From contig WRAC01000030.1 in NCBI GenBank assembly GCA_009780415.1, positions 1 through 35,252 on the forward strand: a stretch of 35,252 bases of DNA, written 5' to 3'. The position numbers were made by a program, and so were the translations under genes. The notes beneath the pieces are model-generated. The model made no database searches. It saw nothing but the letters and a program-made list of their open reading frames with translations, and was not told the origin of the DNA. This DNA is from Defluviitaleaceae bacterium. Lineage in GTDB: Bacteria; Bacillota; Clostridia; Lachnospirales; WRAX01. Shown here piece after piece: positions 1 to 35,252 of the stretch. Positions within the stretch are counted from its first letter, which is position 1. Every line of letters begins with the position of its first letter.

Positions 1-66
1 ATGCTTCGAGTTTTTTTCTATTGCTTGCATTTCTTCTTGAAGCTTGTTTAATATCTCCATTCCCAT
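1..66 (-). CDS. Possible 5' end of a leftward gene, cut by the window edge
   Basis: Read on the minus strand from an ATG at 66, the frame is open to the window edge for 22 codons and gives a charged, probably helical start (GMEILNKLQEEMQAIEK). A second in-frame ATG lies at 60. No clear Shine-Dalgarno sequence precedes either start, so this may be a chance frame. No function can be proposed. If real, it is divergent from the ATPase gene that starts at 185. Confidence 0.3.
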   Translation of the reverse strand, partial: MGMEILNKLQEEMQAIEKNSKH

Positions 67-184
67 CACCCAGGAGATAGTTTAACATGATTTGCATTTC
101 TTTTAAATTAGATTGACGTGAATCATATTTTCAAAGGGTTAGAGTAAATCTGTTTAAAATCCATTACCAAGGAAGGAGATACGC

Positions 185-1285
185 ATGTTTCAAAACAGCA
201 GATATTTAACAAAAGGTGTACAAATCGACGTCCCTAGGAGCGACCATGATATAACCCTTTTACACCAATTCTATAACTTCAAGAATGAGGAAACGCAACT
301 TCTTCACTCTGTTTCGCTTATATCCAGTTTCATTTCTGAAATGCCGCATCCTGTCAAGATCATCTTTGGCGCTCATGGCGCAAGCAAGAGTACCACTATG
401 CGGAAGGACAAGAGCATCGTTGATCCCGATAAATGTTTTAAGGTAGCAATGCCAAAGACCCGGCAGGATTTAGCGATATGGCTAGCTAAACAGTATTACC
501 CGTGTTTTGACAATATAAGCAATATTTCGCCGGACATGAGCGATCTGTTGTGTATTGCATCAACTGGCGGCTCCGTCGTTAAAAGGCAACTTTACTCAGA
601 TGACGATACGAAGGTACTTGATTTCCAACAGCCGGTAACTCTAAATGGCATTAACGTGATGGCTCAAAAGGCTGATCTTCTTGATAGATCGCTCCTGTTT
701 GAGTTAGAACGCATTTCATCATCAGAGTATAAGACAGAGTCAAAGCTGTGGGCTGAGTTCGAAGCGGCAAGGCCTTTAATCATGGGTGTCATATTCACGA
801 TTTTGTCTAAGGCAATGGCTATCCATCCTACAGTTGAGTTAACAAGGTTGGGAAGAATGGCTGACTTTACCGTCTGGGGGTGGGCTATAGCCGAAGCTGC
901 CGGGTTGGGCGGCGACAACTTCATTGACGCATATTTCAACAACCGGAACAATGCGAACGATGAAGCTTTAGAAGCTGATCCCGTCGCTTTGGCGGTTGTT
1001 AAGTTCATGAGTGACAAACCCGAATGGTCTGGATCAGCCACTAGCCTGTTTGGGAAGTTGAATGAACTGGCTGATGATAACAACATCAACACCCGATCAA
1101 AGCTATGGGTTCAACAACCTAACCAGTTAAGCCGCCGCCTGAATGAGATCATGCCAAACCTTGAGCATATGGGCTTGACGGTAATCTCAACAAACAGCGC
1201 GGGGATCCGGACACTAACTATCACCAACAACACGCTCCCGGCGAGAACAACGCAACAAATACAACGTCGTAAGTCTACAAAATAA
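185..1285 (+). CDS. Mobile-element ATPase, similar to the C-terminal part of primase/helicase proteins
   Basis: This 366-residue protein has a P-loop variant GAHGASKST at residues 62-70, an acidic FDN motif at 108-110, a LNGI motif at 153-156 and a DLLDR motif at 164-168. This order matches the ATPase half of large replication proteins of phages and integrative elements, where the P-loop often reads GEQGSAKST. Those proteins usually carry an N-terminal primase or DUF927-like part, and only a short stub precedes the P-loop here. The start is firm: AAGGAAGGAG lies just upstream of the ATG. It may be a naturally short version or a remnant of a longer gene. By inference it serves replication or maintenance of the element. 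Walker-type residues are seen directly; the family link is recalled from motif patterns. Confidence 0.7.
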   Translation: MFQNSRYLTKGVQIDVPRSDHDITLLHQFYNFKNEETQLLHSVSLISSFISEMPHPVKIIFGAHGASKSTTMRKDKSIVDPDKCFKVAMPKTRQDLAIWLAKQYYPCFDNISNISPDMSDLLCIASTGGSVVKRQLYSDDDTKVLDFQQPVTLNGINVMAQKADLLDRSLLFELERISSSEYKTESKLWAEFEAARPLIMGVIFTILSKAMAIHPTVELTRLGRMADFTVWGWAIAEAAGLGGDNFIDAYFNNRNNANDEALEADPVALAVVKFMSDKPEWSGSATSLFGKLNELADDNNINTRSKLWVQQPNQLSRRLNEIMPNLEHMGLTVISTNSAGIRTLTITNNTLPARTTQQIQRRKSTK

Positions 1286-1314
1286 CGATTGTTGCGTCAA
1301 CGGTATTTCCAGTC

Positions 1315-1394
1315 AAATCATCGCAACAATCGACACCATCGCAAAACGTTGATATATCAAGCATGTGCGGTAGTTGCGATAGTTGCGATGATTT
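1315..1394. repeat. Long palindromic repeat, copy 1
   Basis: The outer arms AAATCATCGCAAC (1315-1327) and GTTGCGATGATTT (1382-1394) are perfect 13-bp inverted repeats. The right arm has tandem GTTGCGATA units, and a TTGATATATCAA palindrome sits in the centre. It lies 29 bp after the ATPase gene and before the excisionase gene. Copies 2 and 3 are closer to each other than to this one. Confidence 0.8.
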
Positions 1395-1409
1395 TCCCAA
1401 AATGTTTGC

Positions 1410-1481
1410 ATGATACTGTTTGAACCGGATATCGGCGGGTGTGATACCCGCCATCGCCGCTCTTGCTCAATACAGTATCAT
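1410..1481. other. Nested inverted repeat upstream of the excisionase gene
   Basis: ATGATACTGT (1410-1419) is inverted as ACAGTATCAT (1472-1481). Inside is a second hairpin, GGCGGGT (1434-1440) and ACCCGCC (1446-1452), with loop GTGAT. There is no T tract, so it is not a normal terminator. It could be a regulatory RNA structure, a nicking or replication origin, or a recombination site. It lies in the 290-bp non-coding gap 1286-1574 together with palindrome copy 1. Confidence 0.55.
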
Positions 1482-1574
1482 ATATAAAATTGGCAACTCA
1501 AAAAATTAGCGTCCCGTAACTGTAAACAACTATGGTATAGATATATATTATTATGTTGAATGGAGAATTCTGCA

Positions 1575-1790
1575 ATGTCTAAAAAACTATTATGTGATTA
1601 TCCCGATGTACTTACACCTAAAATGCTTGCTGAAATCCTTGGAATTGGCTACACAAAGGCTTTGAATGTCGTAAAGTATACACAGGATTTACCAACAATC
1701 CGAATCGGAAACACATTCCGCATTCACAAAGGAAATCTTGAAAAATGGCTTGAATCCGCTCAAAAGAGGGAACTCAGCTTTAGTAAATAA
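1575..1790 (+). CDS. Excisionase-like helix-turn-helix protein
   Basis: This 71-residue protein has the MerR/excisionase-type winged helix pattern: LTPKMLAEILGIGYTKALNVVK, then a basic wing (TIRIGNTFRIHKGNLEKWLES). Such proteins bind the attachment DNA and steer the integrase toward excision, or act as regulators. The start at 1575 is chosen because GGAGAA lies 7 bases upstream; an in-frame ATG at 1560 overlaps that ribosome site. It sits 62 bp upstream of the integrase and in the same direction, the usual xis-int order of Gram-positive integrative elements. Confidence 0.75.
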   Translation: MSKKLLCDYPDVLTPKMLAEILGIGYTKALNVVKYTQDLPTIRIGNTFRIHKGNLEKWLESAQKRELSFSK

Positions 1791-1852
1791 TCATCGTTGA
1801 GGGTGTCGGGCATTAACCGGCACTCTCTTAAAATTTAAGGAGAGTGATATTA

Positions 1853-3044
1853 ATGTCTGGACACATTGAAAAACGAGTATCAAAGAACGGCGCGGTTAAA
1901 TGGAAGATCATTGTAAACATCAGCGTTGATCCCATCACCGGTAGACGTATTCGCCATTACGAAACGATGAACGGTACAAAGGCTCAAGCCGAAAAGAGAT
2001 TGCGTACAATTCTAAACGAGCTTGAAACCAATTCCTTCATCGGTAAAAATGATTTCACTGTAGGCGATTGGATAGAAGAATGGCTTAACGTCTACGTCGG
2101 CAAGACTCACAGCCCCAACACCCTGCGTAGATACCGGCAGATAGCGGAAGCCTATATTAAACCAAAGGTAGGCACGGTACGATTACAAGGATTAACAACC
2201 ATGATGCTACAGCGGTTTTACAATGAAATCAAAGACGTATCTCCGGTATCAGGCTCACCTATCTCTAACAAAACACTAAGAAATATTCACATGGTCATGC
2301 AAGCGGCATTAGGTAAAGCTTGTAAGTTAGGCCTTATCCCTAAGAACCCCGCCCGTGACGTTGATCTTCCCAAACCTCAGAGATATACCGCCGAAGTATA
2401 TGATCAAGGAGAGATACGACAGCTCTTAGAATACGCCATCAATACTGATTTGTTCGTATCCGTTAACATCCTCTTGTGTCTAGGACTCCGACGCGCCGAA
2501 CTGATTGCGCTAAAGTACAGTGATATAGGCTGGGAGCAGTCAAAAATTACCATTTCACGTACTCTTGCTATGTCTAATGGAAAGTTGATTGAGAAGGCCC
2601 CAAAGACACAAAGCAGTAATCGAACTATCGACATGCCGATACAACTTTTTAGAAGCCTATACGGACTACGAGCGAAGGAAATCGGATCAAGGGCGGTTAT
2701 TCCATGACACAGGCTACATAGTAGCGCAAAAGAACGGCTTACCTTACACACTAACATACTTTTCCGATAAATTCAAGAATTTCCTTGAAAAATCAGGGCT
2801 TAAGCGCATTCGACTTCATGATATGCGGCACACAAACGCAACGATAATGCTAACAGCCGGGATCAGCCCCAAAATTGCTCAAGCACGGTTAGGACACGCT
2901 AACCTTTCCACAATAATGGACATATATTCACATATTCTGGATTTTGTCGGTAGAGAAGCGGCGGACAAGATACAGGCCAGTATATTTGGAAACCATGACA
3001 GCAAGCCGGTTGAATTGATTGGGACTGTAATAACAGGTGAGTGA
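1853..3044 (+). pseudogene. int: Tyrosine site-specific integrase, frameshifted
   Basis: The first part (1853-2707) has the N-terminal arm-binding region, a SAM-like core-binding domain and the first catalytic arginine in LGLRRAEL (about residue 213). The second part, in the next frame to 3044, has HDMRHT (HxxR), LGHANLSTIM (His) and the nucleophile region IYSH (Tyr). Together they hold all of the RHRHY set. The break is at the T run 2646-2650: with four T's instead of five the frame joins smoothly (MPIQLLEAYTDYERRK). This is either a true one-base insertion that kills the gene, a homopolymer sequencing error, or slippage. The ATG at 1853 is preceded by AAGGAG at 1837; a GTG at 1844 is too close to it. 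It resembles Tn916/phage-type Int of Firmicutes elements. Confidence 0.85.
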
Positions 3045-3092
3045 CGATTTAGGTGTTATGACATCGAGTCAACCAGTTTTTTAGCAAAAATC

Positions 3093-3163
3093 ATCGCAAC
3101 TATCGCAACTGCCACACATTGTTGAAAAATCAACGTTTGTTGCGATGTTGCGATAGTTGCGAT
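3093..3163. repeat. Long palindromic repeat, copy 2
   Basis: The 17-bp arm at 3093-3109 (two ATCGCAAC units) is a perfect inverse of 3147-3163. The right side carries one extra GTTGCGAT unit. A small inner hairpin, GTTGA (3121-3125) and TCAAC (3130-3134), closes over AAAA. It lies 48 bp after the integrase stop and before the toxin-antitoxin pair. The flanking bases (AGCAAAAAtC before, aAAATTTtcATGAAA after) are shared with copy 3. Confidence 0.85.
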
Positions 3164-3280
3164 TAAATTTTCATGAAAGAGGGCTAGGGATATGTATTAC
3201 GTTTTGTAATTGTTTGAAAACTGCTTGCCGCCATATGAGAATTGTGCTAACATTAATATATGAGATTGGAGATGAGACTA

Positions 3281-3559
3281 ATGTCGTTAATCATATCTAT
3301 ACCTGAAAACATAGTATTGTCAACCCGGCAATCCACTAAGGAGTTTGAAAAAGAAGCTAAACGCGCTATAGCTTTGAAATTTTACAAAGATGAAAAATTA
3401 AGCCTAGGGCAAGCTGCCGAATTGGCTGGGTTCACAAAATATGAATTCATTAGATACCTTGGCGATCATCAAATACCGGTATTTCGTTTTGAGGGAACAC
3501 ATCTTGATGAAGAGCTTGAAAATGATGTTTTAAACGCTGAGAGGTATGTAAATGGGTAG
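3281..3559 (+). CDS. UPF0175-family antitoxin
   Basis: This 92-residue protein has the UPF0175 pattern: a beta-strand start, a basic helix (EFEKEAKRAIALKFYKDEKLSLGQAAELAG) and a helix-turn-helix-like part (FTKYEFIRYLGDHQIPVF). UPF0175 proteins are usually encoded just before DUF3368 PIN-type toxins and act as their antitoxins and autorepressors. The start at 3281 has GGAG 9 bases upstream; in-frame ATGs at 3260 and 3272 lack this. The stop overlaps the toxin start by 8 bases, which suggests coupled translation. A TTGCCG-N17-TAACAT promoter is possible at 3230-3258. Confidence 0.82.
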   Translation: MSLIISIPENIVLSTRQSTKEFEKEAKRAIALKFYKDEKLSLGQAAELAGFTKYEFIRYLGDHQIPVFRFEGTHLDEELENDVLNAERYVNG

Positions 3560-4049
3560 TCCAATAATTGTCGCCAACTCAACCCCTTTGATATTATTAG
3601 AGAAAATTGGGCGACTCGACTTGCTAAAACATCTGTACGGGGAAATTGCTATCCCAGAAGCTGTGTACAAAGAAGTTATTCTGGATTATCCGGCAAATGA
3701 TAAAGATTTTATTACAGATTATACTTGGATAGATATCATAAAAATTCAAAATAATCAAGCTAAGATACTGTTTGCCACAAGCTTGCACGAAGGTGAAGTT
3801 GAAACAATGATGTTGGCAATGGAGTTGTCCGCCGACTTATGTATCCTTGATGATTTGCTTGCACGAAAGTATGCCCGAAACATAGGACTTAACATAACAG
3901 GCACATTAGGGATATTGTTGGCGGCAAAGGGTAAGGGATTCATTACTGATGTAAAGCCTGAAATAGACAAGCTAATTCAAATCGGAATGTATATAAGCAG
4001 TGATTTATACACCAGTATACTATCGTCTGCCAAGGGGAATAGCAACTAG
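3552..4049 (+). CDS. DUF3368 PIN-like toxin
   Basis: This 165-residue protein begins with VANSTPLILLEKIGRLDLL, the DUF3368 signature near the usual PIN-domain first acidic position. It continues with HEGEVETMMLA and LDDLLARKYARNIGLNITGTLGILLAAKGKG, the conserved acidic and GTLG motifs of the family. PIN-domain toxins are metal-dependent ribonucleases; activity of DUF3368 members is inferred from the fold. The ATG overlaps the antitoxin stop. The cassette is flanked by palindrome copies 2 and 3, which suggests it is a discrete module that stabilises the element. Confidence 0.82.
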   Translation: MGSPIIVANSTPLILLEKIGRLDLLKHLYGEIAIPEAVYKEVILDYPANDKDFITDYTWIDIIKIQNNQAKILFATSLHEGEVETMMLAMELSADLCILDDLLARKYARNIGLNITGTLGILLAAKGKGFITDVKPEIDKLIQIGMYISSDLYTSILSSAKGNSN

Positions 4050-4155
4050 TATTGTAACTAAAAAACACAAAGTCTATATATCAATCCTGAATTCTAAGTG
4101 CGGGTGAGTCAACGGCGCGTGTCGAATCGAATTAGACAGTCTTTTTGCAAAAACC

Positions 4156-4226
4156 ATCGCAACTATCTCAACTGCCGCACATTGTTGAAAAATCAACATT
4201 TGTTGCAATGTTGCGATAGTTGCGAT
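4156..4226. repeat. Long palindromic repeat, copy 3
   Basis: The arms at 4156-4172 and 4210-4226 match at 16 of 17 positions. The inner GTTGA/TCAAC hairpin (4184-4188 and 4193-4197) is identical to that of copy 2. It lies about 105 bp after the toxin stop. With copy 2 it forms a direct repeat of about 90-100 bp bracketing the toxin-antitoxin cassette. Confidence 0.85.
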
Positions 4227-4323
4227 AAAATTTCTATGAAAAAAAGGTTGAATGTGTATTCATCCCCATTTCACTCTAAATATTGAAACCTTGAAAGCAC
4301 GACACATGAGTTAATCTGTGATG

Positions 4324-4378
4324 TGGTGGCGTTCCGGGTGACGTCTGGGTGACGGCACGGATGGCAGATGGGTGGCGT
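4324..4378 (+). repeat. Four phased GGGTGRCG direct repeats, possible integrase arm sites
   Basis: TGGTGGCGT (4324), GGGTGACGT (4336), GGGTGACGG (4347) and GGGTGGCGT (4370) start 12, 11 and 23 bp apart, so all face one side of the helix. They lie between the last accessory gene and tRNA-Trp. Short repeats of this kind are typical of arm-type sites bound by the N-terminal domain of tyrosine integrases. The region 4227-4515 has no convincing gene. Confidence 0.5.
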
Positions 4379-4477
4379 AATGGTTGCAATTAGTTGAGCC
4401 TACCGGATGTTACTTGGAACGAATTAACGTTAATTTCCATTTGCCCTGTTTTGAGAATCTCTTGATGTTGTAACGAC

Positions 4478-4512
4478 AAAAGTCCCGTAAACGTTAATTT
4501 TACGGGACTTTT
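4478..4512 (-). terminator. Terminator hairpin downstream of tRNA-Trp
   Basis: A perfect 14-bp stem pairs AAAAGTCCCGTAAA (4478-4491) with 4499-4512 around a 7-base loop. Read leftward it follows the tRNA by 7 bases and ends in a short T-rich end (ACTTTTGTC). The A/T-rich ends are symmetrical, so it could also stop rightward transcripts from the accessory region. Confidence 0.7.
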
Positions 4513-4519
4513 ACTTGTA

Positions 4520-4590
4520 CAGGGGTAGAAGGATTTGAACCCTCACGAACGGTTTTGGAGACCGGTATGCTGCCGTTACATTATACCCCT
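4520..4590 (-). tRNA. trnW: tRNA-Trp (CCA anticodon)
   Basis: The minus strand folds as a 71-nt cloverleaf. Acceptor AGGGGTA pairs with TACCCCT, followed by discriminator G. The D arm is ATGT/GCAT, the anticodon arm has loop CTCCAAA with CCA at the anticodon position, and the T arm is GAGGG/CCTTC with loop TTCAAAT. CCA is not encoded. The gene has its own strong promoter. Its 3' end points at the accessory region, so it is a plausible integration target. Confidence 0.95.
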
Positions 4591-4632
4591 ATATTATGTC
4601 CGGGGCTGTTAATAGCCCTTGAGTTGTGTTAT

Positions 4633-4661
4633 AGTATAATATATACGGGAGCTTTTGTCAA
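4633..4661 (-). promoter_or_regulatory. Sigma-A promoter for tRNA-Trp
   Basis: On the minus strand TTGACA (4661-4656), a 17-base spacer and TATACT (4638-4633) form a near-consensus promoter. Transcription would start near 4626, about 36 bases before the tRNA. The same AT-rich stretch gives TATAAT on the plus strand (4635-4640), which may serve mutS, but no good plus-strand -35 is seen. Confidence 0.9.
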
Positions 4662-4690
4662 GTATAAATTCTATGGATTGAGGGATTGCG

Positions 4691-7258
4691 ATGGGCGGCA
4701 TGACGCCAATGATGGAACAATTTATGAGGATAAAGAACGAACATCCTTATTGCTTGGTTTTTTTCAGGCTTGGGGATTTTTATGAGCTTTTTTTTGATGA
4801 CGCGCTGATTGCTTCACGGGAATTGGATTTGGTTCTTACCGGGCGCGACTGCGGCATGGAGGAGCGCGCGCCCATGTGCGGCGTGCCCCATCACGCGGCT
4901 GACGGGTACGTGGCAAGGCTTATCGAAAAGGGATATAAAGTGGCTATCTGCGAGCAGCTTGAGGACCCGAAAACGGCGAAAACCATTGTAAAGCGCGACG
5001 TGGTAAGGGTTGTGACGCCCGGAACCATCCTTGACCAAAACATTCTTGACGGCGCGAAAAACAACTATGTCGCCGCCGTTTGCGGGGACGGGAAAAGGAT
5101 TGGCATAGCCGCCGCCGATATCTCCACCGGCGAGTTCTATACATATTCCATCGCAAAGGACGCCAATAAACTGTTGGACGAGCTTACGCGCTTTACCCCG
5201 GCTGAAGTGGTTTCCCCGGAGGGTTTCATGCCCGGCGGGATAGGCGCGTTCAGGCTTACTGAACGGAACGGGTATACCTTTGAAATTAAGTCCGCGAGGG
5301 ACATCCTGCTTGACCATTTTAAGGTGCATAACCTTGAGGGGTTTGGCGTGGAGGGTGACAGCGACGCCATCCGCGCGGCGGGCGGGCTGCTGTCCTATCT
5401 GCGGGAAACGCAGAAAATATCCCTGTCGCATATAACATCGGTAAAACTATACAACAGCGGCGAATATCTGGCCATCGACGCGGCCTCGCGCCGGAACCTG
5501 GAGCTTACCGAGTCCCTTAGGGACAGAAAAAAGGCAGGTTCTCTCCTGTGGGTGCTGGACAAAACAAAATCCGCCATGGGCGCACGCGCGCTGCGCCGCT
5601 GGCTTACCGAGCCTTTAACTTCCGCGGGCAAAATCGAAACGCGCTTGGACGCGGTGGAGGAACTGAAACGAAACGGCTTTATGCGCGACAGCCTGCGGGA
5701 AGCGCTGGGAAACGCGGCTGACATTGAGCGCGTAATGGGGCGCGTTACATACGGCTTGGCTAACGCGCGCGATCTGCTGGCGTTAAAACGCACGGCCGCC
5801 GTTCTGCCGGAAGTCAAGAAGCTGCTTGAGCCGTGCGTCTCGGCGTTCCTTTCCTATTTCCGCGCCGAAACGGACACATTGCCGGATATCCATGACCTAA
5901 TACATAACTCAATAGCCGACGACCCGCCCAGTCAACTGAACGCGGGCGGTTTCATACGGGGCGGCTATAACGCCGAACTGGACGATTTCCGCCATGCAAA
6001 GAACATGGGAGCGTCGCTCATATTGGAGCTGGAGGCAAAGGAACGCGCCGGTACGGGCATAAAAACCCTTAAAATTAAATACAACAAGGTTTTCGGCTAT
6101 AACATTGAAATAACTAATTCATATCTTCACATGGCCCCCGAACGCTACAAACGCATACAAACCCTCTCGGGCTGTGAGCGTTACGCCACCGCCGAGCTGA
6201 AGGAGATAGAGGAACGCATACTGACGGCTGACGAACGGATCGCGTCGCTTGAGCTTGAGCTGTGGCGCGATATTACGGCGCGGATTTCCGCCGAGGTCAC
6301 GCGCATCCAGCACGCGGGAAACGCTTTGGCGGTGATTGACGCGCTGCAAAGCCTCGCGGAGACGGCGGAGCGGAATAAATATGTCAGGCCTAAGATTAAT
6401 ACGGCCGGGATTATTGATATAATAGACGGACGGCATCCCGTTATCGAGCGGATGCTTGACGGCGCGTTTATTCCAAACGACACGCGAATAAATATGGAAA
6501 CGGACAGACTCCTGACGCTGACCGGCCCGAATATGGCGGGCAAGTCCACTTATATGCGGCAGGTGGCGCTTATACTCGTTATGGCGCAAACCGGCAGCTT
6601 CGTTCCGGCGGTTTCGGCGGATATCGGCGTGGCGGACAAGCTGTTCACGCGCGTCGGCGCGTCGGACGACCTTGCCACGGGGCAATCAACTTTTATGGTC
6701 GAGATGGCCGAGGTGTCCAACATCCTTAACAACGCCACAAAGCACAGCCTTATCATCCTTGACGAAATAGGGCGCGGCACAAGCACTTACGACGGCATGT
6801 CAATCGCGTGGGCAACCCTTGAATACATCGCGGACGAAAAAGGCGTGGGGGCAAGAACCCTGTTCGCCACCCATTACCACGAAATGACCGAGCTTGAAGG
6901 CAAAATCCCCGGCGTTGTAAACTACAATGTTTTAGTCCGGGAATCCGGCGAAAATATCCTGTTCCTGCATAAAATCGCGAAGGGCGGGGCGGACAGAAGC
7001 TACGGCATACATGTGGCAAGGCTTGCGGGCCTGCCCAAAGCCGTTATTGACCGCGCGATGGAAATAATGGAGAAGCTGAACAAAAACGACGCGGCAAACC
7101 GCCCCGATACCGGCGAACCGGAAAAAAGCGCGGGAAACCCCGTACACTACGGCACTAACCGCCGCAGAGGCCAGAGCGGCAACCGCGTAACCATACAGCA
7201 AGCGGAGGACGGAACGCATCAGTTGTCCATCAGGGATGTGTTTAAGGATTTGAGTTAA
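4691..7258 (+). CDS. mutS: DNA mismatch repair protein MutS
   Basis: This 855-residue protein has the full MutS layout. The mismatch-binding FFRLGDFYELFFDDA motif with the Phe-x-Glu wedge is near residue 25, followed by connector, lever and clamp domains. The ATPase has Walker A GPNMAGKST (residues 612-620), GASDDLATGQSTFMVEM, Walker B ILDEIGRGTSTYDG (near 690) and FATHYHEMTEL. MutS finds base mismatches after replication and hands over to MutL. The start at 4691 follows TTGAGGGA; an ATG at 4700 is an alternative. MutL is not encoded next to it, unlike in many Bacillota. A variable, charged linker precedes the C-terminal end. Confidence 0.97.
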   Translation: MGGMTPMMEQFMRIKNEHPYCLVFFRLGDFYELFFDDALIASRELDLVLTGRDCGMEERAPMCGVPHHAADGYVARLIEKGYKVAICEQLEDPKTAKTIVKRDVVRVVTPGTILDQNILDGAKNNYVAAVCGDGKRIGIAAADISTGEFYTYSIAKDANKLLDELTRFTPAEVVSPEGFMPGGIGAFRLTERNGYTFEIKSARDILLDHFKVHNLEGFGVEGDSDAIRAAGGLLSYLRETQKISLSHITSVKLYNSGEYLAIDAASRRNLELTESLRDRKKAGSLLWVLDKTKSAMGARALRRWLTEPLTSAGKIETRLDAVEELKRNGFMRDSLREALGNAADIERVMGRVTYGLANARDLLALKRTAAVLPEVKKLLEPCVSAFLSYFRAETDTLPDIHDLIHNSIADDPPSQLNAGGFIRGGYNAELDDFRHAKNMGASLILELEAKERAGTGIKTLKIKYNKVFGYNIEITNSYLHMAPERYKRIQTLSGCERYATAELKEIEERILTADERIASLELELWRDITARISAEVTRIQHAGNALAVIDALQSLAETAERNKYVRPKINTAGIIDIIDGRHPVIERMLDGAFIPNDTRINMETDRLLTLTGPNMAGKSTYMRQVALILVMAQTGSFVPAVSADIGVADKLFTRVGASDDLATGQSTFMVEMAEVSNILNNATKHSLIILDEIGRGTSTYDGMSIAWATLEYIADEKGVGARTLFATHYHEMTELEGKIPGVVNYNVLVRESGENILFLHKIAKGGADRSYGIHVARLAGLPKAVIDRAMEIMEKLNKNDAANRPDTGEPEKSAGNPVHYGTNRRRGQSGNRVTIQQAEDGTHQLSIRDVFKDLS

Positions 7259-7260
7259 TG

Positions 7261-7299
7261 CCAAGCTGCAATCAAAGCAACACTTACATTGCAGCTTGG
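7261..7299 (+). terminator. Hairpin after mutS
   Basis: CCAAGCTGCAAT (7261-7272) pairs perfectly with ATTGCAGCTTGG (7288-7299) over a 15-base loop, 3 bp after the mutS stop. The following bases (TATAAATAATC) are AT-rich but not a T tract, so it may be a weak terminator or an RNA 3'-end protector. Confidence 0.6.
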
Positions 7300-7391
7300 T
7301 ATAAATAATCTAATCATGTATATTATTTTGAAACTTAGCCAAAATATTACTGTAGTCCTATCAACATTAATAGTGAAAGGAGCAGTTTATT

Positions 7392-7574
7392 ATGGCTAAT
7401 TTTAACCAGATGGAACTTAGCTCGATACGCGAGGTCGTGAGCTGCCACATTACAACGGCCAGCAAGCTCGGCGCTTACGCAAACCAGTGCCAGGATCCGC
7501 AGATTAAGCAAATGTTCCAGCAGGCCGCTACAGAAGCCCAGCGGAGCGTGCAAAAGCTTGTCCAGATGCTTTAA
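7392..7574 (+). CDS. Small spore-coat-associated protein, CotF-like partner
   Basis: This 60-residue, largely helical protein (ELSSIREVVSCHITTASKLGAYANQCQDPQIKQMFQQAATEAQRSVQKLVQML) resembles the short ferritin-like helical proteins encoded next to CotF-type coat genes in Clostridia. AAAGGAG lies well placed before the ATG. It is 26 bp upstream of the CotF-like gene and probably co-transcribed. The role in the spore coat is inferred from its neighbour. The upstream gap 7300-7391 is AT-rich, and no sigma-A promoter is clear; a sporulation sigma factor is possible but not shown. Confidence 0.7.
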   Translation: MANFNQMELSSIREVVSCHITTASKLGAYANQCQDPQIKQMFQQAATEAQRSVQKLVQML

Positions 7575-7600
7575 GAATTTAAGACGAGGAGGAAAATAAT

Positions 7601-7858
7601 ATGCATGAAAAAGACATGGTATCCGACATCCTGAGCGGGACAAAGGCGAGCCTTGCCTCTTACGCCAAGGTTATCGTGGAGTGCAACGACCAAAACCTGC
7701 GCCAGACGTTTCAGCAAATGCGCGACAGCGACGAGAAGTTCCAATACGACCTGTATAAAATAGCGGCGTCCAAGGGCTATTATCACCCCGCTCCCCCGGC
7801 TAACCAGCAGGACGTGTCCGGCTTGAAAAATATCCTGCACGAAACAAGCCGCTTCTAA
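7601..7858 (+). CDS. Spore coat protein, CotF family
   Basis: The 85-residue protein matches the Coat_F pattern: KDMVSDILSGTKASLASYAKVIVECNDQNLRQTFQQMRDSDEKFQYDLYKIAASKGYYHPAPPA, with the helix pair and the terminal GYY-P-A-P tail typical of the family. CotF-type proteins are structural parts of the endospore coat. A GAGGAGG site precedes the ATG. The stop codon overlaps the stop of the convergent methyltransferase gene, leaving no room for a terminator between them. Confidence 0.88.
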   Translation: MHEKDMVSDILSGTKASLASYAKVIVECNDQNLRQTFQQMRDSDEKFQYDLYKIAASKGYYHPAPPANQQDVSGLKNILHETSRF

Positions 7859-8430
7859 ATTCTGGCTCTTGAAGACTGCCGCCGTTCGGCGGAAAAGATA
7901 AAATAACCGTTCGTTTCGGTGACCTTAACGCCGCCGAAAACCGCGGTTATTTTGTTTTTATACCAGGAAAGGCGTTTCGTAACCATAAAAAGGCGCCCGC
8001 CGATTTTAAGGCGGTTAAAGCCTTTCTCAATCATCTCTTTCGGAACGGAAAAATCGGTATGGTAGGGCGGATTACACAAGATTAAATCAAAACCGGCAAG
8101 GCTGATGTTTTTAAAGCAATCGCTTTCAACAATAACCGGAAACGGATTCAAGCCGTTTAATTCGGCATTTACGGCGCTAAGGCGCAAAGCTTCCGCTGAA
8201 ATATCACTCATAACAACATTCTCCGCACCGCACATTTTCGCGGCGTAAATACCGGCAAGCCCGTATCCGCAGCCCAAATCCAGCACCTTCGCGCCGGGTA
8301 CAAGGAACGGCTTCGCCGCATCAAGCATCGCCATTGTCCCCGCGTCCGCCCCTTTGGGCGAAAACACATCGGGGCTTGCGGTAAAAAATAATGTAATCCC
8401 ACCGATTTCCGCATCAAAATTATAATTCAT
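7855..8430 (-). CDS. Class I SAM-dependent methyltransferase, RsmC-like
   Basis: The 191-residue protein has the SAM-binding motif DLGCGYGLAG (residues 51-60), an acidic SDIS motif and NPPYHTD (from residue 120). The NPPY motif is typical of enzymes that methylate exocyclic amino groups of nucleic acid bases. The short single-domain form resembles the YbxB/RsmC group (16S rRNA guanine N2). The substrate is not proven. The ATG at 8430 overlaps the stop of the upstream membrane protein gene (ATGA), favouring coupled translation; an in-frame ATG at 8460 would give 201 residues. Confidence 0.85.
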   Translation of the reverse strand: MNYNFDAEIGGITLFFTASPDVFSPKGADAGTMAMLDAAKPFLVPGAKVLDLGCGYGLAGIYAAKMCGAENVVMSDISAEALRLSAVNAELNGLNPFPVIVESDCFKNISLAGFDLILCNPPYHTDFSVPKEMIEKGFNRLKIGGRLFMVTKRLSWYKNKITAVFGGVKVTETNGYFIFSAERRQSSRARI

Positions 8431-8924
8431 ATATAAAACTCGGTTATCCTTCTTTCGCATTCATCAAAACAATCAATAAGATCCTCAACTGTGCATTTAC
8501 CCATTTTGCATTTATATATCATTGTCTGCATCATATTAAAGGAGCTTCTGATAATAATGGTTTTCGTATCGCATCTCAAGATAAGTGAAGTCACCGTACA
8601 AACCAAGGAAATGATTGAGTACAATACAACGGCCGATACCGCAAAATCTTCCGAGGTCGCTATATAGACCGTTATTATTGACGCGGCGACGGCGTAAACG
8701 GATAAGGAATAGTGAATACAGCACCAAAACTTGCTGACCCTATACCATCCGCTGCATGTCTTGCTTATATGCTCAAAATCCTCATCGGCAAGCCCGGGCT
8801 TATCCAAATCGGTTTTTTTGATCGTACACGCTTTATGGCCTTTGCCCTTTGCGTAACCGGCGCCTATTAACACTCCTATTGATACCGCAACGAGGGCAAG
8901 CATAATTGCGTCATAAATCATCAT
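8427..8924 (-). CDS. Small membrane protein of unknown function, SLATT-like layout
   Basis: This 165-residue protein has three predicted membrane helices: residues 6-25, 68-88 and 94-116. A short cytosolic stretch lies between the first and second, and a helical C-terminal tail rich in Cys and charged residues follows. The later two helices plus tail resemble the two-helix SLATT type of membrane protein, but no signature residue proves this. GGGGGA precedes the start. The gene is translationally coupled to the methyltransferase downstream. I do not recognise the family with confidence. Confidence 0.65.
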   Translation of the reverse strand: MMIYDAIMLALVAVSIGVLIGAGYAKGKGHKACTIKKTDLDKPGLADEDFEHISKTCSGWYRVSKFWCCIHYSLSVYAVAASIITVYIATSEDFAVSAVVLYSIISLVCTVTSLILRCDTKTIIIRSSFNMMQTMIYKCKMGKCTVEDLIDCFDECERRITEFYI

Positions 8925-8983
8925 ATAGCATTTCCCCCATCTTTTATTTGGCTTTGATAGGTAAAATGGTTTATAACGCTATA

Positions 8984-9466
8984 CTATTCGTTTAATAATA
9001 ACTTTAACCGCTCAACGCACTTTTGTATATCTTCAATGTTTTCTTCCGATTTCAGATTTTTTTCCGCATATTTCATAATCGGTCTTATTGATGATATAGA
9101 ATCATCAAATAAATCATTCATCCATTTATATTTCGGCAATATCCAAAAATGAAAATGCCCGCTTCTTTCTTCTTGAATGAAAGTGCAATCGTTAATATCT
9201 TCAAAATTTCCAAGAGCAGCCCTTGCATCGTAGCACAACTTAAAAAATTCAACTGCCTGCGGTTTTGGTAATTCAATAAACGACTTGATGTGCTGTTTAG
9301 AGGCGATAACTAAAAACCCTTTTATCGGAACTTCAATGTCTTGAAGTAAAATAAAATTATCCGTTTCTTTTATTATTCCCCCGACGGGAACAAGGGTATT
9401 GTCTGATAACGCACAGCCGATGCACTCAACGTCAAAATCATTGCCTAATATATCTGTTCCTTTCAT
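8984..9466 (-). CDS. HIT-superfamily-like protein with altered histidine triad
   Basis: The 160-residue protein shows the HIT layout: a CIGCALSD start (Cys15, Cys18), a strand-rich core (NFILLQDIEVPIKGFLVIASKQHIKSF) and the triad region GHFHFWILPKYKWM. The usual His-x-His-x-His is His104-Phe-His106-Phe-Trp108, so the third histidine is Trp. HIT proteins hydrolyse or transfer nucleotides on dinucleotide and nucleoside-phosphate substrates. A similar HFHFW form is known in some Clostridia HIT-like proteins, so activity may still exist on another substrate. GGAAGG lies upstream of the ATG. Its position just after the PBP gene is not the standard division-cluster order. Confidence 0.78.
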   Translation of the reverse strand: MKGTDILGNDFDVECIGCALSDNTLVPVGGIIKETDNFILLQDIEVPIKGFLVIASKQHIKSFIELPKPQAVEFFKLCYDARAALGNFEDINDCTFIQEERSGHFHFWILPKYKWMNDLFDDSISSIRPIMKYAEKNLKSEENIEDIQKCVERLKLLLNE

Positions 9467-9535
9467 TTTTAATCATACCTTCCGAAAATATAAATTATCT
9501 GCTTATCAATCAATTTATCAAACAAAGCCTGTTAT

Positions 9536-11782
9536 TCAATCAATCCTAACCTTCATCCGAACCTCCATCCCCGGAGTAACCTTCTGCCACGCGTCGGGCA
9601 TTTGGAGGTAGACGCGGTTGAGGTCTTCGTAGTTGTTTGACGGGTTGTCGAAGGTTACCATGGGTACGAAACCGGCTTCCAACAGAGCCGTGCGGGCCTG
9701 GCGCAGGGTCAGGCCGTCGAGGTTGGGAACCTCGGCCAGCTCGTCGTCCGAGGTACGCTCGACCATCAGAAATACGGTGGCGTTTTGGGAAATGCGCTCG
9801 CCGGGTTTGGGGAATTGGCCCACAACGATGTCGCCGTTGCCGACGAATTGGAAATCGGCGTTTAATCTGTTAAGCGTTTGAGCGGCCTGCCACACGGGCA
9901 CGCCGGTGTAGTCGTCAAGGAATACGGAGCCGCTCCCGGCCTGGGCTTGGGATGAGGGCGGTATACGCTTGTAGTTTATGATGTCGAGTACAAGCTCCGT
10001 GAACATAAAGGAGGCGGAGGGCGTGTCGCCGACTTTGGGGTTGTAGATTATGGTCATAACGACGTATTGCGGGTCATCGGCGGGGAAATATCCGATGAAG
10101 GAGGCGGCGGCGTGGTGGCCCGGTTCGCCTTCGCGGCCCTGGTCAGCCGTGCCGGATTTGCCGCCTATATCGTGGCCCGCGACCCTTGCGCGCGCGCCCG
10201 TGCCGTATACGAAGGTATCGACCATTGCCTCGCGCATCCAATCCGAGGTTTCCTGCGATATGACCTGGCGGACGACCTCCGGTTTGCGGTCGTAGACAAG
10301 GCGGTTCCGGGAATCGACGATTTGGGAGACTATGTAGGGCTTGTAAAGGTAGCCGCCGTTTATAAGCGCGCTGAATGAGTTTATGGCTTGCAGGGGCGTG
10401 CAGTTGAATCTCTGCCCGAAACTGGACGCGGCAAGCTCCGACGCGTTCAGGTTTGACAGCCTGTGTATAAGGGCGCTTGCGCTTTCCTCGCCCGGTAAAT
10501 CGATCCCGGTCAGCTCTCCGAAACCGAAATCCCGTTGATATTTGTAAAAAACAGCGCTCCCCGATTTTTCCGATATCTCCATTAACGCCACGTTGCAGGA
10601 ATACGCGATAGCCTCGCGCAGGTTAACCCAGCCATGCCCGCTTCGCCTGTGGCAGCGCATGGTATGCCCGGCGTAAACCTTGCTGCCGCCGCAGAAATAG
10701 CTGTCCGTCCTTGTGTCCGACCTGCCGATGATATCTTCCTCAAGGGCGGCGGCGATGGTTATGGGCTTGAATGTTGAGCCGGGCTCAAATGTGTGCGTTA
10801 TGTTGAAGTTTTTCCATATGGTGTCGAAGTTATTGGCAAGCTCCCTGCTTCCAAGGCCCAGCAACGCCCATTCGTCTGCCAGCCGGGGGTTGGTTATCAG
10901 CTCGGGGTTCATCGGGTCGTTCAGGTCGAAGGAGGGGTAAGCGGCCATGGCGATTACCTCGCCGGTGTGCGGGTTCATTACAATGGCGGCGGCGTAGTCA
11001 ACATTATATTCGTGGCCGTATTTCGCGACGACGCTTTCCGCTTTTTGCTGGATAATCAAGTCCAGCGTGAGGATGACCGTATTGCCGTCCTGCGGCGGGA
11101 CGCGTTCGGTGATAACGCCGCGCCCGCTGGAGTCGTAAAGGCGGAATACACGCCCGTTTACACCGGTAAGCTGCCTGTTGTACCGGGATTCGATCCCCCA
11201 CAGCGATTCGCCGCGCTGGAAGCCTATTATCTGCGACGCGGCCGTTCCATAGGCGTAAAAGCGCTTTGTGTCCTCCTCGGTATAAATGTCGTGGAGTCTC
11301 TCAGCGTTGAGCGCGGATGCTATTTCCTGTGGGTTCTGATGGGATATAACCCTGTAATGGGTATTGTGGACAAGGCTGCCGTCCGGGTTTTTGGCAAGCA
11401 GCGCCCAAAGGTCCGATTCCGGTATGTCCATGATTTCCGCGGTTTTCTTGATGGTATTTTCCTTTTGTTCGTCCGTGCGCCCGTCCAGCATACGTACGTC
11501 CATAAAAACGGTGTAGACGATGCTTGAGTACGCAAGGGTATGGTGGTTGCGGTCCATTATCGCCCCCCTGTTGGGAATAACGGCGGACTCGCTGCCCAGC
11601 GCGCTTCTCATAAGCTGATTAATGGCCCTGCGCTCGAATTCGTCCCCATGGACATCCTGATAGTAATATATCCTTGAAGCCATAAAAACAAGCGCCGCCA
11701 TGCTCGCCGCAAGCAGCGTCAAAAACTTAAACAGCGTAAGGCCCGTTATATGCGCCGCGGTCTTTTTATCGTGTGAGGCCAT
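9536..11782 (-). CDS. Class B penicillin-binding protein (PBP2/SpoVD type) with PASTA domains
   Basis: This 748-residue protein has a short cytosolic end, one membrane anchor (about 14-37), a dimerisation domain with the PNRGAIMDRN motif (70-79) and a transpeptidase domain. The catalytic motifs are STFK (Ser336, Lys339), SCN (395-397) and KSGT (542-545). Two PASTA repeats follow (about 620-675 and 683-746). It cross-links peptidoglycan during septation or, if it is the SpoVD form, during spore cortex synthesis. It starts 1 bp after ftsL in the mraZ-rsmH-ftsL order. SpoVD and FtsI/PBP2B cannot be separated from this sequence; position favours the division enzyme and the PASTA tail fits both. 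Confidence 0.93.
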   Translation of the reverse strand: MASHDKKTAAHITGLTLFKFLTLLAASMAALVFMASRIYYYQDVHGDEFERRAINQLMRSALGSESAVIPNRGAIMDRNHHTLAYSSIVYTVFMDVRMLDGRTDEQKENTIKKTAEIMDIPESDLWALLAKNPDGSLVHNTHYRVISHQNPQEIASALNAERLHDIYTEEDTKRFYAYGTAASQIIGFQRGESLWGIESRYNRQLTGVNGRVFRLYDSSGRGVITERVPPQDGNTVILTLDLIIQQKAESVVAKYGHEYNVDYAAAIVMNPHTGEVIAMAAYPSFDLNDPMNPELITNPRLADEWALLGLGSRELANNFDTIWKNFNITHTFEPGSTFKPITIAAALEEDIIGRSDTRTDSYFCGGSKVYAGHTMRCHRRSGHGWVNLREAIAYSCNVALMEISEKSGSAVFYKYQRDFGFGELTGIDLPGEESASALIHRLSNLNASELAASSFGQRFNCTPLQAINSFSALINGGYLYKPYIVSQIVDSRNRLVYDRKPEVVRQVISQETSDWMREAMVDTFVYGTGARARVAGHDIGGKSGTADQGREGEPGHHAAASFIGYFPADDPQYVVMTIIYNPKVGDTPSASFMFTELVLDIINYKRIPPSSQAQAGSGSVFLDDYTGVPVWQAAQTLNRLNADFQFVGNGDIVVGQFPKPGERISQNATVFLMVERTSDDELAEVPNLDGLTLRQARTALLEAGFVPMVTFDNPSNNYEDLNRVYLQMPDAWQKVTPGMEVRMKVRID

Positions 11783-11783
11783 G

Positions 11784-12374
11784 CTATCTATCCGTCCTTA
11801 TCAGCCCGGCTACGGACGCGAACATATCCTTTACGACGTCCAGCAAGCGGAGTTCATTTTCCTCTATATCGTGGCGCACAACATAACTGACGCTTACCGC
11901 GTCGATATACACAAATTGGGACTCGTCCGGCTTCTGCATCCCCAAAACATCAATCGCGTAGCGCTCAACCTCCACAAGGTTATAGGTTTCATGTATTTGG
12001 CTCCTCAGCACATGGTTGTCTTTCTTTAGCCGCGTCAGCTCACTGTGCAGGGCGTTAAGCTCAAATTTGCGCGATTCTATATACGCAATCGAAAACACGC
12101 ACAGGAACGCCCCGAGGAAAATCAAGGTATATGTAATTGCCCTGACGAAAGCCTTTTTGCGCGGGCGCGATATCTCTATGCTGAAATCAGGCTCCGCATA
12201 TTGAGGAACCTGCCGTTGTTTAAGCGCCCTGACCTCCGGCTTCGGCATCCTAACCTCAGGCTTTGGAACCCTGCGCTCCGGCTCCCTTATTACAGGCCTT
12301 GAAACGCGTCCGCCATCATTAAGATATCTGGCGTAGCTATCCTCATATTTGGATTTTCTGACAGCCTGAGACAT
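11784..12374 (-). CDS. ftsL: Cell division protein FtsL-like
   Basis: This 196-residue bitopic protein has a long basic and proline-rich cytosolic part, one membrane helix (about 77-99) and an extracytoplasmic coiled coil (ESRKFELNALHSELTRLKKDNHVLRSQIHE) followed by the VERYAIDVLGMQKPDESQFVYI segment typical of FtsL. FtsL forms a complex with DivIC/FtsB and recruits the septal PBP and FtsW. The cytosolic part contains short repeats (RVPKPEV, RMPKPEV). AAGGGGGGG precedes the start, and the gene lies between rsmH and the PBP gene. Confidence 0.9.
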   Translation of the reverse strand: MSQAVRKSKYEDSYARYLNDGGRVSRPVIREPERRVPKPEVRMPKPEVRALKQRQVPQYAEPDFSIEISRPRKKAFVRAITYTLIFLGAFLCVFSIAYIESRKFELNALHSELTRLKKDNHVLRSQIHETYNLVEVERYAIDVLGMQKPDESQFVYIDAVSVSYVVRHDIEENELRLLDVVKDMFASVAGLIRTDR

Positions 12375-12391
12375 ATTAACCCCCCCTTACT

Positions 12392-13333
12392 TTATATCTT
12401 TTGAACTATTCTAAGTTTTGCGCTTCGCGCGCGCGGGTTTTCCGCGATTTCCTCGTCAGACGGAATTATTGGCTTTTTTGTCACCGCTTTAACGCTTGCC
12501 TCCTTACCGCAAACGCAATAGGGTAAGGAACGCGGGCATTCGCAGGGATCGGCCAGGCTCTTGAAGGTATTCTTTACAATCCTGTCCTCCAATGAATGAA
12601 AGGTAATGACGCAAAACCGCCCGCCCGCGTTAAGCCGCGCCGATATATCGCGCAAGGCCTGTCCAAGGCCGTCCAGCTCGTTGTTCACCTCTATGCGGAT
12701 GGCCTGAAACACCCGGGTCGCCGGATGCTTGTTCTGCTCCCACGATGCGCGGGGTATTGCCCCGCTGACAATAGCCGCAAGCTCCGAAGTCGTCTCCACG
12801 GGCTTGACCGCCCTTTCCCGGACGATGGCCCGCGCCACGCGTCCGGCGTACCGCTCTTCCCCAAAATCTGTAAAAATGCGTTTGAGCCGCTCTTCGTCAT
12901 AGGTATTTACGATTTCCCGGGCATCCTTCCCCGCTTCCCTGTCCATGCGCATATCCAGCCGCGCCGGATGGAGAAAAGAAAAGCCGCGGGACGGCTCATC
13001 CAACTGCCACGAGGAGACGCCCAAATCCAAAAGAACCCCGTCCAGCAACTTTATCCCCAGCTTGTCCAATATAATGTTAACGTTTGAAAAATTGTCCCGT
13101 GCAAAAGTTATATTTCCGAATTTTTTTAACCGTTTACCGGCGGCGGAAACAGCGTCATTATCCCTGTCAACACAAATTAACCGGCCTTTTCCGTTAAGCC
13201 TTTCCGCTATTAAAGCCGAGTGTCCGCCGCCGCCGCAGGTTCCGTCCAGATAAATCCCGCCCGGCTTTACGGCAAGCCCGTCCACGCTTTCATCCGCCAA
13301 AACGGATACATGCCTGAAGCCGGAGGTATCCAT
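12392..13333 (-). CDS. rsmH: 16S rRNA m4C1402 methyltransferase RsmH (MraW)
   Basis: The 313-residue protein begins HVSVLADESVDGL and has the SAM motif DGTCGGGGHSALI (from residue 30), then DRDNDAV and LLDLGVSSWQLD, all RsmH signatures. The C-terminal VITFHSLEDRIVKNTF is also conserved. It methylates N4 of C1402 in 16S rRNA. The ATG at 13333, 1 bp after the mraZ stop, gives the family length; the longer open frame to 13441 would run through the mraZ coding sequence. Confidence 0.97.
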   Translation of the reverse strand: MDTSGFRHVSVLADESVDGLAVKPGGIYLDGTCGGGGHSALIAERLNGKGRLICVDRDNDAVSAAGKRLKKFGNITFARDNFSNVNIILDKLGIKLLDGVLLDLGVSSWQLDEPSRGFSFLHPARLDMRMDREAGKDAREIVNTYDEERLKRIFTDFGEERYAGRVARAIVRERAVKPVETTSELAAIVSGAIPRASWEQNKHPATRVFQAIRIEVNNELDGLGQALRDISARLNAGGRFCVITFHSLEDRIVKNTFKSLADPCECPRSLPYCVCGKEASVKAVTKKPIIPSDEEIAENPRARSAKLRIVQKI

Positions 13334-13334
13334 T

Positions 13335-13763
13335 TTATATCCCAAGCAGGGCCATCTTAACGGCGACGTCCTCGTCAAGCGCGTCGTCGTTAAAGTACTG
13401 CTCATAGATTTCCCTGCTCCATATTTCCAGCCGCCGCGCAACGCCGACGGTCACTATCTCCTTCGTTATTTCAGCATATCTGCGCAAATTGGTTGGTATC
13501 AGCACCCTGCCCTGCTCGTCCCGCTCGCTTTCACAGGCCGCGCCGAAGAAAAACCGCAGGAACTTCCGCGCGCCCGCGTCCGCCATCGGCAGGTTCTCGA
13601 TTTTTTGCTCAAGCAGCCTCCACTCGTCCATTGTAAAAACAAACAGGCATTTGTCAAGGCCTTTGGTGATGATAAACTGATCCGTCAGAGCCTCCCTGAA
13701 TCTGGCGGGAACGATCATTCTTCCCTTGGCGTCTATGTTATGGAAATGCTCGCTGCGAAACAA
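13335..13763 (-). CDS. mraZ: Transcriptional regulator MraZ (TTG start)
   Basis: The 142-residue protein contains two SpoVT/AbrB-like domains, with HNIDAKGRMIVPARFRE and SERDEQGRVLIPTNLR as the twin DAKGR-type motifs. From a TTG at 13763 it begins (M)FRSEHFHNID, matching the usual MraZ N-terminus and length exactly. GGGGGTGAT lies 6 bases upstream of that TTG. A further in-frame ATG at 13808 would add 15 residues not found in the family. MraZ binds repeated boxes upstream of its own gene and controls the division operon. Confidence 0.93.
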   Translation of the reverse strand: MFRSEHFHNIDAKGRMIVPARFREALTDQFIITKGLDKCLFVFTMDEWRLLEQKIENLPMADAGARKFLRFFFGAACESERDEQGRVLIPTNLRRYAEITKEIVTVGVARRLEIWSREIYEQYFNDDALDEDVAVKMALLGI

Positions 13764-13809
13764 TTTATCATCACCCCCGTTCAAAAAGGATATATCAGAC
13801 ACAGACATT

Positions 13810-13846
13810 CCACCGAGTATGCCCAATACTCCACTTTCAACCACTT
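13810..13846 (-). promoter_or_regulatory. MraZ-box-like operator repeats
   Basis: On the minus strand, downstream of the mraZ promoter, lie AAGTGG (13846-13841), AAGTGG (13836-13831), TTGGGC (13826-13821) and CGGTGG (13815-13810). Their spacing is 10, 10 and 11 bp. Known MraZ operators are direct GTGG/TGGG-type repeats with 10-bp steps between the promoter and mraZ, so this is a likely autoregulatory site. Confidence 0.7.
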
Positions 13847-13854
13847 GGACTTTA

Positions 13855-13883
13855 ATTATAAAATAGTTTCCATAAACAATCAA
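13855..13883 (-). promoter_or_regulatory. Sigma-A promoter for the mraZ division operon
   Basis: TTGATT (13883-13878), a 17-base spacer and TATAAT (13860-13855) read leftward. The start would be near 13848, about 85 bases before mraZ and immediately before the MraZ-box repeats. Confidence 0.8.
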
Positions 13884-13913
13884 TACTTTTTTTGCCGATA
13901 AACAAAATAATTG

Positions 13914-13941
13914 TTTACTTTTTCTAGCATTGCTGTATAAT
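13914..13941 (+). promoter_or_regulatory. Promoter for the gene at 13978
   Basis: TTTACT (13914-13919) and a perfect TATAAT (13936-13941) are separated by 16 bases, about 37 bp before the ATG at 13978. It is back to back with the mraZ promoter. Confidence 0.65.
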
Positions 13942-13977
13942 GTAATATACAGAGCGTAAAAGGGGAGGTGTCTTTGT

Positions 13978-14709
13978 ATGCTGACCAATGTTTATTATTA
14001 CAATATTTACCAGCCGTTTATTATGCAAAGGCAGTCCGGCCCGGACAAGAGCGCGAAAAGCGTGTTGAGTACATATGCCGGAAACGCCTCCGGGCATATG
14101 CGGCCTGGCGCTCAGGTGACTAGGAATACCTCAATGAAGCGGGATGTTTCGGACTTTGTGGGGGCGGTGTGCAGGAACGTGACGGAAATGAGGGACTGCG
14201 CAAAATACCTGTCGCTGAACACTGAGAGCTATTATGTCAATGTCCTTCATGAAAGCTTTGACAAAAGCAAGCAATGGGTTGAGGAAGACGTATCCATGTT
14301 TGTAAACGCCTACAATACCGCCGTAAGCTTTGGGATGAAACAAGAGCACAGCCCGGAGCTGACGCGCTACGCCGGTGAGCTAAAGGACATCGCGTTGTCC
14401 TATAATACGCTGCTTGACGGCATTGGCGTGTCGGTTCACAGGGATGGAGATTACCTCAGCTTTTCGCCCGGCAAAATTCACGATTTGGATTTCCTGGCTT
14501 TCGGGCACAGCGTTTCCGGCGCGGCACAGGCGGCAAATGCCGTTTATGAACGCACTGTGGAGCTGTTGCAGCTTCCGGCGGCGGCGCATATGGATTTCCG
14601 GCAGTTGTCGTTTTATTACAATTACCGCGTGGACCGCTCACCGGAGGAAGCCATACGCAAAACCCCGTCTTATCTGCATTCGGGTTTGGTATTGGATAAA
14701 GCCATATAA
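13978..14709 (+). CDS. Unrecognised protein with FliD/flagellin-like helical features
   Basis: This 243-residue soluble protein has no signal peptide. After a Tyr-rich start and a variable linker it is mostly helical. The segment about 105-165 (FVNAYNTAVSF, then ELKDIALSYNTLLDGIGVSVHRDGDYLSFS) recalls the C-terminal pattern of FliD-type caps, where a YN-containing helix is followed by L..IGI...DG.L. No flagellar gene is nearby, so the likeness is only suggestive. GGGGAGGTG precedes the ATG, and the gene has a good promoter divergent from mraZ. It ends just before the tyrS T-box leader. Confidence 0.7.
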   Translation: MLTNVYYYNIYQPFIMQRQSGPDKSAKSVLSTYAGNASGHMRPGAQVTRNTSMKRDVSDFVGAVCRNVTEMRDCAKYLSLNTESYYVNVLHESFDKSKQWVEEDVSMFVNAYNTAVSFGMKQEHSPELTRYAGELKDIALSYNTLLDGIGVSVHRDGDYLSFSPGKIHDLDFLAFGHSVSGAAQAANAVYERTVELLQLPAAAHMDFRQLSFYYNYRVDRSPEEAIRKTPSYLHSGLVLDKAI

Positions 14710-14714
14710 CATAT

Positions 14715-14875
14715 CGTTGGGCGGATTTACGACCCGCGGCGGGAAACTTCCGCAGCCAACGCCGGGGAGCGCCCGTTACAGCGCGTGTTGAGGTTTGGAG
14801 CGCATTTCCTCCAAACGAAAAAAGGTGGTACCACGAGTCATATCTCGTCCTTTGTTTAACAAGGGGCGATTTTTT
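14715..14875 (+). promoter_or_regulatory. T-box riboswitch upstream of tyrS, apparently compact
   Basis: The T-box motif AAAGGTGGTACCACG is at 14821-14835; its TGGT would pair with an ACCA tRNA end, fitting the A discriminator of tRNA-Tyr. A terminator stem, TCGTCCTTTG (14845-14854) with CAAGGGGCGA (14860-14869), ends in six T's (14870-14875). The conserved GAGCGCCCGTTACAGCG part is at 14767-14783. Upstream, CGTTGG (14715-14720) pairs with CCAACG (14756-14761) and encloses two small hairpins, one with a TAC triplet in its loop (14725-14733). The usual long Stem I is not evident. Confidence 0.88.
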
Positions 14876-14897
14876 ATTATGAAAAGGAGTGTTGCAA

Positions 14898-16115
14898 ATG
14901 AACGTTTACGATGTATTGACGGAACGCGGGTTCATTGAACAGGCGACCCATCCCGAAGAAATACGCGAGCTTTTAGGCAAGGAAAAGGTAACATTTTATA
15001 TCGGCTACGACCCCACCGCGGACAGCATAACCATAGGACATATGCTTACGGTTATGGCAATGATCCATCTGCAAAGGGCGGGGCATGTGCCAATCGCCCT
15101 GATGGGGGGCGGAACCGGCATGATCGGCGACCCGACGGATAAAATGGAATCCCGCCAAATGATGTCAGTTGAGGAGATTGAGCGGAATGTGCGCGGGATA
15201 CGGGCGCAGTTTGAGAAGTTTCTGGACTTTTCGGACGGCAGGGCGATAATGGCGAACAACGCGGACTGGCTGATGCACATGAATTACGTGCAGACATTGC
15301 GTGAGGTGTGCGTGCATTTTTCCGTGAACAAAATGCTCACCGCCGACGCTTTCCGCACGCGCATGGAGCGCCAGGCCGGGCTTTCGCTATTCGAGCTTAA
15401 TTACATGGTGTTGCAGGCATATGACTTCCTTGAGTTAAACCGCCGCTACGGCTGCACCATGCAGATGGGCGGGCGCGACCAGTGGAGCAATATCATCGCC
15501 GGGGTAGACCTGATCCGCCGTATCGAGCAAAAAGACGCGTACGGCCTGACCTTCGCCCTGCTGACCCGCGCGGACGGCGAAAAGATGGGCAAGTCCCTGG
15601 GCGGCGCGATTTACCTTGACCCCAACAGGACATCGCCATACGAATTATTCCAGTACTTCCGCAATACGGACGACCGCGATGTGGAAAAATACTTGAAAAT
15701 ATTTACTTTCCTGCCCATTGACGAAATCGAGCGCATAGTATCCGGGGATATCAATGAGGCTAAAAAGGTTCTGGCTCATTCAATTACAAGCCTTATCCAC
15801 GGGGAGCAAGCCGCCCGGGAAGCTCAAGACGCGGCGGCGGCCCTGTTTGGCGGCGGAGGCGATAACGCGGCTATGCCCATAACCGAGCTTGAGCCGCCGG
15901 AGCTGGACGGCATGAGCCTGCCCGCCCTGTTGGCGCGCACGGGGCTTGCGCCTTCGATTTCAGAAGCCCGCCGTCTCATCGCACAGGGCGGCATAACCCT
16001 CTCCGGCGAAAAAGCCGACGACCCCGCCAAATTAATTACCGCCGGCGACTTTAAAGACGGCGAATTAATAATCCGCAAGGGGAAAAAGACATTCCACAAG
16101 GTTAAATTGACTTAA
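14898..16115 (+). CDS. tyrS: Tyrosyl-tRNA synthetase
   Basis: The 405-residue class I synthetase has YIGYDPTADSITIGHM (HIGH-type motif, residues 46-49), GGTGMIGDPT, the tyrosine pocket GGRDQWSNI, the KMSKS motif as KMGKS (229-233) and an S4 RNA-binding domain from about 340. It charges tRNA-Tyr. The ATG at 14898 has AAGGAG 8 bases upstream; an in-frame GTG at 14889 overlaps that site. It is controlled by the T-box just upstream and closed by a strong terminator, so it is probably monocistronic. Confidence 0.97.
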   Translation: MNVYDVLTERGFIEQATHPEEIRELLGKEKVTFYIGYDPTADSITIGHMLTVMAMIHLQRAGHVPIALMGGGTGMIGDPTDKMESRQMMSVEEIERNVRGIRAQFEKFLDFSDGRAIMANNADWLMHMNYVQTLREVCVHFSVNKMLTADAFRTRMERQAGLSLFELNYMVLQAYDFLELNRRYGCTMQMGGRDQWSNIIAGVDLIRRIEQKDAYGLTFALLTRADGEKMGKSLGGAIYLDPNRTSPYELFQYFRNTDDRDVEKYLKIFTFLPIDEIERIVSGDINEAKKVLAHSITSLIHGEQAAREAQDAAAALFGGGGDNAAMPITELEPPELDGMSLPALLARTGLAPSISEARRLIAQGGITLSGEKADDPAKLITAGDFKDGELIIRKGKKTFHKVKLT

Positions 16116-16132
16116 CGGGGAAGTTATAACGT

Positions 16133-16161
16133 AAGGAGGGTTTAAACAGTAAACCCTCCTT
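16133..16161 (+). terminator. Rho-independent terminator of tyrS
   Basis: AAGGAGGGTTTA (16133-16144) pairs perfectly with TAAACCCTCCTT (16150-16161) over loop AACAG, followed by a T-rich stretch (TATCATTTATT). It lies 17 bp after the tyrS stop. Confidence 0.88.
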
Positions 16162-16197
16162 TATCATTTATTCAACAGACACAATTCCTCCAAATAC

Positions 16198-16235
16198 AAG
16201 CAAGCCAAAAAGTTTAAATACTTTTTAGCTTGCTT
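16198..16235 (-). terminator. Terminator of the S10-spc-alpha operon
   Basis: AAGCAAGC-C-AAAAAGT (16198-16213) pairs with ACTTTTT-A-GCTTGCTT (16220-16235) with one internal mismatch. Read leftward it lies about 30 bases after the rplQ stop and is followed by TTGTATTTGG. It is probably the 3' end of the ribosomal operon and may also catch tyrS read-through. Confidence 0.8.
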
Positions 16236-16264
16236 TATAAATAATATTCAATTGAACTAGACAA

Positions 16265-16801
16265 TCAAACCAATTCCAGGTAAGCCATCTCGGCCCCGTC
16301 GCCCTTGCGCTGGCCGATCCTTACAATACGCGTATATCCGCCTTTTCTGTCAACATACTTAGGCGCGATCTCGTCAAACAGCTTACGTGGCATGTCTACC
16401 GAATAGGATAACGCCTTTTTCTTGCGCCCGTCCTCCGGCACCGCCGTTACGGGGTACAGCACGCTCAGCATCTTACGTCTGGCGTTCAGCCGCGACGGGT
16501 TATCCTTATGGATGGTTTTTGTGACGGTTTCAAAAACGGTAACCTGCTTGCCGTTTACCTCTTCCTTAATGCGTTTGCCTGAAGCGTCGCGTTTGGGAAC
16601 CTTAACCTCGGCCGTCACCTCGGTAAAGTTATCCTTCTCGGCTACGGCAAGGGTTATCAACCGCTCCGCCATACCGCGCACCTCTTTGGCTCTGTGCACG
16701 GTAGTCTTTATCCTGCCGTGATAAAGCAGATTGGTCGTCAAGTTACGTAAATTCGCTTTACGCAGATCGGACTTCCAGCCAAGCTTCCTGTATCTAGTCA
16801 T
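16265..16801 (-). CDS. rplQ: 50S ribosomal protein bL17
   Basis: The N-terminal half is canonical (RKLGWKSDLRKANLRNLTTNLLYHGRIKTT...AKEVRGMAERLITLA) and the end (GGYTRIVRIGQRKGDGAEMAYLELV) is conserved. At 178 residues it is longer than the usual 120-130 because of a charged insertion at about 60-125, a form seen in other Clostridia. It is the last gene of the alpha operon, before the terminator. Confidence 0.97.
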   Translation of the reverse strand: MTRYRKLGWKSDLRKANLRNLTTNLLYHGRIKTTVHRAKEVRGMAERLITLAVAEKDNFTEVTAEVKVPKRDASGKRIKEEVNGKQVTVFETVTKTIHKDNPSRLNARRKMLSVLYPVTAVPEDGRKKKALSYSVDMPRKLFDEIAPKYVDRKGGYTRIVRIGQRKGDGAEMAYLELV

Positions 16802-16863
16802 TTTTATTCCTCCTGATGGATCTTGCAGGTAGCCGGGCGATCACAAACCGCCCCACACACATA

Positions 16864-17823
16864 TTAATCATCCGACGGGGCAAGGCCAAGGCCCAGTTCC
16901 GTCAGCTTTTGCAATATCTCTTCCTTAGACTTGCGTCCCAGGTTACGAACCTTCATCATATCTTCCTCGGTTTTTGACGCCAAATCCTCAACCGTATTGA
17001 TACCCGCGCGCTTCAGGCAATTATACGAACGCACGCTTAAATCCAGCTCCTCGATGGAAAGCTCCAGCACCTTTTCCTTCTTATCGTCATCCTTAACCAC
17101 CATGATTTCCGTATGCTTCGCGTTGTCGCTGAGGTTAATGAACAGATTGAGGTGCTCGCTTAAAATCTTCGCCCCAAGGCTGACCGCCTGATCCGGAGTA
17201 ACCGTTCCGTTGGTGTAGACGTCCAGCGTCAGCTTGTCATAGTCCGTCATCTGCCCGACACGGGTGTTTTCCACAAGGAAGTTCACCCTCTCAACAGGCG
17301 TATACACGGAATCAATAGGTATCAGCCCAATAGGCGCCTCCGATTTTTTGCTTTTCTCGGCCCCGATATATCCGCGCCCTCGCGTTATGACCATTTCCAT
17401 GTAAAATTTGCTGTCCGTGCCGTCCGACAACGTGGCGATATGCAAATCCGGGTTAACGATATCAACATCGGCGTCAACCGTAATATTAGCCGCCGTAATC
17501 ACACAGGGGCCCACAACATCAATAGTCGCCCTTTTCGTCTCGAAGGAGTCCGTGTTGCTTCTAAGCGCAAGCCCTTTAAGATTCAGTATAATCTCGGTTA
17601 CATCCTCTTTGACCTCGGGTATTGTGCTGAACTCGTGCAGTACGCCGTCTATCTTAATACTGCTTACGGCAATCCCCGGCAGACTTGATAATAAAATCCT
17701 GCGCAAGGAATTCCCCAAAGTCGTAGCATAACCCCGCTCCAACGGCTCAATGACGAAAACCCCGTGTTTGCCGTCCTCGGACAGCTCCACAACCTCTATG
17801 TGCGGCTTTTGAAATTCAAACAT
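16864..17823 (-). CDS. rpoA: RNA polymerase alpha subunit
   Basis: The 319-residue protein has the assembly domain ([36 protein letters not shown]) and a C-terminal domain ([25 protein letters not shown]...[15 protein letters not shown]) that contacts UP elements and activators. AAGGAGG precedes the ATG. The 102-bp spacer after rpsD has an inverted repeat, CCGTGTCA (17850-17857) with TGACACGG (17895-17902), within the transcript just before the ribosome site. Confidence 0.98.
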
Positions 17824-17925
17824 TCGTATTGTACCTCCTTAACGATATACCGTGTCATGGACATAAGTATCCCCATGTAAAATATTACCATATTTGACAC
17901 GGATAATTCAAGTAATATCGATTTA

Positions 17926-18570
17926 TTATTTGGAGTACAATTCGACAATAAGCGTTTCGTGTATTTGAATGTCAATTTGATCTCTGCTGGGAATCTGGAG
18001 TATCGTGCCGCTCAGTTTGTCGTGGTTGGCATCCAGCCAGGCCGGCACAGTCCTGCCGGAGGTTACATCCAAAACATCCTTAAAACGCTGGTAATCCAAG
18101 GCATTGGTCTTAACCTCAATAACATCGCCTTTTTTACACTTATACGACGGTATATTGATCTTCTTCCCGTTTACCCTTATCAAATTATGACGCACAACCT
18201 GTCTGGCTTCCGAACGCGAACGCCCGTAACCCAGCCTGAACACAATATTGTCCAGCCGAAGTTCCAAAAGCCTTAACAGGTTCTCGCCCTTTACGCCTTT
18301 GATCCTTGCGGCTTCTTCATAATAATTCCTGAATTGGGTTTCCAAAACGCCGTAAATGCGCTTTGCTTTCTGCTTCTCACGCAATTGCAGCCCGTATTCG
18401 GACATCTGCCGCCTTCTAGCGTCGGCATGCTGCCCCGGCTGCAAGCCCCTCTTTTTCAGGGTCCTGACGGTAATGGGGCAAATACTCTTATTGCACTTTT
18501 CACCTTTTAAGAACAGCTTCTCGCCTTCCCTGCGGCACAACCGGCAAACCGGGCCTGTATATCTCGCCAT
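17926..18570 (-). CDS. rpsD: 30S ribosomal protein uS4, zinc form
   Basis: The 214-residue protein has Cys9, Cys12, Cys26 and Cys31, the zinc-binding N-terminus of C+ type uS4, then an S4 domain (LELRLDNIVFRLGYGRSRSEARQVVRHNLIRVNGKK). uS4 starts assembly of the 30S body and, in Bacillus, represses its own synthesis. AGGAGG precedes the start. Confidence 0.98.
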   Translation of the reverse strand: MARYTGPVCRLCRREGEKLFLKGEKCNKSICPITVRTLKKRGLQPGQHADARRRQMSEYGLQLREKQKAKRIYGVLETQFRNYYEEAARIKGVKGENLLRLLELRLDNIVFRLGYGRSRSEARQVVRHNLIRVNGKKINIPSYKCKKGDVIEVKTNALDYQRFKDVLDVTSGRTVPAWLDANHDKLSGTILQIPSRDQIDIQIHETLIVELYSK

Positions 18571-18582
18571 TTTTACCTCCTA

Positions 18583-18984
18583 TTATATGCGTCTGCGTTT
18601 AGGCGGACGGCAGCCGTTATGGGGCACGGGGGTGACGTCCTTGATCATCGTAACCTCAAGCCCCGCCACGGAAAGCGCGCGTATAGCCGCTTCACGCCCG
18701 CTGCCCGGGCCTTTTACGAATACTTCCACTACCTTCAAGCCGAAATCCTTGGCCGCGGTTGCGGCGGAATCAGCCGCCATCTGAGCGGCATAGGGGGTGG
18801 ATTTTCTGGAGCCCTTAAACCCAAGCCCGCCCGCCGAAGCCCAGGTAAGCGTATTGCCGCCGGCGTCGGTTATCGTTACGATGGTATTATTAAACGTAGA
18901 CTGTATGTGTGCCTGTCCCCTGTCCACAAACTTCTTGTCGCGGCGTCTGCGGACGGCACCCTTCTTAGCTGGCTTTCTCGGCAT
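18583..18984 (-). CDS. rpsK: 30S ribosomal protein uS11
   Basis: The 133-residue protein has [30 protein letters not shown] and the C-terminal [17 protein letters not shown], both uS11 signatures. The ATG at 18984 directly follows AGGAGGAG, so the longer open frame to 19023 is not used. The spacer upstream holds intergenic repeat copy A. Confidence 0.98.
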
Positions 18985-18997
18985 ATTTCTCCTCCTG

Positions 18998-19060
18998 TTT
19001 TTTGATTCTTTTTGGCAATCCAAAAAGAATTTAAGTCAGGATTTCGCGTCAGCGAAATTT
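18998..19060. repeat. Two-hairpin intergenic repeat, copy A (rpsM-rpsK)
   Basis: Hairpin 1 pairs ATTCTTTTTGG (19005-19015) with 19020-19030 over CAAT, an 11-bp perfect stem. Hairpin 2 pairs ATTTCGC (19041-19047) with GCGAAAT (19052-19058) over GTCA. Copies B, C and D lie in other spacers of the same operon. Confidence 0.85.
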
Positions 19061-19069
19061 CCTACCTAA

Positions 19070-19438
19070 TTACTTTTTCTTGTTGGCGACAGTTCTGCGC
19101 GGACCTTTACGCGTACGGGCATTGGTGCGCGTGCGCTGTCCGCGTACGGGCAAGCCTCTGCGGTGCCTGATCCCGCGGTAGGAGCTTATCTCGACCAAAC
19201 GCTTGATGTTCAAGGCCACTTCCCTGCGTAAATCGCCTTCAACGGTCTGCGTCTTTTCAATTATTTCACGGATCTTCTGCGCCTCGTCGTCCGTCAAATC
19301 CCTAACCCTTGTGTTGGGGTTTACGCCCGCCTCCGCAAGTATCCTGTTAGAGCTTGACCGTCCGATTCCAAATATATAGGTAAGCCCTATTTCAACGCGT
19401 TTCTCTCTCGGTAAATCCACACCGGAAATACGAGCCAT
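19070..19438 (-). CDS. rpsM: 30S ribosomal protein uS13
   Basis: The 122-residue protein begins [25 protein letters not shown] and ends with the basic [29 protein letters not shown] tail typical of uS13 at the 30S head. GAGGAAAC precedes the ATG. It follows rpmJ by 22 bp. Confidence 0.98.
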
Positions 19439-19460
19439 TCCTGTTTCCTCCTCGCTAATC

Positions 19461-19577
19461 TTAGCCTTGTCTCTGTTTATGCTTGGCGTTTTTATCGCAT
19501 ATCACGCGGACAACGCCTCTTCGCTTAATAATCTTGCACGATTCACACGTAGGCTTAACCGACGGTCTGACCTTCAT
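19461..19577 (-). CDS. rpmJ: 50S ribosomal protein bL36, zinc form
   Basis: A short gene of 38 codons plus stop. The product [14 protein letters not shown]...KRQG-type sequence has Cys11, Cys14, Cys27 and His33, the zinc ribbon of bL36. The ATG is at 19577 and the TAA ends at 19461. It lies between infA and rpsM, its standard place. GGGGAAAGCG precedes the start. Confidence 0.96.
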
Positions 19578-19601
19578 AACGCTTTCCCCTTTTCTGCTTG
19601 T

Positions 19602-19820
19602 TTACTTATCACGCCATATAATGCGCCCTTTAGTTAAATCGTAGGGCGACATTTCGATAAGGACCTTATCGCCCGGTATAATTCTAATAAAATTAAGCCT
19701 GAGTTTTCCGGAAATATGCGCAATAATCTGATGCCCGTTCTCAAGCTCAACCTTGAACATGGCATTCGGCAGCTTATCAAGCACCCTTCCTTCCATCTCG
19801 ACAACATCTTCCTTTGGCAA
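19602..19820 (-). CDS. infA: Translation initiation factor IF-1 (TTG start)
   Basis: From a TTG at 19820 the product has exactly the family length of 72 residues, (M)[21 protein letters not shown]..., an OB fold ending RIIWRDK. AAGGAGG lies 9 bases upstream (19836-19830). No ATG exists in the right place; the only longer open frame would run into repeat copy B. IF-1 blocks the ribosomal A site during initiation. Confidence 0.95.
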
Positions 19821-19840
19821 GGGCAATAACCTCCTTAGCG

Positions 19841-19900
19841 TTTTTTGATTCTTTTTGACAGTCCAAAAAGAATTTGAATCTAAATTTCGCATAGCGAAAT
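19841..19900. repeat. Two-hairpin intergenic repeat, copy B (KOW gene-infA)
   Basis: Hairpin 1 pairs ATTCTTTTTG (19848-19857) with CAAAAAGAAT (19864-19873). Hairpin 2 pairs ATTTCGC (19884-19890) with GCGAAAT (19894-19900) over ATA. It lies between the KOW protein gene and the infA ribosome site. Confidence 0.85.
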
Positions 19901-19908
19901 CACCATAA

Positions 19909-20187
19909 TCATTTATCGCAAAGGAACGTTTCCAGCGCCTTGCGTAGTTCCGCGTCGGAAACCGCGCTGCGTTCCGTAATTTTTTTCCTTAATTCTTCGT
20001 CTATGCACTTAACCGGTTGTATATGCATACGTTTTTTCAATTTAGGTTTTTGACTGCTTCGCAGCTTCCCGTCAGCCAGCCGGACATAATTCCCCTCAAC
20101 CGCAACGATGATGAAAGGCTTTCCTCTGTCCCTGCCGCTCTTTGAAAAAACAATCTGCCCAACCGAAAGCTCATGAATATCGGCCAT
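19909..20187 (-). CDS. KOW-domain RNA-binding protein (L14e-like)
   Basis: The 92-residue protein starts with [36 protein letters not shown], a KOW-type fold like the start of archaeal/eukaryotic L14e, then has a basic stretch ([16 protein letters not shown]) and a helical tail. This small protein is found between map and infA in many Clostridia. A role in RNA or ribosome binding is inferred. Its ATG follows the map stop by 1 bp, implying coupling. Confidence 0.88.
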
Positions 20188-20943
20188 CTAATCCTCCGCC
20201 ACAACCGTCAAAAGCTCAGGACCGCCTTGCGTAATGAGGACGGTGTTTTCATAATGCGCGGAAAGGCTTCCATCCTGGGTTACAACTGTCCAGCCGTCGT
20301 CCAGTATTCGGATTTCGTGTCCGCCGGCGTTTACCATCGGCTCAACGGCGAAGGTCATACCGGGCGAAAGAACGGGGCCGCGCCCTTTGGGCTTAAAGTT
20401 CGGGACATCGGGCGGTTCGTGCAGATTCCTGCCCACGCCGTGGCCGATATACTCCCTTACAACCGAATATCCCGCGCTTTCCGCGTGCCTTTGTATGGCG
20501 GACGAAATGTCGTGCAGCCGGCCGCCTGCCCTGGCAAACTTTAACCCTTCAAAAAAGCACTCCCGCGTAACGTTTATCAGCCGCTGCGCCGCCGGGTTTA
20601 CTTTTCCTACCGTGAAAGTCCTGCAAACATCGCCGTGATAGCCATCCTTGAACGCGCCTACGTCAACGCTGACAATGTCGCCTTCCGTAAGCCTGTAACT
20701 GCCAGGCACACCGTGTATAACCTGGCTGTTCACCGAAATGGTCGTCGAAGCGGGGAAATTACGGTATCCCAGGAAACTGGGTTTTGCCCCGCATTTCTCA
20801 ATATAAGTTCGCGCGGCCTTGTCAAGGGCCTTTGTGGTAATTCCTGGAGCAATCAGCTCGCGCATCACTTCCAGCGCCCCAACCGCAATCTTGCCCGCCG
20901 CTCTCATTTTCTCTATCTCAGCGGCAGCTTTAATCGTTATCAA
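20188..20943 (-). CDS. map: Methionine aminopeptidase type I (TTG start)
   Basis: The 251-residue protein begins (M)ITIKAAAEIEKMRAAGKI, the family start, from a TTG at 20943 with AGAGGGG 7 bases upstream. Metal ligands are Asp94, Asp105, His168, Glu201 and Glu232 (in VDVGA, GDVCRTF, GHGVGRNLHEPP, FAVEPM, HYENTV). It removes the initiator methionine. A longer frame to 21018 would overlap the adk end and add 25 atypical residues. Confidence 0.95.
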   Translation of the reverse strand: MITIKAAAEIEKMRAAGKIAVGALEVMRELIAPGITTKALDKAARTYIEKCGAKPSFLGYRNFPASTTISVNSQVIHGVPGSYRLTEGDIVSVDVGAFKDGYHGDVCRTFTVGKVNPAAQRLINVTRECFFEGLKFARAGGRLHDISSAIQRHAESAGYSVVREYIGHGVGRNLHEPPDVPNFKPKGRGPVLSPGMTFAVEPMVNAGGHEIRILDDGWTVVTQDGSLSAHYENTVLITQGGPELLTVVAED

Positions 20944-21001
20944 CTCTTTACCCCTCTGGGTGTGGAAGCCCCGCCGTAAAAGCAAAGCCTCCACAGTTTT
21001 A

Positions 21002-21631
21002 TCAACTAAGTTCAGCAATTACAGCGTTTGTAATTTCATCAATACATCCCAACCCGCTGATTTCGAATACAATGCCCTGTTTGCGGTAGTAATCAATGAT
21101 CGGTTCCGTCAGGGTGTAGTAATTGCGCAAACGCCGCCTCACTACCTGCTCACAGTCGTCCTCGCGTACGAAGAGCGCTCCGCCGCAATGATCGCAGATA
21201 CGCTCCGCCGCGGGGGGATTGTGCTTCGTGTTGTAGATCGCTCCGCATGAGGAGCAGCTTTGCCGCCCCGCCATACGCCCGATTATTATATCGTCGTCTA
21301 TAGTTACATAGATAACCTTGTTCAGCGGGGCGGATATCGCTGAAAGCATTTCATTCAGTATTTCCGCCTGCTTAACCGTGCGGGGGAAGCCGTCGAAAAT
21401 GAACGCTTTATCCTCAACAAACCCGCGTATAAGGCCGATTACGATATCGTCATCCACAAGGTATCCGCAATTCATAACATGTTTTAATTCGTCGCATGTA
21501 CCCGTGTTTTTTTCAATGTACTCCCTCAGCAAGCTGCCTGTTGATACGTGCGGCACATTAAAGTGCTTTGCAAGCAGTTTCGCCTGGGTGCCTTTGCCGG
21601 CGCCGGGAGCTCCGATTACTATTATCCTCAT
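21002..21631 (-). CDS. adk: Adenylate kinase, zinc-lid form
   Basis: The 209-residue enzyme has the P-loop GAPGAGKGT (7-15), FDGFPRT (79-84) and a lid with Cys126, Cys129, Cys146 and Cys149 binding zinc, typical of Gram-positive Adk. It balances ATP, ADP and AMP. It lies between secY (10-bp gap) and map, the usual place. Confidence 0.98.
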   Translation of the reverse strand: MRIIVIGAPGAGKGTQAKLLAKHFNVPHVSTGSLLREYIEKNTGTCDELKHVMNCGYLVDDDIVIGLIRGFVEDKAFIFDGFPRTVKQAEILNEMLSAISAPLNKVIYVTIDDDIIIGRMAGRQSCSSCGAIYNTKHNPPAAERICDHCGGALFVREDDCEQVVRRRLRNYYTLTEPIIDYYRKQGIVFEISGLGCIDEITNAVIAELS

Positions 21632-21641
21632 AAAAGAAGTC

Positions 21642-22901
21642 TCATGAAAGGAATCCTTTATAGTGCCTGGTTAAAAGCTGGGATTCCATCTGCTTCACAA
21701 GCTCCAGCGACACGCCGACCACGATCAGCATTGTCGTTCCGCCGAAGCCGACCCTGATGCCCGTCACCCACTCAATAATAACGGGGATCATGGCGATTGT
21801 GGAGTAAAAGCACGCGCCGATCCAGGAAAGACGGGTTACGGTGCGTTGGATGTAGTCGCTGGTTGGCTTGCCGGAACGTACGCCCGGTATCGCCCCACCG
21901 TTTTTCTTCATATTTTCCGCCATTTCCACGGGATTTACCGCGAAGGAGGTGTAGAAGAAGGTGAAGCAGAAGATGAGGAACACGTACAGTACCGCGCCCG
22001 TCGGGCTGGTGGTGTGGAAGAAGCTCATCCAGTTTGCGATCCAAGTGGTTCCGGGGAAGAATCCGTTCAAAAGCTGCGGTATCCCGAGAAGGGCGTTCGC
22101 GAAGATTATGGACATAACGCCCGCGATATTAACCTTTACGGGTATATAGGATGTTTGCCCGCCGTAAAGCTGTTTCCCGACCATTTTCTTGGAATACTGG
22201 ACGGGCAGGCGGCGTTCGCCCTCCTGAATAAGAACCGTGAAGGCGACTATGAACGCGAACAGGATTACTACGACGATAACCAGGATAGTGTCGAGGGCAT
22301 TCCCGCCCGTGGCGACTGACCACAGGTATAAAAGGCCTTGGGGCAATCCTGACAGGATGTTGGCGGTAATGATGAAGCTGGAGCCGTTACCGATGCCTTT
22401 TTCCGTTATCAGCTCGGATATCCACATGATGAACATGGTGCCCGTGACGATGGATACGACGGAGATGGCGTAGATGAACATGTTGTTGTATCCGTGACGG
22501 TAGAAACCGCTGACGGACATGGAGAACACCGTCGCGGAGCCTTGCACAAGGGCAAGTGCCACGGCGGCTATACGCGTAATCTGGTTGATTTTCTTGCGGC
22601 CTTCCTCGCCTTCCTTTTTCAGCCTTTCCAGATAGGGGATGGCGACGGTAAGAAGCTGCATGATAATCGACGCGGTGATGTAGGGCTGGATGCCCATTGC
22701 GAAAATTGTGCCCTGATTGCCGCCCATAAGCAGCATCATGAGGTTGATGTCGCCCTGGCCCGCGGCCACTAGGGCCTGCGCGTCGATACCGGGCAGGCCG
22801 ATATGGCAGCCCAGCCGGTACACGGCAAGCATCATTAATATGAAGTATAATTTTTTACGTATTTCAGGAACCTTCCACGCGTTCTGAAAGACAGCTAACA
22901 T
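21642..22901 (-). CDS. secY: Protein translocase subunit SecY
   Basis: The 419-residue membrane protein has ten predicted helices and SecY signatures such as GIDAQALV, GIQPYITASIIMQLL, IWISELITEKGIGNGSS and the late cytosolic loop with GEGRKK-type residues. It is the pore of the Sec channel. The ATG overlaps the rplO stop by 1 base (TAATG), so the two genes are translationally coupled. Confidence 0.98.
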   Translation of the reverse strand: MLAVFQNAWKVPEIRKKLYFILMMLAVYRLGCHIGLPGIDAQALVAAGQGDINLMMLLMGGNQGTIFAMGIQPYITASIIMQLLTVAIPYLERLKKEGEEGRKKINQITRIAAVALALVQGSATVFSMSVSGFYRHGYNNMFIYAISVVSIVTGTMFIMWISELITEKGIGNGSSFIITANILSGLPQGLLYLWSVATGGNALDTILVIVVVILFAFIVAFTVLIQEGERRLPVQYSKKMVGKQLYGGQTSYIPVKVNIAGVMSIIFANALLGIPQLLNGFFPGTTWIANWMSFFHTTSPTGAVLYVFLIFCFTFFYTSFAVNPVEMAENMKKNGGAIPGVRSGKPTSDYIQRTVTRLSWIGACFYSTIAMIPVIIEWVTGIRVGFGGTTMLIVVGVSLELVKQMESQLLTRHYKGFLS

Positions 22902-23344
22902 TATACCACCTCTGCCCTTCCGCCGGCGGCTTCGATCTTCTGCTTGGCGCTTTCACTGAAATATCTAACCTGTACGGTCAGTTTCTTGCTGATTTCGCCG
23001 TTGCCAAGGATCTTCACGCCGTCACGCGGATTGGAAACAAGCCCCTTTGACTGTAACGCCGCAACGTCTACAACCGCGCCGTCCGCAAATACGTCAAGGC
23101 TATGGATGTTGATGTGTATGATTTTTTTGGAATTTCTGCATTTAAAGCCGCGTTTGGGCAAACGCCGGAACAACGCGAACTGTCCGCCCTCGTGCGTGGG
23201 ATACGCCCTGTTTTTGCCGGAACGCGCGCCTTGGCCTTTATGCCCGCGCCCGGATGTTTTCCCCGCGCCCGAACCATGGCCCCTGCCTACCCTAAACGCC
23301 TTTCTCTTTGCGCCCTCGTTGGGCTTTAACTCGTCTAACTTCAC
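22901..23344 (-). CDS. rplO: 50S ribosomal protein uL15 (GTG start)
   Basis: The 147-residue protein begins KLDELKPNEGAKRKAFRVGRGHGSGAGKTSGRGHKGQGARSG, the glycine-rich uL15 start. The start is GTG at 23344 with GGGAGGTGAT immediately upstream. It overlaps secY by 1 base. Confidence 0.98.
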   Translation of the reverse strand: MKLDELKPNEGAKRKAFRVGRGHGSGAGKTSGRGHKGQGARSGKNRAYPTHEGGQFALFRRLPKRGFKCRNSKKIIHINIHSLDVFADGAVVDVAALQSKGLVSNPRDGVKILGNGEISKKLTVQVRYFSESAKQKIEAAGGRAEVV

Positions 23345-23362
23345 GGAATCACCTCCCGGCTA

Positions 23363-23563
23363 TTATTTCAAGTCCGGAGCGGCTGCCGGTTCAACCTTGA
23401 CCAGATGCCGCACCTTATGGATCATACCCCTGATCTGCGGATTATCCCTCTGTACAACGCTTGTGTTGGTTTTTCTGAGGCCGAGAGCCTGAACCGTCGC
23501 GCGCTGTTTCGGGATAGAGCCTATCACGGATTTTACCAGAGTAATCTTAATATATGAGTCCAT
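23363..23563 (-). CDS. rpmD: 50S ribosomal protein uL30
   Basis: The 66-residue protein has [54 protein letters not shown], the full bacterial uL30, with a few extra C-terminal residues. GAGGAAG precedes the start. Its spacer from rpsE carries repeat copy C. Confidence 0.97.
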
Positions 23564-23589
23564 TTTGACACTTCCTCGTTTTTAGTTCT

Positions 23590-23634
23590 GTTTTTTGATA
23601 GAATTGTAATCAGAATTTAGCGTAGCTAAATTTT
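23590..23634. repeat. Two-hairpin intergenic repeat, copy C (rpsE-rpmD)
   Basis: Hairpin 2 is intact: AATTTAGC (23614-23621) with GCTAAATT (23625-23632) over GTA. The first half (TTTTTTGATAGAATTGTAATC) keeps only the edges of hairpin 1. It ends just past the rpsE stop, so it is a partial copy. Confidence 0.75.
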
Positions 23635-23635
23635 C

Positions 23636-24136
23636 TTAAAGATCTTCTATCTTCTTACCGCGGAGCCTTGCAACCTGCTCGGGGGACTTTATCCTTGTAA
23701 GGCCCTCGACGGTGGCGTTTACGACGTTCCGCTTGTTAGACGACCCTATGCTTTTTGTGATAATATTTCTGACCCCGGCCAACTCAAGCACGGCACGGAC
23801 AGCGCCGCCGGCTATAACGCCGGTACCCTCGCCCGCCGGTTTAAGAAGCACGTTCGAGGAAGCGAAGTGCCCTATAACCTCGTGGTGGATGCTGTCGTTA
23901 ACGTCGCGCTCAATGTATATAAGGTTCTTTTTGGCGTCTTCTTTTCCCTTGCGGATGGCTTCGGCTGTCTCGCTGGCCTTACCCAGGCCCACGCCCACAT
24001 GGCCGTTCTCGTCGCCGACAACCACCAGAGCCGCGAAGCTCATTGTCCGTCCGCCCTTAACAACCTTGGTGACACGCTTGTTTATAACAAGCTTTTCCTT
24101 TAAATCCAACTCGTTTGGATCTATTTTCTTTTTCAA
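23636..24136 (-). CDS. rpsE: 30S ribosomal protein uS5 (TTG start)
   Basis: The 166-residue protein has the RNA-binding domain ([41 protein letters not shown]) and the catalytic-like C-terminal domain ([25 protein letters not shown]). No ATG lies near the start; TTG at 24136 has AAGGAGG with 7-base spacing. uS5 acts in decoding accuracy. Confidence 0.97.
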
Positions 24137-24159
24137 GACCTGACCTCCTTTATCAAGGG

Positions 24160-24528
24160 CTAGAACACCAATCCGCCTTCACGGGCAGCGTCGGCAAGGG
24201 CTTTGATCTTGCCGTGGTACAGATACCCGCCGCGGTCGAAAACAACCTCTTTGATGCCTATAGCGGTGGCTTTTTTGGCGATAGCTGTGCCAACAGCCGC
24301 GGCGGCTTCAAGGTTGGACGTATTTTTAAGAGGCTTCGCGATTTCCTTCTCCATGGTGGAGGCGGCAATCAGCGTATGGCTCTTGGTGTCGTCGATTATT
24401 TGCGCGTAAATATGCATATTTGAACGGAAAACGGATAATCTGGGCTTTGAAGGGGAGCCTGAAATTTTCTTGCGGATGCGCAGATGCCGTTTTTTCCGCG
24501 CGTCATTGCGGTTTGGCTTGATTATCAT
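24160..24528 (-). CDS. rplR: 50S ribosomal protein uL18
   Basis: The 122-residue protein has [37 protein letters not shown] and a terminal [24 protein letters not shown], both uL18 signatures of the 5S rRNA-binding protein. AGGGGTGAGAG precedes the ATG. Confidence 0.98.
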
Positions 24529-24543
24529 TTGCTCTCACCCCTT

Positions 24544-25086
24544 CTATTTCTTACCGGCTTTGCCGGCTTTGCGGATAATATACTCGCCCTGATACTTAAC
24601 GCCTTTGCCCTTGTAGGGTTCCGGCGGGCGTTTGCTGCGTATGTCCGCTGCGTACTGGCCCACGGCTTCCTTGTCGATGCCCGCGACCACTATTCTGGTA
24701 GGCGTTTCGCAGGTGCTTGTAACGCCTTTGGGGTCATCCATCTCAACGGGATGGGAGTAACCCAGCGACAGAACGAGCTTATCGCCGTTCTTTGCGGCCC
24801 TGTAACCGGTTCCGACTATTTCAAGCGTTTTGGAAAAACCGTTTGTCACGCCCTCAACCATATTGAAAATCAACATTCTGGTGAGTCCGTGGAAGGCTTT
24901 CATCCTCTTTAAATCATTTGGCCGGCTTACAACGATCTGCCCGGCCTCCACCGCGATGTTCATGTCGTCCGGAAGTTTGCGGCTCAGCGTCCCCTTGGGG
25001 CCCTTTACGGTAACGGTATTGTCGTCGCTAAGCTTAAACTCAACGCCCGCCGGAATTATGACAGGCATTTTCCCTATTCTCGACAT
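24544..25086 (-). CDS. rplF: 50S ribosomal protein uL6
   Basis: The 180-residue protein has MSRIGKMPVIIPAGVEF at the start and PPEPYKGKGVKYQGEYIIRKAGKAGKK at the end, typical of uL6 at the factor-binding site. AAAGGAGTGAG precedes the ATG. Confidence 0.98.
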   Translation of the reverse strand: MSRIGKMPVIIPAGVEFKLSDDNTVTVKGPKGTLSRKLPDDMNIAVEAGQIVVSRPNDLKRMKAFHGLTRMLIFNMVEGVTNGFSKTLEIVGTGYRAAKNGDKLVLSLGYSHPVEMDDPKGVTSTCETPTRIVVAGIDKEAVGQYAADIRSKRPPEPYKGKGVKYQGEYIIRKAGKAGKK

Positions 25087-25107
25087 GGTCTCACTCCTTT
25101 CTGGAAA

Positions 25108-25518
25108 TTACCAAATAACCGCGACTATTTCTCCGCCAACTCCAAGCCTGCGGGCTTCCTTATCAGTCACTAAGCCCTTGTTTGTGGAGATGATGGCGGT
25201 TCCAAGACCGTTTAATACGCGCGGCATCTTGTCCTTACTGGCGTAAACGCGTAAACCGGGCTTTGAGATGCGTTTCAGGCCGCTGATGACCTTTTCGCCC
25301 CGGTTCATGGCGTCTTTTGTGTACTTGAGGCTTACCCGCATGGTTTTAGCCACGCCGTCCTCAATAACCTCATATGACTTTACGTACCCTTCCTTAACCA
25401 ATATGTCGGCGATGGCCACCTTCATCTTGGAGGAAGGAATATCTACCGTCGCATGTCTTTGCGAATTCGCGTTCCTTATCCTTGTCAGCATATCCGCAAT
25501 AGGATCGCTCATAGACAT
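25108..25518 (-). CDS. rpsH: 30S ribosomal protein uS8
   Basis: The product begins [33 protein letters not shown] and ends GGEIVAVIW, as uS8 does. The ATG at 25518 follows AGGAGG with 8-base spacing; the longer frame to 25572 runs into a palindromic spacer element. uS8 binds helix 21 of 16S rRNA and in many bacteria represses the spc operon. Confidence 0.98.
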
Positions 25519-25536
25519 GTTATTTACCTCCTTTTC

Positions 25537-25586
25537 TGTAGGAGCGAACAGTGTCCGCCCGCGGACGGTCACAGACCGTCCCTACA
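25537..25586. repeat. Palindromic intergenic element between rpsN and rpsH
   Basis: This 50-bp unit has ends TGTAGG (25537-25542) and CCTACA (25581-25586). Inside are a GTCCGC/GCGGAC hairpin (25553-25558 and 25561-25566) and a perfect 8-bp GGACGGTC/GACCGTCC hairpin (25563-25570 and 25574-25581); the two overlap and so are alternatives. It abuts the rpsN stop codon. It looks like a small dispersed REP- or MITE-like element. Confidence 0.75.
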
Positions 25587-25772
25587 TTACCAACTTGCCT
25601 TCCTTACTCCCGGAATTTGGCCCTTGTAGGCGAGTTCCCTGAAGCAAAGGCGGCAAACCCCGAATTTACGCAGTGTCGCGTGCGGGCGCCCGCAAATCTT
25701 GCAGCGCCTGTATGCGCGGACGGCGAATTTCGGTTTTCTTTGCGCTTTTATGATCATACTTTTTTTCGCCAT
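25587..25772 (-). CDS. rpsN: 30S ribosomal protein uS14, zinc form
   Basis: The 61-residue protein has [38 protein letters not shown]; the four cysteines are the zinc site of the short (type Z) uS14. AGGAGGC lies before the start. Repeat copy D fills the spacer to rplE. Confidence 0.98.
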
Positions 25773-25784
25773 TTTTGCCTCCTA

Positions 25785-25847
25785 GCTTTTTGATTCTTTT
25801 GGGTAATCCAAAAAGAATATAAATCAGAATTTAGCGTAGCTAAATTT
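25785..25847. repeat. Two-hairpin intergenic repeat, copy D (rplE-rpsN)
   Basis: Hairpin 1 pairs ATTCTTTT (25793-25800) with AAAAGAAT (25811-25818) around a GGG...CCA interior. Hairpin 2 pairs AATTTAGC (25828-25835) with GCTAAATT (25839-25846) over GTA. Its second half is nearly identical to copy C. Confidence 0.85.
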
Positions 25848-25850
25848 CCG

Positions 25851-26393
25851 CTACTCTTTCCTAAAAGGCATACCGAAGAGGGTCAGAAGCTCCTTGGCCT
25901 CCTCGTCCGTCTTAGCGGTGGTTACCATAATGATGTCCATGCCCCTGATTTTGTCGATTTTGTCGTACTGGATCTCGGGGAAGATAATCTGCTCCCTTAC
26001 GCCCAGGGCATAGTTGCCGCGTCCGTCGAACGCGTTGGGCGAAACGCCCCTGAAGTCCCTTACGCGCGGCAGCGCTACGTTTATCAGCCTGTCTTGGAAA
26101 GACATCATCTTATTCCCGCGCAAGGTAACCTTTACGCCGATCGGCACGCCGGCCCTGAGCTTAAAGTTTGAGATGGATTTCTTGGCTTTGGTGGAAATGG
26201 CCTTCTGCCCGGTTATGATTCCTAGATCGCCGATTGCGTTCTCGATGGACTTCGGGTTCTCCCTGGCTTCGCCAAGACCGATGTTTACAACGATTTTTTC
26301 AATCCTCGGCACAGCCATTTTGTTCTTGTACCCAAACTTCTGCATCATTGCGGGGACTACTTCTTTGTCATATATTTCCTTAATCCTGTTCAT
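25851..26393 (-). CDS. rplE: 50S ribosomal protein uL5
   Basis: The 180-residue protein has [26 protein letters not shown] and [30 protein letters not shown], both diagnostic for uL5, which binds 5S rRNA and contacts uS13. The 41-bp gap to rplX shows no structure. Confidence 0.98.
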
Positions 26394-26434
26394 CTAAAAA
26401 CCCTTTCCGGAATGTAAACCAAAAGATTTTGCTC

Positions 26435-26797
26435 TTAGTCTATTATTTCTCCCGTAGTTTTTGCGACGCGGTACTTTACGTTCACCATGCGGCCGTTAAC
26501 TTCCTTGCGCTCCACCTTGAAACCGACGCGTGTGGGTTTTCCGTTGTGGATGAGCATAACGTTGGAGACATGGATGGGGGCTTCTTTCTTTAGAAGGCCG
26601 CCTTGAGGGTTCTTGGCGTTTTGTTTCTGATGGCGCGTTACCATGTTTTTACCTTCTACGATGACACGCTGGCGTTTTCTGTCAACCAGCAGTATCTTTC
26701 CCTCGGCGCCCTTTTCCCTGCCCGTTATGATAACGACGCGGTCACCGCGTTTTATCCTCATGTGGGGGATTTCGCTGCGGTCTATAGGCTTTTTCAT
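26435..26797 (-). CDS. rplX: 50S ribosomal protein uL24
   Basis: The 120-residue protein has [46 protein letters not shown], the KOW-type uL24. The first ATG at 26797 has GGAGGTG 7 bases upstream and gives a 12-residue N-terminal extension; the ATG at 26761 that gives the usual start has no ribosome site. The start lies directly after the rplN stop. Confidence 0.96.
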
Positions 26798-27166
26798 TTA
26801 CAGCACCTCCGGCGCGAGCGATAAAATCTTCATGTACTGCTTTTCACGGAGCTCCCTTGCCACAGGGCCGAAAATGCGCGTCCCTCTGGGATTCTTGTCT
26901 TCCTTTATTATAACTGCGGCATTGTCGTCAAAGCGCACATACGAACCGTCCGGGCGGACGATTGACTTGGTTGTGCGGACTACCACCGCTCTCACAACCT
27001 CGCCCTTTTTAACCACGCCCCCTGGTGTGGCGCTCTTTACCGAAGCTACGATTACATCGCCGACGCCGGCGTAACGGCGCATCGAGCCGCCCAGCGCGCG
27101 TATGCACAAAAGTTCTTTCGCTCCGGAGTTGTCGGCGGCGGTTAATCTTGATTCTTGTTGTATCAT
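26798..27166 (-). CDS. rplN: 50S ribosomal protein uL14
   Basis: The 122-residue protein begins [28 protein letters not shown] and ends with [24 protein letters not shown], canonical uL14 at the subunit interface. Confidence 0.98.
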
Positions 27167-27181
27167 TCTTTAAGCCTCCGT

Positions 27182-27520
27182 TTACTTGGCTTTTTCAAGT
27201 ATTTCTACCAGACGCCAGCGTTTAGACTTCGACAGCGGCCTGGTTTCCATAATCCGGACGCGGTCACCCTCGCCGCATTCGTTATTTTCGTCGTGCGCCT
27301 TACATTTAAAGGTTTGCTTGACGATTTTTTTGTAAAGCGGGTGGCGGATGCTGGTTTCCACGGCGACGACGACTGTTTTGTCCATTTTGTTGCTTATAAC
27401 CTTACCCACACGCGTTTTTCTGAGGTTACGCTGGGATTTGTCCGTTGCTTCGCTTGCGTTTGCTTCCTTAACAATAACTTCATTATCCATTACTTCGTTA
27501 TCCATTACTTCATTCTCCAT
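27182..27520 (-). CDS. rpsQ: 30S ribosomal protein uS17 with repeat-encoded acidic N-terminus
   Basis: The C-terminal 84 residues are canonical uS17 ([25 protein letters not shown]...[33 protein letters not shown]). About 30 extra residues precede it. Their start consists of three copies of M(E/D)NEV encoded by three 15-bp repeats (27520-27476), each with its own ATG. AGGAGG lies 11 bases before the first ATG, inside a GAGGTACCTC palindrome. The extension is acidic, which is odd for a 30S RNA-binding protein. Confidence 0.93.
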
Positions 27521-27548
27521 CTGATGAGGTACCTCCTCTCGGCTCAGT

Positions 27549-27761
27549 CTACTTTATAAGACCCATTTGCCGCTGCGTCTGGATTGTTTTTATACGCGCG
27601 ATATTTTTACGGACTTCCTTAATCCGCGACGTATTGTCAAGCTGGTTCGTCGCGTTTTGGAAGCGCAGGTTAAACAATTCCTTCTTAGCGTCAACCAAAG
27701 CTGTTTCAAGCTCTTCCTGGGTTTTTTCAAGGATTTCCTCAAGATACTTCCTACTCTTCAA
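27549..27761 (-). CDS. rpmC: 50S ribosomal protein uL29
   Basis: From a TTG at 27761 the product (70 residues) begins (M)[56 protein letters not shown], matching Clostridia uL29. GGGTGA lies just upstream. An in-frame GTG at 27770 would add three residues. The start lies inside the end of rplP, so the genes overlap. Confidence 0.93.
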
Positions 27762-28263
27762 CGCCGTCACCCACTTCTGTTGTCAATTTCTCGGGAATGG
27801 ATTTATTGGCTGCCGCGCCCGAAATATTTTCAAGAGCGTCGATCTCTTTGTCCAGGTCTTTCTTGGACATTACCTTACACTTTAACGGAAGCTTGTGCAT
27901 GGCAAGGCGCAGGGCCTCCCTCGCGACATCCTCCGCAACGCCGTTCATCTCGAACATAACGCGGCCCGGCTTAACCACGGCGACCCAGTATTCGGGCGAG
28001 CCTTTACCGGAACCCATACGGGTTTCGGCGGGTTTTTCGGTCACGGGCTTATCGGGGAAAATCTTTATCCACACGTTACCGCCGCGTTTGATATGCCTGG
28101 TCATGGTTATACGAGCGGCTTCTATCTGATTGGACGTAACCCAAGCCGGTTCCTGTGCGATAAGGCCGTAATCGCCGTACACGATACGGTTACCGCGCGT
28201 GGCCCTGCCTTTCATGCGGCCGCGGAACTGCTTGCGGTGCTTTGTCCTTTTCGGCATTAACAT
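27751..28263 (-). CDS. rplP: 50S ribosomal protein uL16, C-terminally extended
   Basis: The first 140 residues are canonical ([23 protein letters not shown]...[39 protein letters not shown]). At 170 residues it carries about 25 extra C-terminal residues that run into rpmC. The ATG overlaps the rpsC stop by one base (TGATG), with AAGGAG upstream. Confidence 0.97.
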
Positions 28264-29102
28264 CAGCTATCACTCCTTGCCTGTCGCGGCTGCCCCTGCT
28301 GGGCGCTGCGTTCTGGCCTGGGCCTGTTATCGGGCCGGCGTCCCTGTCCGGGGCCGCCCTGACCCTGTCCTCTGGGCCTGTCAGGCCGGCGTCCGCGGTC
28401 TCCCCTGTCGCCTCTCTTCATTTCGCGGGGCGGGCGCGGCGGCTCTTTGCGCTCTCCGTCTTTGCGGCTGAAAATCTCGCCGCGGTAAATCCATACCTTA
28501 ACGCCTAACTTGCCCGCCGCCGTATTGGCTTCGGCAAAACCGTAGTCGATATCGGCGCGCAGCGTCTGAAGCGGTATGGTGCCTTCGTGGTAAGATTCGG
28601 TGCGCGCGATATCAGCGCCGCCCAAACGTCCCGATGTGGCGGTTTTAATACCCAGAGCGCCCATCTTCATTGTTTTAGTCATGGCGCCTCTCATAGCGCG
28701 CCTGAAGGTTACGCGGTTTTCAAGCTGCTTGGCGATATCCTCGGCGACAAGCTGCGCGTTCAGTTCCGGCATACGCACTTCTTCAATGTAGACATGCGCG
28801 CGCTGCTCGGGGTTTACCTTCAGCATTTTCTGCACATCCAACGTAAGCTCCCCGATGGCCTGACCGCTTCTGCCGATAACCACGCCGGGGCGCGCGGTAT
28901 GGATGGTGACGTTACACTTGGCGCTTGTGCGGTGTATGGTAATCCTCGATATGCCCGCGGCAAACAGTTTCTTTTTTATAAATTTGCGGATACGGTCGTC
29001 CTCGACCAAATAATCGCCAAAGTTCCTGTCGGCGTACCAGACTGAGTCCCAGCCTTTTATGACGCCAACCCTAATCCCGTGGGGATTGACTTTCTGTCCC
29101 AT
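28263..29102 (-). CDS. rpsC: 30S ribosomal protein uS3 with Arg/Gly/Pro-rich tail
   Basis: The core has [25 protein letters not shown], a KH domain ([21 protein letters not shown]) and [15 protein letters not shown]. At 279 residues it is longer than the usual 210-230 because of a low-complexity tail rich in Arg, Gly, Pro and Gln (about 218-279). Such tails suggest extra RNA contact at the mRNA entry site. This is an inference. Confidence 0.98.
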
Positions 29103-29112
29103 TCCAAACCTC

Positions 29113-29523
29113 CTAACGCTTCGACGGTTTTTCGCCCAGTATGATGGAAATGTGGCTGACCTTGCGCTCTATGCGGTTCGCCGAACCTCTGGCGCGCGGG
29201 CGGAGCCTCCAGCGGGAGTAATAGGACGAACCCTTGTTGGCGTGAGCTTCTACTACAAACAGAGCTTCCGTGTCCAGCCGCAGATTGTTTTCGGCGTTAG
29301 CCACAGCGGAATCCAGCAGTTTTTTTATCAGGTGCGCGGCGTAGCGCGGGTTGTAAAGTAAGATCGCCTGCGCTTCCGTCACGTTTTTGCCGATAATCTC
29401 GCGAAGGACCGCGCGGGCCTTTATATCGGATATCCTGACGTGGCGCAGATGCGCGTGCGGCCTGGTTTCCTTGTTTGTCTTGTTCCGCTCTTTCTTGTCC
29501 TGGCTTCTATGGCCTTTTGACAT
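29113..29523 (-). CDS. rplV: 50S ribosomal protein uL22
   Basis: The 136-residue protein has a charged N-terminal extension of about 25 residues, then SDIKARAVLREIIGKNVTEAQAILLYNPRYAAHLIKKLLDSAVANAENN and RWRLRPRARGSANRIERKVSHISIIL, the uL22 hairpin that lines the exit tunnel. Confidence 0.97.
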   Translation of the reverse strand: MSKGHRSQDKKERNKTNKETRPHAHLRHVRISDIKARAVLREIIGKNVTEAQAILLYNPRYAAHLIKKLLDSAVANAENNLRLDTEALFVVEAHANKGSSYYSRWRLRPRARGSANRIERKVSHISIILGEKPSKR

Positions 29524-29536
29524 AAAAATTGCTCCT

Positions 29537-29821
29537 TTACTTCACTTTCGACCGTTTTTCAGCGTCTTTGCCATGCCCGCGATAGGAGCGCGTCAGGGCG
29601 AATTCACCGAGTTTATGCCCGACCATATCTTCCGTGACGTACACCGGCACATGCTTGCGCCCGTCGTGGACGGCAATCGTGTGTCCGATAAATTCGGGGA
29701 ATATGGTTGAACGCCTGGACCAAGTCTTGATTACGTCCTTGGTATTCTTAGCGTTTTGCGCCTCGACTTTCTTTATAAGGTGCGCGTCGGCAAACGGGCC
29801 TTTTTTGAGGGATCTGCTCAT
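29537..29821 (-). CDS. rpsS: 30S ribosomal protein uS19
   Basis: The 94-residue protein begins [19 protein letters not shown] and has [45 protein letters not shown], fully canonical uS19. Confidence 0.98.
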
Positions 29822-29883
29822 TTATGAACCTCCATATTGCGGGCTAACACACCGCGCACATTTAAGTGCTTGTGCATAGGCTC

Positions 29884-30717
29884 CTACTTCTTCGTTCTCC
29901 TGCGGATAATCATCTTGCTGCCCTGCTTGTTTTTCTTGCGGGTCTTGTGTCCAAGAGCCGGTTTGCCCCACGGGGTAAGCGGGCCGGGGCGCCCAATCGG
30001 GCTTTTGCCTTCGCCGCCGCCGTGCGGGTGGTCGTTGGGGTTCATGACCGAACCGCGTACCGTCGGGCGTTTGCCCATGTTGCGGACGCGCCCGGCTTTA
30101 CCGAGATTTATAAGCTCGTGGTCGAGATTCCCTACCTGGCCTAAGGTGGCGCGGCAGTTGATCGGCACCATGCGCATTTCGCTGGAGGGCAGGCGCAGGG
30201 TGGCGTACTTGCCTTCCTTAGCCATAAGCTGCGCGACGTTGCCCGCGGAACGCACCATTTTGCCGCCCGCGCCGGGCTTCATCTCAATATTGTGTATCTC
30301 GCTGCCGACGGGTATTTCCGCTAGGGGCAGGCAGTTTCCCACCTTTACCTCAGCGCCGGAGCCGCTTTGGACGGTATCACCGGTTTTAAGCCCGTTCGGA
30401 CTGAGTATATAGCGCTTCTCACCGTCAAGATAGTGCAGGAGCGCGATGTTCGCGGAACGGTTCGGGTCGTACTCAATCGCGGCTACTTTAGCCGGAACGC
30501 CGTCCTTGTTTCGCTTAAAGTCAATGATCCTGTACTTTTTCTTAGCGCCGCCGCCGTTATGGCGGACGGTAATCTTGCCCTGATTATTGCGCCCCGCCGA
30601 CTTCTTGAGGTGAACAACCAGCGACTTCTCCGGCGTGTCCTTAGTGATCTCACTAAAATCCGAAGAACTCATATGCCGGCGCGAAGGCGTATATGGATTA
30701 TAACGTCTGATTGCCAT
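29884..30717 (-). CDS. rplB: 50S ribosomal protein uL2
   Basis: The 277-residue protein begins [15 protein letters not shown] and contains [26 protein letters not shown] and the peptidyl-transferase-site motif [21 protein letters not shown]. The ATG at 30717 has AAGGGAG 7 bases upstream; a longer frame to 30741 is not needed. Confidence 0.98.
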
Positions 30718-30771
30718 TATGAAACTCCCTTTCAATCCCACTTCTGGTCTCTTATATCCGGCCTCCGGATA

Positions 30772-31074
30772 TTACATCCCGGCGAATACCTCGATTTCCT
30801 TGCTCTCGGGCGTAAGCTTGACGATGGCTTTCTTCCTTGCCGCCGTGCGCCCGTATTTCATGGTGCGGGTGCGGCGGAGCTTGCCCTTGAGGTTCATCGT
30901 GTTTACCTTGTCAACCTTCGCTCCGTCGAACATTTTCTCAACGGCTTCCCTGATCTGGTTCTTCGTGGCGTCGGGATGGACGTAGAAAGCGTATTTCTTA
31001 TCCGACATTTCCGACATGCTTTGTTCGGTTATTACCGGTTTCAGGATGATGTCGTAGTACTTTAGGTCTGCCAT
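30772..31074 (-). CDS. rplW: 50S ribosomal protein uL23
   Basis: The 100-residue protein has YDIILKPVITEQSMSEMSDKKYAFYVHPDATKNQIREAVEKMF, typical of uL23, the docking site for trigger factor and SRP. Its ATG overlaps the rplD stop by one base (TGATG). Confidence 0.98.
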   Translation of the reverse strand: MADLKYYDIILKPVITEQSMSEMSDKKYAFYVHPDATKNQIREAVEKMFDGAKVDKVNTMNLKGKLRRTRTMKYGRTAARKKAIVKLTPESKEIEVFAGM

Positions 31075-31694
31075 CAGGCGTACACCTCCTGTATCTTGAG
31101 GGCGGCGTCCTTGGTGACGATAAACTTGTCGTATTTAAGGATGTCGTAAACATTGAGCGTGCCGACTGAAGCCGTTTTGACGCCGGGGATGTTCCTTGCG
31201 GAAAGGAAAGCGTTCTTATCCGAATCCGGGGTAACTACCAGGGCCTTTTCCGCTTTCAGGCTGCCCAGCACCTTAATCATGTCCTTGGTTTTAGGGGCGT
31301 TCAGGTCAAGCTGGTCAAGGATTATAATGTTTTTGTCATTTACCTTGCTTGTAAGGACGGATTTAAGCGCGAGGCGCTTTTCCTTCCTGTTCATCCTGAT
31401 GCTGAAATCGCGGGGTTTGTGGGCGAATACCACGCCGCCGCCGGTCCATTGGGGTGAGCGTATTGAACCCTGCCTCGAACGTCCCGTGCCTTTTTGCGGC
31501 CTGGGTTTCGCGCCGCCGCCGCGAACTTCCGCGCGGGTCTTAGTGGCTTTTGTGCCCTGGCGCTGGTTAGCCAGGTAAGCAACCACCGCGGCATGCACGA
31601 CATGCTCGTTTACTTCGATGCCGAATACGTTATCGTCCAGCTCCACGGAGCCAACGACCTTGCCGTCTATGTTGTACATATCAACTGTAGCCAT
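31074..31694 (-). CDS. rplD: 50S ribosomal protein uL4
   Basis: The 206-residue protein has the tunnel loop TRAEVRGGGAKPRPQKGTGRSRQGSIRSPQWTGGGVVF and VTPDSDKNAFLSARNIPGVKTASVGTLNVYDIL, both uL4 signatures. In Enterobacteria uL4 represses the S10 operon; whether it does so here is unknown. Confidence 0.98.
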   Translation of the reverse strand: MATVDMYNIDGKVVGSVELDDNVFGIEVNEHVVHAAVVAYLANQRQGTKATKTRAEVRGGGAKPRPQKGTGRSRQGSIRSPQWTGGGVVFAHKPRDFSIRMNRKEKRLALKSVLTSKVNDKNIIILDQLDLNAPKTKDMIKVLGSLKAEKALVVTPDSDKNAFLSARNIPGVKTASVGTLNVYDILKYDKFIVTKDAALKIQEVYA

Positions 31695-31710
31695 TCAGCC
31701 GGAGCCTCCT

Positions 31711-32340
31711 TTACATTTTAACTGTGTTCTTCACGAACAGCACCGTGCCCCTGGGGCCCGGCACCGCGCCTTTAATCAGCAGAAGGTTGCGGTCCGCGTC
31801 CACTCTTGCTATTTCAAGGTTCTGAACCGTTACTCTCTTCGCGCCCATATGGCCGGGCATCTTTTTGCCTTTGGGAACGCGCCCGGGCGACGTCGCCGCG
31901 CCCATGGAACCTAATCCCCTGTGGTATTTTGAGCCGTGGGCCATCGGGCCCCTGTGCTGTCCGTGGCGCTTGATGGCGCCCTGGAAGCCCTTACCTTTTG
32001 ATGTGCCTGAAATATCAACCTTCTCGCCGGCCTCAAACACATCGGCCTTTATCTCGGACCCTATGTTCAAATCCGAAATATCTTCCAGCCTAAACTCCCG
32101 CAGATATTTCTTTGGCGTTACCTTTGCCTTATCGAAATGCCCTTTTACGGGTTTGGTTACCCTTTTGGGTTTAACCTCGGAAAAACCGATTTGGACGGCT
32201 TCGTACCCGTCGTTCTCCATCGTTTTCTTCTGCACCACGACGCACGGCCCGGCTTCCAGTACCGTTACGGGAACCATCAAGCCTTTTTCGGTGAAAATCT
32301 GCGTCATGCCGATCTTCTTAGCGAGTATAGCTTTCTTCAA
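31711..32340 (-). CDS. rplC: 50S ribosomal protein uL3
   Basis: The 209-residue protein begins [36 protein letters not shown] and has [16 protein letters not shown] and [25 protein letters not shown], canonical uL3. AGGTGTAAAAG precedes the start. Confidence 0.98.
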
Positions 32341-32360
32341 CTTTTACACCTCGTTTACAT

Positions 32361-32672
32361 TTACATTAACTTTAGGGTAATGTCAACGCCCTCAGGAAGA
32401 TCAAGCCTTTGGAGCGCGTCCACGGTTTTGGGGTTGGGCGACAAAATGTCGATGAGCCGTTTATGCGTGCGTAATTCAAACTGTTCGCGGCTGTCCTTGT
32501 CGACGTGCGGAGAGCGGAGAATTGTTATAATTTCCTTCTTTGTAGGGAGCGGCACCGGGCCGCTGATCTCCGCGCCGCTGCGCTTTGCGGTCTCAATGAT
32601 TTGCGTCACGCTCTGGTCGATGGTCAGGTGATCGTAAGCTTTCAGGTTAATGCGGATCTTGTTGCCAGCCAT
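32361..32672 (-). CDS. rpsJ: 30S ribosomal protein uS10
   Basis: The 103-residue protein begins [46 protein letters not shown] and ends [12 protein letters not shown], the full uS10. The ATG at 32672 follows AAGGAGGAG; the longer frame to 32723 crosses a leader hairpin. It is the first gene of the S10-spc-alpha cluster. fusA and tuf are not upstream. Confidence 0.98.
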
Positions 32673-32694
32673 TAATTTGGTCTCCTCCTTAATA

Positions 32695-32716
32695 TTCCAG
32701 CGCCTTGCCGCTGGAA
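32695..32716 (-). promoter_or_regulatory. Hairpin in the S10 operon leader, next to the rpsJ ribosome site
   Basis: TTCCAGCG and CGCTGGAA form a perfect 8-bp stem with a 6-base loop, a few bases before the AAGGAGGAG of rpsJ, in a leader of about 190 nt (32673-32866). The leader is GC-rich and likely folded further. It has no T tract and is not a terminator. It may be a translational control element. Confidence 0.55.
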
Positions 32717-32871
32717 CGTTCACTTATCCGGGCGTATCGTGTTTAAAACACCTATCCTTAAAAACACATACAAGCCCGGTATACGGACTCCGGCTCTGCG
32801 GAAACTACCGGCGCCCACGGCTTATGGGCCGCCGCAACCTCCCGCTTCACTGCCATAATAACGCAAAAAGT

Positions 32872-32901
32872 AATATATCACACATTTTCCTAATCTGTCA
32901 A
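32872..32901 (-). promoter_or_regulatory. Sigma-A promoter of the S10-spc-alpha operon
   Basis: On the minus strand TTGACA (32901-32896), an 18-base spacer and TATATT (32877-32872) form a strong promoter. An A-rich upstream tract (TTTTGTAAAAAAAAC) resembles an UP element. Transcription would begin near 32865. Confidence 0.85.
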
Positions 32902-33185
32902 GTTTTTTTTACAAAATATTTATACTAAAACAACGGGACGACGCACCGATAACTTTATGATATGCGGACACGGGAACAAAGAGCGGTTATCGGTAAGAAA
33001 CTGTCAGCGCATTCCCGTGCCCGTGCAATAGAAATGAGAAAGTGTGAAGATGGCGGCGGCCCATACGGTGAAGTTCACAGCTATCCTTTGGCGGTGCTGG
33101 ATGATTTTATGCGGCGGGAGGGCGCGGGGGCTTTATTTGATGGTACAAATATGTTATAATCTAATTTTAATCGGAGATATTGAAC

Positions 33186-33308
33186 ATGGGTAATTTAGTA
33201 ACGAAAGTAACGACCATCGCCGACCAGCAGGAGGAAATCGAACGCCTCGAAGCAAACAACGAAACGCTGAAAATCGCATTAAACGAGTCCCTATGTAACG
33301 AACCATGA
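33186..33308 (+). CDS. Small coiled-coil protein, 40 residues, unknown
   Basis: A short frame with CGGAGAT 8 bases before its ATG encodes a 40-residue peptide whose middle (TIADQQEEIERLEANNETLKIALNES) is a clear heptad coiled coil. Small peptides like this occur in phages and integrative elements. It is the first gene beyond the ribosomal promoter and marks the start of the AT-rich accessory region. The frame at 32962-33159 before it has no ribosome site. No function is proposed. Confidence 0.5.
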   Translation: MGNLVTKVTTIADQQEEIERLEANNETLKIALNESLCNEP

Positions 33309-33317
33309 AGAATGGCA
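33304..33317 (+). repeat. 14-bp direct repeat, left copy
   Basis: CATGAAGAATGGCA here recurs exactly at 33684-33697, 380 bp to the right. The following bases are also similar (GAAATGAAAAAAC here, AAAATAAAAAAC there). The pair brackets the non-coding region with iterons and inverted repeats. The left copy overlaps the stop codon of the 40-residue ORF. Confidence 0.6.
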
Positions 33318-33460
33318 GAAATGAAAAAACCGGGAAATGTTCCAATAAACCGGGAAAAGGCGGGAAATGGGGATTTGTTGGTGGAGGTAGAAAATATTTG
33401 CCATTCTTTGTGACACTGGAAATTTGGGAAATGGGCTTTGATTGGGCCTTTTTTATTTTT

Positions 33461-33532
33461 CGTTTAGAATTGTTTAGAAAAATTTAAAAAACGTTTAGAA
33501 CCCTGTTTACATCAAGGTTTTTGACGTTTAGG
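33461..33532 (+). repeat. Four phased (C/T)GTTTAG iterons
   Basis: CGTTTAGAA (33461), TGTTTAGAA (33471), CGTTTAGAA (33492) and CGTTTAGGAA (33525) start 10, 21 and 33 bp apart, close to multiples of a helical turn. They lie in a gene-free stretch of about 490 bp (33309-33797). They could be binding sites for an integrase, a replication initiator or a partition protein. Confidence 0.6.
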
Positions 33533-33574
33533 AAATATGGGCGGCGTAAGAAAACAATACCATAAAATGGTAAA

Positions 33575-33680
33575 GACCAATCAACTAAACGCAATCAACT
33601 GGCATTATGGTTGATTGGTCAAAATTATCCTTATTTTACGCGGATTTCACGGTCTGGTATTAAATTTTAGTTGATTGGTC
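33575..33680. repeat. 15-bp inverted repeat with internal half copies
   Basis: GACCAATCAACTAAA (33575-33589) is exactly inverted as TTTAGTTGATTGGTC (33666-33680). Between them lie AATCAAC (33593-33599) and GTTGATTGGTC (33610-33620), which themselves form a hairpin. Four copies of one motif in two orientations suggest a protein-binding cluster or recombination site. Confidence 0.7.
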
Positions 33681-33683
33681 ATT

Positions 33684-33697
33684 CATGAAGAATGGCA
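33684..33697 (+). repeat. 14-bp direct repeat, right copy
   Basis: This is an exact copy of 33304-33317 and follows the 15-bp inverted repeat by 3 bp. See the left copy. The rest of the gap to the repressor stop (33698-33797) is AT-rich without visible structure. Confidence 0.6.
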
Positions 33698-33797
33698 AAA
33701 ATAAAAAACGTGTTTCTTCATTATAATGTAATACTTACATTTGAACCTAAAAATATACAATTTTTCGCTTTGAAAAATAGAAATGCAAAGCGATTAA

Positions 33798-34274
33798 TCA
33801 TCTTTTAACCAAACATTCCAAACTGTGCGTTCTAGCTGGAATTGCCAATTCTTCTGAGGTTTCATTTCTTTCTTGCCCCTCCTCCTTATTTTTGTGTAGA
33901 CCATTGGTTATTACTGGCATATGTTTACTTGTTATATCTTCCGAGCATTCAACTTCTTCTATTTTATTCAATTCATTTATAACAACATTTAAAATAGCAT
34001 GTCGTCCACGTACATCAGAGTTTCTATAAGTTGTGATAATCTGATTTTCATCTTTTGACAATTCGTTAATAATACCTTCTTTACCAGTTAACAGCCAATC
34101 GATAGAAATATTAAATATATGACTTAATCCAATCAATGTTTTAGGAGAGGGGGTGGATTTCCCTCTCTTCCAATCATTTATTGTAGTTTTTCCAACCTCT
34201 AATTTTTCGGTTAATTCCTTTGCAGTCATTTTCTCGCTTTTTAACAAGACTTCTAGCCGCTCGTTAAAATCCAT
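33798..34274 (-). CDS. CI-type helix-turn-helix repressor
   Basis: The 158-residue protein starts with an XRE/Cro-CI helix-turn-helix (FNERLEVLLKSEKMTAKELTEKLEVGKTTINDWKRGKSTPSPKTLIGLSHIFNISIDWLLTG) followed by a helical linker and a low-complexity, charged C-terminal part. No LexA-like peptidase motif is seen, so control by RecA-type cleavage is not expected. The ATG at 34274 has GGAGG 5 bases upstream; a TTG at 34286 lies inside that site. It is divergent from the Cro-like gene and probably keeps the element silent. Confidence 0.85.
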   Translation of the reverse strand: MDFNERLEVLLKSEKMTAKELTEKLEVGKTTINDWKRGKSTPSPKTLIGLSHIFNISIDWLLTGKEGIINELSKDENQIITTYRNSDVRGRHAILNVVINELNKIEEVECSEDITSKHMPVITNGLHKNKEEGQERNETSEELAIPARTHSLECLVKR

Positions 34275-34294
34275 AGTAGCCTCCAAAAATTATA

Positions 34295-34309
34295 TCGGAT
34301 ATAATCCGA
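34295..34309. promoter_or_regulatory. Operator palindrome between repressor and Cro-like genes
   Basis: TCGGAT-ATA-ATCCGA is a perfect palindrome 20 bp upstream of the repressor start. Related half-sites (TTTAATCC at 34330-34337; GATTATAGG at 34349-34357) lie in the divergent promoter, suggesting several operator sites. A TTGACA for the repressor is read leftward at 34324-34319, overlapping the rightward -35. Confidence 0.65.
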
Positions 34310-34317
34310 AATAAATC

Positions 34318-34346
34318 TTGTCAATATGATTTAATCCAATTATAAT
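34318..34346 (+). promoter_or_regulatory. Rightward promoter of the Cro-like gene
   Basis: TTGTCA (34318-34323), a 17-base spacer and TATAAT (34341-34346) form a near-consensus sigma-A promoter. The spacer contains the operator-like half-site TTTAATCC, fitting repression by the neighbour. Confidence 0.8.
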
Positions 34347-34438
34347 AAGATTATAGGAAAAATCCCGTAGGACAATTCCTATTCTACCACAAAGAGAACA
34401 AAAAAGGAAATACTTATTTTTTGTCAGGAGGGACGCGA

Positions 34439-34669
34439 ATGAATGGTGCAAAAACGCGATATTCGCAATATGGTAAGGAAATAAAGCGAAAATTGATTGA
34501 AAAAGATATGAGCCAGAAGGAACTCGCCGCGCGTGTCGGTATCCACCCGAAACGCATCAGCGATATAATTCGGGGTACTTTCCCCGGTTTGAAGTATAGG
34601 GAGAAAATATCTGAGGTTTTGGATATTCCTATAATTGAAAATGATTTGAAGCCAGCGACTAACGAATAG
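34439..34669 (+). CDS. Cro-like helix-turn-helix protein
   Basis: This 76-residue protein is a single XRE-type domain (YGKEIKRKLIEKDMSQKELAARVGIHPKRISDIIRGTFPGLKYREKISEVLDI) with a short tail. The ATG at 34439 has AGGAGGG 6 bases upstream. Small HTH proteins divergent from a CI-type repressor usually act as Cro-type antirepressors or regulators of the early operon. Confidence 0.8.
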   Translation: MNGAKTRYSQYGKEIKRKLIEKDMSQKELAARVGIHPKRISDIIRGTFPGLKYREKISEVLDIPIIENDLKPATNE

Positions 34670-34681
34670 GAGGCGTACATA

Positions 34682-35164
34682 ATGACACGTGAATTGATTT
34701 TAAGAAACAGATTAGAAATGGCTAACCACAATCTTTATTGCTATTCTGGAAATTACCTTTGTACTATCCCAAAGCAGGGCAAGGAAAAAGAATTTATTGA
34801 AGCTACCGCTGAGGTTGCTATGCTAGAGGCTTGGCTGAAGGAATTCCACAGATCGAATACGAACAGCACCCGCGAGTTTGTCGGACACATCAGCGGATGG
34901 AGCGGCGGCAGAACATATGATGACCAACCTCTGGCCAAAGATTTAATCTTCGTGGTGGATACCGGAGCCAGTTATTTAGACGGAGATCGAAGAACATTTG
35001 GCATAGCACCGGAGGTACAGGATTGGTTCATTGGAAAACATGGTAAGTGCGGGAAATATGATATCGAAAAGAATCAACGCAATAGCAGACTTGTAAAAAT
35101 TACGGTTGATAAAATTGAATATGTCCGCGCCATCGAATGGGTGGTTGCGGAAGATGCTGAGTGA
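34682..35164 (+). CDS. Unrecognised accessory protein, 160 residues
   Basis: The protein has a helical first half (about 1-60, with EFIEATAEVAMLEAWLKEF), a central segment HISGWSGGRTYDDQPLAKDLIFVVDTGASYLDGDRRTFGIAPEVQDWFIGKHGKCGKYD and a strand-rich end. No signal or membrane helix is seen. I do not recognise the family. AGGAGG precedes the ATG, and it lies 12 bp after the Cro-like gene in the same early operon. A short GGGGC-TTA-GCCCC hairpin (35166-35178) follows the stop. Confidence 0.7.
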   Translation: MTRELILRNRLEMANHNLYCYSGNYLCTIPKQGKEKEFIEATAEVAMLEAWLKEFHRSNTNSTREFVGHISGWSGGRTYDDQPLAKDLIFVVDTGASYLDGDRRTFGIAPEVQDWFIGKHGKCGKYDIEKNQRNSRLVKITVDKIEYVRAIEWVVAEDAE

Positions 35165-35233
35165 CGGGGCTTAGCCCCGGTAATGCGGGAGAGCGGGTCA
35201 CAACCCCCGCCGCAGATGGGAGGAGGTGGAATC

Positions 35234-35252
35234 ATGGATAAACAGGGTAAAA
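35234..35252 (+). CDS. 5' end of the next gene of the right-hand element, cut by the window edge
   Basis: An ATG at 35234 is preceded by a strong GGAGGAGG site and reads MDKQGK to the window end. Nothing can be said about its function. The ribosome site and the same-strand spacing make it a probable member of the early operon. Confidence 0.6.

Follow-up and report, generated by a model that had tools for sequence, protein, structure and literature searches.

The nearest described relatives of the locus reported here are transposable phages of the Mu type. In phage Mu, transposase domain Iα binds a transpositional enhancer, as described in PMC3362531; this enhancer lies to the right of the c repressor according to PMC5977238, and it is drawn together with the operator as a single element in PMC3820752. 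A 2021 paper on transposable prophages of Leptospira remarks that the enhancer-binding domain “so far appears specific to Mu” (PMC8705779). The Faecalibacterium phage Mushu is described as replicating by transposition with a 5-bp repeat (PMC5883640), and its genome encodes Mu-type transposase A and B as well as Gam. Enhancer-like modules of the phages considered below seem to be undescribed in the open-access literature.

Here we analyze a stretch of 35,252 bp (the window), which is the complete contig C30 of a Defluviitaleaceae genome assembly. It is highly probable that positions 33294–35252 form the left end of a Mu-like transposable prophage, with an inner module that the transposase reads as an enhancer.

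Left end and insertion border

A first-pass annotation had placed two exact 14-bp repeats around a gene-free block at the junction of the ribosomal cluster with a phage-like region, and a mobile phage-like element does adjoin the ribosomal region. The rpsJ gene and its S10-Clostridia leader occupy 32361–32858 on the minus strand, with the leader (32772–32858) outside the element, and G+C content drops from about 50% over 1–32700 to 33% over 33294–33797. The repeat itself, CATGAAGAATGGCA, is present at both reported positions (L1 and L3, Table 1) and extends to 25 nt at 92%; alone it is only modestly unlikely, since when the block was shuffled by dinucleotides 2000 times, 18 of the shuffles contained an exact 14-mer repeat. 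The annotation lacked a third, inverted copy (L2). The annotation had described them as flanking direct repeats. They are very probably sites of a recombinase, but neither att duplications nor the borders: they are better read as internal transposase end sites, and the border of the element lies 10 bp farther out, at the TGTA terminus. Read from host into element, TGTAA stands equally far ahead of the first site in C30 (TGTAACGAAC at 33294) and in a second contig of the assembly, C2 (TGTAAGCGGC at about C2:100974), and because this spacing is identical in the two contigs the border was set at 33294.

The claim of a gene-free block held for its interior, but the tail of a 40-codon frame (33186–33305) enters from the left. 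Within the Mu-like left-end reading, which we hold with high confidence as a whole, the left end of the prophage is inserted into this frame, which is small and lies upstream of the leader of the S10 operon. The annotation had reasoned that its reading would be refuted by a block conserved upstream of rpsJ in genomes without the phage-like genes. The comparison covered 16 genomes of the family: the rpsJ locus was obtained in 10 others (2.2 to 3.3 kb each), and five further genomes gave no match. The sites are absent from all 10 loci, AAGAATGGC occurs in none of them, and none contains a relative of the interrupted frame. The refuting outcome named in the annotation was therefore not observed.

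Table 1. Features of the prophage left end and its border, in window coordinates.
Feature	Position	Strand	Basis
Small open frame interrupted by insertion (putative gene), 36 codons	33186..33293	+	Sequence; no Pfam match above cut-off
Left terminus TGTA of prophage (probable)	33294..33297	+	Flank CCCTA on left; start and distance to L1 as in C2, L067 and relatives
End site L1 (first reported 14-mer)	33304..33317	+	CATGAAGAATGGCA; repeat search and left-end comparison
End site L2, inverted	33399..33412	-	Two mismatches to the 14-mer; layout comparison
CGTTTAG/TGTTTAG repeats	33461..33531	+	Not conserved in relatives
Enhancer-like module	33575..33680 (+281 to +386)	+	GACCAATCAAC at 33575, partial direct copy at 33592, inverted copies at 33610 and 33670
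End site L3 (second reported 14-mer)	33684..33697	+	CATGAAGAATGGCA; repeat search and left-end comparison
XRE/CI-type repressor gene	33798..34286	-	Pfam HTH_3 and Phage_CI_repr; PHROG transcription regulators
Ner-like HTH regulator	34421..34669	+	HTH_3, phrog_1468; relatives in Mushu
Early protein, 160 aa	34682..35164	+	No Pfam match; N-terminal 73 aa recur in L063/L064

Left ends for comparison were drawn from a pattern scan of genome contigs, an order-level transposase search, and IMG/VR. Eight left ends, including the window, share one layout: a TGT terminus, L1 (+14), an inverted L2 (+105 to +107; two mismatches in L244) and L3 (+390 to +394). The offsets include a one-base correction for G255, G168 and L241, whose stretches started a base too early. 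The scan of genome contigs for TGTA, L1, inverted L2 and L3 in this order returned four stretches, namely L121 (MD294), L120 and L122 (both from one clostridial MAG, that of G168), and L119 (Saprospiraceae); the last, by eye a chance coding sequence, was rejected as a left end. IMG/VR supplied L240, L241 and L244. G168, L120 and L122 belong to a single genome, and several of the left ends are therefore non-independent. Sites like those of the window (AAGAATGGCA) are found in the prophages of G255 and G168. Among viral contigs, the exact 25-mer and 20-mer of the repeat, the left-end pattern and the exact window module each gave no match, though L240, L241 and L244 hold diverged versions of the pattern. 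INPHARED contained no DNA relatives of 32700–35252, and comparison of this region with 58 relatives gave just short matches of 27–57 bases, in five of them besides the window itself.

Repeats in both orientations next to phage-like genes would also be expected if the block were the attachment site of a site-specific integrase, belonging to a prophage or an integrative conjugative element, with the repeats as arm sites. This is very improbable: relatives keep the same terminus at unlike host flanks, loci with the same ends encode a Mu-group transposase, and the sites at the right end are paired at 22 bp.

The block had also been proposed as an integration, replication or partition site, in part on account of four CGTTTAG iterons. 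Their offsets of 10, 21 and 33 bp are correct, and three copies are exact (33461, 33492 and 33525), while the fourth (33471) reads TGTTTAG. At least three copies of CGTTTAG occurred in 0 of 2000 shuffles of the block, which could favor an iteron-bearing replication origin or partition site. We give that explanation next to no credence, since the seven other left ends that share this layout all lack CGTTTAG and the larger repeats are accounted for by the end sites and the module; the most fitting reading of the block is that a transposing phage ends there.

Two further observations concern the related left ends. Contig L122 carries two nearly identical left ends 2.5 kb apart, at 5089 and 7575, the second of which interrupts a frame similar, by eye, to a PTS EIIB gene; this pairing suggests repeated insertion and deletion. 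In addition, AGTAAAATCAAGG recurs on either side of the module, at about +216 and +341, in L120, L121, L122 and G168, with a trace of this flanking motif (ATCAAGG) in the window at 33511; it is perhaps the site of a DNA-bending protein.

Right ends and genes of the element

The annotation had advised looking for the 14-bp repeat at the far end of the element. C30 is the complete window and ends at 35252, so the far end cannot fall inside it. Elsewhere in the 2.53 Mb assembly, CATGAAGAATGGCA has a single further exact copy, located where contig C2 ends (position 101006 of 101176); a copy with one mismatch precedes it by 22 bp, and the pair lies behind TGTA. Judged by this sequence, the C2 contig end is a prophage right end with sites R1 and R2. 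Two sites 22 bp apart characterize the right ends of C2, G255 and the IMG/VR contig L067, the last of which repeats the same 14-mer. The sequence flanking the left end on C30 (CCCTA) is unlike that flanking the right end on C2 (TTGAT), which means that these ends are not both junctions of one simple insertion; the right end on C2 may come from a different copy. Of four prophages tested, two had TGT ends with a 5-bp duplication, G254 (AAAAG) and G175 (GTTAG); G255 showed no target duplication between its ends as identified, and convincing ends were not found in G036. The last bases of C2 and C30 had no convincing overlap with other contigs.

Behind the left end, a minus-strand repressor gene is followed by a plus-strand Ner-like HTH gene, in the order seen in Mu and Mushu. 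The HTH gene matches five INPHARED records, three of which are Faecalibacterium phage Mushu. The 73-aa N-terminal stretch of the early protein is matched at 49% in a phage head-gene region (L063/L064) and is perhaps a shared domain. At the end of this 160-aa gene, in the prophage early region, a type-P5 twister ribozyme was detected at 35155–35209 on the plus strand (45.1 bits; gathering score 37.6).

A cognate integrase or Rep gene, which the annotation suggested searching for, is absent from the 1959 bp of the element that are present; most of the element is missing. The transposase profiles phrog_310 and PF09299 have no matches in the window's genome; phrog_310 matched 116 of 295 genomes of the order, many of these matches being weak or IS-like. 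Phage contigs are often lost from bins. IS21, with its TGT and repeated ends, was considered as a source of the junctions and rejected: PF01695 has six matches in the genome, four over the cut-off and none at the two junctions, and it also matches 13 of 14 control genomes.

The lack of a transposase on the contigs of the genome and the unlike flanks of C30 and C2 are what one would expect of a relic or small derivative (a solo end, a satellite or an IS-like element) that uses a Mu-like phage transposase from elsewhere. We regard this as unlikely. The repressor, Ner-like and early genes are ordered as in complete phages, and the contig simply stops at 35252.

An inner module that changes with the transposase in relatives

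The annotation had noted an inverted repeat with internal copies, which is present and larger than described (Table 1). This module lies between L2 and L3, and its repeats are separate from those of the end sites. The spaced three-copy arrangement occurred in 0 of 108 shuffles of 36 stretches (approximate dinucleotide-block shuffles), and the strict scan matched six of the 36 stretches: the window, Mushu, G254, G062, G094 and G168C24, with the match in G168C24 sitting elsewhere, between repressor and early genes. A relaxed scan, which gave one match in 180 shuffles (approximate dinucleotide-block), added two chance-like matches in G080 that were rejected. No module was detected in phage Mu when scanned with the 35/60 geometry. 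The left ends of L120, L121, L122 and G168 are alike by eye except for the module, whose copies change together within one phage.

Two groups of phages, named here after Mushu and the window, were surveyed for such modules. In the Mushu group, three copies in the orientation + - + of a site CAA[A/T]NNNACA were found in 30 of 81 phages examined, comprising 26 of 77 viral loci (26 of 54 among those with at least 1300 bp upstream), Mushu, G254, G062 and G094. Sites were picked by a fixed motif and a score that 0 of 231 shuffled upstreams reach (approximate dinucleotide-block), and three of 80 loci (L160, L162 and L208) were excluded as matches that came without N-terminus or upstream DNA. The window itself has the orientations + + - -. 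In its group, 13 of 61 viral loci carry a + + - layout whose direct copies are spaced at 14 bp; the remaining spacings in the range 11 to 18 together yielded five matches, and five shuffling rounds (approximate) yielded one. Five of 66 loci in this group (L238, L270, L277, L295 and L299) were excluded as being without N-terminus or upstream DNA.

Across the 30 Mushu-group phages, the module and the transposase change in concert. Five residues of one helix are shared at 71.5% between phages with the same site (73 pairs) and at 22.5% between phages with different sites (362 pairs), a same-site value matched by 0 of 2000 label shuffles in a statistic that ignores kinship. The eight residues ahead of the helix show no such difference (69.0 versus 68.6%). 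Nor does the remaining transposase (54.5 versus 53.6%), and this equality indicates that overall relatedness is not the explanation. Over the whole protein, the columns best associated with the site correspond to Mushu residues 15, 18, 19 and 22, all in the second helix of a predicted winged HTH. The correspondence can be written out: (i) GGG sites occur with [YF][ED]..[KR]K, (ii) GTG with YNT..Q, (iii) TCT with YK...[QS], and (iv) CGG with YDT.QK. The G062 and G094 transposases are only 49% identical, yet have SYEAMKKK and the site RCAATGGGAC in common; those of G094 and G254 are 89% identical and unlike in both helix and site. When the same 30 loci were searched by tblastn for a further copy of the transposase domain, 29 had none and L206 gave one weak match (E 0.019).

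A similar association holds for 11 phages of the window's group, in which the helix residue Q accompanies CGA (4/4), R accompanies GGA (6/6) and E accompanies CAAA (1/1). This tabulation was made after exclusion of L272 (two mismatches), and omits L243 (a near-copy of L242), L239 (a copy of G255) and L245 (N-terminus outside the frame read). Three transposases of the group that are ~92% identical have most of their differences in the helix and the wing behind it. The window module, CCAATCAAC, fits none of the Q, R and E classes. The transposase of G296:C45 (L136) combines the G255 wing with an IR helix, and the partner that the helix code would predict for it is the left end of L120 (TTGCGGAAC), which sits on a different contig of that genome.

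Phage repressor operators also come in several copies and change quickly between relatives; the repressors of L120, G255 and G168 differ by eye, and operator and enhancer are one in Mu (PMC3820752). The left end could be Mu-like with a module that serves as the repressor operator and not as a transposase site. Against this stand the residue-by-residue tracking of the transposase helix by the site in 30 phages and the placement of the module in the window, at +224 before the repressor gene, on its 3′ side, together with the absence of the module core from the repressor–ner region of the window. We judge the operator explanation to be quite improbable, and this placement suggests that enhancer and operator may be separate. 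The module core also appears as single 8-mers at 2584 and 6683 of the window, in host DNA. Of the 30 loci in the Mushu group, 29 have, as the first frame of 90 codons or more after the module, one on the minus strand at +95 to +220, only some of these frames being known repressors; the exception is L189 (+553).

Candidate operators were seen at other positions. A palindrome around ATTATATCGGATATAAT at 34289–34306, between the repressor and HTH genes, is by its position perhaps the repressor operator. In the G168:C24 left end (L109), a cluster of repeats with 35/60 spacing lies at about +2853 to +2975, in the interval between repressor and early genes; its letters are unlike those of the end module, and it too is perhaps an operator.

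Predicted fold of the N-terminal domain

Foldseek searches of the PDB with the N-terminal domains of both groups ranked 1TNS, the DNA-binding domain of Mu transposase, first with a probability of 1.00 and weak E-values (0.01 and 0.02). In VIA, where the Z-scores of the fold matches were below 8, 1TNS scored 7.8 (rmsd 4.2, 74 aligned) and 7.3 (rmsd 4.1, 74 aligned), and the Mu repressor domain 1QPM scored 7.4 (rmsd 2.8, 67 aligned) and 7.2 (rmsd 2.4, 67 aligned). For the second group, the MerR-like regulator BldC reached a Z of 7.8 (rmsd 2.5, 54 aligned), as high as 1TNS. Of the folds compared, that of the enhancer-binding domain in Mu transposase is the nearest to the one predicted for the N-terminal domain. 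A PDB search by sequence returned only weak matches (LacI headpiece, E 0.42) and was not used as evidence.

Discussion

The module at 33575–33680 is most likely a transposition enhancer, because in relatives it covaries with the recognition helix and because the predicted fold of the domain is nearest to the enhancer-binding domain of Mu. Since the window's own transposase was not found, we infer this role for the window by analogy with those relatives. In the proposed mechanism, the transposase would bind L1, inverted L2 and L3 at the left end and R1 and R2 at the right end, while its N-terminal winged-helix domain would bind the module. The module would thereby act as a third cis site that helps to join both ends and favors the phage's own transposase. 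On this model, the transposase of the window phage would read the module, which would be needed for transposition and would confer identity.

More generally, clostridial (and related) transposable phages may use a transposase-read enhancer, set apart from the repressor promoter, as an identity tag, all copies of which are switched together with a few helix and wing residues; we advance this tentatively, at slightly less than even chances. If true, several phages with near-identical ends and transposases could share one genome without mobilizing each other, and the site-to-helix code would be simple enough for partners to be predicted from sequence. In one MAG, at least three left ends (G168 C24, L120 and L122) are told apart mainly by the module. 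The results suggest that two more transposase groups have a domain of this kind together with a matching module, seen in more than 40 phages in all, and that the protein–DNA code is readable. Part swaps could test whether the enhancer chooses the transposase, whether it can be uncoupled from repression, and whether it forms a barrier between co-resident phages. The approach also offers a means of locating prophage ends of this kind in draft genomes, whose contigs break at them as here.

Comparison with known systems

One close counterpart is the Mu-like prophage of Clostridium sp. MD294/ASF356 (NZ_CP097810; G255, L121), which has the same end site, the same L1–L2–L3 layout and a module in nearly the same place. 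It differs in module sequence (ATTGACGAAC against ACCAATCAAC) and in possessing a transposase, whereas the window contig stops ahead of such a gene. Faecalibacterium phage Mushu (MG711460) shares TGT ends, two right-end sites 22 bp apart, a minus-strand XRE repressor near the left end, a Ner-like HTH and a three-copy module left of the repressor; however, its end-site sequence is different, its module is laid out + - +, and its transposase is about 22% identical to that of G255 (136 of 627). Phage Mu likewise has a TG terminus, three left-end transposase sites, a minus-strand repressor followed by plus-strand ner, and an internal site, distinct from the end sites, that the N-terminal winged-helix domain of its transposase reads, a role that is putative here. 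The spacing of end sites departs from that given for Pseudomonas Mu-like phages, in which the corresponding site is placed 124 bp from the end (PMC4378225); in the window, L3 is 380 bp from L1. Unlike in Mu, the enhancer-like module of the window lies to the left of the repressor gene, not to the right, and the repressor is of the XRE/CI type, unlike the Mu repressor domain.
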